From Clostridia bacterium (GTDB taxonomy: Bacteria > Bacillota > Clostridia > Oscillospirales > Acutalibacteraceae): a DNA stretch of 60,358 bases. This document shows positions 1-60,358 of the stretch, one piece after another (within the stretch, counting starts at the first letter, position 1; each line of letters begins with the position of its first letter). The stretch lies in assembly GCA_017443805.1 (NCBI GenBank), contig JAFSXY010000089.1, forward strand, positions 1-60,358. Reading direction: 5' to 3'. The translations under genes were made by a program, and so were the position numbers. The notes under the pieces were generated by a model. It worked only from the letters and a program-made list of their open reading frames with translations, was not told the origin of the DNA and made no database searches.

Positions 1-124
1 AGCGCGTGGCGTCGGCCGTATCGTATTCCGCCGCCCCGGCGGTCACGGCAAGGCCTGTCATCGCGAACAGCATCACCAGCACGGTGACGGCTGCAACAAA
101 TCTGTTGGTCATTTTCGTTTTCAT
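1..124 (-). CDS. N-terminus of a secreted protein (partial)
   Basis: Only the first 41 codons lie in the window; the gene runs off the left edge. The start ATG (124-122) follows a good ribosome-binding site (AGGAGA). The peptide begins MKTKMTNRFVAAV, has a hydrophobic core rich in V, L, M and F and a signal-peptidase-like AGAAE junction near residue 32, so the product is exported. Function cannot be told. It is the last visible gene on the minus strand downstream of the glycosidase cluster, separated from it by about 180 bases, so it may have its own promoter. Confidence 0.7.
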   Translation of the reverse strand, partial: MKTKMTNRFVAAVTVLVMLFAMTGLAVTAGAAEYDTADATR

Positions 125-308
125 GGTCGTTTCTCCTTTTTCTCTCTTTGCTGTCTGTTGATCAGGATGAAAGAAACGCTCCAATGTTCATCGGGTATCA
201 CTCGCTTTCAAATACAACCGATTATCCGGTGTTTTCTTGTTGTCTGTATCATAACGCCCGATGTTAAAACGAGATTAAAGCTGTACATTAAACGTACTTA
301 AAATTTTT
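125..308. other. Intergenic region, nothing certain
   Basis: About 180 AT-richer bases between the small frameshifted gene at 309-510 and the partial secreted-protein gene. It presumably holds the promoter of the latter on the minus strand, but I find no convincing -35/-10 pair and no hairpin with a T-run. Confidence 0.4.
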
Positions 309-510
309 TCATAACAAAGAGACTCTTTTTCTTTTAAAGGTTTTGACGATCAGGACGACAACCTCATAAGGCGCGGCGACGACAAACAGGCTGCCGATCA
401 CCGCCGGCAAGCCTTTTTTACTTTGGGGAAGCTGCCGCCGCATATCGTCCATACAGCGACCATACAGAAGCCTGACACGGTCGGCAGCATCACTGCATCG
501 TTTTTCCCAT
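309..510 (-). pseudogene. Small two-helix membrane protein, reading frame split by two -1 shifts
   Basis: Directly after the GH3 stop comes TAAAGGAGAACCATG, a strong start signal at 510. In that frame translation stops after six codons (MGKTMQ). A second ATG (490) overlaps this stop as TGATG and encodes a hydrophobic stretch (MLPTVSGFCMVAVWTICGG) that stops at 398. A third segment in the next frame is also hydrophobic (AVIGSLFVVAAPY, EVVVLIVK) and ends KRKRVSLL at 309. Joining them by two -1 shifts, at G-GGA-AAA (508-502) and A-AAA-AAG (419-413), gives one coherent protein of about 67 residues with two membrane helices and a basic tail. Equally, one A missing from each A-run would explain it. 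Frameshift mutations, sequence error or programmed slippage cannot be separated here. No family is recognised. Confidence 0.45.
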
Positions 511-519
511 GGTTCTCCT

Positions 520-2973
520 TTAACGTGAAATACCGAGGCAGCAGGAAGCCTCGTCCGGCAGATGGCCGTCCACATACACGGTATAGGCTCCGGGGTATAC
601 CCGGCGGACGCCGTCTTCGCCGAACAGAGAAAAGCTCTCGTCGTTCAGCGTAAAACGGACGCTTTTGCTCTCCCCCGGCAGAAGATGGACCCGTCGGAAC
701 CCTTTCAGACGGAGCTTTGGCTGGTTTTGCAGCCCGGCGGAATCAATATAGAGCTGCACCACCTCGTCCGCCTCCGTTTCGCCGACGTTTTTCACAGTCA
801 CCGAAACGCCGTTTTCCGTTCCGTGCAGATCGGAATAGGTAAAACGGGTATAGGAAAGGCCAAAGCCAAACTCGAACAGAGGTTTGATTTTACGGTACAT
901 ATACGTTCTGCCGTGATTCATCTCGTAATCGTCAAAGGGCGGCAGGTCTTCTGTTTTTTCGGGAAACGCCAGCGGCAGTCGGCCGGAGGGAGAGACCTTT
1001 CCGAAGAGCAGGTCCGCGATCGCCGTTCCGCCCCGCTCGCCGGGGTACCACGCTTCCAATACGGCTGCGGCGTTTTCGGCGATCCACGGGATCGCAACGG
1101 CGCTGCCGTTTTCCAGCACCACGATCAGGTTTTTGTTTACGGCTTTCAGTTTTTTGAGAAGAGCGATCTGCTCCTTGGGCAGAGAAAGATCGGTTTTATC
1201 CCGCCCCTCTCTTTCATATTCCATGCCGAGACCGATCACTGCGATCACCGCATCGGCGGCAGCGGCCGCCTCGGTTTCGGCGGCGAAAACGTCGTCTGCA
1301 GCCTCATCCGGCAAGATTTGCCAAAGGAGCGTACAGGCGGGTTTGTCCGTATTTTTCACAAAACGCAGCATAAAGGGCAGCCTCTGCCCGCGCACAAGAC
1401 GGATATCGTCGCCGCTCTCGTACCTCCCGCAGTCAAGCGTCAATTCCGGCGGCGTACATTTAGCGCTGCCTGCGGCGCGGACGCTGAACCGGTAGGTACC
1501 GGTATAAGGCGCTTCGATCTCGCCGCGCCAGATAATGGAAAAAGCGGGGGCGGAAATCAGCGGATCCGGCTTCTGATCGTCCCACTTGAAGTCCAGCACC
1601 GAGTCGCGGCGCGTCTTCGGGATACCCGCAAAAACGGCGTTGTTGTAATAGCTGCCCTCTGCGCCCGGTTCTCCGTTATGAGAAAGATAGGCTGCGGGCA
1701 CGGCTTTACAGTCCTCTCCTGTTTCGGTAAACTGCCACGGTGTGAAAAGGACGTTGACGTCCGGATAGGCACGGATGCCCTCCAACGGGGTAACGGGGGG
1801 ATGCACGGGCACGCCGCTGTAATCGCCGAACTGCGCTTTATCTGCGTTATTGCCGCACACCGCAACGGTGATATCCCGAGTCCGTAACGGCAAAATGCCG
1901 TTGTTTTTCAGAAGCACTGCCGATTTGACGGCGGCTTCGTATGCAAGAAGCCGGTGCTTCTCACAGGCAATGACGGAAAAGGGGACGGTATACCACGGAA
2001 GTGATTCCGGCGCATCGAGCTGACCGGCCTTGATGCGCGCTGTAAGCACCCTTGTTGCAGCCTCGTCGATACGCTCCTGCGTCACCATACCCTTTTCCAG
2101 CGCCTCGGGCAGGCAACGCTTGAATAAATGATCGCTGCATTCGAGATCTATGCCCGCATTCAGTGCAGCGGCAGCGGCGGAGACCTCGTCCGGCTCCTTG
2201 TGATGGGATTCCCACAGGCTGATCACGCCCCCGCAGTCGGAGGTGACGTAACCGTCGAAGCCCCATTCGCCTCGCAGGATATCCGTAAGCATTCTTTTGT
2301 TTTCATGGCATGGCACGCCGTTGACCGCGTTATACGCCGCCATCACAGCCTCGGCGCGGCCCTCCTGCACCGCCATGCGGAAAGGCTCAAGATGGTACTC
2401 CCGGAGGGTTTTTTCGCTCATCACTGCGTTACAGGAAAAGCGGTTGTGCTCTTCGTTATTGGCGGTGAAGTGTTTGGGCGTTGCCACCGCTTTTATGTAC
2501 GTTTCGTCTTTCCCCTGAATGCCCCGCACAAAGGCCGCGCCGTTTTTGCCGGCAAGATAGGGGTCCTCGCCGTAGGTTTCCGCCGTTCTGCCCCAGCGGG
2601 GGTCCCGTGCAAGATTCAGATCGGGGCTCCAGAAGGTGAGCAGGCCGTTATAAAGCCCCTCATAGGGCTTGCCGCCGTTTTCCTCCTGCTCGCCGAAGAA
2701 ATATTTTGCGCGGGCCTCTGTGGAGATGGCATCCGCGATCTCTTCCAAAAAATCGTCGTCAAACATGGCTCCGAAGGCGATGGCCTGCGGGAACACGGTA
2801 AATTTACCGGGACGCACCACGCCGTGCAGCGCCTCGTTGCCGTGATAGTATTTGGGAATACCGAGCCGTTCCACCGGTTCGGCGGTCTCCACGATCAGGC
2901 GCAGTTTTTCCTCCGTCGTCATCTGCCGGACGAGGGCTGTTGCCCGTTCCTTGATTTCCGGTTTCGTTTCCAT
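520..2973 (-). CDS. Glycoside hydrolase family 3 beta-glucosidase with PA14 domain
   Basis: 817 residues with no signal peptide, so probably cytoplasmic; removes non-reducing terminal beta-linked sugars (glucose or xylose) from oligosaccharides. Order: GH3 N-terminal barrel (about 20-320) with substrate motifs ATPKHF and the nucleophile Asp246 in TSDCGG; GH3 C-terminal domain interrupted by a PA14 insertion (about 425-560); acid/base region near EYEREGRDKTD (585-595); FGFGLSYT loop (703-709); fibronectin-III-like tail (720-800). PA14 insertions of this kind are known in beta-glucosidases of gut and rumen bacteria, where they shape substrate choice. The start lies 18 bases after the stop of the DUF4038 gene, with AAGGGTGG upstream. 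Exact sugar specificity is not readable from sequence. Confidence 0.93.
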   Translation of the reverse strand: METKPEIKERATALVRQMTTEEKLRLIVETAEPVERLGIPKYYHGNEALHGVVRPGKFTVFPQAIAFGAMFDDDFLEEIADAISTEARAKYFFGEQEENGGKPYEGLYNGLLTFWSPDLNLARDPRWGRTAETYGEDPYLAGKNGAAFVRGIQGKDETYIKAVATPKHFTANNEEHNRFSCNAVMSEKTLREYHLEPFRMAVQEGRAEAVMAAYNAVNGVPCHENKRMLTDILRGEWGFDGYVTSDCGGVISLWESHHKEPDEVSAAAAALNAGIDLECSDHLFKRCLPEALEKGMVTQERIDEAATRVLTARIKAGQLDAPESLPWYTVPFSVIACEKHRLLAYEAAVKSAVLLKNNGILPLRTRDITVAVCGNNADKAQFGDYSGVPVHPPVTPLEGIRAYPDVNVLFTPWQFTETGEDCKAVPAAYLSHNGEPGAEGSYYNNAVFAGIPKTRRDSVLDFKWDDQKPDPLISAPAFSIIWRGEIEAPYTGTYRFSVRAAGSAKCTPPELTLDCGRYESGDDIRLVRGQRLPFMLRFVKNTDKPACTLLWQILPDEAADDVFAAETEAAAAADAVIAVIGLGMEYEREGRDKTDLSLPKEQIALLKKLKAVNKNLIVVLENGSAVAIPWIAENAAAVLEAWYPGERGGTAIADLLFGKVSPSGRLPLAFPEKTEDLPPFDDYEMNHGRTYMYRKIKPLFEFGFGLSYTRFTYSDLHGTENGVSVTVKNVGETEADEVVQLYIDSAGLQNQPKLRLKGFRRVHLLPGESKSVRFTLNDESFSLFGEDGVRRVYPGAYTVYVDGHLPDEASCCLGISR

Positions 2974-2991
2974 CTCCGTCCACCCTTCTTT

Positions 2992-5010
2992 TTATTCTGC
3001 TTTTTGGATCAGAAGCACGTAATCCGTATCGTCGGGACGCGTCCCGGCAAACCACGTGCCGAGGGCAGAGGCAGTAAAAATGCCTTCCGCGCCGTATTCC
3101 CCGTTGATCGGATCAAACCAGCGATAGGTATATTCCGCGAACGGAACAAGGCTGCCAACCGTTCCGGTCAGAATGCCGCCGTTCTTTTCCGTGTTGTGCC
3201 GTTCGGCAACGCTTTCATCCGTGAAGGAATAGAAATACACCACCATTTCCGTGTTGGCCTTATTGGAGGCGCAGTAGGAATAGACGTTGGATGCAGGAAC
3301 GAAATACGCCCAATTGTTGAAGCGCGGTATCAGGCTGTACCATTCGATCTGCTCCATAAAGGAACGCATATAGCCCATCTGATAAGCGGACGGATACTCC
3401 AGCGCGTCCTGCCATGCGGCGGCCTGTTTTTCCGCGGCGCGGATCAGATCAACGCCGTCGTCGGAATCGATTTCCCGCTCAAATCCGTTACCGTATGCCC
3501 AGGTGGGCTGGCCGCCCCAGGAGCAGCCGTAGAGCCCGGTAAGATACGACGCCCACGCCTGCGCTCTTGCGCCGTAGTTTTTGGTCCAGAGGTAGCAGTA
3601 AAGCCCCTCATAATTGACGACCGGCTTGCCCTGTCCGTTATACCAGTAATCCCGCGCGGACATATAGTCGTCCCGTCTCGTGAAATCCGGGTGCCACTGG
3701 GCTGCGTACATGGTATGCGCCGGGACGCTCCGGAAGGCTGAGGGCTGCGCGCCGGGATACCAGATCATATTGATTTCGCCGGTCCCGAGACCGTTGCCGT
3801 AGGCCGTCGTGTTGCCGGTGCTCTCCTGATGCGCGGTTACAGGATGGTCGTAGGGATCGTATTTCGCCAGGTATTCCGCCGTGTACCTGTAAGGGTTGTT
3901 CACCGCGTTCCATTTGGAATTCTCATCCTGATACGGATCGTTGTCGACCTCCTGGCCCAGCGTCCAGATCACAGGATAGGCGCCAAACCGCGCGACCCAG
4001 TAGCGACAGAGTTTTTCGAGATAGGCCTTCGCTTCGTCGGAAAGATCGGGCATGGTCACTTTTTTCAGACCGAGATACCCCGTAAGCTTCGGCTCAGTCC
4101 AACCGCCGTGATTTTCAATGAGGCGGCTCATACCGGAAAGGGGCCAGAAAAACTGGGAATTGGCGTGAGTCAGGCCGCTGTCGGCGATAATGCGGAATTT
4201 GTCGTCCAGACTGCGAAGGTCTTCCACCGCGTCCTCGTTCACGTTTTCGGTCGCCAAGGTGTTAAATCGACAGTCGTTCGGCTGACTCTGATAAACCGTA
4301 AAGCCCTGTTCGGTCCTTTTTTCACAAATCGCGGCGACGATCTCCTGCGATTCGTTCGCGAGCTCCCAGTGGGTATCGCCGAGGTAATAAAACGGCGTAC
4401 CGTCCTCGTAGGTCAGGTATTTTTCGCCGTAACGGGTTGTAACGAAGCCATGCCGATACACGGCGAGCTCGCCGCTGTACGCTTTGCATTCCACCTGTGC
4501 CGTTCTGCCGTGCAGCGCTGTGTTCGTTTCGTCGGAGCAGACGGTTTTACATTGCCACTTGCCCGCCGCGGGGCAGACGAAGCGCACGCGCCACGTATTG
4601 CCGCCGTCCCAAAAACCGGGAATTGTGTAAAGCCTGCCGTTGCCGTACAACAGCAGATCCAGCGTCACGTCAGAAAACGGATCGGCGTAGGTTTTTTCGC
4701 TTTCAAGGCCGATCTCCACTGCCCGCCACGTTTCAGCTGTCAGCGTCTGCTCCGCCTCGCCGTTAAACAGTGCGAAATCGCTTGCCTGTCCCGCCGCGTC
4801 GCGGGGCTCCGCTTTTTTGATGCGGGATTCATCCGTAAAGGTGACCAGCTTCACAATACGCCCCAGAAGGCTGCCTGCCGTGCCGAGGACCCGTTCGAGC
4901 TGCAGCGCGGCGGCAGACGGCCCGTTCGCTGCGCTTGCCGCAAGGGCGGTGGGAACGGCGACGCCGAACAGCAAAAGCACCGTCAAAACAAGGGCAATCG
5001 TTCGTTTCAT
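2992..5010 (-). CDS. Secreted GH140-like (DUF5060/DUF4038) glycoside hydrolase
   Basis: About 672 residues. A signal peptide (core VLTVLLLFGVAV, cleavage near ALAAS) sends it out of the cell. Next come an immunoglobulin-like DUF5060 region (about 75-160), a TIM-barrel DUF4038 region (about 185-545, with motifs YLGDTHWEL, YQSQPNDCRFN and WTLGQEVDND) and a C-terminal beta domain (about 590-670, WFDPINGEYG) of the putative collagen-binding type. DUF4038 enzymes include GH140 apiosidases acting on rhamnogalacturonan II and other pectinase-like hydrolases; the precise substrate is inference. Two adjacent ATGs exist (5016, 5010); 5010 gives better spacing to GGAGG. A leucine-rich amphipathic stretch (LERVLGTAGSLLGRIVKL) follows the signal peptide and is atypical. 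It heads a pair with the GH3 gene downstream. Confidence 0.85.
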   Translation of the reverse strand: MKRTIALVLTVLLLFGVAVPTALAASAANGPSAAALQLERVLGTAGSLLGRIVKLVTFTDESRIKKAEPRDAAGQASDFALFNGEAEQTLTAETWRAVEIGLESEKTYADPFSDVTLDLLLYGNGRLYTIPGFWDGGNTWRVRFVCPAAGKWQCKTVCSDETNTALHGRTAQVECKAYSGELAVYRHGFVTTRYGEKYLTYEDGTPFYYLGDTHWELANESQEIVAAICEKRTEQGFTVYQSQPNDCRFNTLATENVNEDAVEDLRSLDDKFRIIADSGLTHANSQFFWPLSGMSRLIENHGGWTEPKLTGYLGLKKVTMPDLSDEAKAYLEKLCRYWVARFGAYPVIWTLGQEVDNDPYQDENSKWNAVNNPYRYTAEYLAKYDPYDHPVTAHQESTGNTTAYGNGLGTGEINMIWYPGAQPSAFRSVPAHTMYAAQWHPDFTRRDDYMSARDYWYNGQGKPVVNYEGLYCYLWTKNYGARAQAWASYLTGLYGCSWGGQPTWAYGNGFEREIDSDDGVDLIRAAEKQAAAWQDALEYPSAYQMGYMRSFMEQIEWYSLIPRFNNWAYFVPASNVYSYCASNKANTEMVVYFYSFTDESVAERHNTEKNGGILTGTVGSLVPFAEYTYRWFDPINGEYGAEGIFTASALGTWFAGTRPDDTDYVLLIQKAE

Positions 5011-5099
5011 CTTCATTTCCTCCGAAATTTTGCGTTGTTTATTATTTTTTTATGCTGACCCTCGTTGATGATGAAATTCTTAATCTTCCGATCCTTTCA

Positions 5100-5524
5100 T
5101 TATTTTTTTCCGAACAGATGCAAAAAGAAGCAGAAGATCTTATGCAGGAACCCGATGAACTTCTGAAACAGATTGCCGGAATGGTCCTCGCCGCAGAATT
5201 CGCAAAGATTTTCGTTTTCTTCCTCTGCGGGCGCGGTCACGCCGTCAAGTGCCTTGAAACTGACGCTGTTGAACCTACAGTCCGCTTCGATTTTGCCGCC
5301 GGCAGGCGCAGTCACGGTGAACCACCCGTAAGGCTCCACGTGACGCTTTCTCCCGCGTTCCCGGAAAGAATTACGCCGTCGCTCGCGGCAAAAGCAGCCG
5401 CGGTAAAGCCTGCCGCCGTCAGCGCGGCAAGGAGGATGGAAAAAATCGCTTTCAGTTTTCTCGTTTTCTTAAAACCCTTTCGTTTTTTTTGTTTTTTATT
5501 GATATCCGTTTCCGTCGTATCCAT
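5100..5524 (-). pseudogene. Small secreted protein, frameshifted, with CxxCG-H and C-terminal helix motif
   Basis: Two overlapping frames form one sensible protein. The first (from 5524) gives a lysine-rich N-terminus and a signal peptide (IFSILLAALTAAGFTAAAFA) followed by DGVILSGNAGESVT, then runs out at 5312. The second continues from about 5339 with VEPYGWFTVTAPAGGK, an acidic linker, CEFCGEDHSG and the tail FQKFIGFLHKIFCFFLHLFGKK. One missing base near ACGTGG (about 5336-5340) explains the break. The tail resembles a recurring C-terminal motif (CxxCG-x2-H-x-G plus a Phe/Lys amphipathic helix) that I recall in secreted Clostridia proteins; that comparison is from memory. The site is not a homopolymer, so a true mutation is plausible. 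The start is uncertain; a TTG at 5530 is possible. Confidence 0.55.
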
Positions 5525-5548
5525 AATCAAGGCGGCGGCTTTATAAGC

Positions 5549-5779
5549 CTAAAAAAAAGGAAGAAGCGCCCTCATGCGCAATTTTACCACAAGCACAGAC
5601 CAAATGGATCGCGCAGCAGCCGAAATCGTGAAGCGGACCGTGGCGGCGGCATAGCGGTCGGCGTTGCCATTCAAAACGACGTTGTGCTTCTCTGCGTCCT
5701 GTGGAGCGAAAAAACCGCAAAAACGGACAGCAGCATAAGCAGCAAAAGCAGAGCGCCGACGGGTTTGAAAATGGGTCAT
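5549..5779 (-). CDS. Possible small coupled ORF, doubtful
   Basis: A 76-codon frame whose ATG overlaps the upstream gene's stop as ATGA, so it could be translated by coupling. The product is basic and alanine-rich (begins MTHFQTRRR) and ends in a hydrophobic-basic stretch (IWSVLVVKLRMRALLPFF). The alternative frame over its first half encodes a much better membrane or signal segment (GALLLLLMLLSVFAVFS), which suggests the real gene may be frameshifted here too. No family is recognised. It may be a decayed gene. Confidence 0.25.
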   Translation of the reverse strand: MTHFQTRRRSAFAAYAAVRFCGFFAPQDAEKHNVVLNGNADRYAAATVRFTISAAARSIWSVLVVKLRMRALLPFF

Positions 5780-6273
5780 GTTGTGATCAGAAACAGACAG
5801 CCGTTGAGCAGGATCCAGCCGATCGCTGCAAAAATCACGTGTTTTACCGGCGTTTTTCGCTTTATGAACCCGCAGATCAAAAGCGCCGTCAGATGGACGA
5901 GGCAAACCGCGGTAACGATCATGGTCACGATCCCGGTCGGCCAGTCCGGCAAAACGAGCACGAGCGGCATCACGGCGGCGTAGCGATACGTTAGAAAGCT
6001 GAGGAAATATACGCCGGTCGCAAGGAAGGTCGCCAGCATGGCGGCGGCGCTGAACACGGCGCGCAGGACCGGTCTCGGCGTATGGCTCTGTTTGAGCATC
6101 ACGAACGCGGTCAAAAAGGTCAGAATGAGCAAAGCGGGCGTTAAGACGCCCAACGGCACGACGCCGTTCAGCGGCAGATACGGCAGGCTTGCGACCGCGT
6201 GCTGCCAGAAATGGACCGCACAGCAGGTTATGATCAGCAAAAACGGAAACGCAGCTTTTTTAACCGTTTTCAT
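5776..6273 (-). CDS. Polytopic membrane protein, unknown function
   Basis: 165 residues from ATG 6273, which overlaps the stop of the upstream beta-helix gene as ATGA and has GGAAAGGAG upstream; the longer frame to 6321 would run into that gene and is rejected. Four to five hydrophobic helices are visible (FPFLLIITCCAVHFW, VLTPALLILTFLTAFV, AAMLATFLATGVYFL, MPLVLVLPDWPTGIVTMIV, HVIFAAIGWILLNGC). No catalytic motif is seen. Tight translational coupling to the secreted beta-helix enzyme suggests a linked role, for instance in the cell envelope, but that is inference. Confidence 0.75.
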   Translation of the reverse strand: MKTVKKAAFPFLLIITCCAVHFWQHAVASLPYLPLNGVVPLGVLTPALLILTFLTAFVMLKQSHTPRPVLRAVFSAAAMLATFLATGVYFLSFLTYRYAAVMPLVLVLPDWPTGIVTMIVTAVCLVHLTALLICGFIKRKTPVKHVIFAAIGWILLNGCLFLITT

Positions 6274-8168
6274 TGCACTCGCTCCTTTCCGCGTATCATA
6301 TCGGCGTTCACACGCAGCCATACAAAGGGATCGCTGCTGCGCGCGATACGCGTCAAAGACAGGGGCGAAGCGTCGGTATAGGTATTGTTTGAAAAATCGA
6401 CGTTTACACAGTCCCGCAGGAAATAGGCGCGGCCCTGCCCCACATCGTGCCGGAACGCAGAGCCCAGCGTGACCGTGTTATTGCGGAAAATGAAGTTGTT
6501 GACGTTGTTGACGACTGCAAGATTGCCGCAGATATCGGTAAACTCGTTGTTTTCTATCCGGATATTTGTAAATGCGTGGGAACGGTTGCTTTTATCCAGC
6601 AGATGCGTGCCGACCTCGATGATTTCGGTGCCGATGACGGAGCATTCTATAAATTTGTTGTTGCGGACGATGATGTTGTCAGCGCCCGTACCCTCGTGCC
6701 AGACGCCGTTGATGTCCATGATGATCTTGATGGCGTTGTGCGTTGTTTTATAAAACACGTTGTTTTCCACCAATCCGTCCGACGTCTGCAAAAGCAGGCT
6801 CCTGGCGCGGTGTTCATGGAAATAGTTGTTGCGGATCACATAATTTCCGCCCGTATTGTCTCGGTTGAACAAAAAGCAGCCCTTTTTGATCGTTTTGGGC
6901 AGATCCTCCCGGAACGTGACCTGCCGGATCCCCGATTCCATCCGCTCGCAGCTTTCGACCACGGCAGTGACGTCCGTCAGGTCAAAATTCCTGTCCCTGA
7001 AAACCACGGTGTCGCCGGGATCCACGTTCATGGAACCGTCGGCCTCAAAGACAGCCGTATTGCCGTCCACGCTGTGGATCCAGCCGACGCCGCTGTTGAT
7101 ATTGACGTCGTCGTCGCCCTGCCGGCTGAAATCACAGTTTTCGATCAGGAAGCAGCCGTCCGAATCGTTGATATGCACTGCGTCTGCGTCCAGGGACGTA
7201 CAGCGGACGTCCGCGTATGCCGGATCCGGACCGATAAAAATATTGCGCAAAGCAAAATGCGACGTCTTTTCGCCGACAATGACGCCCATGCCCGTTCCGC
7301 CGTACAGCTTCAGCCCGTCAAGCGTGATATCCCTGCAAGCGCCGTAAATATCGATCAGAGAGCCGCCGTAGGCTACGCTGCGCAAAATAAACGAATTTCC
7401 CCCGAAATGCGAAAACGTGCCGTTATGCACCACCCGGATAGTATCGTCCGAAATTTTTGCGACCTGTTTGACGACGTCGGGATTTTGCCCGTCGTAGCTT
7501 TCGATATAGGTCCCTTTCGCGCCGTACGTGCCCGTTTCGGGATCGCACTGGCTGATCGCGTACAGCATATCCTCCCTTGCGTAGGCGGGTATATCAAAGA
7601 TAAAATCGATCGTGTTTTTTTCACCCTTTACGTCGACCGCTCGGGCGGTCGCGCCGAGCGGCAGCTTATCCCAATCCCAGTCGAACGCAAGATCGCATAC
7701 TTCCACGCATTCACAGCCGGTCAGCGTAAACAGGCTGCCCCGGTAATCATACAGGATCTTCGCGCCGTTGCCGTCGATACAGACGTCCGTAAGGTTTTCA
7801 AGCCTTAACGCGCCGGAAACGTAATATACGTCCGCATCAAAAACCAACCGTGTCCCGGGGTTCTCACTGCAATAGGCAAAAGCGTCATTCAGCGCCTCGG
7901 TATTGTCCGTATTTTCCGGAGAGGCGCCGAACTGCGAGACAAAAACGGCCTGCAGCGCGTCCTTTTTCGGAAACCGGATGAAAAATCTGCTGTCGCCTAC
8001 GCCGTTTACCTCCAGGGCGTCGCGCAATTCGTTTTCTGCCGGAACGTCCTCATACAGACGCGTTCGCGCCGCGGGCAGGGGCGCTTGCCTGAAAAGAACG
8101 AAGGCGGCGGAGCCTGTAAGCACTGCAAAGGCACACAGCACGATCAGAACTGCTTTCAAATGCTTCAT
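6270..8168 (-). CDS. Exported right-handed parallel beta-helix enzyme, GH110-like
   Basis: 632 residues with an N-terminal membrane or signal segment (LKAVLIVLCAFAVLTGSAAFVL). The body is a repetitive solenoid with rungs such as IENCDFS, IRNNYFHEH, IVRNNKFIE, IENNEFTD and FRNNTVT, typical of pectate-lyase-like beta-helices. The motif DADAVHINDSDG followed by FSRQGDDDVNIN matches the double-Asp active-site rung seen in GH110 alpha-1,3-galactosidases and related GH28-like families. It therefore probably cleaves glycosidic bonds in an extracellular glycan; galactosidase activity is only a possibility. Ribosome-binding site AAAGGAG precedes ATG 8168. First gene of the minus-strand carbohydrate cluster. 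Confidence 0.75.
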   Translation of the reverse strand: MKHLKAVLIVLCAFAVLTGSAAFVLFRQAPLPAARTRLYEDVPAENELRDALEVNGVGDSRFFIRFPKKDALQAVFVSQFGASPENTDNTEALNDAFAYCSENPGTRLVFDADVYYVSGALRLENLTDVCIDGNGAKILYDYRGSLFTLTGCECVEVCDLAFDWDWDKLPLGATARAVDVKGEKNTIDFIFDIPAYAREDMLYAISQCDPETGTYGAKGTYIESYDGQNPDVVKQVAKISDDTIRVVHNGTFSHFGGNSFILRSVAYGGSLIDIYGACRDITLDGLKLYGGTGMGVIVGEKTSHFALRNIFIGPDPAYADVRCTSLDADAVHINDSDGCFLIENCDFSRQGDDDVNINSGVGWIHSVDGNTAVFEADGSMNVDPGDTVVFRDRNFDLTDVTAVVESCERMESGIRQVTFREDLPKTIKKGCFLFNRDNTGGNYVIRNNYFHEHRARSLLLQTSDGLVENNVFYKTTHNAIKIIMDINGVWHEGTGADNIIVRNNKFIECSVIGTEIIEVGTHLLDKSNRSHAFTNIRIENNEFTDICGNLAVVNNVNNFIFRNNTVTLGSAFRHDVGQGRAYFLRDCVNVDFSNNTYTDASPLSLTRIARSSDPFVWLRVNADMIRGKERVQ

Positions 8169-8220
8169 TCAGATCTCCTTTCTGCGGTTTTACAAAAAAA
8201 TATTTCTTACTTTTTAATCC

Positions 8221-8226
8221 TATCAA
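8221..8226 (-). promoter_or_regulatory. Weak -35-like element before the beta-helix gene
   Basis: TTGATA on the minus strand (8226-8221), followed after 17 bases by an AT-rich ATATTT. It is the only candidate promoter in the 120-base gap between the TetR gene and the beta-helix gene; the -10 is poor. Read-through from the TetR promoter is an alternative. Confidence 0.3.
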
Positions 8227-8288
8227 ACGGCGGGCGTTTTGTCAACGGACGTAAAATGTCAGGACAATACTTCCCGCGCGCACGGAAC

Positions 8289-8855
8289 TTAAAATGCAAG
8301 GTCTCTCAACGCCGAGCTGTTCAGCGTGAACAGCAGCTCCACCAGCTCCGGCACGGCGGCGGCGTAATCAGAACGGATCCACTGCGTGATGACGCCGAAG
8401 CTGCCGTTGAGCAGATAAGAATAGATATACTGCTGCTTTTCATCGTCCATCGTCAGCTGCATGTATTCGAACAAGCTCAAAAGGGAAAGCCGGATAAACC
8501 TGCTCTTGAACGTAGGGTCGGCAGCCGTGACCAGCAGCACGCGAAACACCTTATCGTTATCCCGGATATACCGCAGAAAGGACGAAACGAATTCCTTTCC
8601 GCCGCCTTTTTGCTGCGCGCCGATTTTTCGGATATGCGCGGCCGTCTCGGTCAAAATTTCATCTTCCGCCTCGGCGAGGACCTCTCTCGGTTCGGTATAG
8701 TGCGCGTAAAAAGTGGACCGGTTCAGCTGGGCTTTTGCGCAGAGCTCCCGTACCGAAATCTTTTCAATGCCGCCCTTTTCCTCCAAAAGCTCCAAAACGG
8801 CGTTCTGAAACAGCTTTTTGGAAAGACGTGTGCGTTGATTGTCTTTCACGTTCAT
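8289..8855 (-). CDS. TetR/AcrR-family transcriptional regulator
   Basis: 188 residues. The N-terminal helix-turn-helix (about 10-58) has the family signature ISVRELCAKAQLNRSTFYAHY, where the recognition helix contacts DNA. The C-terminal all-helical region (about 75-185) resembles the TetR_C domains that bind small ligands and dimerise. The gene is divergent from the sugar symporter and rhamnosidase, and an inverted repeat overlaps their shared control region, so it probably represses that operon and itself. The ligand is unknown; a rhamnose-containing oligosaccharide is a guess from context. Confidence 0.88.
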   Translation of the reverse strand: MNVKDNQRTRLSKKLFQNAVLELLEEKGGIEKISVRELCAKAQLNRSTFYAHYTEPREVLAEAEDEILTETAAHIRKIGAQQKGGGKEFVSSFLRYIRDNDKVFRVLLVTAADPTFKSRFIRLSLLSLFEYMQLTMDDEKQQYIYSYLLNGSFGVITQWIRSDYAAAVPELVELLFTLNSSALRDLAF

Positions 8856-8887
8856 TTTTTTATTATCCCGTCACTTTTCTGCCGTTT

Positions 8888-8937
8888 TGTCGGGTTTACC
8901 GCCAATTTTATAAAAACTGATGATTGCGGACCCGACA
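8888..8937. promoter_or_regulatory. Inverted repeat, candidate TetR operator sites
   Basis: TGTCGGGT at 8888-8895 is repeated in inverse as ACCCGACA at 8930-8937. They lie in the divergent control region, and the second arm falls in the spacer of the symporter promoter. The arms are 34 bases apart, so this is either two half-sites of a looped operator or two weak operators. The link to the neighbouring TetR protein is inference. Confidence 0.4.
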
Positions 8938-8952
8938 TTTTGTCTGTATAAT
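8924..8952 (+). promoter_or_regulatory. Sigma-A promoter of symporter-rhamnosidase operon
   Basis: TTGCGG (8924-8929), a 17-base spacer, then a perfect TATAAT (8947-8952). The start codon at 9004 lies about 45 bases downstream of the expected transcription start. Confidence 0.7.
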
Positions 8953-9003
8953 AAAAGTGTAAAACAGATCCGTATATTTGTCAAGAAAAAAGGAGTACAT
9001 GGT

Positions 9004-10548
9004 ATGAAAGCGCTGCTTTCTCCTCTGCTGCAAAGCCGCATAAAAAGCGAAACCGTTACAAAAAGCGAAAAATGGCTGGGGTACCTGGCGGGTCCTGCCG
9101 GCGCGCTGCTGCTCAACGCGGTGCTCGCCACCTACCTGAACGTCTATTATACGGACGTATTGAACCTCACCGGGCTGTGGAGCGGCGTGTTCCTCACCGT
9201 ATTTCCGATCGTTTCGAAGATCATCGACGCCGTAACAAACGTGGTGATGGGGCAGATCATCGACCGCACACACACGCGCGAGGGCAAGGCGCGGCCATGG
9301 CTTCTGCTTTCGGCGTTTTTGGTGCCCGTCACCGGTATCCTGCTGTTCACCGTGCCGGAAAGCAGCGATACAGTGAAGGCCGTCTGGGTGATGGTCAGCT
9401 ACAACCTGTTCTACTCCTTTGCCTATACCGTTTTCAATATGAGCCACAACCTGATGGTGCCGCTGTCCACCCGCGACGGCACCGCCCGCGGCGGCCTTTC
9501 GGTCTTCAATCAGATCACCACGATCATGATGAGCGGCATTCTTGTGGCGCTGATCTTCCCCATGGTCGTCATGCCCATGATCGGCGTGGACAAGAGCAAG
9601 TGGATCACGCTGATGTCGATCCTTTCCATCGTCGCTTTGCCGCTGACGCTCACAGAATACTTTTTCACAAAAGAGCGCGTGACCGAGGAAGCTTCTGCTC
9701 AAGAGAAAAAGCTCTCCTTCGGCAGGCAGATGAAGCTCCTGTTCACAGACAAATATATGATCCTCATGTACGGCTATTTTCTCATTTATACCGTCGGCAC
9801 AACGCTGAAAAATCTCGGTCTCGTCTACTACTGCAACTATGTGCTGGGCACGTATAACGACGGCGTCACGCAGATGCTGGTCTCCGTGATCGGCGGCATT
9901 CCCATGGGTATCGGGATCTTCGCGGTGTGGCCGCTGGCCAAAAAGTTCGGCAAGCGCAACGTGACCATGGTCGGCTTTATCCTGTACGCCGTCGGGTCTC
10001 TTATTTGCTGGATGTTCCCCCATACGCTCGCGGTCGTGCTGGTGGGTCAGTTCATCAAAAACATCGGCGGACTTCCCTGCGCTTACGTATTTATGGCGCT
10101 GTTTGCCGACTGTCTGGACCATCTGGAATGGAAAAAGGACCTGCGCATGGACGGCGCGGCCATGTCCATCTACAACATCATTGCGGTGGCGATGGTGGGC
10201 ATCATGACCGGCGTATTCAACTGGATGCTGGCAAAGGCCGGGTATCTTGCGCCCATCACCGCGAACAGCGTGTCCGAGGCAGCGTCAAAGCTTGCCGAGA
10301 ACGGTTGGACTGCACAGGTGGCGCTGGCGGACCTCAAACCGGCAGCTGACGGCGTTCTCACCGTCGCCATGCAGCAGCCGGATAAAGTTAACGGGGTGAT
10401 CTCCTTTGCCTTTGTGGGGCTGGAGGTGTTCACCGGCGTCGCGCTGGTGGTGATCCTGTTCTTTTTGAACGTGGAAAAGAAACTGCCGGAGGAACAGGCG
10501 GAGATCCGGACGCGGCATGAAAAAACGTTGAAGGAGACCGAAAAATGA
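9004..10548 (+). CDS. GPH-family sugar:cation symporter (MFS)
   Basis: 514 residues, about 12 membrane helices. The sequence has glycoside-pentoside-hexuronide symporter features: an early [20 protein letters not shown] segment, the [23 protein letters not shown] loop between helices 2 and 3, and [11 protein letters not shown] after helix 8. It imports a glycoside or sugar with Na+ or H+. ATG 9004 follows AGGAG by 8 bases; the upstream in-frame extension would cross the promoter and is rejected. It overlaps the rhamnosidase gene by four bases (ATGA), so the likely cargo is a rhamnose-containing oligosaccharide (inference). Confidence 0.9.
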
Positions 10549-13088
10549 AAGCGATCGATTTACGTACCGAATACCTGATAAACCCCGTCGGGATCGATAT
10601 CGCCAACCCGCGCGTATTCTGGACCTGCGAAGGCGGCATGAAGCAGACCGCCTACCGGATCGTCAGCGAAAAATGGGACACCGGCAAAGTGGAAACGGAT
10701 ACCATGCACGCACAGTACCCCCTGACGCTGACCTCCGGCGAACGGGTGAATTATAAAATCAAGCTTTGGGACGAAAGCGGAGCCGAAGGCGAATGGAGCG
10801 AGCCCGCTTTTTTTGAAATGGGCCTGCTGCGCGAGGCGCACTGGAAAGCGAAATGGATCACGGGCGATTATACCGTAAACAAACACAAGCGCTATCCTGC
10901 GGACTGCTTCCGCAAAACCTTTGCCTGCGGCGGCAAGGTAGCGCGGGCAAGGCTGTATATGACCGCCTGCGGGCTGTACAGCGCGGAGTTAAACGGCAAA
11001 CGCGTTTCCATGCCGCTGGCGCCTGGCGTCACAAATTACAGAAAACGCGTCCAATACCAGACCTATGACGTGACGGCGCTTTTAGAAGAAAAGAATACAC
11101 TGACCGTGGAGCTTGCCGACGGCTGGTACCGCGGTTCCGTCGGCGCATGGGGGATCCGCAACCAATACGGTACCGAAACGAAACTCCTTGCGCAGCTTAA
11201 AATCATCTATGAAGACGGCAGAGAAGAAACGGTCGTTACGGACGAAACGTGGCAGTGGTCAAACGACGGGCCCATCCGTTTTGCAGACAACAAGGACGGC
11301 GAGATCTTCGACGCCCGCATGACGCCTTCTTACAGCGGACACGCAAAGGTCGCGTTTCACCCCGTCGTGCCCACCGCCTCCAATAATGTGCCGATCGCGG
11401 AGAAAGAAACGTTCGCCGGCACGCTGTCAACTGCGCCAAGCGGCAAAAAGCTGCTGGACTTCGGGCAAAACATCGCGGGGTATATTTCGTTCCGCGTGAA
11501 CGCCGAAGCCGGACAGAAAATCGTTTTGCACTTTGGTGAGATGCTTAAAGACGGCGAGCTGTACCAGAAGAACATACAGCTTTCCTTCAAAAACAGAACG
11601 ACGCCCCTGCAAAAGATCGAATACGTCTGTAAAAACGGAGAAAATGAATATAAAACAAATTTTGCGATCTTCGGGTTTCAGTACGCCGAAATCGAAACGG
11701 ACGTCAAAATAACGGCCTCCGACGTAAAAGCGATCGCGGTCTGTTCCGATCTGGAGGAGACCGGAACGTTCCGGTCCTCCAACGAGCTGCTGAACCGCTT
11801 TGTTGCGGCCACGCGCTGGTCAGCGAAAAACAACTCTGCGGACCTGCCCACCGACTGTCCCACGCGGGAACGCCACGGCTGGCTCGGCGACGCGCAGATC
11901 TTTGTGAATACGGCAAGCTACCTGTTCAATTATCTTCCCTTTGCGCGTAAATATGAAAACGACGTCTGCGACGCGCAGCACAAAAACGGATGCTTTACGC
12001 AGATCGCGCCGACCGGCGGCGTGGACTTTTACATGCGCCCCATGGACGGCTCAGCCGGCTGGTCGGACGCGGGCGTGCTCATTCCGTACAGGCTGTACCG
12101 GCAGTACGGCGATAAAGCTGTTTTGACGGATCACTACGACCAAATGCGGCGTTATGCGGAATATAAAATCGCCACGCTCGGCAAATGGTACCCGACTGCC
12201 GTTCCGACTGGGATAAATATCCGTTACGTACGGTGGATCTCAAACTTTGGACAGTCCTACGGCGAGTGGGCGGAGCCTGCGGACGTGAACGCCTTTGGCG
12301 CCTCCGATTTCGTATCTCCCCATCCCGAGGAGACCACGGCGTATATCGTATATCTGATGGACGTTATGGCCGAAATCGCAGACATTCTCGACAGGCCGGA
12401 CGATAAAGCGCGGTATCTTGCCTATGCCGGGAAGGTGCGGCGCGGCTACCGGAAGCTGGTGGAAACAAAACGTTTTTCTTTGGATACCGACCGACAGGCA
12501 AAGTTCGTGCGTCCGCTGTATTTCAGGCTGCTGGACGCGCAGCAGGCCGCCTATGCGAAAAAGCGTCTTTTGAAGGCGCTGGACAACTACGGCTGGCGGC
12601 TGGGAACCGGTTTTCTCTCCACGCCCCTGATTCTCTACGTGCTGGCGGAAATAGATATCGGATACGCCTACCGGCTGCTGGAAAACGAGGAGGTCCCCGG
12701 CTGGCTCTCCATGCCGAAGGCCGGCGCAAATACCGTCTGGGAAGCGTGGGAGGGCCCGAACAACGCGCAGGGCGGGATCGGCAGTCTGAACCATTACTCC
12801 AAAGGGGCGGTCGTGGAATGGCTGTTCAAAGAAATGTGCGGCATTCAAGTGGACGGCGAAAACCATTTTATTATCGCGCCGAAACCCGGCGGGCATTTTA
12901 CGTTTGCAGCCGCAGAATATAAAAGCGTGTACGGAACCGTAAAATCCGCCTGGGAGAAAAAAGACGGAAAAGTAACTTTCACCGTTTCAGTCCCGGCAAA
13001 CTGCACCGCAGATATCATGCTGCCGGACGGCACAAACAAAATACTGCAATCGGGAGAATATGTGCTAAATAATAATTACTCTGTTTGA
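10545..13088 (+). CDS. GH78 alpha-L-rhamnosidase
   Basis: 847 residues without a signal peptide, hence cytoplasmic; releases L-rhamnose from imported oligosaccharides or glycosides. Domain order fits GH78: N-terminal beta domains (about 30-290, with EIFDARMTP), a further beta domain (300-400, [10 protein letters not shown]), the (alpha/alpha)6 barrel (about 410-760) carrying [15 protein letters not shown] at 437-451, where the Glu of TRE is the expected general acid, and a C-terminal beta domain (about 765-847). The motif is one residue shorter than the classical DCPQRDERLGW form. Translationally coupled to the symporter. Strong family match. Confidence 0.93.
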
Positions 13089-13190
13089 GATCTCCGCCTC
13101 CGTTTTTAACGGTTTATCCAAAACCATATCCTGCACCGACGCGGCGGTGTAGTTATTTGAATCCGAGGAAGCAAACCCGGAGCAAAGAAG

Positions 13191-13250
13191 AAAACGCAGA
13201 CAGAAAAACGGGAAATAAAGCCGAATACAAAACCCTGCATGCGTTTTTCT
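13191..13250 (+). terminator. Possible terminator after the rhamnosidase gene
   Basis: AAAACGCA (13191-13198) can pair with TGCGTTTT (13240-13247), followed by more T. The loop is over 40 bases, so the call is weak. The rest of the 260-base gap shows only a small CACCG/CGGTG hairpin and the promoter of the next gene. Confidence 0.3.
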
Positions 13251-13293
13251 GTTATGGAGAATAACAAAAAAGGAAGGATTTTCGTTTTTCCTC

Positions 13294-13322
13294 TTGTGTT
13301 TTCAGCAGAATACATGTAAAAT
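13294..13322 (+). promoter_or_regulatory. Promoter of the HAD lipoprotein gene
   Basis: TTGTGT (13294-13299), 17 bases, TAAAAT (13317-13322). The start codon follows about 27 bases later behind AAAGAGG. Confidence 0.6.
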
Positions 13323-13348
13323 ATAAGAAAAATTATAAAGAGGAAAAA

Positions 13349-14422
13349 ATGATGAAAAGAATTTTATGTCTGGTACTCTCGCTGATCATGCTCGCAGCGG
13401 TCTTCGGCGGCTGCGCGCAAAAGGACAAGGGCAATGAACCCGAAGTGAAATCCGCGGACGAAATGCTCTCTTTGTGGACCGCCGACGCGACTGCGAAAAA
13501 GGCGCTTGTCGAGTATCTGGAGGCAATCTCCGACGCGTCCGGCGCAGATTATATCCCCGTGGAAGACCGGATCGCGGTGTTCGATCTTGACGGCACGCTG
13601 TTCTGCGAGACCGATCCGAATTATTTCGACTATACGCTGCTGGTCTACCGCGTGCTGGAAGATCCGGATTACAAAGACAAAGCTTCCGATTTTGAAAAAG
13701 AGGTCGCCAATAAGATCGTGGAGCAAAACGAGACCGGCGCAAAATTCGACGGGCTTGAGGTCGACCACGGCAAAGCCGTCGCCTCCGCGTTTGCCGGCAT
13801 GACCATCAACGAGTTTAACGATTATATCCAGGAATTCAAAAAGCTGCCCATGCCGAGCTACGACGGAATGCTGCGGGGCGAAGGATGGTACCTGCCCATG
13901 CTTCAGGTCGTTAACTGTCTGCAGGCGTACGACTTCACGGTCTACGTTGTCAGCGGCACGGACCGCTTTATCGTGCGCGGGATCGTATGCGATTCACCGC
14001 TGAACGTGCCGCCCCGCCAGATCATCGGCTCGGATGAGACGGTCGTGACAAAGGATCAGGGCGACGAGGACGGTCTGAATTACGTATACGACGACAATGA
14101 CGAGCTGGTGCTCGGCGGCGAATTCGTAGTTAAAAATCTGAAAATGAACAAGGTTTCCGTGATCATGCAGGAGATCGGCCAGCAGCCGGTGCTCTCCTTC
14201 GGCAACTCCACAGGCGACGCCAGCATGGCGGAATACGTGACCAGCGGCAATCCCTACCGCTCGCTTGCGTTTATGCTCTGCTGCGACGATACCGAACGTG
14301 AAAACGGCAGCGTTGAAAAAGCGCAAAAGATGGTCGATCTCTGCACGGAGTTCGACTGGGTGCCGATCTCCATGAAAAACGACTGGACCGCCATTTACGG
14401 CGAGGGCGTGACAAAAAAATAA
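13349..14422 (+). CDS. Exported HAD-superfamily phosphatase lipoprotein
   Basis: 357 residues. The N-terminus is a lipoprotein signal with lipobox VFGGC (Cys22), so it should be anchored outside the membrane. HAD motif I is clear: AVFDLDGTLF with Asp79 and Asp81. A motif II-like VVSGTD, a motif III lysine region near KNLKMNKVS and motif IV GNSTGDASM follow, as in phosphoserine-phosphatase-like HAD enzymes. It probably dephosphorylates a small molecule at the cell surface, perhaps for phosphate scavenging; the substrate is unknown. ATG 13352 is an equally possible start. It stands alone, with its own promoter and a terminator after it. Confidence 0.85.
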   Translation: MMKRILCLVLSLIMLAAVFGGCAQKDKGNEPEVKSADEMLSLWTADATAKKALVEYLEAISDASGADYIPVEDRIAVFDLDGTLFCETDPNYFDYTLLVYRVLEDPDYKDKASDFEKEVANKIVEQNETGAKFDGLEVDHGKAVASAFAGMTINEFNDYIQEFKKLPMPSYDGMLRGEGWYLPMLQVVNCLQAYDFTVYVVSGTDRFIVRGIVCDSPLNVPPRQIIGSDETVVTKDQGDEDGLNYVYDDNDELVLGGEFVVKNLKMNKVSVIMQEIGQQPVLSFGNSTGDASMAEYVTSGNPYRSLAFMLCCDDTERENGSVEKAQKMVDLCTEFDWVPISMKNDWTAIYGEGVTKK

Positions 14423-14475
14423 AAACGGGTGCAAAATCTTTTTGAAGCCCGTCGGCCCCGGACGCCGATAAGCGT

Positions 14476-14515
14476 AAAAAAACCGCTGTGACTGCAAACG
14501 TCGCAACGGTTTTTT
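14476..14515. terminator. Bidirectional terminator between convergent genes
   Basis: An AAAAAACCG run pairs with CGGTTTTTT around a stem (GAC/GTC core, one or two mismatches). A-run on one side and T-run on the other allow it to stop both the HAD gene and the convergent lipoprotein gene. Confidence 0.75.
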
Positions 14516-14530
14516 GATTGTTTTCTTTTT

Positions 14531-15085
14531 TTATCTGGAGAACGTCATGCCGGAGGCTATATTGTCCTGCTCGTCTTCCCAGATCAGGGTATTCAAATCG
14601 AGGAACTGAATGCGGCCGCAGCCGTCTTCATACGCAACGGTCTCCGTACCGGTGCCGTCTTCCGCGTAGACAACGGTCTTGCGTACGCAATCGCTGTAAT
14701 TGACGCGCATCGTATCGGGATCGAGGGTACCGGTCATGACCCACTCTTCCGCCTCAAATGCGGAGCTGCCCCAGTGAACGTTGAACTCCATCGTATTTTC
14801 ATCGATCGCTGTCGCAACGATGGTGCAGCGCTCAAAACCGTAGGTGCCGGCAAAGTTTGCGGTGGTACGGTCTGCCTCGGGTACAAACTCCTCGTTCTCC
14901 TCGGGAGCCTCCGTCTCTTCTTCGGCGGCGGTGGTTTCTTCCGCATCGTTTGCGGCGGTTTCCTCCGCGTCGTCCGCAGCGGCGGTCGCTTCCGTCTCAT
15001 CGGCAGGCTTTTTTGCGCAGGCGGAAAATGCCGCAAGGCAAAGGATCAGCGTCAGCAAAAGACAAAACAGATTTTTTGTTTTCAT
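14531..15085 (-). CDS. Acidic lipoprotein, unknown function
   Basis: 184 residues. The lipobox LAAFSAC (Cys22) marks a surface lipoprotein. Residues about 28-72 form a low-complexity linker of Glu, Ala, Thr and Asp (for example ETEATAAADDAEETAAND) that would hold the folded part away from the membrane. The C-terminal 110 residues look like a small beta-barrel (FAGTYGFERCTIVATAI, NVHWGSSAFEAEEW, RVNYSDCVRKTV). No enzyme motif is seen. It has a strong promoter of its own and is monocistronic. Confidence 0.8.
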   Translation of the reverse strand: MKTKNLFCLLLTLILCLAAFSACAKKPADETEATAAADDAEETAANDAEETTAAEEETEAPEENEEFVPEADRTTANFAGTYGFERCTIVATAIDENTMEFNVHWGSSAFEAEEWVMTGTLDPDTMRVNYSDCVRKTVVYAEDGTGTETVAYEDGCGRIQFLDLNTLIWEDEQDNIASGMTFSR

Positions 15086-15118
15086 CGATTTCTTCCTTTC
15101 CGTAAAATTTTCTTTTAA

Positions 15119-15146
15119 ATTATATCTCTCATACGAAAAAAGTCAA
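15119..15146 (-). promoter_or_regulatory. Promoter of the acidic lipoprotein gene
   Basis: On the minus strand TTGACT (15146-15141), 16 bases, then TATAAT (15124-15119); near-consensus on both boxes. Confidence 0.75.
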
Positions 15147-15183
15147 GAGAAATTATTAAAGAGATCATAAGAGATTAAAAGAT

Positions 15184-15212
15184 CAAAAGAAAACGGCTGC
15201 GCCGCAGCGCAG
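15184..15212 (-). terminator. Terminator of the MATE gene
   Basis: CTGCGC-TGCG-GCGCAG (15212-15197 on the minus strand) flanked by AAAACGG/CCGTTTT and followed by TTTTCTTTT, just after the MATE stop. Confidence 0.6.
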
Positions 15213-15214
15213 TT

Positions 15215-16600
15215 TTATCCGTTTTGCCCCGTCTTTTCAGGCTTGGGAAAACGGCGGCGCACATAGCTTCCGTAAACCGAAAAGGATAGGATCACGGTCA
15301 GGGTATCCGCGCTTACCTGCGCCCACACAAGTCCGTTCATCCCGATCAGGGCGTTCAGCAAAAAGAGCATCGGGATATTGAAAACCGCCCAGCGGACAAC
15401 GCCGAGGAAAAGCGCGCGGTTGCCCTCGCCGAAGCCCTGAAAAACGTGCGTGGTAAAAAAGCTGATAAACATTAACGGCGTTGCAAGGCACCGCACGCGC
15501 AGGAACGTGCTGCCGAGCGCAACGGTCCTACTTTCCGCGATGAACACACGCAGGATCCCGTCCGCGAAAATCTCGTAAAGCGTGATGCTGACCGCGCCGA
15601 CGAGCAGCCCGACGAGCAGCGACAGGCGGATCGTTTTCTGCATTCTTCTGTGGTCGCCGGAGGCATAGTTGTACGCCACAAGCGGCAGCATGCCCTGACA
15701 GATGCCGACGCCCACGTTCAGCGGCAGCCGCTCCGCCTTCAAAACTATGCCGATCGCCGCAAGGGCGATATCCCCGTAACCGGCCATCAGACGGTCAATG
15801 ACGATATAATCGATATCAAACAGCAGCATCGAAATCGCGGAGGGCATGCCCACGTTAAACACAGAGCGGATGCTTTTTTTCTCCGGCAAACCGATTTTCG
15901 GACTGAGACGCAGCGCGACGTCCTGCCGCACGGCGCGGTAAACAAGCAGAAAATACCCGCAGGAGATACAGTTGGAAAGCAGCGTCGCGATCCCCACGCC
16001 GAGCACCTCGCGCCCCTTCGGCAGCAGAACAAACATAAACAGCGGATCAAGCGCGATGTTGATAAGCCCGCCCATTGTAATACCGAGCCCCGCCTGTCTG
16101 GACAGTCCCACGCTGCGAAGCAAATTGGACAGCACGTTGGAAAGCACAGTGGGAATACCGCCGAGCACGATCACACAAAAGGCATACTGCCGCGCGTAGA
16201 CAAACGTATCGTCGCTCGCGCCGAGCAGCCGAAGCGCCGGGCCGATAAAAAGGAACATCCCAAGCGAAAAAACGGCGATCATGGCAAACGCCAGCCAAAA
16301 ACTGAACGACGCGACTTTTTTTGCCTCGTCCTCACGTTTTTCCCCCAGCAGCCTGGAAACCAGCGCGCCGCCGCCGACGCCCGTCAAGCCGGAAAGCGCA
16401 ATGCTGATATTAAACACCGGCAGCAGCAAAGAAACGCCCGCGACCATGTACGGATCGTTCGTCCTGCCGAGGAAAAAAGTATCGGCCATATTATAGATCA
16501 AAACGATGATCTGACTGAAAATCGTGGGCATGACCATCGTATACAACGCCTTCCCCACGGGCAGCGTTTCAAATACTTCCCTGCTGTTCGGCTTTGCCAT
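15215..16600 (-). CDS. MATE-family efflux transporter
   Basis: 461 residues, about 12 membrane helices in two homologous halves, the usual MATE length. Typical features are the N-terminal LPVGKALYTMVMPTIFSQI, the DTFFLGRTND loop after helix 2, GGGALVSRLLGEKRED, and the second-half repeat IGIVLKAERLPLNVGVGICQG followed by PLVAYNYASGDHRRM. Such proteins export drugs or metabolites in exchange for Na+ or H+. ATG 16600 has GGAG nine bases upstream; the longer frame to 16681 would cross the promoter and is rejected. Substrate unknown. Confidence 0.92.
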   Translation of the reverse strand: MAKPNSREVFETLPVGKALYTMVMPTIFSQIIVLIYNMADTFFLGRTNDPYMVAGVSLLLPVFNISIALSGLTGVGGGALVSRLLGEKREDEAKKVASFSFWLAFAMIAVFSLGMFLFIGPALRLLGASDDTFVYARQYAFCVIVLGGIPTVLSNVLSNLLRSVGLSRQAGLGITMGGLINIALDPLFMFVLLPKGREVLGVGIATLLSNCISCGYFLLVYRAVRQDVALRLSPKIGLPEKKSIRSVFNVGMPSAISMLLFDIDYIVIDRLMAGYGDIALAAIGIVLKAERLPLNVGVGICQGMLPLVAYNYASGDHRRMQKTIRLSLLVGLLVGAVSITLYEIFADGILRVFIAESRTVALGSTFLRVRCLATPLMFISFFTTHVFQGFGEGNRALFLGVVRWAVFNIPMLFLLNALIGMNGLVWAQVSADTLTVILSFSVYGSYVRRRFPKPEKTGQNG

Positions 16601-16658
16601 TGGATACTCCGACTTCCTCCGGCGCTTTCGTAAACGCCATAGGAAGATGTTTTTTTTT

Positions 16659-16688
16659 ATTATAGCAAATTGTACAAGCAAAAAGCAA
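16659..16688 (-). promoter_or_regulatory. Promoter of the MATE gene
   Basis: Minus strand TTGCTT (16688-16683), 18 bases, TATAAT (16664-16659). Confidence 0.6.
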
Positions 16689-16747
16689 CCAAAAACTGTT
16701 CTGTCCCGCGCTTTTTACGCCGAAACGCCGGTTAAAAAAAAGAACGC

Positions 16748-16776
16748 TTGATTTCCTTTCGATTATCCTGTAAGAT
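16748..16776 (+). promoter_or_regulatory. Promoter of the chromate-transporter-like pair
   Basis: TTGATT (16748-16753), 17 bases, TAAGAT (16771-16776), about 90 bases before the start codon. Confidence 0.6.
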
Positions 16777-16867
16777 AAAACCAAACCGGCGTCGGAAACG
16801 GTCAAACGACAGGCGCCGCAAAAGGGTGCTCCGGCCCGTATCAAAACGCGCAGCGGAAGGAATAATC

Positions 16868-17443
16868 ATGCTTTTTCATTTATTTTCGACCTTTTTCATC
16901 ATCGGGCTGTTTACCTTCGGCGGCGGGCACGCCATGCTCCCGCTGATCGAAAACGCCTGCGTCAAAAAGAAAAAGTGGATCACACCCGATGAAATGACAC
17001 AGATCACGGTCATTGCGGAGTCCACGCCCGGGCCCGTCGCGATCAACTGCGCGACTTACGTCGGCATGAAGAAAAAAGGGCTCGCAGGCGCCGTTACGGC
17101 GACCCTCGGCGTCATACTGCCGTCCTTTGTCATTCTCCTGTTGATCTCGTTTTTCTTTGACCGTTTTCTGGAGATCAAATGGGTTGCAAGCGCCTTCAAA
17201 GGCATAAAGATCGCCGTGGGTATCCTGATCATCGACGCAGCGGTCAAATTGCTGAAAAAAACGGAAAAACAGCCGTTGCAGATCATTCTTTTTGTCAGTG
17301 CGTTTGTCTCAGTGATGCTGATTAACGTTTTCGCGCTTCATTTATCGACGGTCGTATTGATGCTGGCAGCGGCCGTTTTGAGTTTCGCCTATTATCTTAT
17401 AAAGAGACAAAAGACCGGGGAGGCAAAAAATGATCTTCCTTGA
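16868..17443 (+). CDS. ChrA-family transporter, first half protein
   Basis: 191 residues with five or six membrane helices. The chromate-ion transporter signature is plain: FTFGGGHAMLPLIE, then ESTPGPVAINCATYVGMK and a conserved AVTATLGVILPSF. This is a short-chain CHR protein: one half of a classical ChrA, which must pair with the neighbouring gene. Whether chromate or sulfate is moved is unknown; many of these in anaerobes have no tested substrate. ATG 16868 follows GGAAGGA. The next gene starts inside its last codons. Confidence 0.88.
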   Translation: MLFHLFSTFFIIGLFTFGGGHAMLPLIENACVKKKKWITPDEMTQITVIAESTPGPVAINCATYVGMKKKGLAGAVTATLGVILPSFVILLLISFFFDRFLEIKWVASAFKGIKIAVGILIIDAAVKLLKKTEKQPLQIILFVSAFVSVMLINVFALHLSTVVLMLAAAVLSFAYYLIKRQKTGEAKNDLP

Positions 17444-17996
17444 ACTTTTGCTCGGTTTTCTGAAAATCGGCTGCTTCTCGTTCGGCGGCGGTTACGGGGC
17501 TGTCCCGCTGATCCGTGAGGTCGTGCTGTCATACGGCTGGCTGGATGAGGAAAAACTTTCGTACATGATCGCGGTGAGCGAAAGCTCGCCGGGACCGATC
17601 ATGGTTAATATGGCGACGTATATCGGCGCTTCGCAGGCAGGGATCCCCGGCGCGCTGCTCGCGACCGCCGCAGTTGTGCTTCCGGCATTTCTGATCGTGA
17701 TCATTCTCACGACGGTCTTAAAAAAACTGTTGAAAAACGAAACCGCGCAAACGGTACTGAGCGGACTGAAATCCTGTGTGGCCGGTATCATTCTTGCCAC
17801 CGGCGTTTATATAATCTTAACGAACTGCTTCGGCAGGATCGGCGGCTTTTCGGTCGATGCCAAAGCGATCATCCTGACCGCCGTGCTGGCAGCAGTTTAT
17901 TTCGGCGCAGGAAAGATCGTAAAAAAAGGCGTATCTCCTGTTTTACTGATCTGCCTTGCGGGCATTGCCGGCGTTTTAATCTACGGCTGGAATTAA
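17430..17996 (+). CDS. ChrA-family transporter, second half protein
   Basis: 188 residues, homologous to its neighbour: CFSFGGGYGAVPLIREV, SESSPGPIMVNMATYIGA and GALLATAAVVLPAF. It overlaps the preceding gene by 14 bases, so both are made together and should form a heterodimer with opposite topology, as known for paired short CHR proteins. A lysine-rich loop (LKKLLKNETAQ) follows helix 3. Confidence 0.88.
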   Translation: MIFLELLLGFLKIGCFSFGGGYGAVPLIREVVLSYGWLDEEKLSYMIAVSESSPGPIMVNMATYIGASQAGIPGALLATAAVVLPAFLIVIILTTVLKKLLKNETAQTVLSGLKSCVAGIILATGVYIILTNCFGRIGGFSVDAKAIILTAVLAAVYFGAGKIVKKGVSPVLLICLAGIAGVLIYGWN

Positions 17997-18034
17997 AAAA
18001 GCTTTGTTTTGAAATATGTAATAAAATAGGTTCA

Positions 18035-18061
18035 GGGACATTGCAGGATATGCAATGTCCC
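18035..18061. repeat. Perfect 11-bp inverted repeat
   Basis: GGGACATTGCA and TGCAATGTCCC enclose a five-base loop (GGATA). It sits between the ends of two convergent operons. There is no T-run directly after it on the plus strand. On the minus strand it is followed by TGAACCTATTTTATT, so it may act as a weak terminator of the minus-strand operon. Confidence 0.7.
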
Positions 18062-18072
18062 CGGTCTGTCGG

Positions 18073-18104
18073 CGGCAGGAAAAGAATACTTCTGCCGTTT
18101 TTTT
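18073..18104 (+). terminator. Terminator of the chr pair
   Basis: CGGCAG (18073-18078) pairs with CTGCCG (18092-18097) and is followed by seven T. Confidence 0.6.
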
Positions 18105-18138
18105 ATTTCTGTGATGGTCTGCAACGAAAACGAAGCGT

Positions 18139-19137
18139 TTATCCGGGCCAGACAAGTGTTACAAGCCACATAACGGGAGAGATGATCCCGTCCAGCATAT
18201 CCCGGAAAAAGGAGCGCATTTCGCCCGTTGTGTTTTCAAACAGATTTGCGGGAACACGGGCAGACATTGTTTTCGGACGCTCCACGCCGAGCGCCGCAAG
18301 CGTAATGGCCGCAACGTCCCGGTCGCGCGTGGTCTTATCCAGCGTTCCGCCGGGAACGACGGTTTTGCCCGCGACGGCGATCGTAGTATCCGTTTCGCGT
18401 CTGGAAAATCTGCCGTGTCCGCCGGTTTTTTTATGGCCGTGATCGGCAACCACGATAAACAGCCCGTCTTCCATCAGTCCGTTACGGTCAACGGCGTCAT
18501 AGATTCTTCCGACGTACCCATCCGCCGTATGGATCGCCGCAAAATACTCGTCGGAAGCGCTGCCGTGCGCGTGTCCGGCTGCGTCCACGCCGTCCAGCTG
18601 GACAAAGAAGACCGCGGGTGCGTTCCCCTCGTCAAAATAGGCGCAGATCTCGTCCGTAAGCGCAGCGTCGTCGCCGACCCGGACCTCCGTCACGCCGATA
18701 TCGGTTTCGATCATACCGAAATTGACGTTGTTCCAGTTAACGAAAGACGCCAGCTCCGCGTCCGGCTGTGCACGGCGGACATAGGTAAAGACCGTCGGGT
18801 ATTTTGTATCGCTCGTGCGCTGCCGCTCTCCGGAATTGCCGTTGTGGATCTTATGCTTGAAATAGGAAACGCCGGTGAGAATGGAACCCCAGTTCGGACC
18901 GGAGTCCGTCGGCACTTCCGTACGCGCGGTATATTTGACCGCGCCGTTTTTGAATATACGGTCAAAGTTCGGCGTATCCGCATCTTTTATGAAGCGGCCG
19001 GCGCCGTCCACTCCGATGATAAAAACGTGCTTATACGCGCCGAAGGACGGACTTTTTGTGTGCGACGCAGCCGAAGCGGCTGCCGAAAACGGAAAAATCA
19101 TAAGAACAGCGAGAAGCAGACAAAACAGTCTTTTCAT
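18139..19137 (-). CDS. Secreted alkaline-phosphatase-superfamily phosphodiesterase/phosphatase
   Basis: 332 residues. A signal peptide (CLLLAVLMIFPFSAAASAAS) precedes a type I phosphodiesterase/nucleotide-pyrophosphatase fold. Metal ligands and nucleophile follow the family: VDGAGR (Asp44), PTDSGPNWGSILTG where Ser79 takes the place of the usual Thr nucleophile, QLDGVDAAGHAHG, and VVADHGHKKTGGHG. It should hydrolyse phosphate or sulfate esters outside the membrane. The C-terminus is a hydrophobic amphipathic helix (FFRDMLDGIISPVMWLV). ATG 19137 is five bases after the stop of the SGNH gene; the TTG at 19146 is rejected. Last gene of the minus-strand operon. Confidence 0.85.
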   Translation of the reverse strand: MKRLFCLLLAVLMIFPFSAAASAASHTKSPSFGAYKHVFIIGVDGAGRFIKDADTPNFDRIFKNGAVKYTARTEVPTDSGPNWGSILTGVSYFKHKIHNGNSGERQRTSDTKYPTVFTYVRRAQPDAELASFVNWNNVNFGMIETDIGVTEVRVGDDAALTDEICAYFDEGNAPAVFFVQLDGVDAAGHAHGSASDEYFAAIHTADGYVGRIYDAVDRNGLMEDGLFIVVADHGHKKTGGHGRFSRRETDTTIAVAGKTVVPGGTLDKTTRDRDVAAITLAALGVERPKTMSARVPANLFENTTGEMRSFFRDMLDGIISPVMWLVTLVWPG

Positions 19138-19142
19138 GCAGC

Positions 19143-20573
19143 TCAATCCTTTTTGAACAGCTTTTTCAGCCCGTTGACGATTTTTTCAAACAGCTGACGG
19201 ATGAGTTTCACAAACGTTGTAAACGGTTTCTTTGCCGTGCCGACGGCGTCGTTGTTGCCCCATACGCGATAGGCGGTCGTTCCCTCGCCTGCGCGCCACG
19301 TCAGTTCGTAATTTTGCACGCTGATCGTACCGTCGTCATTTTTCACGCCGATCACAAGGCTGCCCACCAGCGGTCCGGAATACGGGATCGTCAGCAGATA
19401 ATCCTCCATCGTATAATTTTTGATCGGGATCCCGTTGATCAGAACGTAATCGACCTTTGAAAATCTGCCGAGGTCGACGCGCAGATTTTTGTTGTCGGAC
19501 TTTTCGGGAAGCTGCGCCAGAATCTGGCGGGTGATATAATCGTAGCCGGTCTGGCTGGGATGCGTGCCGGTAAAGGTGTTGTCCTTAAACTCACCCATGA
19601 TCGACCAGTCGTTCTCCGTGGCAAGCGTTTCGGTGTTGGCGATATCGGCGTAAAGCATGCCGTATTCCTTCGCCCATTTGCGGTAATACCGGTTCATGGA
19701 GTCGGTAATACCGGAGATCACGCTGCCCAGCGGGAAGAGCAGATCGTCGGTGATCGTAAGCTGGTTGACCAAGTTGAACGCGCCGACGATCACAACTGTT
19801 GCGTCGGGATTGAGCTCCACGATCTTGTCGAGCAGCATGGTATAGTGCTCTTTCCAGTAGTCAAAGCCGAATTTTATTTCCGTAATCGCGGTCTGCACCA
19901 GATCCTTGATCGCGCCGAGGTTGCTCACGTCGATGTTCAGGCCGTCTGCAAGCATGCCGCCGTTGCTCACGACGCGGTAAGCGCGGTAGAAGACGTCGCA
20001 CATACCCAGCTGCACCGTGATCAGGTCCGCTCTTTGGATCAGCTCGATGATGTTGCCGCACTGGCCGCATTCGCCCTCCACATAGGTATCCCCCTCGCGT
20101 ACGCCGTCAAAGGAGCCCTCATAGCCGAAGTACTGAAGCATATCCTTATAGTAAGCATAGTTGAGCTTCTCATCCTTAAAGCCGTCGTCCACCCCCAAAA
20201 GGTCCAATGTAACGGCCGTGGTCATGCCGGGATAGGTGAAGGGCCAGTAAGTCGCGTCCTGATCCGTCATCTCTTCCGGCGCCGTACAGCCGACGGCCTG
20301 CGCGATCTGATAAGGCACGCAGCCCTTTACGTTACGCAGATGATACAGGCCGTACTGGCCTTCTCCGTTCGGCAGATAGGTCCCGTCTTCGTCCAGATAG
20401 AAACCCTCCGCGCCGCAGCCGCGGGAAATGGAATCGCCGATGGCAAGATACCCGCCCTGCGTACCGTACTGCACAACGGTCTCCTTGGTGGCGGCGAATA
20501 CCGGAACGCCGCAGGATAGAAGAAGGATCAGAGAAAGGGTACATGCAAGGATCTTACAAAACTGCTTTTTCAT
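19143..20573 (-). CDS. Secreted SGNH/GDSL-family hydrolase
   Basis: 476 residues with a signal peptide (ILACTLSLILLLSCGVPVFA). Block I is LAIGDSISRG with Ser48 as nucleophile, a later block has VGAFN, and the catalytic His block is GTHPSQTGYDYI, where the Asp three residues before His is replaced by Thr. The family deacylates lipids or glycans; an extracellular esterase is expected. A C-terminal beta domain (about 365-440) is followed by a basic amphipathic tail, FVKLIRQLFEKIVNGLKKLF, that may bind membrane or wall polymer. Ribosome-binding site GGAGG. The substrate is unknown. Confidence 0.87.
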   Translation of the reverse strand: MKKQFCKILACTLSLILLLSCGVPVFAATKETVVQYGTQGGYLAIGDSISRGCGAEGFYLDEDGTYLPNGEGQYGLYHLRNVKGCVPYQIAQAVGCTAPEEMTDQDATYWPFTYPGMTTAVTLDLLGVDDGFKDEKLNYAYYKDMLQYFGYEGSFDGVREGDTYVEGECGQCGNIIELIQRADLITVQLGMCDVFYRAYRVVSNGGMLADGLNIDVSNLGAIKDLVQTAITEIKFGFDYWKEHYTMLLDKIVELNPDATVVIVGAFNLVNQLTITDDLLFPLGSVISGITDSMNRYYRKWAKEYGMLYADIANTETLATENDWSIMGEFKDNTFTGTHPSQTGYDYITRQILAQLPEKSDNKNLRVDLGRFSKVDYVLINGIPIKNYTMEDYLLTIPYSGPLVGSLVIGVKNDDGTISVQNYELTWRAGEGTTAYRVWGNNDAVGTAKKPFTTFVKLIRQLFEKIVNGLKKLFKKD

Positions 20574-20599
20574 AATTATACCTCCTGTTGGATGGATTG

Positions 20600-22270
20600 T
20601 TACTGAATTCTGCTCAGGAAAAATTCCCGTTTTTCAGGCGTATCCAGAGAATGCACCGGCTTGACCTGCCCGGCGGATGCGCCGAGCGAAACGCAGCGTT
20701 CGGCCCAGGCCGCATGGGTGCCGGGCGCCTGCTTCTGCACGATCAGCCGGTCGATAAAGCTTTTTTCGCGCTGGCCGACGTAGCGCTTGTTGCATTGCCC
20801 CATATAATCCTCGAGTTCGTCGATACAGGCGTCCCAGTCGATATCGGCGTCGCTTTCCACCACAAGAGAATAGCGGTTCGGGTGCACGCTTTCATCCTGA
20901 TAGAAATACCAGTTATCGATGGTAACGCCGTGCGCTTTCCCGAACATATCGATCGTGGTACGGGCGTCCTCCTCGCTGAATTTCTCACCGGCGATATTAA
21001 ACAGCTGGCCCTTGCGGTAAACAAAAGAGATCAGCGGGCACGCGCCGCAAAAGCCCCTTACTTCAAGCACGTCTTTCAAATGGTAGCGGTAAAGACCGGC
21101 CTGCGTTGTGATCAGGATCTCGTATTTTTCACCGACCTGGAGCTGATCCAGCGTGAGCGCCGTGCCGCCGTCGTTGCCGCTGCGAATAAACTCATAAAAA
21201 CAGCTGTCGGTCAAAAGCTGCATATCGGTCGTTTCGAGCTGCGGAACAGCTGCGACAAGCCCTTCAGACGCGCCGTAGATGGAAAAATCGAACGGGATCC
21301 CCTGCGCAAGGGACCGCACGTATTCCGCCGCGGACTGAAAGGATGCATTGCCGATACTGCAGATCACGGCCAAATTGGGCCAAATGCGCTTAAACAGCGT
21401 TTCATCAAACCCCTGTTCAAACTGCGCGCGCAGATATTTTGCCCGTTCCGGCATGGGGCGGATCCGTTTTATAAGGTCTGCGCGGACCTCCGGCTTCAAC
21501 TCGACGCAGGGGCTTATCTCCCCCTTTTCGATATCGTCCACGATCATCTGCCAGTTCTTTTTCAGATAAGCGAGCTGGATGACGTTGAGACTGAAGAAAA
21601 CCGAGAAAAAGAACGTTACGTCCGGATCCGCAAGCGCCCAGCGGCAGATACAGTAAATATAATCCCCGTCGTGCACATCAAAGAGCCGTCCGGTGGGAAG
21701 CGTCAGGATATAGGGGTAAAAGCGACCGTACTGCCGCGCGCCGATCTCCGCGATATTGCTGCACAGCATGCCGTTGGGCAGTGTTTCGTTTGTCGCGGGA
21801 GAAAGGAAGACGCCGCGGCCGGGACGGTAACGTTTCCCCTGCCGTTTCATTTCCTGCGCGCCGAGCGCCAGCGCGCGCGTCCAGGTATACCGTACGTACG
21901 CCTTTAAGGATGCGCTTGTGGCCGGGATGTATTTGGGCACGCCGGAGGAGCCTGAGGTACGGGAAAAACCCAAAACCTTTGACGAGGTAAGAATATTCTT
22001 TTCACCGTTCTTCATCCGTTCCAGATACGGCGCGTAATCCTCGTAGACGGATATGGGCACGTTCTTACGGAAATCCTCGATCGAACGGATCTCGGAAAAG
22101 TGATGGGCCCTGCCGAATTCCGTATTTTTATTTGCGCGGATGATTTTTTTAAGAAGCGCGGCGTTTTGTTCCATAGGTGCACGGGACGAACGCGCCAGTC
22201 TTTTCAGGCTGCAGTTCCCCTTAATCACCATGATCCGCATGGCTGCGCGGTTTAATAGCTTGTGTTCCAT
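20600..22270 (-). CDS. GH3-auxin-responsive-type acyl-adenylating enzyme
   Basis: 556 residues. It belongs to the ANL-like GH3 family (named after auxin-responsive proteins, unrelated to glycosidase family 3), in which plant members such as JAR1 adenylate an acid and link it to an amine. Signatures: an ATP-binding loop SRTSGSSGVPKYIPAT, YGASEGLVAA for adenylate contact, and GLYRYHLKDVLEVRGF before the C-terminal domain, which contains SFVYRKGQLFNIAGEKFSE. Cytoplasmic. In bacteria the substrates are mostly unknown. ATG 22270 with AAGGAC upstream is preferred to the longer frame. It sits between a metallophosphoesterase and the secreted esterase, suggesting a pathway that makes or handles an acylated compound (inference). 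Confidence 0.88.
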   Translation of the reverse strand: MEHKLLNRAAMRIMVIKGNCSLKRLARSSRAPMEQNAALLKKIIRANKNTEFGRAHHFSEIRSIEDFRKNVPISVYEDYAPYLERMKNGEKNILTSSKVLGFSRTSGSSGVPKYIPATSASLKAYVRYTWTRALALGAQEMKRQGKRYRPGRGVFLSPATNETLPNGMLCSNIAEIGARQYGRFYPYILTLPTGRLFDVHDGDYIYCICRWALADPDVTFFFSVFFSLNVIQLAYLKKNWQMIVDDIEKGEISPCVELKPEVRADLIKRIRPMPERAKYLRAQFEQGFDETLFKRIWPNLAVICSIGNASFQSAAEYVRSLAQGIPFDFSIYGASEGLVAAVPQLETTDMQLLTDSCFYEFIRSGNDGGTALTLDQLQVGEKYEILITTQAGLYRYHLKDVLEVRGFCGACPLISFVYRKGQLFNIAGEKFSEEDARTTIDMFGKAHGVTIDNWYFYQDESVHPNRYSLVVESDADIDWDACIDELEDYMGQCNKRYVGQREKSFIDRLIVQKQAPGTHAAWAERCVSLGASAGQVKPVHSLDTPEKREFFLSRIQ

Positions 22271-22311
22271 AAAAATGTCCTTCGATTTGAGAGATAGCAA
22301 TTTATAAACAA

Positions 22312-23151
22312 TTAGACCAAAGTCACTTCACGGGCGACGCCGTCATACCCGCCGCCCGTAACGAACTGCGGCAGCGTTGGAGTTACGTTGCTTTCAAAGC
22401 TGAAATGCAGGTGGCCGGTCAGGATACACTTGATCAGCGGCTCCGACTTGATATAGTCGATCATGCGCTTTGTCGGTTCGTCCGGGCGCTGCTGCACCGC
22501 GCGGAATTCGCTGTACGGGAGCAGATGTTCCTCGTCGCAACCCACAAGATACGTCGGCTCTTGCGGGAGCCGCCGTCTGTGGAAATCATAAAGCGATTGT
22601 TCGAACAGCGGATCGTGGATCGCCAAAATGATCGGCAACCCCTTTTCGGCTTCTTTTTTCAGTCTGTGCAAATGCCAGTCTTCAAAAAGATAGTAGCTGT
22701 TGTCGATCCCGACGATATTCACGCCGCAAACGGTCCTTGTATTCCACAGCATCGGCACGCCGAAGCCGCCCATCCGCTCGATCTCCATATAGCTGTTCAT
22801 ACGGTAGGCGTTATCTTCCCATGCTTCGCCCACGTACTGCGAATACTCGTGGTTGCCGGCTATAAAGAAGATACGGTCGTCAGACAGGATCTCGCGCGCC
22901 TTTACCGTGTTGGCGTGCGAAACAAAATCAAACAGGTCGCCCGTATGCACCAGCACGTCACAGTGCTCTTTTGCATAGGCAATATGCTCATACAGATATT
23001 TTTCTTTGTCGGACGAGAAATGCCTTTTTTTGAGTTCGTGCTTACGCGCATCATCAAATTCATCGGCAAAAGAGAGATGCGAATCCGTGACGTGCAAAAT
23101 TTTAACAGGCTTTTCAAGCCCGATCTTAAGGGTCGATCGGATCAGTTCCAT
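22312..23151 (-). CDS. Cytoplasmic metallophosphoesterase
   Basis: 279 residues without signal or membrane segment. All calcineurin-like metal motifs are present: VTDSHLS, HTGDLFDF, FIAGNHEYS, AIHDPLF and TGHLHFS. It hydrolyses a phosphomonoester or phosphodiester with two metal ions; the substrate cannot be told. An insertion (about 35-60, rich in Lys and Glu) follows motif I. Second gene of the minus-strand operon, with CGGAGAAAG before the ATG. Confidence 0.85.
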   Translation of the reverse strand: MELIRSTLKIGLEKPVKILHVTDSHLSFADEFDDARKHELKKRHFSSDKEKYLYEHIAYAKEHCDVLVHTGDLFDFVSHANTVKAREILSDDRIFFIAGNHEYSQYVGEAWEDNAYRMNSYMEIERMGGFGVPMLWNTRTVCGVNIVGIDNSYYLFEDWHLHRLKKEAEKGLPIILAIHDPLFEQSLYDFHRRRLPQEPTYLVGCDEEHLLPYSEFRAVQQRPDEPTKRMIDYIKSEPLIKCILTGHLHFSFESNVTPTLPQFVTGGGYDGVAREVTLV

Positions 23152-23264
23152 GATGCTTCTTTCTCCGTGTTGTCTGTGTCAGAACAGATAATTAAAAGGA
23201 CTGCGATCTGCCCGGGCCACTGGCCGATCAGGCGGAAAAACGAAACAAAAGCTGCAAAACGCCG

Positions 23265-24611
23265 TTACTGCGCGGTAAAGGGCAGGCTGACCGTATCGGA
23301 GTAAAAATGATAAGCGCTTTCGGCACGGACGGTCAGCGTATAGCTCTTGCCCGATTCCAGCGTGTCGGTCCCGATGCGGAAATCCGCCGTATCGTCGTCG
23401 TCGATCACGTAATAATCGTCAATAAAGTTTTTGCTGAAGATCTTTTTGCCGTTCTCATCGCGGATCGTCACCTTATACTCGTGTACGATATACCCCTCGG
23501 CGGGCTTCGCTTCGTCAAAAGAGATCACCCACTCGCCCGCTTCGTTTTTATAAGCGGTCGCTGCGGCGTCTTCGGCAAACTTCGGCGCGGCGTCATGCGC
23601 GCGCATGTTTTTATACGTGTAGTCAAATTCGCTGCGGTCGTTGACGTTATCGATATAATATTCGCAGAAATAGGTGTCGGAAAGCAGATCGTAGCCGCGG
23701 ATACGCACGCTGCCGTCGTTGTCCGCTTCGATCACGACCATTTGGGCCGCGTCTTCATACCCGTCCGGGTGCTGCCCGACGATGCCGTTGTTATCCAGCT
23801 CAAAACGCGCCATCGCGCCGCAGCCGACCGCCGTATAGGACGCCTGGTTGATGCTGCGGGGATCGTTCAGCGGGAAATGCGAATGCCCGGAGAAATCAAC
23901 TACCGCGGTATGGCCGTTGAGGACCACGTTCAGCTCCGGATCCCCCCAAACGGTGGAGCCGTAAACCGTACCCCACGGATGCGGATGGTTAAACACAAAG
24001 ATCGCTTTGCCCTGCGCATTCTCCTCCGCTTCCTTGATCGCGTCGGACAGCCATTTGAGGGAAGAGGGCGTAAAGGTCCATTCCGTCAGTCCCCGCTCGC
24101 CGGAAAATGCGATGCAGGAAAACCCGTTGATCTGCGTAACGGTGTTCGGTTCATGCCCGAAATACTTTATAAAAAGATCGTGGTACTCGTTCACGTTCTT
24201 AAATTCATGGTTGCCGTGGATATTGATAAGAATTGTTTCCTCCCGCACGTGCTCGTGCAGCGTATCCGCATAGTTTGCGTAATCCGGCTCGGTGCCGATG
24301 CTCGAGAAATCGCCCAGACCGAAAAAGCCGTCCACGCCCGCATAAACGGGATCGTCGTCAAACAGACGGTAGGCGGTATCGATCGCGTCGGCGACGTTAT
24401 CATTTTCGTTATGCGTATCCGTAAAGGCGATCAGCCGCACGGTCGGCACAAAGCTTGCGGGCGTTTCGGGAAGCGCGTTTTTGACCGATCCTCTCGTACG
24501 CTGCACGCCGCCCCAGGCCAATGTGATCAGACATAACACGGCAAGAAAGCCGAATATGCAGGCAAAAAAACAGCCGATGATCTTACCGATTTTTACCAAA
24601 ACCTTTTTCAT
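23265..24611 (-). CDS. Membrane-anchored extracellular metallophosphoesterase
   Basis: 448 residues. An uncleaved N-terminal helix (IIGCFFACIFGFLAVLCLITL) after a basic start places the catalytic domain outside. Motifs: FTDTHNEND, GLGDFSSI, NIHGNHEF, NHPHPWG and SGHSHFP. The last 110 residues form a beta-rich fibronectin-III-like module (YIVHEYKVTIRDENGK, SYTLTVRAESAYHFY), which may bind a polymer. ATG 24611 is preferred over 24617 by spacing to GGGGG. First gene of the operon running to 18139. Confidence 0.85.
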   Translation of the reverse strand: MKKVLVKIGKIIGCFFACIFGFLAVLCLITLAWGGVQRTRGSVKNALPETPASFVPTVRLIAFTDTHNENDNVADAIDTAYRLFDDDPVYAGVDGFFGLGDFSSIGTEPDYANYADTLHEHVREETILINIHGNHEFKNVNEYHDLFIKYFGHEPNTVTQINGFSCIAFSGERGLTEWTFTPSSLKWLSDAIKEAEENAQGKAIFVFNHPHPWGTVYGSTVWGDPELNVVLNGHTAVVDFSGHSHFPLNDPRSINQASYTAVGCGAMARFELDNNGIVGQHPDGYEDAAQMVVIEADNDGSVRIRGYDLLSDTYFCEYYIDNVNDRSEFDYTYKNMRAHDAAPKFAEDAAATAYKNEAGEWVISFDEAKPAEGYIVHEYKVTIRDENGKKIFSKNFIDDYYVIDDDDTADFRIGTDTLESGKSYTLTVRAESAYHFYSDTVSLPFTAQ

Positions 24612-24719
24612 ACCCATTTCCCCCTTCTCAAACCGGTTCTTTTCTTTATTCTATCATTATGCCGGGAAAAAGTCCAGTAAAAAAAACAGCGCTCCGCTTT
24701 AATTTTTTTCTTAATAAAC

Positions 24720-24749
24720 TGGACAAACGATCATTTGATAGTGTAAAAT
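24720..24749 (+). promoter_or_regulatory. Candidate promoter of the plus-strand partner-switch operon
   Basis: TGGACA (24720-24725), 18 bases, TAAAAT (24744-24749). It lies in the 190-base divergent region between the two metallophosphoesterase genes. The opposite promoter is not clear. Confidence 0.45.
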
Positions 24750-24801
24750 AGGCAAAGAAGCATTTTTTCAGATATTTGCAACAAGAAAGCGGGGGCTTTC
24801 C

Positions 24802-25902
24802 ATGCGCGTGATTTTCAATTTTGCTCTATGGTTCCTCCTTGGGCAAGCGGTGCTGACGGCAGCGCAGTTACCGCTGCGGAAAAAGAAAATGAAGCCCGCG
24901 CTTCGCATCGGGGTGATCGCCGGCAAAGCCGTGCTTGCAGTCGTTCTTGCAGCGCTTGTTTTGGCGGGACCGGTTCAGCTCCGCTTTATACAGCCCTTTA
25001 TGACGGCGCTTTACGCGGCGCTCCTTTCGGATGCTTTGGCCGACGCCGTATACTCCGCCGTTGCGGCCCTCCGGAAAAAAGAACGCCGGTTTTGCGCTGC
25101 CAAAACGCTCAGTCTCGTGTTCGGCATCCTGTTCTTCGTATACGGAACAGTCAATATGGAAACCGTCACGCCGGAATACCGGACGTATACGTCCGACAAG
25201 CTCCAAACCGCGCACACGGTCGTTTTGATCGCCGATCTGCACGTAGGCAGCGCCCAGCCCTTCAGCGTAACGGAAAAAACCGTTGAGGCGGTAAAAGCGC
25301 TGCAGCCCGACGCAACGATCCTGTGCGGCGACATCGTTGACGATTATACGACCGAAGAAGAGATGGAAGCCGTTTTCCGTCTGTTTTCGGATTTTGAAAC
25401 GCCGGTCTATTATGTATACGGCAACCACGACCGCCAGGGCCATGCGGAATACGCGGGCGGGCTGAAATTCACGCAGGCTGCGCTGCAGGCGGCCATGGCG
25501 GAAAACGGCGTAACCGTTTTACAGGATACGTTTGAAGAAATCGCGCCCGATCTGCTGATCCTGGGAAGAGAGGATCTCTCCGAGGGCGAAAACCGGGCGG
25601 ACGTCGGCACGCTGCATAACCCCGCGCCGGAAAAATATCTGATCGTTGCGGATCATCAGCCGACGGCTTTTAAGGACAACATGGCTGTCGGTACGGATCT
25701 GCAGCTTTCCGGCCACACGCATGCCGGACAGCTCTTCCCGCTTCGAGCGCTTTACTCCCTGATCGGCTACTGCAGCGGAGACTATACCGAGAAAAACGCC
25801 GTCATGCACGTCAGCGCCGGCGCCTGCGGCTGGCGGATGCCGTTCCGGACCGACGCGCACTGCAATTACGACGTGATCACGCTGCTGCCCGCGCAGCAAT
25901 AA
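24802..25902 (+). CDS. Membrane metallophosphoesterase, YkuE/YaeI-like
   Basis: 366 residues. The N-terminal 120 residues hold three to four membrane helices (FNFALWFLLGQAVLTAAQL, AVLAVVLAALVLAGPVQL, FMTALYAALLSDALADAVY, LSLVFGILFFVYG); the rest is a calcineurin-like domain with IADLHVGSA, LCGDIVDD, YGNHDRQGH, ADHQPT and SGHTHAGQLFPL. YkuE- and YaeI-type proteins with this layout act on lipid-linked phosphates such as UDP-diacylglucosamine, so a lipid or wall-precursor substrate is likely, by family analogy only. First gene of the plus-strand operon; the HAD gene begins 14 bases after its stop. Confidence 0.87.
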   Translation: MRVIFNFALWFLLGQAVLTAAQLPLRKKKMKPALRIGVIAGKAVLAVVLAALVLAGPVQLRFIQPFMTALYAALLSDALADAVYSAVAALRKKERRFCAAKTLSLVFGILFFVYGTVNMETVTPEYRTYTSDKLQTAHTVVLIADLHVGSAQPFSVTEKTVEAVKALQPDATILCGDIVDDYTTEEEMEAVFRLFSDFETPVYYVYGNHDRQGHAEYAGGLKFTQAALQAAMAENGVTVLQDTFEEIAPDLLILGREDLSEGENRADVGTLHNPAPEKYLIVADHQPTAFKDNMAVGTDLQLSGHTHAGQLFPLRALYSLIGYCSGDYTEKNAVMHVSAGACGWRMPFRTDAHCNYDVITLLPAQQ

Positions 25903-25916
25903 ACAGAGGGAACCGG

Positions 25917-26537
25917 ATGGATACAGATCAAAACAACATAGACACCGTGATTTTCGATATCGGACGCGTGCTGGTGGATTTTTACCCGGAGGACCATCTG
26001 CGCAGCCTCGGCATGGATGAGGAAGCCGTAAAAAAACTGATGCGTATCGTCTTCGGCGAAGACTGGTCGGCCTATGACCGGGGCGACTACCCCACTATGG
26101 CCGCTTTAAAGGCTGCGGTGATCAAAAAACACCCCGCGGATGAGGCGCTTGTACGCCGGGTGCTGCGGCCGGAGCTTGTGCGGATCCACGTTCTGCGGCC
26201 GGACGTCGGCGCGTATCTTGCAGAGCTGAAGGCCCGGGGCTGCCGCGTTTATCTGTTGTCGAACATCGCAAACGAATCCTTTGCATACGTGCGGCAGTTC
26301 CCGTTTTTCAGCCTCGTCGACGGCGGCGTTTTCTCCTTCCGGGAACGCGTTTGCAAACCGGACGCGCGCATTTACCGTATCCTGCTGGACAGGTTCGGCC
26401 TTTCCCCCGCCCGGTGCGTCATGCTGGACGACAATCCCGCAAACATTGCAACGGCACAAAAGCTCGGCGTCCGCGGCGTGCTTTTCACAACGCTTTCCGA
26501 AGCGCGCGCACAGACCGAAGCGCTTTTGCAAGCCTGA
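25917..26537 (+). CDS. HAD-family sugar phosphatase
   Basis: 206 residues, cytoplasmic. Motif I is VIFDIGRVLVDF, where the second catalytic Asp of DxD is replaced by Gly. This is normal in the YihX/HAD-IA group, whose members dephosphorylate glucose-1-phosphate and similar sugars. Motif II YLLSNIANES, motif III Lys in RVCKPDARIY and motif IV VMLDDNPANI are intact. Its place between a phosphoesterase and the signalling pair, with a beta-glucosidase later in the operon, suggests sugar-phosphate handling, but the substrate is unknown. Confidence 0.87.
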   Translation: MDTDQNNIDTVIFDIGRVLVDFYPEDHLRSLGMDEEAVKKLMRIVFGEDWSAYDRGDYPTMAALKAAVIKKHPADEALVRRVLRPELVRIHVLRPDVGAYLAELKARGCRVYLLSNIANESFAYVRQFPFFSLVDGGVFSFRERVCKPDARIYRILLDRFGLSPARCVMLDDNPANIATAQKLGVRGVLFTTLSEARAQTEALLQA

Positions 26538-26589
26538 AGCAACGATTGAATTCGTCAAAAATATCCATTTTCATAAAGGAGGTATTCTT

Positions 26590-27768
26590 TTGTTCCAAAT
26601 CACTACGCAACAGGAAGACAACACTTTGAAAATCGCGCTTTCCGGAAGGATCGACTCCGCAAACGCGGCTGACGCCGAAAAAGCGATCACCGCCGAGACC
26701 GAGGGGTTCGACGGCGAACTGATCCTTGACGCAGCCGGACTGGAATATATCTCCAGCGCCGGCCTGCGCGTGATCCTGCGCTTAAAAAAAGCAAACAAGT
26801 CCACCCGGATCATCAACGCTTCGACGGACGTCTACGAGATTTTCGACATGACCGGCTTTACGGAAATGATGGAGATTTCCAAAGCCTACCGGGAAATCAG
26901 CATCGACGGCTGCGAGGTGATCGGAGAGGGCGCAAACGGCGTCGTCTACCGCATCGACCCGGATACCATCGTAAAGGTATATAAAAACCGCGACGCGCTC
27001 TCGGAGATCCAAAACGAGCGCGAGCTTGCGCGTAAAGCGTTCGTGATGGGCATTCCCACCGCCATCCCCTACGACGTAGTACGGGTCGGGGAGCTTTACG
27101 GTTCCGTTTTCGAGCTGCTCAACGCAAAATCCTTTGCAAAACTGATGATCGCAGATCCCTCCCTGACGGAAACGCTGGCAAAAGAAAGCGCGGAGATCCT
27201 GAAAACCATCCATGCGACCGTCCTGCAGCCGGGCGAGCTGCCGGACAAAAAAGCGGAGGCGTTGGTTTGGGCGGAGTTCTGCAGGGATCATCTGCCCGAC
27301 GAGGTCGGCGAAAAGCTGGTGCGCCTGATGCAGGAGATCCCCGACACGCGCAACATGCTCCACGGCGATTTTCATATCAAAAACATTATGCGGCAGAACA
27401 ATGAAAACCTGCTGATCGACATGGATACCCTCTCAATGGGCCATCCGGTGTTTGAATTTGCGGCGATCTATCTTGCGTACGCCGGTTTTTCCTGTATCGA
27501 CCACAATAACGTAAAGGAATTCCTCGGCATTCCCTACGAGCAGGCGCAGCGCTTTTTGAAAGCGACGCTGCAAGCCTATTTCGGGACCGAAGACGAAGCA
27601 AGGCTGCAGGAGCTTGAAAACAAGGCGGCGATCATCGGCTACGCCCGCATTCTGCGCCGTACCTTCCGCAAGGCAAAAGAAAACGAAGAGTACAAGGCAA
27701 AAATGATCGAATACTGCAAGAAAACGCTTTGCAGCCTTGTGCCGCAGACGGAAAGCCTGTATTTTTAA
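26590..27768 (+). CDS. STAS domain fused to aminoglycoside-phosphotransferase-like kinase
   Basis: 392 residues. Start is TTG 26590, eight bases after a full AAAGGAGG; the frame upstream belongs to the HAD gene region. Residues 1-100 form a STAS domain of the anti-sigma-antagonist type, with the phospho-acceptor region YISSAGLRV (Ser56). Residues 105-390 form a protein-kinase/APH-like fold: glycine loop IGEGANGVVY (111-120), Lys129 in VKVYK, catalytic HGDFHIKN (258-265) and metal site IDMD (276-279). The kinase part resembles TIGR02172, a family of unproven function. The STAS half should be dephosphorylated by the SpoIIE domain and phosphorylated by the HATPase domain of the next gene, which starts 10 bases downstream. 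Target of the kinase half unknown. Confidence 0.85.
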   Translation: MFQITTQQEDNTLKIALSGRIDSANAADAEKAITAETEGFDGELILDAAGLEYISSAGLRVILRLKKANKSTRIINASTDVYEIFDMTGFTEMMEISKAYREISIDGCEVIGEGANGVVYRIDPDTIVKVYKNRDALSEIQNERELARKAFVMGIPTAIPYDVVRVGELYGSVFELLNAKSFAKLMIADPSLTETLAKESAEILKTIHATVLQPGELPDKKAEALVWAEFCRDHLPDEVGEKLVRLMQEIPDTRNMLHGDFHIKNIMRQNNENLLIDMDTLSMGHPVFEFAAIYLAYAGFSCIDHNNVKEFLGIPYEQAQRFLKATLQAYFGTEDEARLQELENKAAIIGYARILRRTFRKAKENEEYKAKMIEYCKKTLCSLVPQTESLYF

Positions 27769-27778
27769 GGAGTTTCCG

Positions 27779-29812
27779 ATGAAACGGTTAAAAATACGGA
27801 ATAATCTTGCATTGAATATCGTCAGTGCGATCATTCTTCTGCTCGTGTTTTTCGGCGTGATTGTCAGCGTGATCGGCTATATCAGCTTTACCGATTCCCT
27901 GGAACGGGAATATACGGATATGGCTTACCGTTCGGCAAATACGGCCGCAACGCTTGTAAACGGCGATCGGATCGATTACTATCTGTCCGCAGGCGAAGAG
28001 GACCCGGATTACAAACTCTCCCAGGATCGCATGGATATCCTGTGCGACAAAATGGACCTCACCCTGATTTACGTGATCAAGGTCGATACGTCCGATTACA
28101 ACAGCTTTGTTTCCGTATTCAATTCCGTCAACAAAAACAACACCCGTTACACACGGTGGGAGGTCGGCCATTTCCGGGAGACGACAAACGAGAGCTACAG
28201 GCAGATCTATAAAGACCTTTACGAAAACGGCAAGGCCTACGGCACGATCTTTCGCGTAAAGGATCTGAACGGCGCCGAACCGCATCTGACGCTTTTGATC
28301 CCGGTAAAAAACAGCGCGGGACAAACAACCGCGGTCCTTTGCGTCCAGCGTCCGATGAACGAGCTGGTCAACGGCCGCAGACCGTACCTTATCAATATCG
28401 TCATCACAACGGTCCTGCTCAGCTTATTTGTCACGGTCTCCGCCGCGGTATACATCCGCCGCCAGTTCGTTTCGCCGCTGAGAAAAGTAATTAATGAAGC
28501 GGACCGTTTCGCAAGGGAAACAACGGCGCCGCTGCAGCCGCTGTCGAATAAGATCAGCCGGATCTCCGAATTGCAGAAGCTGGTCTCCTCCGTAAACACA
28601 ATGGAGACCGATATGCTGCAGTATATCGACAACCTCAAGAACGTGACTGCGGAAAAGCAGCGCATCGGTACGGAGCTGCATATTGCCAGCCGGATCCAGG
28701 AGGCGTCCATTCCCACCATTTTTCCGGCTTACCCGAACAGGAAGGAGTTTAATCTTTACGCATCCATGACGCCCGCCAAAGAAGTCGGCGGCGACTTTTA
28801 CGATTTCTTCCTGATCGACGACGACCACCTTGCGCTCGTCATGGCGGACGTTTCCGGCAAGGGCGTTCCCGCGGCGCTGTTCATGATGGTCACAAAAATC
28901 CTCATCAACGAGCGGACGCTTACAGGCGGCACCCCCGGCGAGATCCTTTCCATCGTCAACAACCGTATCTGCGCGCATAACGACGCGGATATGTTCGTAA
29001 CGGTCTGGCTGGGGATACTCGAGATCTCCACAGGCATCATCACTGCGGCAAACGCCGGACACGACGATCCCGCCGTTTACAGAGCCGACGGCGAATATTC
29101 CATCGTCAAAAACCGGCACGGACCCGTGATCGGCGCCATGGGCGGGATCGCATACCGGGATTTTACCATAGAGCTTCATCCGGGAGATAAGATATTCCTT
29201 TATACGGACGGCGTCCCGGAAGCGACAAATACAGAAAACAAAATGTTCACGATTGAACGGATGCTGGAGGCCCTGAATGAAACAAAACAGATTTCCCCGC
29301 AGGAAACAATGCAAAATATATGGAATCACGTTAACGCTTTTGTCGGCAGCGCGCCGCAGTTCGACGACTTGACGATGCTGTGTCTGCAGTTTAACGGAAA
29401 CGGTACGGAAAAAACACTGACCGTTCCGGCCGCAGCGGAAAAGCTCGGCGACGTCACAGCCTTTATCGACGCGTTTCTGGAAGAGCACGGCTGCCCCATG
29501 AAAACGCAGATGCAGATCGATCTGTCGGCGGAGGAGATCTTTGTCAACATCGCCAACTACGCGTATCCGGATCAGCCCGGCGAGGCCGAGGTCATGATCT
29601 CCGAGGAAAACGGCGTCATAACGCTGAAGTTTGCAGATTGCGGCATTCCCTACGATCCGCTTCAAAAAGAAATGCCGGACACGACGCTTTCCGCCGAGGA
29701 ACGGCAGATCGGCGGGCTGGGGATCTTCCTCGTCAAAAAAAATATGGACGCCGTGGATTACAGATACGAAAACGGCAAAAACATTCTGACCATGAAAAAA
29801 GCGCTTTCATAA
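27779..29812 (+). CDS. Membrane sensor SpoIIE-type phosphatase fused to RsbW-like HATPase
   Basis: 677 residues. Layout: helix 1 (10-35); extracellular sensor (about 36-202), probably a Cache-like fold; helix 2 (203-226); HAMP and coiled linker (227-310); PP2C/SpoIIE phosphatase (about 320-540) with metal Asps at VGGDFYDF (339), MADVSGKG (357), YTDGV (477) and FDDLT (529-530); and a C-terminal serine-kinase HATPase domain (545-677) with N-box DLSAEEIFVNIANYAY, ADCG (G1) and GGLGIFLVK (G2). SpoIIE and RsbW activities are normally opposed and usually on separate proteins. Having both on one receptor lets a signal set the phosphorylation of the STAS partner encoded just upstream. No sigma-factor gene is nearby. 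Confidence 0.88.
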   Translation: MKRLKIRNNLALNIVSAIILLLVFFGVIVSVIGYISFTDSLEREYTDMAYRSANTAATLVNGDRIDYYLSAGEEDPDYKLSQDRMDILCDKMDLTLIYVIKVDTSDYNSFVSVFNSVNKNNTRYTRWEVGHFRETTNESYRQIYKDLYENGKAYGTIFRVKDLNGAEPHLTLLIPVKNSAGQTTAVLCVQRPMNELVNGRRPYLINIVITTVLLSLFVTVSAAVYIRRQFVSPLRKVINEADRFARETTAPLQPLSNKISRISELQKLVSSVNTMETDMLQYIDNLKNVTAEKQRIGTELHIASRIQEASIPTIFPAYPNRKEFNLYASMTPAKEVGGDFYDFFLIDDDHLALVMADVSGKGVPAALFMMVTKILINERTLTGGTPGEILSIVNNRICAHNDADMFVTVWLGILEISTGIITAANAGHDDPAVYRADGEYSIVKNRHGPVIGAMGGIAYRDFTIELHPGDKIFLYTDGVPEATNTENKMFTIERMLEALNETKQISPQETMQNIWNHVNAFVGSAPQFDDLTMLCLQFNGNGTEKTLTVPAAAEKLGDVTAFIDAFLEEHGCPMKTQMQIDLSAEEIFVNIANYAYPDQPGEAEVMISEENGVITLKFADCGIPYDPLQKEMPDTTLSAEERQIGGLGIFLVKKNMDAVDYRYENGKNILTMKKALS

Positions 29813-29849
29813 AATGACTGATCTTTTTTTTGACATTCGGAGCATAAAA

Positions 29850-32039
29850 ATGGAAAAAACCGCTGAACAGCGCGCATTTACGCTGCTGAAACAATTATCG
29901 ACGGACGAAAAGATCTATCAGGTCACGTCCGACATGCTTTTCGATCCGACCGGGGATTACGACGAACGCCGCAATCCCCTTTTCGGTTCCTACCGGAACC
30001 CGGGTCATTTTATGCACTGTCAGAGAACGGCGCCGGCCACACCGGGAGAGGTGACCGCACAGATCAATGAAGATGTGCGCCGCAGCATTTCCGCGCAGCC
30101 GCACAAGATCCCGCCCATTGAAAACGGGGAGGCGCTGCACGGCGCGCAGTGGGGCATGGCGACGAATTTTCCGCAGCCCATCGGCCTTGCCTCCTCCTTT
30201 GACCCCGCGCTGATGGAAAAGGTCGCAAACGTGATCGGCAAAGAGTGCGCCGTTGTGGGCGTGCGGCAGGTTTTTTCGCCGGTGGTCAATCTCACGCGAG
30301 ACTGCCGCTGGGGCAGAACGGTGGAGACCTACGGCGAGGACGTGCGCCTTGTTTCCGATATGGGCGCCGCCATGTGCCGCGGCCTGCAGAAAAACGGCGT
30401 GATCGCCACGCCGAAGCATTTTGCGGACAATTATGCCGCCGGCGGACGGGATTCCAATTACTCCGAAACAAGCGAACGCACCATGCGGGAGGTTTTTCTG
30501 CCGCCCTTCAAAGCCTGCTTTGACGCCGGCGCACAATCCGTGATGGCGGCATATAACGCGTGGGAGGGCGTTCCCTGCTCCTCAAACCGCCGCCTGCTGA
30601 CGCAGATCCTGCGGGAGGAATGGGGGTTTGACGGCTTTGCAGTCTCCGACTATTCCGGCGTGGACGGGATCGCCGAAACGCACCGCTGCGCTTCTTCCGC
30701 CGCCGAAGCAGCCGCCATGGCGCTGAAAGCGGGTCTGGACGTGATTTTGCCCTTCGACCGTTTTCAGACCGTAAAAGAAGCGCTCGAAAAAGGATATCTG
30801 ACCGAAGAAGAGCTGGATAAAAACGTGCTGCGGGTTCTAACGGCGAAATTCCGGCTCGGGCTGTTTGACGATCCCTACCGGGACCCCGCGGCCGCCGACC
30901 GGCTCGTCCGCTGTGACGAACACCGCGCGCTGGCGCTGACGGCTGCGCGCGAGACGATCGTGCTGCTGAAAAACGAAAACATCCTGCCGCTTGCCAAGGC
31001 AAAGCTCAGACGCATCGGCGTGTTCGGCCAAAGCGCAAACCTGATCCCCATCGGCTCCAACTACGCGGGCCCCTACGGCACGCCGTGGCAGGGGGACGAC
31101 GCGCCGACGCCCTTGGAAGCCTTAAAAGCATACGTCGGAGACGCCGCCGAGGTCGTTTACGGCGAGAGCGCCGAGATTGAAACGCTGGCGCAGACCTGCG
31201 ACGTCAATTTGTATTTTACCGCGATCATAGAGGGCGAAGGCGCAGACCGCAGCAATCTGAAGCTGCCCGCGGTCACGGCCCACAAAAACCGCGCCGGCGA
31301 CGGCGGCCTGATCGTGGACGAAGCCGCCCAGGAGATCCGGGAGGATCAGGAACAGTCGATTTTACGGCTGTGCAGAGCAAACCGCAATACGGTCGTCGTC
31401 CTGCAGAACGGCGCGCCGATCGACATGCGCGCATGGATCCGGCATGCGCCTGCCGTCATTGAAGCGTGGTATCCCGGCGAGCAGGGCGCAAAAGCGCTGG
31501 CCGAGATCCTCTTCGGCGAGACAAACCCCTCCGCAAAGCTGCCGATCTGCATTCCGAAATCCGTTGGGCAGCTGCCGCTGTTTTACGCAAACAAGCCCTC
31601 CGGCAGAGGCTATGCCTACTGCGACGACGACGGCAAGCCCCTGTATCCCTTCGGGTTCGGCTTAAGCTATACAAGCTTTTCATTTTCAGACGTTTCACTG
31701 AAAAAAACGGCAAACGGGCTCAAGATCTCCTGCAGCGCGTCCAACACGGGCGCATACGACGGCGCGCAGGTGCTTCAGCTCTACCGCAGCTCCTACGGCT
31801 GTCAGGTCGTACGGCCGGTCAGGGAGCTGGCGGCCTATGCCCGCGTTTTTCTGAAAAAGGGCGAAACAAAGCGCGTAACGCTGTCTCTTGCTACACAGGC
31901 GTTTTTCTACTACAACGCGGAGATGGCATACGGCCTGCACGACGGCGTCCATTCCCTGCTGCTCGGCACGTCGTCCGAGGACTGCTTTGCTTCGTTTGAG
32001 GTAATTGCCCGGGACGGTAAACTCTATATAAAGGAATAA
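29850..32039 (+). CDS. Glycoside hydrolase family 3 beta-glucosidase, no PA14
   Basis: 729 residues, no signal peptide. The GH3 barrel has SRWGRT-type motif CRWGRTVETYGED, ATPKHFADN and nucleophile Asp267 in AVSDYSG. The C-terminal domain has the glycine-rich VLQNGAPID loop and FGFGLSYTSF, and a short fibronectin-III-like tail ends the protein. Expected to release terminal beta-linked glucose or xylose in the cytoplasm. ATG 29850 has CGGAG at good spacing; an ATG at 29814 directly after the preceding stop is a weaker alternative. Last gene of the partner-switch operon, before a strong terminator. Confidence 0.92.
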   Translation: MEKTAEQRAFTLLKQLSTDEKIYQVTSDMLFDPTGDYDERRNPLFGSYRNPGHFMHCQRTAPATPGEVTAQINEDVRRSISAQPHKIPPIENGEALHGAQWGMATNFPQPIGLASSFDPALMEKVANVIGKECAVVGVRQVFSPVVNLTRDCRWGRTVETYGEDVRLVSDMGAAMCRGLQKNGVIATPKHFADNYAAGGRDSNYSETSERTMREVFLPPFKACFDAGAQSVMAAYNAWEGVPCSSNRRLLTQILREEWGFDGFAVSDYSGVDGIAETHRCASSAAEAAAMALKAGLDVILPFDRFQTVKEALEKGYLTEEELDKNVLRVLTAKFRLGLFDDPYRDPAAADRLVRCDEHRALALTAARETIVLLKNENILPLAKAKLRRIGVFGQSANLIPIGSNYAGPYGTPWQGDDAPTPLEALKAYVGDAAEVVYGESAEIETLAQTCDVNLYFTAIIEGEGADRSNLKLPAVTAHKNRAGDGGLIVDEAAQEIREDQEQSILRLCRANRNTVVVLQNGAPIDMRAWIRHAPAVIEAWYPGEQGAKALAEILFGETNPSAKLPICIPKSVGQLPLFYANKPSGRGYAYCDDDGKPLYPFGFGLSYTSFSFSDVSLKKTANGLKISCSASNTGAYDGAQVLQLYRSSYGCQVVRPVRELAAYARVFLKKGETKRVTLSLATQAFFYYNAEMAYGLHDGVHSLLLGTSSEDCFASFEVIARDGKLYIKE

Positions 32040-32041
32040 TC

Positions 32042-32092
32042 AAAAAAAATATCGGCGCGCGATCCCTGTTCGGTTGATCGCGCGCCGTTTTT
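32042..32092. terminator. Strong bidirectional terminator
   Basis: CGGCGCGCGATC (32053-32064) and GATCGCGCGCCG (32076-32087) form a perfect 12-bp stem with an 11-base loop, flanked by an A-run and a T-run, between convergent genes. Confidence 0.9.
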
Positions 32093-32102
32093 CCGTTATG
32101 CT

Positions 32103-33215
32103 TTAATCTGCGCTTCCTGCGGGAACGAGCTTCCAGTGGATCTGTTTGATCACGGCGGGGCCGCCGGAAACATCCTTTGCGTAAAACACGGTCAGAAGCG
32201 TGCCGTCCTTCGCTTCAACTGTGGCGGGATAGCCGAGGTCGTCGGAAGCAAGCGTTTCCCATAAAACGAGATCCGTTTTCCACGTCCGTCCGAGGTCCGC
32301 ACTGAGCATCGCGCGCACGCCGTAGGGACGGGCGCGGTAGCCGTAAACGCTTATCAGCGTACCGGAGGAATGGAGCAGCAGATGCGGCGGCGCGCCGCCG
32401 AAATCGGAAAGCAGCTGTTCGGGAACGCTCCACGTAGCGCCGCCGTCGGAGGAACGCGTCTGAAACATGGTAAAGCGCACATCGTCCCGAAAGTGGCATA
32501 AAAGCGTCCCGTCCGGCAGCAGAACCGTGTGCGGCTCGCAGGCGTCAACGCGCCTGCCGTTTTTTTTGACCTGCGGGACCGCGCCGACGTAAACCATATT
32601 CCCGTCCGGGCGGATCCTCCACGCCTCGATCCCGCTTTTTTCGTCAAACGTATCGTCCGCGGAGAAGGTCCTGCCCACCCACAAAAGCGTGCCGTCCGGC
32701 AGCGCGGTCGGCCCGTGGGGCGAGGAAACGGGACTGATACGGAGATCGCCGAAGCTTTTGCCGCCGTCAAAGCTCAGCCGGAAGGTGGAGCCGAGATATT
32801 TTTGCTCGTCTTCATCCGTGATCTCATCCACCCGCGCCATGAATGCGGCGTTGTCGGGGTTCCATCTGCGCTGCAGGACGCGGGAATTGTTAAAGGACGT
32901 CACGATCACGCCGTTTTCCCCAAACGGCACGACGCCCGCGTCCCGGTCGTCCAGCGGCGTATCGATCACGGCGATGGGCTCTGACCACGTCTTTCCCTCG
33001 TCGGCGCTTATCATCATCACCGCTTTCCCGAAAGGGCACACGTGCGCCCGGCGAAAGCCGGAGCAGGTCACGGCAAGCCGGCCGTTCTGCAGACGCGCGA
33101 TACTCGGCCAGCCGAAATAGTTATTGATGCTTCCGGGGTTTTCAAGGACGGTCCGCGCAGCGGACAGGATTTCAGGTCTGAGAAACGAGATGTTTTTATT
33201 CCGATCGTTTTCCAT
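32103..33215 (-). CDS. BNR/Asp-box sialidase-like protein
   Basis: 370 residues, no signal peptide. At least four Asp-box repeats mark a six-bladed beta-propeller: SADEGKTW, SFDGGKSF, SSDGGATW and SADLGRTW. The family includes exo-alpha-sialidases (GH33) and many neutral glycan-binding or lyase relatives. I do not see a clear FRIP arginine motif, so true sialidase activity is doubtful. It lies 17 bases downstream of the histidine kinase gene and may be controlled with it. AGGGAGGG precedes the ATG. Confidence 0.8.
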   Translation of the reverse strand: MENDRNKNISFLRPEILSAARTVLENPGSINNYFGWPSIARLQNGRLAVTCSGFRRAHVCPFGKAVMMISADEGKTWSEPIAVIDTPLDDRDAGVVPFGENGVIVTSFNNSRVLQRRWNPDNAAFMARVDEITDEDEQKYLGSTFRLSFDGGKSFGDLRISPVSSPHGPTALPDGTLLWVGRTFSADDTFDEKSGIEAWRIRPDGNMVYVGAVPQVKKNGRRVDACEPHTVLLPDGTLLCHFRDDVRFTMFQTRSSDGGATWSVPEQLLSDFGGAPPHLLLHSSGTLISVYGYRARPYGVRAMLSADLGRTWKTDLVLWETLASDDLGYPATVEAKDGTLLTVFYAKDVSGGPAVIKQIHWKLVPAGSAD

Positions 33216-33232
33216 TACCGTACCCTCCCTTT

Positions 33233-34912
33233 TTATTTGACGCTTTCAAAGAAAAAGCATATGCTGTCGCCGCCGGGGACGCAGCCGTACCGGAAGCCAT
33301 GCAGACGGAATATTTCCGCGCACAGCGGCAGGCCCATGCCCGCCGATCCGTCGCCGCGCGCAGCGTCGCGTCTTGAAAGCAGCCGCCACAAAGCGTCTGC
33401 CTCTTTTTTTGTCATCGGTTCGCAAGCGTTGACCGTTTCAAACCGGAAGCCTTTCCTCTCTTTTGCAAGGACAACACGGACTTCCTTTTCGCCCGCTGCG
33501 TATTTGATCGCATTGGAAAGGTAATTATCCACAGCCAGACGCAAAAGCGCTTCGTCGCCGCGCACCGTCGCCGTTTCCGGCAGCGAAACGGAGAGTTTTA
33601 CGCCGTTTGACTCGGCAAAGGCGCGGTAGTTCTCCGCCTCTTCCCGGACAAGCGCGGCAAGCTCCACCGGCTGCTTTTCGATTTTTTTGCGCTGTGAAAG
33701 GCGGTTATACTGTAAAAGCGTATTTACGATCCCGCTCATGCGCAGCGATTCCTCCCGGATGGAGTCGACGTATTCTCTGTCCCGTTCCGGCGCGATCGCC
33801 TCCAGCACACATTCGCTTTGGTTCTGGATCACCGCGAGCGGCGTTTTGAGTTCATGGGCGGCTGCGGCGGTCAGCGCCCGCCGAGCGGTATCCAGCCGCT
33901 CGTTCTTTTTCAGCAGCCGCCAAACGGCAAGCAGCATCATTGCGCCCATCAGTCCGTAGATCACGCCGAGCGACGCAGCCGTTTGCCGCACAAAAGCGTT
34001 TGAAACGGTTTGATACGTTATATTGCAGAGCGAGGCGGTAAAATACAGATATTTTTCACCGTCCGCTTCAAAAGCGGCCGCATCCCATTCCGGCGTATCT
34101 CCGAAAAATACACGGCACAGCTTGGTAAAAATACGGGGCAGACGGGCTTCGGGCAGACGTTCCTCTTCAAATATGAGATCGGAGGGAAGCATTTTTTTCC
34201 CGTATTCCCGCACATTGAAGAAAAGCGTATCCGCATCCTCCTGCGCAATACCCGCTTCAAATTGTGAGACCATGGCCTCCAGCCGCCGGAACCGCGCTTC
34301 GTCCTTTCGGCTCAGCCCGAGGTCATAAAAATCGAAGAGGATATATGCGTCCGCACGCGTCAGCGTACGGTCCGGCTCCGCTTGGGCAAGCGTGAGCGTG
34401 TGCCGTACGGAATTTGCCTTATGGATGCTGAACATCGAAAGCGACGTGGGCACCCATTCACCGTTCACCGTCGCGAAGGAAACGGAGTCAAACGCCACGG
34501 CGCGGGAGGGACATCGCCGCAGAAACGCGCCGAGCGCCGCTTTCTTTTCCGCGGTAAGGAGATCGTCGATCCGGCCCTGCCAGAGAATATGCTCCTGCCT
34601 TCCGTCCAATACCGTCAGCGTGTATCCCCGTTCGATCACCCGCGCGCCGTTTAATTTCCACAGGGCCGCCGTATAGGGGATCTCGGTCTCAACGCCGTTC
34701 GGGCCGTGCGGGTACAGATCTCCGAACCGGCGCAGCAGAGCCTCTTTTCCCTCTTCCGCAGACCTCGACATCCATTTGACGGAAGCATACTGTGTTCTGG
34801 CGCTGATTAAAGTGAGGATATTTTCCAATTGGAACGCAACGGAGAGAAAACAGGAAAGCAGATAAAACAGCACCACGGCAAGCGCCGTAACGGAGAGCAT
34901 TCTTTTTTTCAT
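33233..34912 (-). CDS. Sensor histidine kinase
   Basis: 559 residues. Helix 1 (about 8-27) and helix 2 (about 310-332) enclose a large extracellular sensor of about 280 residues without a recognised fold. The cytoplasmic part has the phospho-acceptor AAAHELKTPLAV (His353), N-box VDNYLSNAIKYA (Asn467) and G2 box GDGSAGMGLPLC (520-531). The G1 box is eroded to NACEPM. Start ATG 34912 overlaps the regulator's stop as ATGA with GGGAGGA upstream; the longer frame would run into the regulator. It phosphorylates the adjacent response regulator. Signal unknown. Confidence 0.92.
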   Translation of the reverse strand: MKKRMLSVTALAVVLFYLLSCFLSVAFQLENILTLISARTQYASVKWMSRSAEEGKEALLRRFGDLYPHGPNGVETEIPYTAALWKLNGARVIERGYTLTVLDGRQEHILWQGRIDDLLTAEKKAALGAFLRRCPSRAVAFDSVSFATVNGEWVPTSLSMFSIHKANSVRHTLTLAQAEPDRTLTRADAYILFDFYDLGLSRKDEARFRRLEAMVSQFEAGIAQEDADTLFFNVREYGKKMLPSDLIFEEERLPEARLPRIFTKLCRVFFGDTPEWDAAAFEADGEKYLYFTASLCNITYQTVSNAFVRQTAASLGVIYGLMGAMMLLAVWRLLKKNERLDTARRALTAAAAHELKTPLAVIQNQSECVLEAIAPERDREYVDSIREESLRMSGIVNTLLQYNRLSQRKKIEKQPVELAALVREEAENYRAFAESNGVKLSVSLPETATVRGDEALLRLAVDNYLSNAIKYAAGEKEVRVVLAKERKGFRFETVNACEPMTKKEADALWRLLSRRDAARGDGSAGMGLPLCAEIFRLHGFRYGCVPGGDSICFFFESVK

Positions 34913-35583
34913 ACGGCGTCCTCCCGCAGGCTGTATCCCGTGCCGATCACGGTTCTGACATAGCCCCTGTATTTTCCGAGCGCACATCGGAGTTGTTTGA
35001 TATGCGTATCCACCACGCGCGCGTCGCCCTCGAAATCGTAGCCCCAAAGGCGCGCAAGGATCTGTTCCCGGGAGAGCACCTTTCCTTTATGCTGCATCAA
35101 AAGCACCAGCAGATCGAAATTTCTGCCCGCAACGGGCAGCAGTACGCCCTCGCCGTAAACGCTCCGCTCGTCCAGCGCCGCCGATAATGCTCCGCAGGTA
35201 AGCCGGTGCGCTCCGTCCGCACCCTTGCTGCGGGACAATAGGACCTCGCATTTTTTCAGCAGCACCGGCAGAGAAACGGGCTTTACGATATAATCGTCGC
35301 CGCCGCGGTCATACCCGGCTAGCAGGTCCTCCTCCTCGCCCAGCGCAGAGAGAAAAACGACAGGCGCGTTTGAAAAAGCGCGGATCGCCCTGCAGGCGGC
35401 AAGGCCGTCGAGCTTCGGCATCATCACGTCCAGGATCATCAGATCCGGCATTTCTGCGGCGGCAAGCGCAACGGCAGCCTCGCCGTCCTCCGCCCGGGAA
35501 ACCTGCCAGCCCTTTGCGGAAAAATAATCGCAGAGGGTATCCCGGATCTTCGGCACGTCGTCCGCGATCAGAATTTTGAACAT
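34909..35583 (-). CDS. OmpR/PhoB-family response regulator
   Basis: 224 residues. The receiver domain (1-115) has the acidic pair DD at 8-9, phospho-acceptor Asp52 in LDVMMP, Ser79 (switch) and Lys101 in IVKP. The C-terminal winged helix (130-220) has LLVLLMQHKGKVLSREQIL, VVDTHIKQLR and VRTVIGTGYSL, so it binds DNA as a dimer. Start follows GGAGGTGAGAAG. It is coupled to the histidine kinase and separated from the upstream esterase gene by a terminator, so kinase, regulator and the sialidase-like gene probably form one unit. Confidence 0.95.
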   Translation of the reverse strand: MFKILIADDVPKIRDTLCDYFSAKGWQVSRAEDGEAAVALAAAEMPDLMILDVMMPKLDGLAACRAIRAFSNAPVVFLSALGEEEDLLAGYDRGGDDYIVKPVSLPVLLKKCEVLLSRSKGADGAHRLTCGALSAALDERSVYGEGVLLPVAGRNFDLLVLLMQHKGKVLSREQILARLWGYDFEGDARVVDTHIKQLRCALGKYRGYVRTVIGTGYSLREDAV

Positions 35584-35636
35584 CTTCTCACCTCCGCCGT
35601 CAGGATAGCGCGACCATGTGTGTTTTCTGTGTCATA

Positions 35637-35672
35637 AAAGAAAGAAAGCGGCGCCGCAGCGGATCCGCTTTC
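35637..35672 (-). terminator. Terminator upstream of the two-component genes
   Basis: On the minus strand GAAAGCGG and CCGCTTTC form an 8-bp stem followed by TTTCTTTT. It would end the long operon coming from 43537 before the response regulator. Confidence 0.6.
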
Positions 35673-35689
35673 AAATGTTTTACATACGT

Positions 35690-36577
35690 TCAATACCCAA
35701 AATAGGTTTCGCAATAATTGTAAACCGCCTTATAGTACCGATCCTCGCTGACGGGGTCCAGCAACAGGCCGTGGCCGGACAGCGGATAAAAGATATACTG
35801 ATACCCGTTGCCGTTTTCGCCGAAGGTCTCTTTGAACACCCGTACCATCGCCTCGCGGTTCCCCTTGGTCACAAGCAGATCTGCGCCCGCATAGGCAAAA
35901 ACGGACGGCATGGTGTTTTCATTCACGTAGTAAACGGGAGAGATCTCCTCGGCAATTCGCCGGGCTTCTCCGTTCTGCTTCATTTCATCCGTAATGCTTA
36001 CGCCTGCAAGCATGGAGACAAGGCCGTAGGACACGTCGCCCCATGCGTCCGTCGTCAGATCGGCGGGACCCACGCGGTTCGCGGTAAAAACAAGCGGGAT
36101 GGGCGACCGGTCGGGCCTTGCGTAGCTGTACAGCATGGAGAGATGCCCGCCCGCGGAATAGCCGGAGGTGGCAAGCTTCGTGACGTGAAGGCCGTTTTCA
36201 TCGGAGAAATCCTTTATCGCGCCGATGCACTGCGTTATTTCGTCCAGCATCGTATAAACCGTGACGTCGGTGACTGCGCCGTTCGTGCACAGCGAATAGC
36301 TCATGGTGGCGGTGATATAGCCCTGCATGGCGATTTTTTTGCAAAGGGGCGCCATATCCTCTTTTTCGCCGCCCGTCCACGAGCCGCCATGGATGATCAG
36401 AACGCAGCCGTTTTCCTCCCGCGCATACGCGTTTCTTGGTACGTAAACGGTCACGAGGTCGCGTTCGGCTTCGCCGTAGCGGATGTTTTCGTATACGTCG
36501 TATTTTTCGCCGATCAGACCGAAGAAGGTGCTGATCATCAGGAACATCGAAAGGATCATGGCAAGCATTTTCTGCAT
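35690..36577 (-). CDS. Exported alpha/beta-hydrolase, carbohydrate-esterase-like
   Basis: 295 residues. A short hydrophobic N-terminus (MILSMFLMISTFFGLIG) may be an uncleaved signal. The alpha/beta-hydrolase core has the oxyanion motif IIHGGSW, nucleophile elbow TSGYSAGGH, an acid region FAYAGADLLV and the His in SGHGLLL. It resembles the BD-FAE/feruloyl- and acetyl-esterase group that removes acyl groups from plant polysaccharides. Its position directly downstream of a GH16 gene supports work on an extracellular glycan. Actual ester unknown. Confidence 0.82.
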   Translation of the reverse strand: MQKMLAMILSMFLMISTFFGLIGEKYDVYENIRYGEAERDLVTVYVPRNAYAREENGCVLIIHGGSWTGGEKEDMAPLCKKIAMQGYITATMSYSLCTNGAVTDVTVYTMLDEITQCIGAIKDFSDENGLHVTKLATSGYSAGGHLSMLYSYARPDRSPIPLVFTANRVGPADLTTDAWGDVSYGLVSMLAGVSITDEMKQNGEARRIAEEISPVYYVNENTMPSVFAYAGADLLVTKGNREAMVRVFKETFGENGNGYQYIFYPLSGHGLLLDPVSEDRYYKAVYNYCETYFGY

Positions 36578-36607
36578 AGTCAGACACTCCTTTTTATAAT
36601 ATTGAAA

Positions 36608-37426
36608 TCAAGGTTTTTGATAGACCTTTACGTAATCCACAAGCATCCGGACGGTCTCCCCTTCTTTCAGGGTAACCTTTTCCGGCAGGCAAAGAGAAAT
36701 GCGCAGGTATTCCGGGACCTGAGAAACGCCCTTTGCAAAGTCGGTCCGCACGGTTTCCACGCCGTTGACGTAAAAGATGTACTCCTCCTGTGTCCATTCC
36801 AGCCCGTAGGTGTTATAGGTACGGTAAATATCGTTCCCGCGGAACCTGCCGAGCCGCTTGGAGTCTATGTTTTCCGGATCGTCGTCCCCGCCGTTGCAGT
36901 GTACGGCGCTGGTGACCGCGTTGCGAAGCGAAGCGGTTGCTTTTGTATACAGCCCGGCCTCCATGATATCAATCTCCGCGCCGCCGACGCCGCCTTTGGA
37001 AATATCGTGCTCATACGAATGGTCGGACTGCAGCCAGAAGGCGCTCCAGAAGCCGCCGCCCTCACTGCAAATACAGCGGATCTCGAAATACCCGTGCGTA
37101 AACTTCGGCTGCGCATAGAGATCGGCGGAATACCAGCCCGCCCCGGACGGTCCGTTTTCGCGGTATGCGGCCGTCAGGACCATCGCACCGTCCCGCACGG
37201 AAACCATGTCTTCGGCATAACTTCCGCCGTTTTCCGCATAAGCGACCGGACGCCACTTTTCCGTATCCGGGGCGCCGCCGTCAAATTCATCGAAAAAAAC
37301 CAGTTCGTAGCCGTTCAGATCCAAACGCTGCCCCATGGGTTTCATGGGGATGTTCAGCCAGTTACAGAGCAGGGTAAGCAGGCTGACGAAATATGCCGTT
37401 ACTTTGCCGAACATCGAAAAACGCAT
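36608..37426 (-). CDS. GH16-family endo-glycosidase
   Basis: 272 residues with an N-terminal hydrophobic segment (AYFVSLLTLLCNWL) that exports or anchors it. The jelly-roll GH16 domain fills the rest, with active-site GAEIDIMEAG (Glu151 nucleophile, Asp153, Glu156 acid/base), the substrate-cleft FWSAFWLQ and NTYGLEWT. GH16 enzymes cut beta-1,3/1,4-glucans, laminarin, xyloglucan, agar or carrageenan; the subfamily cannot be fixed by eye. AAGGGGG precedes the ATG. It lies 30 bases upstream of the esterase gene. Confidence 0.9.
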   Translation of the reverse strand: MRFSMFGKVTAYFVSLLTLLCNWLNIPMKPMGQRLDLNGYELVFFDEFDGGAPDTEKWRPVAYAENGGSYAEDMVSVRDGAMVLTAAYRENGPSGAGWYSADLYAQPKFTHGYFEIRCICSEGGGFWSAFWLQSDHSYEHDISKGGVGGAEIDIMEAGLYTKATASLRNAVTSAVHCNGGDDDPENIDSKRLGRFRGNDIYRTYNTYGLEWTQEEYIFYVNGVETVRTDFAKGVSQVPEYLRISLCLPEKVTLKEGETVRMLVDYVKVYQKP

Positions 37427-37478
37427 GGCAAAACCCCCTTGCTGTTCTTTTCAGACCGGATAGCCGGACGCGGCGGCG

Positions 37479-39218
37479 TCAGCCGATAACCAGGGACGGC
37501 GATTTAAGAAGGGCAAACAGCCGTTCAAAGAATTCCTTTAACATGGCAAGGATGCGGGCGATCGGCTGCGTCTGCGTCTGCGAAGCATAGCCCTCCCCCG
37601 TATACGTCACGTCGTCCGGCGCGCTGTAATCGCCGACGATGCCGGCAAAGAGCGGAGAGACAAGCGCCAGCGTGATGGCATCCGCCGCAGCGTTCGCAAG
37701 CGCGGCGGTATTTGTAAACGGGCTGAGCACGCCCCTGTCCTGCAGCAGATCGAGCAGGTCTTTCAGCTGCAGTCTTTTGCCGCTTGCGATCATATCGTTC
37801 ACGGCATAGAACAAAACGGTCTTTGCCGCGGGCAGCAAAAGAGAGAGCTCGGTGGATTTGCCGTCCGGATCGGACGTGCCGCAGTAGAAATCCCAGACGA
37901 CGTCGTCCAGAAATTCATGGACGTAAGTATAGCCGCTCTCCGGTATGGCGATGCCGATCCTTTTGCCGAGCTCCCCGATCGTATCGGCCTCGGGCGTATC
38001 GTTGGCATAGAGCGGCAGATTGACGTACCGCCCGATATTCTCCATAAAATCGGAAAGCGTTCCGTAAAGCCGCGAGTCGGGATCCAGCTTGAGCAGGCCG
38101 TTTACGACGCCTGCGTCACCGAGATTGCGGTTGATCCAGTAATGGTAGCTGGCGGCAAAATAGCCGCGCGCAAACGCGGGATAATCGTCTTCGATCAGCG
38201 AGAGCTGTTCCTCGGTATACCCTGCGGCAAGATCCTGCGTATCGACGGCGCGCACGTAATCCGTTGCGACCGCAAAGCTGTCCGGCGTCACACTGACCGT
38301 CCGGAAGGAATTCGGCGCCGTGATCAGCGCTTCGGTCATCACGTTCGTGATCAAACCGCCTGACGTGGTTTTCTGCGCGATGTCGTTAATGTGCATATGA
38401 CCGTTAAAAACGTATTTGATCCCGTAGGAAGCAAGCTGCGACGCAAAAATGCCGATCGTACTGCCTGTGACCTTGGTCGTCGGCTCCAGCCCGAAGTGCT
38501 TTAAGAGCGGATGGTGCATCATGGCGATCAGGTGCTTGCCGTCTTCCTTCGCTTTTTTTGCCTGTTCTTTTATAAACTTCTGCACGCCTTTTGTGATCAG
38601 GCCGGTACCGGTCCCGTGCTTGCAGCTGTCGATCGCCAGAAGCCGGTAATCCCCGTACAGGTCCGCCGTATAGCTTCCGCTTTCGGCGTCCACTGCGATC
38701 GCCTCGTCGTAGCCGAACTGCCGGTAGATCTCCTTAAAGTCGGCGATATCCATCTCCTTTTCGGTGGAGACGGCGGCAACGTCATGGTTGCCGTTGATCA
38801 CAAAGATCGGCTTGCCGCCCTTTTCTTCATATTCTGCAAGGATCCCCGCAACGATACGGTGGTTCTGCTTCTCCGCGCCGGTCGAAAAATCCCCGCACAG
38901 CAGCAAAAAAGCGGAGTCCGAAGCGACAAAGGTCTCTAAAAAGGACCGCAGGATCGCCTCGGATTCATAGTACATCAGCCCCTGGTTGGTTGCGTGATGA
39001 TAAAGCGTTTCGTCCGGCATATTCTGAATTGCCGAAACGTCGCCGAAGCTTGACACCGGCCTGACGTGCGTGTCCGTTGCCACCGTAAAACAAAAATCGC
39101 CGCCGGAGGGGGCGGCGAAACAGGGCAAGACCGCAGCACACAGAAGAACTGCGGCAACCAGACAGGCTGTAAAAGCGTTTGTCCGTGTTTTCAGACTTGA
39201 CGTTTTGTTCTTTTGCAT
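37479..39218 (-). CDS. Secreted metallophosphoesterase
   Basis: 579 residues with a signal peptide (FTACLVAAVLLCAAVLPCFA). The catalytic domain (about 40-330) has VATDTHVR, LCGDFSTG, INGNHDVA, MMHHPLL and NGHMHIND. A helical region of about 200 residues follows. The C-terminus is an amphipathic helix (IARILAMLKEFFERLFALLK) like those of other secreted proteins in this window. It probably releases phosphate from an extracellular ester; substrate unknown. Confidence 0.85.
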   Translation of the reverse strand: MQKNKTSSLKTRTNAFTACLVAAVLLCAAVLPCFAAPSGGDFCFTVATDTHVRPVSSFGDVSAIQNMPDETLYHHATNQGLMYYESEAILRSFLETFVASDSAFLLLCGDFSTGAEKQNHRIVAGILAEYEEKGGKPIFVINGNHDVAAVSTEKEMDIADFKEIYRQFGYDEAIAVDAESGSYTADLYGDYRLLAIDSCKHGTGTGLITKGVQKFIKEQAKKAKEDGKHLIAMMHHPLLKHFGLEPTTKVTGSTIGIFASQLASYGIKYVFNGHMHINDIAQKTTSGGLITNVMTEALITAPNSFRTVSVTPDSFAVATDYVRAVDTQDLAAGYTEEQLSLIEDDYPAFARGYFAASYHYWINRNLGDAGVVNGLLKLDPDSRLYGTLSDFMENIGRYVNLPLYANDTPEADTIGELGKRIGIAIPESGYTYVHEFLDDVVWDFYCGTSDPDGKSTELSLLLPAAKTVLFYAVNDMIASGKRLQLKDLLDLLQDRGVLSPFTNTAALANAAADAITLALVSPLFAGIVGDYSAPDDVTYTGEGYASQTQTQPIARILAMLKEFFERLFALLKSPSLVIG

Positions 39219-39241
39219 CTCGATAAAGTCCTTTCTGTTTG

Positions 39242-40012
39242 TTAAAAATCTATTTCCTTACAGATTTCAGGCACGATGACCTGCATATCGGGATGATTTT
39301 TATTGATTTTCCGGCAAAGTCGCTTTACGCTTACGTTTCTGGTAACGGGCGGAAAAGCGTTGTCAAAATGGTCGATCAGCACGGCCTTCGGCCTGTACTT
39401 GGCAAGGAAGCCCTCCGTCTTTTCGGGCACGAAAACGCTGCCGCCGTTGGCAAGCACAAGTAAGTCGATATCGTGCGGATAATCGATTTCGGGCGTATCG
39501 CGGAAAGAACCCGTCAAAAAAATACGCTTGCCCTCGCTTACGATCTCATAAGCGACGATCTCCCTGTTTTCCGGAAATTTGCGGTTGATATACCCCTGCC
39601 AGAACACCTGCGGGCACAAAAAGGTACACTTCGGAAAAACAGTCAAAATATAGATCGGATCGAAGACGATATGCCGGAATTTCCAGACTCTGACGGTAAA
39701 CGCGCCGACTTTTATTTCGTCCTCCGGTCTGATCTCGCGGATCCTGTCCGCCGGCGCGCCGCGGGAAACAAGCGTATCTTTCGGCGTCCGTGTGCAGTAC
39801 ACGGGCACCTTTTCGTCGATCCGCATGATTTCCGGGATCCAGTATATATGGTCAAAATGGCCGTGCGTCACAAAAATCGCGTCAAAGCCCGCAAAACCCT
39901 CGGGCGGCGTGGTCGAGAGCCGTCTGTTCATACGCACAAACGGATCAAAGAGGAGCTTTGTCTCCCCGTCGTCGATACCGATCGTCGCCGTTCCGTACCA
40001 TGTGATTTTCAT
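39242..40012 (-). CDS. MBL-fold metallo-hydrolase
   Basis: 256 residues, cytoplasmic. The zinc-binding HxHxDH motif is THGHFDH (His50, His52, Asp54, His55); later ligands are likely the His of FRHIVFD, the Asp of LTGSFRDT and the His of LIDHFDNAF. It resembles the UlaG/YtnP-like beta-lactamase-fold hydrolases of small molecules. Starts after AGGGGAAAG. Placed between tyrS and a secreted phosphoesterase, with short gaps; reaction unknown. Confidence 0.85.
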   Translation of the reverse strand: MKITWYGTATIGIDDGETKLLFDPFVRMNRRLSTTPPEGFAGFDAIFVTHGHFDHIYWIPEIMRIDEKVPVYCTRTPKDTLVSRGAPADRIREIRPEDEIKVGAFTVRVWKFRHIVFDPIYILTVFPKCTFLCPQVFWQGYINRKFPENREIVAYEIVSEGKRIFLTGSFRDTPEIDYPHDIDLLVLANGGSVFVPEKTEGFLAKYRPKAVLIDHFDNAFPPVTRNVSVKRLCRKINKNHPDMQVIVPEICKEIDF

Positions 40013-40038
40013 TTTTCTCTTTCCCCTGTTGAAAACGC

Positions 40039-41262
40039 TCAGTCTTCCCTGAGCACCACTTTTTTATAGCTCTTTTTGCCGCGTCTGACAAGGACGCCTT
40101 TTTGCAGCGCCTGCGCGGAAAACACGCGCTTGATATCCGTGATTTTTTCGCCGTCCGCGCTCACGCCGCCCTGCTCCACGGCGCGTCTGGCCTCGGAGCG
40201 CGAGGGCGTCAAACCGGCTTTGACCAGTATGGACAGAATGTCCATACCGCCGTCGGTCAGGTCCGCCGCCGCAACGGCGGCCTCCGGCGCTGCGTCGCCG
40301 CCCGCAGAGAACAAATTCCGCGCGGCAGCCTGCGCTTTCTCGGCCTCTTCTTCCCCGTGGACGAGCTTGGTCAGCTCGTATGCAAGGATCTCCTTTGCGG
40401 TATTGAGCTGACTGCCCTCCCAGGTGTCCATTTCGTCGATCTGCTCCAGCGGCAGGAACGTGAGCATCCGGATGCACTTGAGCACGTCCGCGTCCGGCAC
40501 GTTGCGCCAGTATTGATAGAAATCAAAGGGCGACGTTTTTTCGGGGTCGAGCCAGACGGCGCCGCCGACGGTCTTCCCCATCTTTTTGCCTTCGGAATTG
40601 AGCAGCAGCGTGATGGTCATGGCGTTTGCCTCTTTGTCCAGCTTTCGGCGGATCAGCTCTCTGCCGCCGAGCATGTTCGACCACTGGTCGTCCCCGCCGA
40701 ACTGCAGGTTGCAGCCGTAACGGCGGTAAAGCTCCAGAAAATCGTAGCTCTGCATGATCATATAGTTGAATTCCAGGAAGGAAAGGCCTTTTTCCATCCG
40801 CTGCTTATAGCACTCCGCGCGCAGCATATTGTTAACGGAAAAATGTGCGCCGACCTCACGCAGCAATTCCACGTAGTTGAGCTTTAGCAGCCAGTCGGCG
40901 TTGTTGACCATCAGCGCTTTTCCCTCGCCGAAGTCGATAAACCTTTCCATCTGCTTTTTGAAGCAGGCGCAGTTATGTTCAATGGTCTCGGGCGTCATCA
41001 TGGAGCGCATGTCCGTCCTGCCGGAGGGATCGCCCACGTAGCCCGTGCCGCCGCCGATGAGCGCGATGGGGCGGTTGCCCGCCATCTGCAGGCGCTTCAT
41101 CAGGCACAGCGCCATAAAATGTCCCACGTGCAGCGAATCGGCGGTGGGATCGAAACCGATATAGAATACCGCTTTCCCGTTGTTGACAAGCTCGCGGATC
41201 TCTTCTTCATTCGTCGTCTGCGCGATCAGGCCGCGCGCAGTCAGCTCTTCATAAATCTGCAT
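40039..41262 (-). CDS. tyrS: Tyrosyl-tRNA synthetase
   Basis: 407 residues, class I. Charges tRNA-Tyr with tyrosine in the cytoplasm. HIGH motif is HVGH (45-48), KMSKS is KMGKT (227-231), and GGDDQWSNMLGG and GGTGYVGDPSGRTD are typical of TyrRS. The C-terminal S4-like RNA-binding domain (about 335-400) has GLTPSRSEARRAVEQGGV. Only 26 bases separate it from the upstream gene, so there is no room for a T-box leader. Confidence 0.97.
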   Translation of the reverse strand: MQIYEELTARGLIAQTTNEEEIRELVNNGKAVFYIGFDPTADSLHVGHFMALCLMKRLQMAGNRPIALIGGGTGYVGDPSGRTDMRSMMTPETIEHNCACFKKQMERFIDFGEGKALMVNNADWLLKLNYVELLREVGAHFSVNNMLRAECYKQRMEKGLSFLEFNYMIMQSYDFLELYRRYGCNLQFGGDDQWSNMLGGRELIRRKLDKEANAMTITLLLNSEGKKMGKTVGGAVWLDPEKTSPFDFYQYWRNVPDADVLKCIRMLTFLPLEQIDEMDTWEGSQLNTAKEILAYELTKLVHGEEEAEKAQAAARNLFSAGGDAAPEAAVAAADLTDGGMDILSILVKAGLTPSRSEARRAVEQGGVSADGEKITDIKRVFSAQALQKGVLVRRGKKSYKKVVLRED

Positions 41263-41288
41263 GGATCTTTCCTTTCAGATGCAAAAGA

Positions 41289-42242
41289 TTATTGTCGTAT
41301 TACGTCAAACACCAGCCCTGCGATGCCGAGGTCCAGCAGCATCGTAAACCCGACGACGCACACCAGGACCAGCACGGCGATCACCATCTTCACGCTGCCG
41401 TAGCCGTATTCCTTTTTGTCCGCAAAAACAAGCGAAGCGACCCATATGAACAGCAGCACGGGCAGGATATACAGCATAACGCGCAGCGCATCCTGCAGCG
41501 GCGAAACAAATAAAATGGTGTAATTCATGTTTCCCCTTGCAGCCATCGCCGCTTCCGCGTTTTTGAAAAGGACGGCGCGCTGGATCAGCAGCACGTAGTA
41601 CAGCGCATTCCAGAACGCGGCGTAGATCCCCGTCAGGGAGGAGAAGACCGCAAAAAACCGGCTACGGCCGAAAAGCCGTTCCCTTACGGACTCGTAAGGA
41701 AGATAAGGATACGAGCCGGGTACGGGCTTGATGGAGGCGTACGTCTTTTTCTCCTCTTCCTCGTCCGGAAGCTCGTCCTCCGTGATCTCGGTTGGCGTAT
41801 CGATCAGCGACTGCGTATCCGGCTGTTTATCTTCCTCCGCCTTTTCAGCCTCATCGGCCGACCCGGGCGCGTCTTCGGCAGCCGGAAGCTCATCGCCGTA
41901 CGGCTCGTCCGGCACGGACGCTGCCGTGTCCGGTTCATATTCCGCCTCTGCGTGGAACTCTTTATCCGGTTCCGGCGCAAAGTCCGTCTCTTCGGGATAC
42001 GCCGACGATTCCGGTTCAAAATTCACCCCGTCAAAAAAGGCGTCTTTATTTTCCGGCGCAAAGTCCGTATCCTCAAAATCGTCGACCTGCTCATCCGGGA
42101 TATAGTATTCCTCGCCCTCCTGCAGACCTTCCGCGTAGTAATCCTGCCACACCGCGGCGACGGTCTCGTCAAAGCTGAAATCCGCGCCGCCGGACAATTC
42201 GGCGGCTGACTGCGCCGCCTTTTTTTTCTTTTTTCTGCTCAT
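41289..42242 (-). CDS. Acidic-repeat membrane protein, unknown
   Basis: 317 residues. After a lysine-rich start (SRKKKKKA) comes about 140 residues of very acidic, Pro-rich, partly repetitive sequence (DFAPENKDAFF, DFAPEPDKEFH, EPDTAAS) likely to be disordered in the cytoplasm. The C-terminal 150 residues hold three to four membrane helices (FFAVFSSLTGIYAAFWNALY, VMLYILPVLLFIWVASLVF, MVIAVLVLVCVVGFTMLL). No family recognised. It lies between tyrS and a small export protein in the same operon. Confidence 0.75.
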   Translation of the reverse strand: MSRKKKKKAAQSAAELSGGADFSFDETVAAVWQDYYAEGLQEGEEYYIPDEQVDDFEDTDFAPENKDAFFDGVNFEPESSAYPEETDFAPEPDKEFHAEAEYEPDTAASVPDEPYGDELPAAEDAPGSADEAEKAEEDKQPDTQSLIDTPTEITEDELPDEEEEKKTYASIKPVPGSYPYLPYESVRERLFGRSRFFAVFSSLTGIYAAFWNALYYVLLIQRAVLFKNAEAAMAARGNMNYTILFVSPLQDALRVMLYILPVLLFIWVASLVFADKKEYGYGSVKMVIAVLVLVCVVGFTMLLDLGIAGLVFDVIRQ

Positions 42243-42276
42243 CTGGTTTTCCCCGTTTTTTCAGAAGGCTGCCGCC

Positions 42277-42780
42277 TTATAATGTAAAAAGCGCCTTGAC
42301 GCCGTAGGAAACGATCGCCATGATCAGGTCCGCGATGAATACGCCGACCGCGATGATGGGGAATGATTTTTTAAAGTCGATATCCAACATGGCGGCGATC
42401 AGGGCGCCTGTCCAGCCGCCGGTGCCGGGCAGCGGGATCGCCACAAAAAAAAGCAGGCCCCACTGCTTATACCGCATGACCTTTTCACGGTTTTGATCTC
42501 CCTTGCCCTCCAGTTTTTCGATCAGGCGGGTCAGGATATTGTGACTTTTCAAAAACTCGAATATTTTTCTGATAAACAGAAGAATAAACGGGATCGGCAG
42601 CATGTTGCCGATATAACAGATAATAAACGCTTCCAAAAGCTTTACGTTTGCAAGCGCAGCCACGATCATCCCGCCGCGGCATTCCAATATCGGCAGCATC
42701 GACACAAGGAAAGCGGCGACGCTTCCGTTCATCCACGCGGGCAGAACAGAATAGATCCAGTTTGCAAGATGTTCCGTCAT
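42277..42780 (-). CDS. Putative small multidrug export protein (COG2426)
   Basis: 167 residues with four or five membrane helices. Matches the small multi-drug export family by SMLPILECRGGMIVA, IGNMLPIPFILLFIRKI, YKQWGLLFFVAIPLPGTGGWTG and the DFKKSF loop, which give the DedA-like half-helix arrangement. Export activity of the family is weakly supported, and a lipid- or ion-transport role is possible. GAGGTGCTTT lies before the ATG. Confidence 0.8.
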   Translation of the reverse strand: MTEHLANWIYSVLPAWMNGSVAAFLVSMLPILECRGGMIVAALANVKLLEAFIICYIGNMLPIPFILLFIRKIFEFLKSHNILTRLIEKLEGKGDQNREKVMRYKQWGLLFFVAIPLPGTGGWTGALIAAMLDIDFKKSFPIIAVGVFIADLIMAIVSYGVKALFTL

Positions 42781-42805
42781 AAAGCACCTCAGGGTTCAGC
42801 CGGGA

Positions 42806-43537
42806 TCAGAGACCGTGCGAAAGCATATATTCGTTGACGGACTCCAGGATTTCCCTGTCGTTATCAAATTTGAGCATGTTCAGCGCCTCGGGGTAGCGCA
42901 GCCAGATATAATCCTCGATCTCTTCTTTTTGGATCACCGTCTGCGTATCCGTCGTGGACGCCAGAAACACGTCCACCCGCTTTTCGATTTTTCCGCCGAT
43001 CTTATAGCGCGACTCGGAACAAAAGCCCTCCAGGATATTGATATGCAGGCCCGTTTCTTCCAAGACCTCTCTGTACGCGGTCTCCTCGCGCGTTTCGCCC
43101 TTTTCCATATGGCCCTTCGGGAAGCCCCAGCTCGTGGACCGGCGGTTTTTGATCAGCAGAAAGCGATATTCCTCATTGATCCTGCGAAACACCACGGCGC
43201 CGCAGGAGTGTTCGTACAGACAGTCGAGCGTATAGCTGTCTCTTGGCTCCGCAAATTCCAGCACGTCTCGGATCTCGTAATCGATCCTGCGCATATTTTT
43301 CGGGGCGACCACCAAAGCAGTCCTGTTTGCCGCCCAGCGGTGAAGAACCGCGATCACTTTTCCTTCAAATACCCGAACCGGATGGTTGACGCCCAGAATA
43401 TAAGCGCCGAGCACGGTGTTCTTCTTTTCGGACGGGACTTCGGCGATCCCGTAATTCACGATATACCGCACGCCGGTTTTGGCATCGAAAAAATTGCACG
43501 GCTTGGTCACCCGGACTTTCACCATTTTCCCTAACAT
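42806..43537 (-). CDS. Degenerate pyrophosphatase-like domain fused to Nudix hydrolase
   Basis: 243 residues. Residues 5-95 look like a family I inorganic pyrophosphatase (VKVRVTKP, VNYGIAEVP, GAYILGVNHPVRVFEGKVIAVLHR, LVVAP), but the metal-binding Asp cluster before AYILG is missing (KKNTVLGA), so it should be inactive. Residues 105-243 are a Nudix domain with an intact box from Gly142 to Leu164 (GHMEKGET ... REVLEETGL). It hydrolyses a nucleoside-diphosphate-linked compound. First gene of the long minus-strand operon, with CGGAG before ATG 43537. Confidence 0.85.
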   Translation of the reverse strand: MLGKMVKVRVTKPCNFFDAKTGVRYIVNYGIAEVPSEKKNTVLGAYILGVNHPVRVFEGKVIAVLHRWAANRTALVVAPKNMRRIDYEIRDVLEFAEPRDSYTLDCLYEHSCGAVVFRRINEEYRFLLIKNRRSTSWGFPKGHMEKGETREETAYREVLEETGLHINILEGFCSESRYKIGGKIEKRVDVFLASTTDTQTVIQKEEIEDYIWLRYPEALNMLKFDNDREILESVNEYMLSHGL

Positions 43538-43569
43538 TGTTTTCTCCGCAATTTTTCGTAATTTACCCT

Positions 43570-43598
43570 ATTATATATAATCGTTCGCATGATTTCAA
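43570..43598 (-). promoter_or_regulatory. Promoter of the Nudix-tyrS operon
   Basis: Minus strand TTGAAA (43598-43593), 17 bases, TATAAT (43575-43570), about 30 bases before the ATG. Confidence 0.8.
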
Positions 43599-43636
43599 GT
43601 TTTTTTTAAAGTTTTGCCCAATCCGGCAAAAAACTA

Positions 43637-43665
43637 TTGACAAAACAGTCGGAAAACGAAATAAT
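43637..43665 (+). promoter_or_regulatory. Promoter of the LCP-arabinofuranosidase operon
   Basis: Perfect TTGACA (43637-43642), 17 bases, AATAAT (43660-43665). This rules out a start codon at 43637 for the LCP gene. Confidence 0.75.
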
Positions 43666-43711
43666 TGTTAAAGCGGCCGGTGCCGCTGAAAAAAAAGGGG
43701 GTGTACAGACC

Positions 43712-44833
43712 GTGGCGAAGGACGTTTACTTCAAAAACGTGCCGCCGGACGGCAATCGGCCGTCCGAAGAGCCGGATTTCGAAGATATTTCAACCGCATT
43801 TCCGTATCCGTCCGCCCGGCGTGAGAACCGGACGGCAACCAGCGTCAGGCCGCAGCAGACGCACACCGCGCAGGCTTCTCCCGCACGGCAGGCGGCCGCG
43901 GACCGCTCGGTTCCGAGAAAGAAAAAGAAGAAAAAGCACGTTTTTGCAAAAGCGCTGCTGTTATTGCTGATCCTGGTTCTGACCGTATGCGTTGCCGGCA
44001 CGGCGACGCTCGCCTACGTGCTGGGAGACTACAAATCCGTTACGCTGAAAAACAACGCCTACGTGAACAGCGGCGAGCTCATGCACAGCGCAAACGTGTA
44101 TAATATCCTGCTCATGGGCGTGGACACCGACAGCACCGAAGACTCCACCCGCTCCGACGCGATGATTTTACTCTCGCTGGATGCGCTGCACGGACAGATG
44201 AAGCTGACCACCTTTATGCGGGACATGTACGTGACCGTACCGGGGCACGGCGATACAAAGCTGACGCACGCGTGCATGTACGAAGGCCCGCAGCTGACCG
44301 TGGACACCATAGAGCTGAACTTCGGCATAGATATCGACGCGTACGTCAAGATCGGCTACGACGTGTTTATCGATATCGTAAACGGCGTGGGCGGCATCAC
44401 GGTCGCGGAGATCGACGACACCGAGAGTTGGGCGCTGGCGGAGGAGCACGTCTACGTGGATCCCGGCACGAACATCCATCTGAACGGCGAGCAGGCGATC
44501 AAATACGTGCGCATCCGCCACGGGCAGTCTGACTTCGCCCGCACGGAGCGCCAGAGAGAAGCCATCACGCTGATTTTGCAGCAGGCGAAAAAAACCTCTC
44601 CCGCCAAGCTTTTGAAGCTGGCGCGGCAGATCGCCGGCAAGGCGGAATGCAGCATCCCGAAGGGGGAATTCATCTCCATCGCGCTCAAGGCTTCGCGCTG
44701 CCTGCTTCGGGATGTTGCCCAGCAGCAGATCCCCGCGGACGGCACCTGGGACAACGCCACGCGCGACGGACTTGCGGTCCTGCTGGTCAACTTTGACGAA
44801 AACCGCAGAATATTGAAAGATTTTATCTATTGA
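43712..44833 (+). CDS. LytR-CpsA-Psr family cell-wall polymer ligase
   Basis: 373 residues from GTG 43712, 10 bases after GGGGG. An unstructured basic-acidic cytoplasmic N-terminus (1-70) ends in KKKKKH; one membrane helix follows (77-102), then the extracellular LCP domain (about 125-330). Key residues are in MGVDTDS, STRSDAM (Arg146, Asp148), TFMRDMYV (Arg169, Asp170) and IRHGQSDFARTERQR. LCP enzymes move polyprenyl-phosphate-linked glycopolymers such as teichoic acid or capsule onto peptidoglycan. First gene of an operon with a GH51 enzyme. Confidence 0.92.
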   Translation: MAKDVYFKNVPPDGNRPSEEPDFEDISTAFPYPSARRENRTATSVRPQQTHTAQASPARQAAADRSVPRKKKKKKHVFAKALLLLLILVLTVCVAGTATLAYVLGDYKSVTLKNNAYVNSGELMHSANVYNILLMGVDTDSTEDSTRSDAMILLSLDALHGQMKLTTFMRDMYVTVPGHGDTKLTHACMYEGPQLTVDTIELNFGIDIDAYVKIGYDVFIDIVNGVGGITVAEIDDTESWALAEEHVYVDPGTNIHLNGEQAIKYVRIRHGQSDFARTERQREAITLILQQAKKTSPAKLLKLARQIAGKAECSIPKGEFISIALKASRCLLRDVAQQQIPADGTWDNATRDGLAVLLVNFDENRRILKDFIY

Positions 44834-44849
44834 CAAAAGGAGACGCCCC

Positions 44850-46346
44850 ATGAAATATGCAAAGCTTGTCCTGTGTTCCGAATACCGCGTGGGACAGATC
44901 GACCCGCGCGTTTACGGTTCCTTTATCGAACACCTCGGCAGAGCCGTTTACGGCGGCATCTATGAGCCGGGCCATCCCGCGGCGGACAAAAACGGCTTCC
45001 GCACGGACGCAGCGGCGCTGATAAGCGAGCTGAACGTGTCCGTGGTGCGCTATCCGGGCGGCAACTTCGTTTCCGGCTACAATTGGGAGGACGGCGTCGG
45101 GCCCGTTTCCCTGCGGCCGCGCAAGCTGGACCTCGCCTGGGGGTCCACGGAGCCCAACACCTTCGGCACGGACGAGTTTATGCGATGGTGCAAAACGGTC
45201 GGAACCGAACCGATGATGGCGGTGAACCTCGGCACCCGCGGCCCGGATGAAGCGCGCAATTTAGTGGAATACTGCAACCATCCCGGCGGCACGTTCTACA
45301 GCGACATGCGTATCAAAAACGGGGCCGCGGCGCCTCACAACGTAAAACTGTGGTGCCTGGGCAACGAGATGGACGGCCCCTGGCAGATGGGGCATAAGGA
45401 CGCTTCCGACTACGGCAAAACAGCCAATGAAGCAGCCAAACTGATGAAGTGGACCTCCCCGGAGATCGAGACCGTACTGTGCGGCTCCTCCTCCTACGGG
45501 ATGAAAACCTTCGGCGATTGGGAAACGACCGCCCTTGATCTGGCCTACGACAACGTGGACTACGTCTCCATGCACCAGTACCACGGCAACTCGGAAGACA
45601 ATATGGAAAACTTCCTGGCAAAGGGCGTTGAAACGGACGCGTTCATCAAGAGCGTGATCGCGGCGCTGGATTACGTACAGGGCAAGCGCCACGCAAAAAA
45701 ACGCATCTACGTCTCTTTTGACGAATGGAACGTGTGGTACCATTCCAACGGCGCGCCGTACGAGAAATGGAGCGTTGCGCCGCCCATACTGGAAGACGTT
45801 TACAACTTCGCGGACGCGCTGGTGGTCGGTACCATGCTCAATTCCATTCTCCGCCGGGCGGACCGCATCAAGATCGCCTGCCTTGCGCAGCTTGTCAACG
45901 TGATTGCGCCCATCATGACCGAAACGGGCGGCCGTTCGTGGAAACAGACCGTTTATTATCCGTTTTATTATGCCTCCCGTTACGGACGCGGGGTATCCCT
46001 GCAGACGGTAACGGACGTCTCTTTGCACGACACGTCCCACTATTCCGACGTGCCGGACGTCGACGCGAGCGCCGTTTTATCCGAAGACGGAAAATCATTG
46101 ACGGTATTTGCCGTCAACCGCGACCTGCATGACGAGATCCCGCTGGAGCTCAGACTCCTTGATTTTGATGGCTTCGCGCCGAAAAAACACGTCAGCCTTG
46201 CGGGTTTTGACTTAAAGCAGACAAACACAGCGTTCGGGGAAACGGTACGGCCCGCCGAACGGCCTTTACCCCCCGTTGACGGCAAATGCTGCCGCGTCCC
46301 CCTTGCGCCCGCGTCCTGGAACATGCTGATTTTTGAAAAAAAATGA
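44850..46346 (+). CDS. abfA: GH51 alpha-L-arabinofuranosidase
   Basis: 498 residues, no signal peptide, cytoplasmic. Releases L-arabinofuranose from arabino-oligosaccharides. Acid/base Glu173 is in CLGNEMDGPWQ and nucleophile Glu292 in VSFDEWNVWYH, in the usual places; NLGTRGPDEARNLVEYCN and DYVSMHQYHGN are strong family motifs. A C-terminal beta-sandwich (about 390-498) completes it. AAAGGAGACG precedes ATG; 16 bases after the LCP stop. Length fits the family. Confidence 0.95.
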   Translation: MKYAKLVLCSEYRVGQIDPRVYGSFIEHLGRAVYGGIYEPGHPAADKNGFRTDAAALISELNVSVVRYPGGNFVSGYNWEDGVGPVSLRPRKLDLAWGSTEPNTFGTDEFMRWCKTVGTEPMMAVNLGTRGPDEARNLVEYCNHPGGTFYSDMRIKNGAAAPHNVKLWCLGNEMDGPWQMGHKDASDYGKTANEAAKLMKWTSPEIETVLCGSSSYGMKTFGDWETTALDLAYDNVDYVSMHQYHGNSEDNMENFLAKGVETDAFIKSVIAALDYVQGKRHAKKRIYVSFDEWNVWYHSNGAPYEKWSVAPPILEDVYNFADALVVGTMLNSILRRADRIKIACLAQLVNVIAPIMTETGGRSWKQTVYYPFYYASRYGRGVSLQTVTDVSLHDTSHYSDVPDVDASAVLSEDGKSLTVFAVNRDLHDEIPLELRLLDFDGFAPKKHVSLAGFDLKQTNTAFGETVRPAERPLPPVDGKCCRVPLAPASWNMLIFEKK

Positions 46347-46361
46347 TTTTCTGCGTAAAAT
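46333..46361 (+). promoter_or_regulatory. Candidate internal promoter for the alcohol dehydrogenase gene
   Basis: TTGAAA (46333-46338), 17 bases, TAAAAT (46356-46361). It overlaps the end of the GH51 gene, is AT-rich, and may be chance. Confidence 0.4.
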
Positions 46362-46382
46362 AAAATTAAAGGAGAATACGCC

Positions 46383-47591
46383 ATGTCCGTACTTTACAAC
46401 GCATACTGCAGAGTTTACCAGACGATCTATAAATACGCCGTCTACCTTTTGGACTGGACCGAACCGGAGCTGATCAAGGGCGCAGGCTCGGTGAAAAAGC
46501 TGCCCTGCGAAGTCAAAAGCAGAGGGATCGACAACGTGCTTGTCGTCACCGACAAGGGACTGACCGGACTCGGTCTCTTAAACGGTCTGTACGGGGAGCT
46601 GGATAAAGCAGGCGTGGCTTACACCGTTTACGACGGCGTGCAGCCCAATCCCACCATCGGCAATATCGAGGAGGCCGTCTCGCTTTACAAGGCAAACGGC
46701 TGCAAGGGACTGATCGCCTTCGGCGGCGGCTCGCCCATGGACTGCGCCAAGGCCTGCGGCGCAAGGATCGCGCGGCCGGACAAAACGGTTCCCGAGCTGC
46801 GCGGCCAGCTGAAGGTCCTCAAAAAGATCCCGCCGCTCTTCGCCGTGCCCACAACGGCCGGCACGGGGTCCGAGACCACAATTGCGGCGGTCGTTTCCAA
46901 CCCGGAAACGCATGAGAAAAACGCCATCAACGATCCGCGTCTGCGCCCGAAGGTGGCGGTGCTGGATCCGGAGCTGACCGTCGGCCTGCCGCAGAAAATC
47001 ACGTCCACCACCGGGATGGACGCCCTGACCCATGCGGTGGAGGCGTATATCGGACGTTCCAACACGAAAGATACGCGCAAGGCCGCCGAAAAGGCGACGA
47101 AGCTGATCTTCGACAATATCCTGACGGCCTACGAGGACGGCAAAAACCTGACGGCGCGCGAGAATATGCTGGAGGCCTCCTACCTTGCAGGCCTTGCGTT
47201 TACAAGAGCGTACGTCGGCTACGTGCACGCCGTCGCGCATAACCTCGGCGGCATGTACGGCACGCCCCACGGCCTTGCCAACGCCGTGATTTTGCCCTAC
47301 GTGCTCGATTATTTCGGCGAGACCGCTTATAAGCCGCTTGCGAAGCTGGCGGACGCCGCGGGCCTTGAAACCGCAGGCATGACCGAAGAAGAAAAAGCAA
47401 AGCTGTTCATTGCGAAGATCCGGGAATTCAACAAACGGATGAACATTCCCGAAAAATTCGACATGATCAAAGAAGAGGACGTTCCCACCATTGCCGCACG
47501 CGCGCTCAAGGAGGGCAATCCGCTTTACCCCGTTCCCAAGATCATGGATCCGGGCGACTGTATCGATCTGATCCATCGGCTGATGGCTTGA
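46383..47591 (+). CDS. Iron-containing alcohol dehydrogenase
   Basis: 402 residues. NAD(P)-dependent type III alcohol dehydrogenase, interconverting aldehydes and alcohols in fermentation. The N-terminal Rossmann part has VVTDKGL, GVQPNPT and FGGGSPMDCAKA; the C-terminal helical part has metal ligands in TGMDALTHAVEAY and YVHAVAHNLGGMYGTPHGLANA. AAAGGAG before the ATG. Substrate could be lactaldehyde, butanol or a similar short compound; a link to arabinose or rhamnose use is only contextual. Confidence 0.93.
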   Translation: MSVLYNAYCRVYQTIYKYAVYLLDWTEPELIKGAGSVKKLPCEVKSRGIDNVLVVTDKGLTGLGLLNGLYGELDKAGVAYTVYDGVQPNPTIGNIEEAVSLYKANGCKGLIAFGGGSPMDCAKACGARIARPDKTVPELRGQLKVLKKIPPLFAVPTTAGTGSETTIAAVVSNPETHEKNAINDPRLRPKVAVLDPELTVGLPQKITSTTGMDALTHAVEAYIGRSNTKDTRKAAEKATKLIFDNILTAYEDGKNLTARENMLEASYLAGLAFTRAYVGYVHAVAHNLGGMYGTPHGLANAVILPYVLDYFGETAYKPLAKLADAAGLETAGMTEEEKAKLFIAKIREFNKRMNIPEKFDMIKEEDVPTIAARALKEGNPLYPVPKIMDPGDCIDLIHRLMA

Positions 47592-47608
47592 GAAAACCCG
47601 AACAAAGG

Positions 47609-47635
47609 GCTGTCTCGCGGGAGACAGCTTTTTTT
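47609..47635 (+). terminator. Terminator after the alcohol dehydrogenase gene
   Basis: GCTGTCTC-GCGG-GAGACAGC followed by seven T. Confidence 0.9.
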
Positions 47636-47663
47636 CGTCAGCCTGCATGTTCCGAAAAAAATA

Positions 47664-47693
47664 TTGATTTTCACCCGCGTGATATGTTATACT
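47664..47693 (+). promoter_or_regulatory. Promoter of the mreBCD operon
   Basis: TTGATT (47664-47669), 18 bases, TATACT (47688-47693) with an extended -10 TGT just before it. Confidence 0.7.
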
Positions 47694-47734
47694 TTATTCT
47701 GTATTAATATTTTCCCGAAAAGGATTGACACGTT

Positions 47735-48745
47735 ATGTTGTTTTCACAGGATATCGGAATCGACCTCGGCACGGCGAACACGCTGATCTGCGTGCGCAAC
47801 AAGGGCATCGTGATCCGCGAGCCGTCCGTGGTGGCGGTTGACGTCCGGACAAGCCAGCCCAAGGTCGTGGCGGTGGGAAACGAAGCAAAACAGATGCTCG
47901 GCCGCACGCCGGGCTCCATCACCGCGGAACGGCCGATCAAATACGGCGTCATCGCGGATTTCCAAATGACGGCGGACATGCTGCGGCAGTTTATAAAAAA
48001 AGCGATGGCAGGCGCGCCGTTCAGCCGCGCAAGAGTCATGATCTGCATCCCCTCCGGCGTGACCGAGGTGGAGCGCAAGGCGGTGCATGACGCCGCCGTC
48101 AGCGCGGGCGCAAGGTACGTCAGCCTGATCGAAGAGCCGATGGCGGCCGCCATCGGCGCGGGACTGCCCGTGGTGCAGGCGCAGGGCAACATGATCGTGG
48201 ACATCGGCGGCGGCACCACCGAGGTGGCGGTCATTTCGCTGGGCGATATCGTCTGCTCCCGCTCCATCCGCGTTGCGGGCGACACCTTTGACGACGCGAT
48301 CGTGCAATACGTCAAAAAAAAGTTCAATATTCTGATCGGCGAACGCACGGCGGAGGAAATTAAAATTTCCATCGGCTCCGCCGCACCCTACGAGGGCGAG
48401 GGCGCGCTGGACATCCGCGGCCGCAACCTGATCGACGGCCTGCCGAAAAACGCGGAGATCACCTCCGAGGACATCCGGGAGGCGCTTGCAGACCCGCTGC
48501 AGCAGATCGTGGACACGGTCTGCTCGACGCTGGAGAAAACGCCGCCGGAGCTTGCCGCCGACATTCTGGATGCGGGGATCACGCTGGCGGGGGGCGGCGC
48601 GCTGCTGCGCGGCATCGACCGCAAGCTTGCCGAAGAGACCAACATGCCGGTACATATCGCCGAAAGCCCCCTGGACTGCGTGGTGACCGGCACCGCTATC
48701 TGCCTGAACAAGGACATTTTGAATATCCGGAAGGCCAACAGATAA
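47735..48745 (+). CDS. mreB: Rod-shape actin homologue MreB/Mbl
   Basis: 336 residues. Actin-like ATPase that forms membrane-bound filaments guiding side-wall synthesis. Phosphate 1 motif DIGIDLGTANT, phosphate 2 VDIGGGTTEVAVIS and adenosine motif LAGGGALLRGID are intact; IPSGVTEVERKAV and LIEEPMAAAIGAGLPV are MreB hallmarks. The N-terminus MLFSQD may form the amphipathic membrane anchor. Head of mreBCD-PBP2. Confidence 0.96.
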   Translation: MLFSQDIGIDLGTANTLICVRNKGIVIREPSVVAVDVRTSQPKVVAVGNEAKQMLGRTPGSITAERPIKYGVIADFQMTADMLRQFIKKAMAGAPFSRARVMICIPSGVTEVERKAVHDAAVSAGARYVSLIEEPMAAAIGAGLPVVQAQGNMIVDIGGGTTEVAVISLGDIVCSRSIRVAGDTFDDAIVQYVKKKFNILIGERTAEEIKISIGSAAPYEGEGALDIRGRNLIDGLPKNAEITSEDIREALADPLQQIVDTVCSTLEKTPPELAADILDAGITLAGGGALLRGIDRKLAEETNMPVHIAESPLDCVVTGTAICLNKDILNIRKANR

Positions 48746-48801
48746 ACGGCGCGCCGACAGCGCCGGCGCTCTGTGTTCCACCTGCCGGATCGGGTTGAAA
48801 C

Positions 48802-49644
48802 ATGCGACAGTTTTTTTCAAGTGTAAAATTCAAGATCATTTTAAGCGTCTTCGCAGCGCTGCTGCTGGGGATCTTTATCGCCGCGGTCTCCGACAGCGGT
48901 ACGTCTCCCCTTTCCACGGCGTTGGAAACGGTCATGCAGCCTTTGACCGTCGTTTCCCGGATCGTCCAAAACAAGCTCGACGGCTTCCGCGCGGATTTCC
49001 GCAGCGCGGGCTACTACCGCGAGGAGGTCCTTTCACTGGAGGACGAGGTCGCCTCGTTAAAAGAGCAGCAGGTGGATTACGAAAAGATCCGCAACAAGCT
49101 CTCCTCCTACGAATCGTTCTTAGAGGTCAAAAGCGAAAACCCGGACTACGCTTTCGTGCCCGCGCGCATTATTCTGCGGGACGCCTCCGACGTCTTCCGC
49201 TGCTTTACCGTCAACAAGGGCCTGTCTGACGGCGTACAGGTCAACGATCCGGTCATTTACGGCAAGAACCTGGTCGGCGTCGTCAAAGAGGTCAACGAAA
49301 AGTCGGCGCTGGTCCATACGCTGTTTACCCCCGGCGTCAGCGTCAGCGTTTATGAGATCCGCACGCGCGAGGACTGCTACACCGAGGCCGAAACGGGCCT
49401 CTCGCTCACCGGCATGATCCGTCTTGCGGGCCTTTCCCGCACCACGACCGTTTCGCCGGGCGGCGTCGTGTGCACCTCCGGCATCGGTGGGATCTACCCG
49501 CGCGACCTGATCGTCGGCACCGTAACGGACGTCGCGGAAAACGAAACGGACGCCTCTGCTTACGGCCTTATTACGCCGGACGTGGACCCCATGCAGATCA
49601 CGGACGTATTCATCATCACGGATTTTGACGGAAAGGCGGGCTGA
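48802..49644 (+). CDS. mreC: Rod-shape protein MreC
   Basis: 280 residues: one membrane helix (about 11-32, IILSVFAALLLGIFIAAVS), a coiled coil (about 75-105, LEDEVASLKEQQVDYEKI) and two extracellular beta-barrels with VNDPVIYGKNLVGVV and GGVVCTSGIGGIYPRDLIVG, the latter a near-universal MreC motif. It links MreB and PBP2 in the elongasome. The start has no strong ribosome-binding site. Confidence 0.93.
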   Translation: MRQFFSSVKFKIILSVFAALLLGIFIAAVSDSGTSPLSTALETVMQPLTVVSRIVQNKLDGFRADFRSAGYYREEVLSLEDEVASLKEQQVDYEKIRNKLSSYESFLEVKSENPDYAFVPARIILRDASDVFRCFTVNKGLSDGVQVNDPVIYGKNLVGVVKEVNEKSALVHTLFTPGVSVSVYEIRTREDCYTEAETGLSLTGMIRLAGLSRTTTVSPGGVVCTSGIGGIYPRDLIVGTVTDVAENETDASAYGLITPDVDPMQITDVFIITDFDGKAG

Positions 49645-49648
49645 CCGG

Positions 49649-50167
49649 ATGAAAAAGGAAGCCCTTCTGCCCGTGATGCGGCGGACGCTTTTGGCGCTCA
49701 TGGTCGTCTTTACCGCCGTTTTACAGAATACCGTTTTTTCCGCGGGCCGTATTTCCGCTTTTTTGCTGATCCCGGCGGCGGTATCCGTCGCAATATTTGA
49801 AAAAGAATTTTCCGGGATGTTCTTCGGCCTGCTCTGCGGCGCGCTGTGGGACCTTGCCTCTCCCGTTACGGACGGCGTATTCGCACTTGTTTTCGCCGTC
49901 TGCGCGTGCGCGTGCGGGCTTTTATCCCGCTATATTTTCCGCAACACGCTTGCCTCCGCCTTACTGATGACGGTTGTTTTTTCGGGCGCCGTATTCGCCG
50001 TCAACGCGCTGTTTTACTGCTTTGCGCGCGATCCGGGCGGCGTCGGCGTATATTTTCTGCGCCGGTTTTTGCCGTCTGCGGCCGTGACCGTGCTGATCCT
50101 GCCGGTCTACTATTACGCCGTACGGAGCCTGGAGAAAAAAATGAACGTCTCGTTCAGCGCGTTTTGA
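49649..50167 (+). CDS. mreD: Rod-shape protein MreD
   Basis: 172 residues with five membrane helices, the usual MreD size. Hydrophobic throughout (MVVFTAVLQNTVF, FLLIPAAVSVAIF, GMFFGLLCGALWDL). The DGVFALVFAV region after the GLLCGALWDL turn fits the family. It starts four bases after the mreC stop, so the longer frame from 49625 is rejected. Identity rests partly on gene order. Confidence 0.88.
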   Translation: MKKEALLPVMRRTLLALMVVFTAVLQNTVFSAGRISAFLLIPAAVSVAIFEKEFSGMFFGLLCGALWDLASPVTDGVFALVFAVCACACGLLSRYIFRNTLASALLMTVVFSGAVFAVNALFYCFARDPGGVGVYFLRRFLPSAAVTVLILPVYYYAVRSLEKKMNVSFSAF

Positions 50168-50224
50168 AGTTTTGAGTTTGAAGCTTTTGAGATATGATTA
50201 CTGTAAAAGAAAGGAGAACCGGGT

Positions 50225-52339
50225 ATGCTTACGACAAAGCCGAACCGCCGCGCGGCAGGGGTCTTTTTGCTGACAGCCGCCGTTTTCGCCGGCTTTTTCG
50301 CCCTGCTTCTTTACCGCCAGCTTGCCGCCGTGCACGCCGCTGCGGACCCCGCGGACACGGTTTCCTCCTATGATATCACCGTAAAAGCCAACCGCGGCGA
50401 GATATTGGACCGCAACGGCAATACATTTGTTTATAACGAACAGATCAATACCGTTATATTTGACGCGCTGACCTTTCCCGCCGACAACGCAGCCGCAAAC
50501 GACGTGATTTTGCGTCTTATACATCTGCTGGAAAAACGGGAGGAGGCGTGGATCGACCTGCTGCCCCTGACCGTCGGGCCGGACGGGAGCGTGACTTACG
50601 CCGAAAACGCCGAGGCGGAGATAAGGTGGCTGAAATCGGCAAGCTATCTTTATCTCAACGACTATGCAACGGCTGAGAACTGCTACCGGGCGCTGCTTGA
50701 AAAATATGAGCTGACGGAGCTTGCGCCCGCCGACGCGCGCAAGGTCGCTTCCGTCCGCTATCACATGGCGCGAGTGGGCTATTCACTGTCCACCCCCTAC
50801 ACCTTCGCGGAGGACGTATCCGTACAGACCATTGCCTGCATCAAGGAAAACAGCGACGTTTTCCCCGGCGTGGACGCCTACGTCACCACAAAGCGCAAAT
50901 ACGTCGGCGACGGCCGCACGGCCGCCCATCTGCTGGGCATCGTCGGCGCGATCAGCGCGGAGGAATATGAAGAAAAAACCGCCGAGACCGAGAAAAAGCT
51001 TGCAGAGGCCGGCGACGATGAAGAGAAAAAGCTCTCCGTGACCGGCCGGAAATATCTGATGTCCGATAAGATCGGCAAAAACGGACTGGAGCAGGCCATG
51101 GAAAGCTATCTGCGCGGGGAAAACGGCGTTAAGACCGTAAAGATAGACGCCGACGGCAACGTCAGCGAAAGCTTTAAGCTGGCGCCGCAGACCGGCGGCA
51201 GCGTCATTACGACGCTGGATATCGATATGCAGCAGGTCGCCGAACGCTCCCTAAAAAAACGGATCATGGAGATCACAGACAGCGAAGCGCTTGCCGGCGG
51301 CCTGACGCCTGCCGGCGCCGTGGTGGTGGAGGACGTCAACACCGGCGCCATCCTCGCCTCCGCTTCCTACCCGGATTTTTCGCTCTCAACGTACTATGAG
51401 GATTACGAAACGCTTGCCGCCGACGCGGGCAAGCCTCTGTGGAACCGCGCGTTCCAAAGCGGTTACTCCCCCGGCTCCACCATGAAGCCCGCCACCGCCG
51501 CGGCCGGATTGGAGGAGGGCGTGATCACGCCGGACTCCGTCTATTACTGCAACGGCGTATTTCAGTATATCGACCAGACCTTCGTCTGCTTCAACCGCAC
51601 CGCGCACGGCGCCGTCAACGTAAAAACCGCGCTGGCGCACAGCTGCAACCTTTTCTTTTTCAATATAGCCGAACAGCTCGGCATCCAAAAGCTGAACGCC
51701 TACGCCTCTCTCTTCGGGCTCGGGCAGAAAACGGGCGTGGAGATCAGCGAGACCGAAGGCATCCTTGCGGGTTACGACTACCGCGTATCGCAGGGGCTCG
51801 GCTGGAAGCTGGGCGAAACGCTGCTGGCAGCCATCGGCCAGTCGGACAACTCCTTTTCCGTATTGCAGCTGACCAACTACTGCGCGACCATCGCCAACGG
51901 CGGCACGCGCTATACGCCTTATCTTGTCAGCAAGGTTTTGTCCGCGGATTATTCGCAGGTCTATTACGAGCGGAGCCCCGAGGTATCCCTGCAGACCAAT
52001 ATCAGCGCCGAAACGCTGGACGCCATCAAGGAGGGCATGTACCTGGTGGCGAACGTCACCTCCTGTAAACCGTATCTGGGCGGGCTGGAATACAAGGTCG
52101 CCTGCAAAACGGGCACCGCAGAAAAAACGCGGATCATCAACGGCGCACGCGTAGAGGGCACCGACGGTTTCCTGATCGCCTTCGGCCCGTACGAAAACCC
52201 GCAGATCGCCGTAACGGTCGTTATTGAGAACGCCGGTTCCGGTTCCTCCACGGCGCAGGTGGCCGCCGATATTTTCAACTATTATTACGACACGCTGAAT
52301 ACCGTCAAGGGCATTCAGCCGCTGAATGAACTGCTGTAA
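50225..52339 (+). CDS. mrdA: Penicillin-binding protein 2, elongasome transpeptidase
   Basis: 704 residues: short cytoplasmic tail, one membrane helix (about 11-30), pedestal domain (50-310, with ANRGEILDRNGN) and transpeptidase domain (320-690). Active site is complete: STMK (Ser418, Lys421), SCN (473-475) and KTG (628-630). Cross-links peptidoglycan during side-wall growth. An inserted alpha-helical region (about 95-190) and a Glu/Lys-rich stretch (248-270) make the pedestal larger than usual. AAAGGAGAACC before the ATG. Confidence 0.94.
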   Translation: MLTTKPNRRAAGVFLLTAAVFAGFFALLLYRQLAAVHAAADPADTVSSYDITVKANRGEILDRNGNTFVYNEQINTVIFDALTFPADNAAANDVILRLIHLLEKREEAWIDLLPLTVGPDGSVTYAENAEAEIRWLKSASYLYLNDYATAENCYRALLEKYELTELAPADARKVASVRYHMARVGYSLSTPYTFAEDVSVQTIACIKENSDVFPGVDAYVTTKRKYVGDGRTAAHLLGIVGAISAEEYEEKTAETEKKLAEAGDDEEKKLSVTGRKYLMSDKIGKNGLEQAMESYLRGENGVKTVKIDADGNVSESFKLAPQTGGSVITTLDIDMQQVAERSLKKRIMEITDSEALAGGLTPAGAVVVEDVNTGAILASASYPDFSLSTYYEDYETLAADAGKPLWNRAFQSGYSPGSTMKPATAAAGLEEGVITPDSVYYCNGVFQYIDQTFVCFNRTAHGAVNVKTALAHSCNLFFFNIAEQLGIQKLNAYASLFGLGQKTGVEISETEGILAGYDYRVSQGLGWKLGETLLAAIGQSDNSFSVLQLTNYCATIANGGTRYTPYLVSKVLSADYSQVYYERSPEVSLQTNISAETLDAIKEGMYLVANVTSCKPYLGGLEYKVACKTGTAEKTRIINGARVEGTDGFLIAFGPYENPQIAVTVVIENAGSGSSTAQVAADIFNYYYDTLNTVKGIQPLNELL

Positions 52340-52351
52340 AGGGAGAACGTC

Positions 52352-53083
52352 ATGGCAAATACCATTGTGATCGCGTCCGGCAAGGGCGGCGTGGGGAAAT
52401 CCACATCTGCCTGCGCGCTTGCCGCCGCGCTTGCCGAGCTTAACAAAAAAACGCTGCTGGTAGACTGCGACGCCGGCATGAACGCCGTTCCGATCCTGAT
52501 GCAGTGCGGGGACGCCGCCGTATGGAACTGGTACGACGTTTATCTGGACCGCTGCGAAGCAGCCGAGGCAGTCGTAAACGTCCGCGAAAACCTCTTTGTG
52601 CTCAACGCGCCGCCGCACCGGCTGACCCGGCCGGAGGAGGACGCGATCCTGCGGGCGATCGCCCCCGTTTCGGACGATTTCGATTTTATCCTGCTGGATG
52701 CGCCGGCGGGACTCGGCAGCGGACTGCACCGTGCGGCCAAAGCGGCCGACAAAGCGATCGTGGTCGCCACAGGCGACGAAGTCAGCGTACGCGGCGCAGC
52801 GGCCGTGGACGAAACGCTGCACGAGACAGGCGTAACGGAGAGCCGCCTGCTGATCAACCGCTACGACTTAAAAGCGGCAAAAAAGGGGAAATACCTCTCG
52901 GTGGACGCGCTGATCGACGCTTCTTTCGTCCGCCTGCTCGGCATTGTCCCGGAGGATAAGGACTTAACGTACTACTCCGTCACAAAAAAACTGAAAAAAA
53001 ACGCGAAGAGCCTTGCAGCCTTCCGGCGCGTCGCCCGCAGACTGACCGGCGAGAACGTGCTGCTGACGACCTCGCTGCTTTAA
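52352..53083 (+). CDS. MinD/ParA-family ATPase
   Basis: 243 residues. Deviant Walker A SGKGGVGKST (9-18), LLVDCDAGMNAV and DFILLDAPAGLGSG mark a MinD-type ATPase, and the position after PBP2 suggests a role in siting division or wall synthesis. The C-terminus (GENVLLTTSLL) lacks the amphipathic membrane-targeting helix of true MinD, and no minC or minE is beside it. It may therefore position another complex. Starts 12 bases after the PBP2 stop. Confidence 0.88.
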   Translation: MANTIVIASGKGGVGKSTSACALAAALAELNKKTLLVDCDAGMNAVPILMQCGDAAVWNWYDVYLDRCEAAEAVVNVRENLFVLNAPPHRLTRPEEDAILRAIAPVSDDFDFILLDAPAGLGSGLHRAAKAADKAIVVATGDEVSVRGAAAVDETLHETGVTESRLLINRYDLKAAKKGKYLSVDALIDASFVRLLGIVPEDKDLTYYSVTKKLKKNAKSLAAFRRVARRLTGENVLLTTSLL

Positions 53084-53111
53084 GGTTTTTATGTGAGATA
53101 ATAAAAAAGGA

Positions 53112-53140
53112 TTGCCAATTACTTTTATTCATGTTAAAAT
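53112..53140 (+). promoter_or_regulatory. Internal promoter for mgsA-hisS-aspS
   Basis: TTGCCA (53112-53117), 17 bases, TAAAAT (53135-53140), in a 91-base gap within the operon. Confidence 0.7.
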
Positions 53141-53174
53141 AAATAAAATGTACGTCTTGCGAGGAGGAAAAAAA

Positions 53175-53570
53175 TTGAAGATCGCATTGATTGCACACGA
53201 TTCCAAAAAAGAGCTGATGACGCAGTTCTGCATCGCCTATTGCGGGATCCTCAGTCATCACGCCCTGTGCGCCACCGGCACGACAGGCAAGCTCATCGAG
53301 GACGCGACCGGCCTTTCGATCACCAAGTTTTTAAGCGGTTCCCAGGGCGGCGCCGAGCAGATCGGGGCGCTTGTTTCCTGCAACGAGATCGACCTGCTGC
53401 TCATGTTCCGCGATCCGCTCAAGCCCAAGCCCTATGAGCCGAACGACAACGACCTTCTGCGTTTGTGCGATATGCACAACATCCCGGTCGCAACCAACAT
53501 TGCCACCGCGGAAAGCCTTGTAAGAGGGCTGGAGCGCGGCGATCTGGACTGGCGCGAGCTGATACGCTGA
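53175..53570 (+). CDS. mgsA: Methylglyoxal synthase
   Basis: 131 residues. Turns dihydroxyacetone phosphate into methylglyoxal plus phosphate, relieving sugar-phosphate stress. Motifs are complete: LIAHDSKK, ATGTTGKLIE, SGSQGGAEQIGA, FRDPLKPKP and PVATNIATAE. Start is TTG 53175, seven bases after GAGGAGG; the frame further upstream holds the promoter. Placed between cell-shape and tRNA-synthetase genes. Confidence 0.94.
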   Translation: MKIALIAHDSKKELMTQFCIAYCGILSHHALCATGTTGKLIEDATGLSITKFLSGSQGGAEQIGALVSCNEIDLLLMFRDPLKPKPYEPNDNDLLRLCDMHNIPVATNIATAESLVRGLERGDLDWRELIR

Positions 53571-53628
53571 CGGACAATTATCTGAAAGGAACGCCGCGGT
53601 TCGTAACGGCCGCGGCCGAAAGCTTTAT

Positions 53629-54971
53629 ATGTCGCTGCTCACATCCAAACCCAAGGGCACGGCGGACGTCCTGCCCGGGGAAAGTGAAAAAATCGTTTTT
53701 ATGGAAAACAAGCTGCGCGAGTGCGCGGCTTTGTACGGCTTTTGCGAACTGCGCACGCCGGTTTTCGAGCACACGGAGCTTTTTCAGCGCGGCGTAGGCG
53801 AAACCACGGACGTCGTGCAGAAAGAGATGTACACCTTTGAGGACAACGGCCGCCGCAGCATCACGCTCCGGCCCGAGGGCACCGCGGGGACCGTGCGCGC
53901 GTTTCTGGAGCACGGGCTTTTCAACGAGCCGCTGCCGCAGAAATACTTTTATCTGACCTCCTGCTACCGGTACGAAAAGCCGCAGGCCGGCCGTCTGCGC
54001 GAGTTCCATCAGTTCGGCGTGGAGGCGCTGGGCGCCGGTTCGCCTGCCGAGGACGCGGAAATCATCTCGCTTGCCAAACACATTTTTGACCTGTTCGGCG
54101 TTGAAAAGCTGCGCCTGGAAATCAACTCCATCGGCTGCCCGGTCTGCCGCAAAAGCTTTCAGGCTGCGCTGCGGGACTACTTTACTTCATATAAAGACAA
54201 GCTGTGCGAAACCTGCCTGACAAGACTTGAAAAAAATCCCATGCGCATTTTAGACTGCAAGAGTCCCGTCTGCGGCGAGATCGCCAAGGGCGCGCCGCGC
54301 GTGCTCGACTACCTGTGCGCGGAATGCGAGGATCACTTTGCGCAGGTCAAAAAATACCTGACCGTCATGGGGATCGATTTTACTGTCAATCCCACCATTG
54401 TGCGCGGGCTTGACTACTATACGAAAACGGTATTTGAATTTGTGTCCGACGCCATCGGCGCCCAGGGCACCGTCTGCGGCGGCGGCCGGTACGACGGACT
54501 GGTCGGCGAGCTGGGCGGCGTGCCGCTGCCCGCCTGCGGCTTCGGCATGGGCATTGAACGCTTAAAGCTTTTGCTGGAGGCGCAGGAGACGGAATTCCCG
54601 CCTCCCGACCGCGTGCAGCTGTACCTTGCGCCCGCAAACGCAGCGTATTCGTTTGAGGCCATGCGGCTGTGCGAGACGCTGCGCAGCGAGGGCGTTTCGG
54701 CGCAGACGGACGTTGCCGGCCGCTCGTTAAAGGCGCAGATGAAGTACGCCAACAAGCTTTCTGCACGCTTTACGCTGGTGCTGGGCGAGGACGAGATCAG
54801 CACGCATCTGGCAAAAGTCAAAAATATGGACACCGGCGAGGAAAAAGAGGTCTCGCTTGACCGCCTTGCCGGGGATTTCTTAAAAATCCTGCTGTCCGCG
54901 CAGCTTGGGGATATCCCGGCCGCGGACGCTGAAGAAATAAAGCTTACGCTTCTGAACGGGGGTAAAAACAC

Positions 54972-54984
<13 letters not shown>
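53629..54984 (+). CDS. hisS: Histidyl-tRNA synthetase
   Basis: 451 residues, class II. Motif 1 around FCELRTPVFEHTELF, motif 2 YRYEKPQAGRLREFHQFG, the His-specific VRGLDYYTKTVFEF and GGGRYDGL, and the C-terminal anticodon-binding domain (about 340-425). Two cysteine pairs (CPVCRKSF, CETC) around 175-200 recall the zinc-like insertion of some HisRS. No T-box fits in the 58-base gap upstream. It overlaps aspS by 13 bases. Confidence 0.96.
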
Positions 54985-56744
<1,760 letters not shown>

Positions 56745-56750
56745 GTAAGA

Positions 56751-56783
56751 AAAGAGAGTTTTCATTCGCAAAACTCTCTTTTT
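56751..56783 (+). terminator. Terminator after aspS, abutting the next gene
   Basis: AAAGAGAGTTTT (56751-56762) and AAAACTCTCTTT (56770-56781) pair perfectly and run into T. The ribosome-binding site of the next gene follows within a few bases. Confidence 0.85.
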
Positions 56784-56795
56784 AAGAGGTATAAA

Positions 56796-57911
56796 ATGCT
56801 GCAGTTCAAAAACGGCAAATTCAAGATCATGCAAATAGCGGACGTACAGGAGATCCCCGCCGTTTCGCCGGACACGGTCAAGCTCATTTCGCTGGCGCTG
56901 GATCGGGAAAAACCGGACCTCGTGATCTTCACCGGCGACCAGCTCTACGGTCTGCTGCCCTTTTTCCGCGTCGGCGACGTAAAACAGAACGTCCTGCGCA
57001 CGCTGTCGGCGATTTTACGCCCGCTGACCGAACGAAACGTGCCCTTTGCCGTCACTTACGGCAACCACGACAGCCAGTGCGGCCTGCCAAACGCCGAACA
57101 GGCAAAGCTTTACGGGACCTTTCCGGGGTATATCGGGCCGGAAAGCCGCGCTGCGGACGATCCCGGCACCTTTCTGCTCACCGTACGATCACAAACGGGC
57201 GAAAACAAATTGAATATCCTTGTTTTCGATTCCAACGGCCAGCTCCCCACCGGCGAATACCTGCCCGTGAGCGAAGAGCGGCTTATGTGGTTCCGGGATA
57301 TAAGCGAAGCGCAAAGAAAAACGGAGGGCGCTTTTTTGCCTACGCTTGCGTTCCAGCATATACCCGTGCCGGAGTATTACCGGCTGCTCACACGCGCAAA
57401 ACGCGGCGAAAAAGGGGCTGTGGAGGCGTTCCGCACGCATAAAAACGAGTTTTATACCCTGCCGGAAGAACTGCGCGCCGCAGGCGGTTTTATGGGCGAG
57501 TCTCCCGCAGCGCCGGACCGCAACAGCGGTGAATTTGAAGCGCTGAAAACCTCCGGCGGCGTAATGGCGCTCTTTGTCGGCCACGACCACAACAATTCCT
57601 TTGTCGGCGAGCTTGACGGGATCCTGCTTGCCTACACGCAGGGCGCGGGCTTTCACGCGTACGGCCCGCACCGCAAACGCGGGGTGCGGATCATCGAAGT
57701 CCCCGAAGCGGACGCGCGCGCCTTTACAACCCGGACGGTCACGTTTGACGACCTGACGAACGATCCCCTCCACGCGCCGCTGCTGGAATTTATGCTGACG
57801 CATATCCCCACCAGCATGGAGCAGGTCAAACGCATCGCCTTTGTCGGCGCCGTGACCGGGGCTGCGGGGCTGACGTGCGCGCTTGCCCGGCGTCTGCGCA
57901 AAAAAAAATGA
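56796..57911 (+). CDS. Metallophosphoesterase with C-terminal membrane anchor
   Basis: 371 residues. Motifs: QIADVQEI, FTGDQLYG, TYGNHDSQ, FQHIPVPEYY and VGHDHNNS, a calcineurin-like domain of the type found in fungal DCR2-like and bacterial purple-phosphatase relatives. No N-terminal signal. The tail carries a hydrophobic helix (IAFVGAVTGAAGLTCALA) ending in RRLRKKK, so it may be tail-anchored on the inner membrane face. GAGG before ATG; a terminator hairpin ends only about a dozen bases upstream of the start codon. Confidence 0.85.
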   Translation: MLQFKNGKFKIMQIADVQEIPAVSPDTVKLISLALDREKPDLVIFTGDQLYGLLPFFRVGDVKQNVLRTLSAILRPLTERNVPFAVTYGNHDSQCGLPNAEQAKLYGTFPGYIGPESRAADDPGTFLLTVRSQTGENKLNILVFDSNGQLPTGEYLPVSEERLMWFRDISEAQRKTEGAFLPTLAFQHIPVPEYYRLLTRAKRGEKGAVEAFRTHKNEFYTLPEELRAAGGFMGESPAAPDRNSGEFEALKTSGGVMALFVGHDHNNSFVGELDGILLAYTQGAGFHAYGPHRKRGVRIIEVPEADARAFTTRTVTFDDLTNDPLHAPLLEFMLTHIPTSMEQVKRIAFVGAVTGAAGLTCALARRLRKKK

Positions 57912-57941
57912 AAAAAAAATTCGGTTTTTTTCAAAAAAAGC

Positions 57942-57969
57942 TTGCAATTTAAAAAAAATGGACTACAAT
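57942..57969 (+). promoter_or_regulatory. groESL promoter
   Basis: TTGCAA (57942-57947), 16 bases, TACAAT (57964-57969), directly before the CIRCE operator. Confidence 0.75.
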
Positions 57970-57973
57970 ATAC

Positions 57974-58000
57974 TTAGCACTCAAAAATTGAGAGTGCTAA
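57974..58000 (+). promoter_or_regulatory. CIRCE operator (HrcA-binding site)
   Basis: TTAGCACTC (57974-57982), nine bases, GAGTGCTAA (57992-58000): the full consensus inverted repeat. HrcA binding here represses groESL until heat stress. No hrcA gene lies in the window. Confidence 0.97.
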
Positions 58001-58046
58001 AATTGTAAAATCAATGATGCAAATCATTTTTAAGGAGGATTTTCGT

Positions 58047-58331
58047 ATGAAACTCAAACCTTTGGGCGACAGAGTCGTCCTGCAATTCACACAGGCGGAA
58101 GAGACCACCAAGGGCGGCATTATTCTTGCCTCCTCCGCGCAGGAGAAGCCCCAGATCGCCGAGATCATCGAGGTCGGCCCCGGCGGCGTGATCGACGGCA
58201 AGGAAGTCAAAATGGAAGTCAAGGTCGGCGACAAGGTCATTCTGAACAAGTATGCGGGCACGGAAGTCAAGCTCGGCTCCGACGAATACGTGATCGCAAA
58301 GCAGAGCGACATCCTCGCGATCGTAGAATAA
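58047..58331 (+). CDS. groES: Co-chaperonin GroES
   Basis: 94 residues, full length. Caps the GroEL cavity. KPLGDRVVLQ, EEKPQIAEIIEVGPG-type core (QEKPQIAEIIEVGPGG) and NKYAGTEVK are typical. ATG 58047 follows AAGGAGG by 8 bases; the short upstream extension in frame lies in the leader and is rejected. Confidence 0.97.
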   Translation: MKLKPLGDRVVLQFTQAEETTKGGIILASSAQEKPQIAEIIEVGPGGVIDGKEVKMEVKVGDKVILNKYAGTEVKLGSDEYVIAKQSDILAIVE

Positions 58332-59996
<1,665 letters not shown>

Positions 59997-60024
59997 GCAA
60001 AAAACAACAGCATCCTATAAACCG

Positions 60025-60060
60025 AAACGCTCCGGCAGAGTATTGCCGGGGCGCTTTGTT
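60025..60060 (+). terminator. Terminator of groESL
   Basis: AAACGCTCCGGCA pairs with TGCCGGGGCGCTT (one mismatch, one wobble), followed by a T-rich stretch. Confidence 0.75.
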
Positions 60061-60175
60061 TATTTTCTCCAAACATCGAACAACATTTTTATATAAGATT
60101 ATTTATAAAACAACTTGTTGCCGGAACGCCGATTATGATAAAATATTACTCACCTAAAAACGGAGGTATCGACAA

Positions 60176-60358
60176 ATGAAAGGAAAAACAAAAATCCTGT
60201 CAGTATTACTGACGATCTGTATGCTGCTCAGCTTTTTGCCTGCAGTATCCTTTGCCGCGGACACAGATACGTGGGCGGTATACAACGACACGACCAAGAC
60301 CCTCACCTTCTGTGTGGGCGAAAAGACCGACGCCGGCGTGGTACGCACCGCCGACCCG
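60176..60358 (+). CDS. N-terminus of a secreted protein (partial)
   Basis: 61 codons before the window ends. ATG 60176 follows CGGAGG by 8 bases. Signal peptide core LSVLLTICMLLSFLPAV with cleavage near SFAAD. The mature start (WAVYNDTTKTLTFCVGEK) resembles the openings of BspA-type leucine-rich-repeat surface proteins, but too little is present to be sure. Confidence 0.7.
   Translation, partial: MKGKTKILSVLLTICMLLSFLPAVSFAADTDTWAVYNDTTKTLTFCVGEKTDAGVVRTADP

Follow-up and report, generated by a model that had tools for sequence, protein, structure and literature searches.

A STAS-kinase gene paired with a SpoIIE-HATPase sensor gene in a Clostridia bacterium: a putative partner switch with an enzyme output

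The window (the whole 60,358-nucleotide stretch of DNA analysed here) carries a co-directional run of genes (Table 1), two of which encode the domains of a putative partner-switching module. The first (26590-27768), which has a TTG start codon in the sequence, encodes a STAS domain fused to a kinase, and the second (27779-29812), which starts after a gap of 10 bases, encodes a membrane sensor with a phosphatase and a HATPase domain.

Table 1. Features of the co-directional gene run
Feature	Position	Strand	Basis
Calcineurin-like metallophosphoesterase, first gene of the run	24802..25902	+	Metallophos 3.5e-13
HAD-family hydrolase	25917..26537	+	HAD Hydrolase 6.1e-16
Ribosome binding site AAAGGAGGT of the STAS-kinase gene	26575..26583	+	read from sequence
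STAS domain, residues 1-100, acceptor Ser56 in YISSAGLR	26590..26889	+	Pfam STAS
APH/choline-kinase-type kinase domain, residues 101-392	26890..27765	+	Pfam APH
Ribosome binding site AAGGAG of the sensor gene, which overlaps the STAS-kinase stop codon	27767..27772	+	sequence
Membrane sensor part, then a weak HAMP-like linker	27779..28738	+	sequence, by eye
SpoIIE (PP2C-type) phosphatase domain	28817..29392	+	Pfam SpoIIE
RsbW/SpoIIAB-type HATPase (serine kinase) domain	29423..29800	+	HATPase_c_2; motif census
Glycoside hydrolase family 3 gene	29814..32039	+	Glyco_hydro_3 5.7e-68

In the STAS-kinase protein, Pfam searches matched STAS at residues 4-100 (4.9e-12) and APH at residues 109-340 (6.8e-16). 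The kinase belongs to the APH superfamily (PF01636), as its score exceeds the gathering cut-off (59.2 vs. 23.2 bits) and HxDxxxxN and the Asp of IDMD are invariant in an alignment of 17 rows, comprising the window protein and 16 family members. The residues invariant in this alignment are Ser55, Ser56, H258, D260, H262, N265, D277, and D279; Gly259 of the HGD motif is present in at least 90% of the 17 rows, and the glycine loop GxGxxGxVYR and the catalytic residues are intact. The acceptor Ser56 is found in all 17 family rows (window counted in), in 23 of 24 sequences of a class sample, the remaining one being truncated, and at 96 of 97 loci of a larger, partly pattern-picked set, with one gap. 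AlphaFold predicted both the window protein (mean pLDDT 94.2) and the fused protein of locus L108 (88.7) with confidence; the STAS part of the predicted model matches an RsbV-like fold, and most of the top structural matches to the kinase part are kinases of small molecules. Similarity to RIO, Bud32, and PRPK is weak. The Pfam matches and invariant motifs thus confirm the original prediction of a STAS domain with an acceptor Ser56 joined to an intact APH-like kinase. Its assignment of the kinase to TIGR02172, however, is rejected on score: the kinase, although related to this model, reaches 115.5 bits where the curated cut-off is 228.2. A scan of viral contigs with the STAS-kinase as query found no relative.

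In the sensor protein, two hydrophobic stretches appear, by eye, to flank an extracytoplasmic region, and the linker matches HAMP under the cut-off (E 0.063). Used as a query, the sensor region gave eight sensor matches, the window's own counted in. The SpoIIE domain (residues 347-538, 6.3e-49) and the HATPase_c_2 domain (residues 549-674, 2.8e-23) are both present, as had been proposed for the gene 10 bases downstream of the STAS-kinase. The phosphatase part has a relative of solved structure in Rv1364c of Mycobacterium tuberculosis (PDB 3ke6), the match covering residues 327-493 only, and the best NCBIfam match of the gene is SiaA, at 59.1 bits far under its cut-off of 700. Of the HATPase copies fused to a sensor, all 28 have the N-box Glu and Asn together with the glycine boxes, and 27 have the G1 Asp; by site, the ATP-site residues are kept in 31-32 of 32 HATPases fused to STAS-APH and in 19-21 of 21 stand-alone ones. 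Depending on the site, the SpoIIE metal Asps are present in 44-50 of 51 copies, with gaps scored as misses. The window itself holds an intact RsbW/SpoIIAB-type HATPase, a PP2C-type SpoIIE domain with its metal Asps, and a STAS antagonist with a phosphorylatable Ser/Thr, namely Ser56.

The linkage was followed in 97 unique STAS-APH loci (98 less L059, which lies on the same contig as L040). Domains were assigned with profiles derived from those of the window, and Pfam was used to check examples only. Of the 97 loci, 79 were taken from the best 80 among 576 relatives on the basis of the patterns L[LV]IDMDTL or L[EDT]YISSAGL, a choice that in part predetermines the residue counts and weights the set towards close relatives. 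Within these limits, HATPase or SpoIIE is fused or near on the same strand at 76 of the 97 loci; a same-strand HATPase that is not MATE-linked is fused or within 3 kb at 73, a same-strand SpoIIE lies within 6 kb at 45, and a HATPase is fused at the C-terminal end of the STAS-kinase at 32. Where at least 3 kb is available on both sides, the counts are 47 of 62 for HATPase, 29 of 62 for SpoIIE, and 50 of 62 for either. Samples drawn without pattern picking have HATPase or SpoIIE at 14 of 18 loci of the family (one on the opposite strand) and in 12 of 23 regions of the class, and STAS-kinase-HATPase fusions are seen again in the class and phylum samples. The module is found in dozens of loci in Clostridia, Erysipelotrichaceae, and, in part, spirochaetes; given four SpoIIE and three STAS domains in the 2.2 Mb host assembly, such recurrence indicates that the pairing is not due to chance. 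Thus, the genome search suggested together with the original prediction did reveal a conserved pairing, the lack of which had been named as grounds for abandoning it.

The other 11 of the 23 class regions, whose STAS-kinase has neither HATPase nor SpoIIE linked to it, count against a switch; these STAS-kinases score 298-392 bits, and the linked ones at least 577, except for L183, which is linked at 396 bits. No HATPase, SpoIIE, or HD lies within 6 kb at 13 of the 97 loci, several of which are at contig edges. Three spirochaete loci carry a SpoIIE-HD fusion and yielded no HATPase, and L142 of the phylum sample, whose frame ends early, has no linked partner. In addition, as only 85.8% of the host genome is covered by the assembly, a partner may be missing from it.

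Intact motifs, same-strand linkage, fusions, the kept Ser56, and the lack of a sigma match on the window's contig (C20) all point to an enzyme-output partner switch, in which phosphorylation of the STAS serine would gate a small-molecule kinase. This reading is probable, although well short of certain. Many related genomes keep the parts together in rearranged form, which suggests that the switch controls an enzyme, not a transcription factor. The membrane sensor would hold both opposing activities: its HATPase would phosphorylate Ser56 in the STAS domain of the STAS-kinase, and, on a signal, its SpoIIE domain would strip the phosphate off. The state of Ser56 would determine whether the STAS domain is bound by the HATPase or free, and this state would in turn toggle the attached APH-type kinase, with control presumably running in that direction; the kinase itself most likely acts on a small molecule. 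That the STAS state alters the activity of the output enzyme is something we infer from the STAS-kinase fusion only. In relatives, the same HATPase may also serve a free STAS, and a phosphohydrolase is often found paired with the kinase.

The latter pairing allows a more specific, albeit doubtful, reading, in which the module gates half of a nucleotide-phosphorylation cycle: the STAS-kinase would make a phosphorylated nucleotide-like messenger or cofactor, an HD or PHP enzyme would remove the product, and partner switching at the sensor would control the process. It is suggested by the presence of a RelA/SpoT-type HD hydrolase within 1 kb of the STAS-kinase at 32 of the 97 loci and of a PHP phosphoesterase within 3 kb at 25, never both (0 of 97; 79 of these loci are among the best 80 of 576 relatives), by the fusion of HD to the same APH kinase, without STAS, in two genomes and to SpoIIE in the three spirochaete loci, and by at least 17 changes in HD presence on the best kinase tree. 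This tree, built by a quick method and with 28 of 73 inner branches weak, covers 76 of the 97 loci; the broken L074 and loci with a flank shorter than 1.2 kb on one side or the other were left out. The HD neighbours of relatives qualify as small alarmone hydrolases of the RSH type (HD_4 at 6.1e-22 in Pfam for that of L074), with each metal-ligand site (H, HD, D) conserved in 40-41 of 41 copies, and the best family match of PHP, a 3',5'-nucleoside bisphosphate phosphatase, is below the cut-off. However, the exclusivity of HD and PHP (Fisher p 1e-5 for 97 loci and 1.3e-4 for the 72 loci with more flank) is not significant once relatedness is considered, as the two are opposite in a mean of 1.5 of 10 independent pairs on the tree, and it was rejected as an independent signal. 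The reading is also weakened by the window operon, which has neither an HD nor a PHP gene, only the metallophosphoesterase and the HAD hydrolase. Elsewhere in the host genome, PHP has three matches, which are on other contigs, 31-42% identical, and unlinked to the module, and RelA/SpoT-type HD has one match, inside an 805-residue frame. The rule that HD never occurs with a fused HATPase (0 of 97 in the first set) was dropped because L173 and L176 of the class sample break it.

Among the alternatives to the enzyme-output switch, the one that survives best, although it is unlikely, holds that HATPase and SpoIIE act on a free STAS and that the STAS domain of the kinase only docks it to the sensor, without phospho-gating. 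A free STAS indeed occurs within 6 kb at 48 of the 97 loci (79 among the best 80 of 576 relatives) and on contig C70 of the host genome, and 50 of 53 frames carrying STAS alone have the SSxG motif. However, Ser56 of the STAS-kinase is as strictly conserved as the free-STAS serine, and in the loci studied HATPase was seen fused to the STAS-kinase, never to a free STAS. In view of the same free STAS proteins, the original picture of a two-protein module with a single receptor is incomplete or unsupported, though the paired genes stand; the HD or PHP hydrolases and the MATE-HATPase, another recurrent extra part in relatives, were not foreseen in it. Its interpretation as a whole is partly supported.

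The glycoside hydrolase gene begins 1 base past the sensor gene, and APH-fold enzymes act on small molecules; the kinase might thus be a metabolic enzyme of a sugar operon that phosphorylates the sugar freed by the glycoside hydrolase, with STAS as a minor regulator. This is very unlikely, because a similar glycoside hydrolase is present at only 2 of 96 other loci (L069 and L100), whereas HATPase, SpoIIE, STAS, HD, and PHP recur. Genes similar to the HAD hydrolase are found at 2 of the 96 loci and to the metallophosphoesterase at one (L040, 60% identical, opposite strand). Hence, although the phosphoesterase, HAD, and glycoside hydrolase neighbours that had been proposed are there, the last being of family 3, they are rejected as general parts; the metallophosphoesterase and the HAD hydrolase may each still be a module part, though a non-conserved one.

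Highly improbable, too, is an ordinary anti-sigma switch that acts on an unlinked sigma factor, with the kinase as an accessory. HATPase and SpoIIE look canonical, and the assembly has seven matches to sigma-70 region 2 (Sigma70_r2); however, none of the seven lies on contig C20, in line with the claim that no sigma gene is nearby, and this contig thus lacks the linked cognate sigma gene expected of the anti-sigma subtype. In 17 other genomes, among the matches listed, only two, those of G074 and G015, are no more than 10 kb away from the STAS-kinase, both on the opposite strand but at unequal distances, and the recurrent neighbours of STAS-kinase loci, scanned by eye, include no recognisable sigma gene. 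The only RsbW-type HATPases over the cut-off in the assembly are the window's and one in a spoIIA-like operon on contig C139, which also favours the enzyme-output reading. Least probable of all is that APH is a protein kinase on STAS (its own or free), with two kinases and one phosphatase acting on the same serine: the GxGxxGxVYR loop, the intact catalytic residues, and the weak RIO, Bud32, and PRPK similarity would fit, but the structural matches are mostly to small-molecule kinases, and the APH part is also fused to HD without STAS.

If the enzyme-output switch is correct, partner switching would be a more general means of controlling enzymes from the membrane. Natural fusions of STAS-kinase with HATPase, of HD with kinase, and of SpoIIE with HD are single proteins in which the idea could be tested directly, and the HD/PHP pairing would point to the substrate class of the kinase. 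Partner switching is textbook knowledge for sigma factors, its proteins being most familiar as switches of spore and stress genes, and a few enzyme outputs, namely diguanylate cyclases, are known. Rv1364c, the relative of the phosphatase part, also carries RsbW-type and STAS domains; it is not known to have an APH kinase. No description of a STAS-APH fusion was found in the open-access text consulted, including parts of PMC8256260 and PMC1262709, nor any mention of the name TIGR02172 in the open-access papers searched.

Several known systems resemble the module in part. Anabaena all4160 likewise joins STAS to an enzyme domain, but a different one, a glycosyltransferase, and the passage on it mentions no SpoIIE-HATPase partner (PMC8256260). 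The HD neighbours and HD-kinase fusions of relatives match, in sequence, the family of small alarmone hydrolases that includes MESH1 and XccSAH, with metal ligands kept; however, no adjoining STAS-kinase is mentioned in the part of PMC9765508 consulted, and the window operon lacks HD. RsbU/RsbV/RsbW and SpoIIE/SpoIIAA/SpoIIAB of Bacillus share the same three domain families and the RsbV-like STAS (6m36, 1th8), but they are separate proteins with a sigma factor as output (as outlined in PMC10120452), whereas here there are fusions and a proposed enzyme output. In Vibrio fischeri, SypE combines a serine kinase and a phosphatase in one protein and sets the phosphorylation of SypA Ser56; thus, as proposed here, a dual-activity protein controls the serine of a downstream-acting STAS protein, although SypA is a bare STAS and SypE has a receiver domain where the present protein is a membrane sensor (same source, in the part consulted). 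A parallel in output is SiaABCD of Pseudomonas aeruginosa, where, according to the portions consulted of PMC7647112 and PMC8457831, the PP2C phosphatase SiaA, the kinase SiaB, and the antagonist-like SiaC act on an enzyme, the diguanylate cyclase SiaD, not on a sigma factor. There, SiaC is not joined to SiaD and the output enzyme makes c-di-GMP, whereas here STAS and an APH-type kinase form one protein, and phosphatase and HATPase another. Partner switching onto an enzyme is already known from SiaABCD, and the STAS-kinase module would be a variant of this kind of switch.

The STAS-kinase of the window, in which a STAS domain with acceptor Ser56 is joined to an APH-type kinase, is present in 18 of 150 same-family genomes (the window's own counted; one copy is cut by a contig edge), and 12 more of these genomes gave single-part matches only; G076, the sole same-genus genome in this search, had no STAS-kinase match. 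A 17-row alignment of the window sequence and 16 relatives, which excludes the cut copy, shows no variation at Ser55, at Ser56, or at the main kinase residues. At the thresholds used, matches of any kind were sparser in the class (24 of 391 genomes) and phylum (5 of 398) samples. A genome-collection scan contributed 80 further loci, the best 80 of 576 relatives, with titles such as Clostridia, Oscillospiraceae, Lachnospiraceae, Erysipelotrichaceae, Treponema, Spirochaetaceae, and others; together with the family loci, and minus one duplicate, these make 97 unique loci.

Among these 97 loci (including the best 80 of 576), a HATPase and/or SpoIIE is linked to the STAS-kinase in 76, and both are linked in 42. 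The original prediction, which paired the STAS-kinase with a SpoIIE-HATPase sensor, is confirmed as an observation and recurs in related genomes. The HATPase is fused, or encoded on the same strand no more than 3 kb away, in 73 loci (MATE-linked HATPases excluded); it is joined to the C-terminal end of the STAS-kinase in 32 and is otherwise a separate gene or carried by a sensor, as in the window. SpoIIE lies within 6 kb on the same strand in 45 loci, where arithmetic from four SpoIIE domains per 2.2 Mb gives a random expectation of approx. 2% for any gene. Within the 62 loci of this set having at least 3 kb of flank on each side, HATPase was found in 47, SpoIIE in 29, either in 50, and both in 26. 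In samples drawn without pattern picking, linkage was seen in 14 of 18 family loci, one of them (L041) on the opposite strand, and in 12 of 23 class regions. In the phylum sample, one locus (L141) has a complete set (free STAS, SpoIIE, STAS-kinase-HATPase, and PHP), and in another (L142) the STAS-kinase frame stops early and a linked partner is absent.

ATP-binding motifs are kept in nearly every HATPase copy borne by a sensor or STAS-kinase and, depending on the site, in 19–21 of 21 stand-alone HATPases, as are the SpoIIE Asp sites in 44–50 of 51 copies and the SSxG motif in 50 of 53 STAS-only frames. Such conservation fits a functioning kinase-phosphatase pair that would act on STAS.

Nonlinked STAS-kinases also occur. 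HATPase, SpoIIE, and HD are all absent within 6 kb in 13 of the 97 loci (best 80 of 576 included), and in three spirochaete loci SpoIIE is present and a HATPase was not found nearby. The 11 unlinked class regions form a divergent group, scoring 298–392 bits against the profile of the 17-row alignment; linked regions score at least 577 bits, except L183, which reaches 396 bits, yet is linked. The acceptor serine is kept in the divergent group wherever covered, and in 23 of 24 sequences over the entire class sample. Thus, some STAS-kinases are not accompanied by linked regulators; in such cases, the regulators would need to be supplied from another genomic location. One divergent locus holds two STAS-kinase genes approx. 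1 kb apart, with neither HATPase nor SpoIIE linked.

The window's own assembly (85.8% complete) contains three STAS domains and four SpoIIE domains, along with two HATPase_c_2 matches that exceed the cut-off. Since one HATPase sits in a spoIIA-like operon on contig C139, uniting one STAS, one HATPase, and one sigma gene, the window's HATPase is the only other partner-switch kinase found in the assembly. Two candidate STAS substrates remain for it: the STAS-kinase and the free STAS of contig C70, a possible second target. As originally stated, no sigma gene is nearby; of the assembly's seven sigma-70 region 2 matches, none falls on the same contig as the window. The earlier interpretation, a two-protein module in which a signal sets STAS phosphorylation on a single receptor, holds in outline; "two-protein" and "single receptor" were too narrow, given the free STAS on C70 and those within 6 kb of the STAS-kinase in 48 of the 97 loci (including the best 80 of 576).

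Other parts recur within 6 kb of the STAS-kinase in the same 97 loci (best 80 of 576 included): a RelA/SpoT-type HD domain in 32 (SpoIIE-fused in three) and a PHP phosphoesterase in 25, while 15 loci have a MATE transporter, mostly with a HATPase-like tail. The glycine boxes of this tail are degenerate (16 copies), and it perhaps binds STAS and regulates transport. HD and PHP co-occur in none of the 97 loci or 23 class regions, an exclusivity that is not significant once relatedness is allowed for. In sequence, the HD protein resembles small alarmone hydrolases and the hydrolase portion of Rel enzymes, with metal ligands kept in 40–41 of 41 copies, and in the kinase fusions of two same-class genomes HD takes the place of STAS. 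For a PHP example, the top family match is 3',5'-nucleoside bisphosphate phosphatase, although its 98 bits fall short of the 400-bit cut-off, and solved relatives include 2yb1. The window's operon has neither HD nor PHP; its STAS-kinase's nearest relative in the family search (L038, 75% identical) has an HD gene directly upstream. On a tree of 76 STAS-kinases, of which 28 of 73 inner branches are weak, at least 17 changes in HD presence, 13 in PHP, and six in HATPase fusion are counted; these changes indicate that the parts are reshuffled time and again, yet remain together. Besides the two GH3-family genes tabulated, no further one of that type was found in the loci compared.

Locations of recurrent and additional features
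Feature	Location	Genome or setting
Free STAS gene, then HD-CE-domain gene	L055:6120-7501	G000 (window's own), contig C70
SpoIIE-HD (RelA/SpoT-type) fusion directly upstream of STAS-kinase	L119:6588-7979; L130:5212-7986; L134:6614-7978	Spirochaete genomes
MATE transporter with C-terminal HATPase-like domain	L093:3523-5280; others elsewhere	
HD (RelA/SpoT-type) joined directly to the same APH-type kinase, without STAS	L138:5586-7100; L139:5980-7602	Two same-class genomes
Pair of STAS-kinase genes	L186:7051-10412	Divergent group
GH3-family (acyl-adenylating type) enzyme with C-terminal STAS	L077:11463-13526	Near L077 STAS-kinase
GH3-family gene without STAS	window 20600-22300 (-)	Approx. 4 kb from STAS-kinase
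Kinase domain lacking both STAS and HD, arranged tail to tail with sensor-SpoIIE gene (frames approx. 58 bases apart)	L140:3806-6530	G395, contig C2

The evidence best supports a partner-switch model in which the output is an enzyme. Phosphorylation of Ser56 would be set by the sensor's HATPase and SpoIIE, steps that are likely in view of the protein families and intact motifs, and the state of Ser56 may in turn gate the attached APH-type kinase; both this gating and the kinase substrate are matters of inference. That the substrate is nucleotide-like is offered purely as a testable guess, because the small alarmone hydrolase XccSAH has (p)ppGpp species, pppApp, and NADPH as substrates (PMC9765508). 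Precedents for the proposed switch are SiaABCD, in which SiaA and SiaB set the phosphorylation of SiaC (PMC7647112) and SiaC activates the diguanylate cyclase SiaD (PMC8457831), and SypE/SypA, in which SypE controls the downstream-acting SypA via Ser56 (PMC10120452). In contrast to both, the STAS domain described here is fused to an APH-type kinase, and HD or PHP hydrolases often accompany it.
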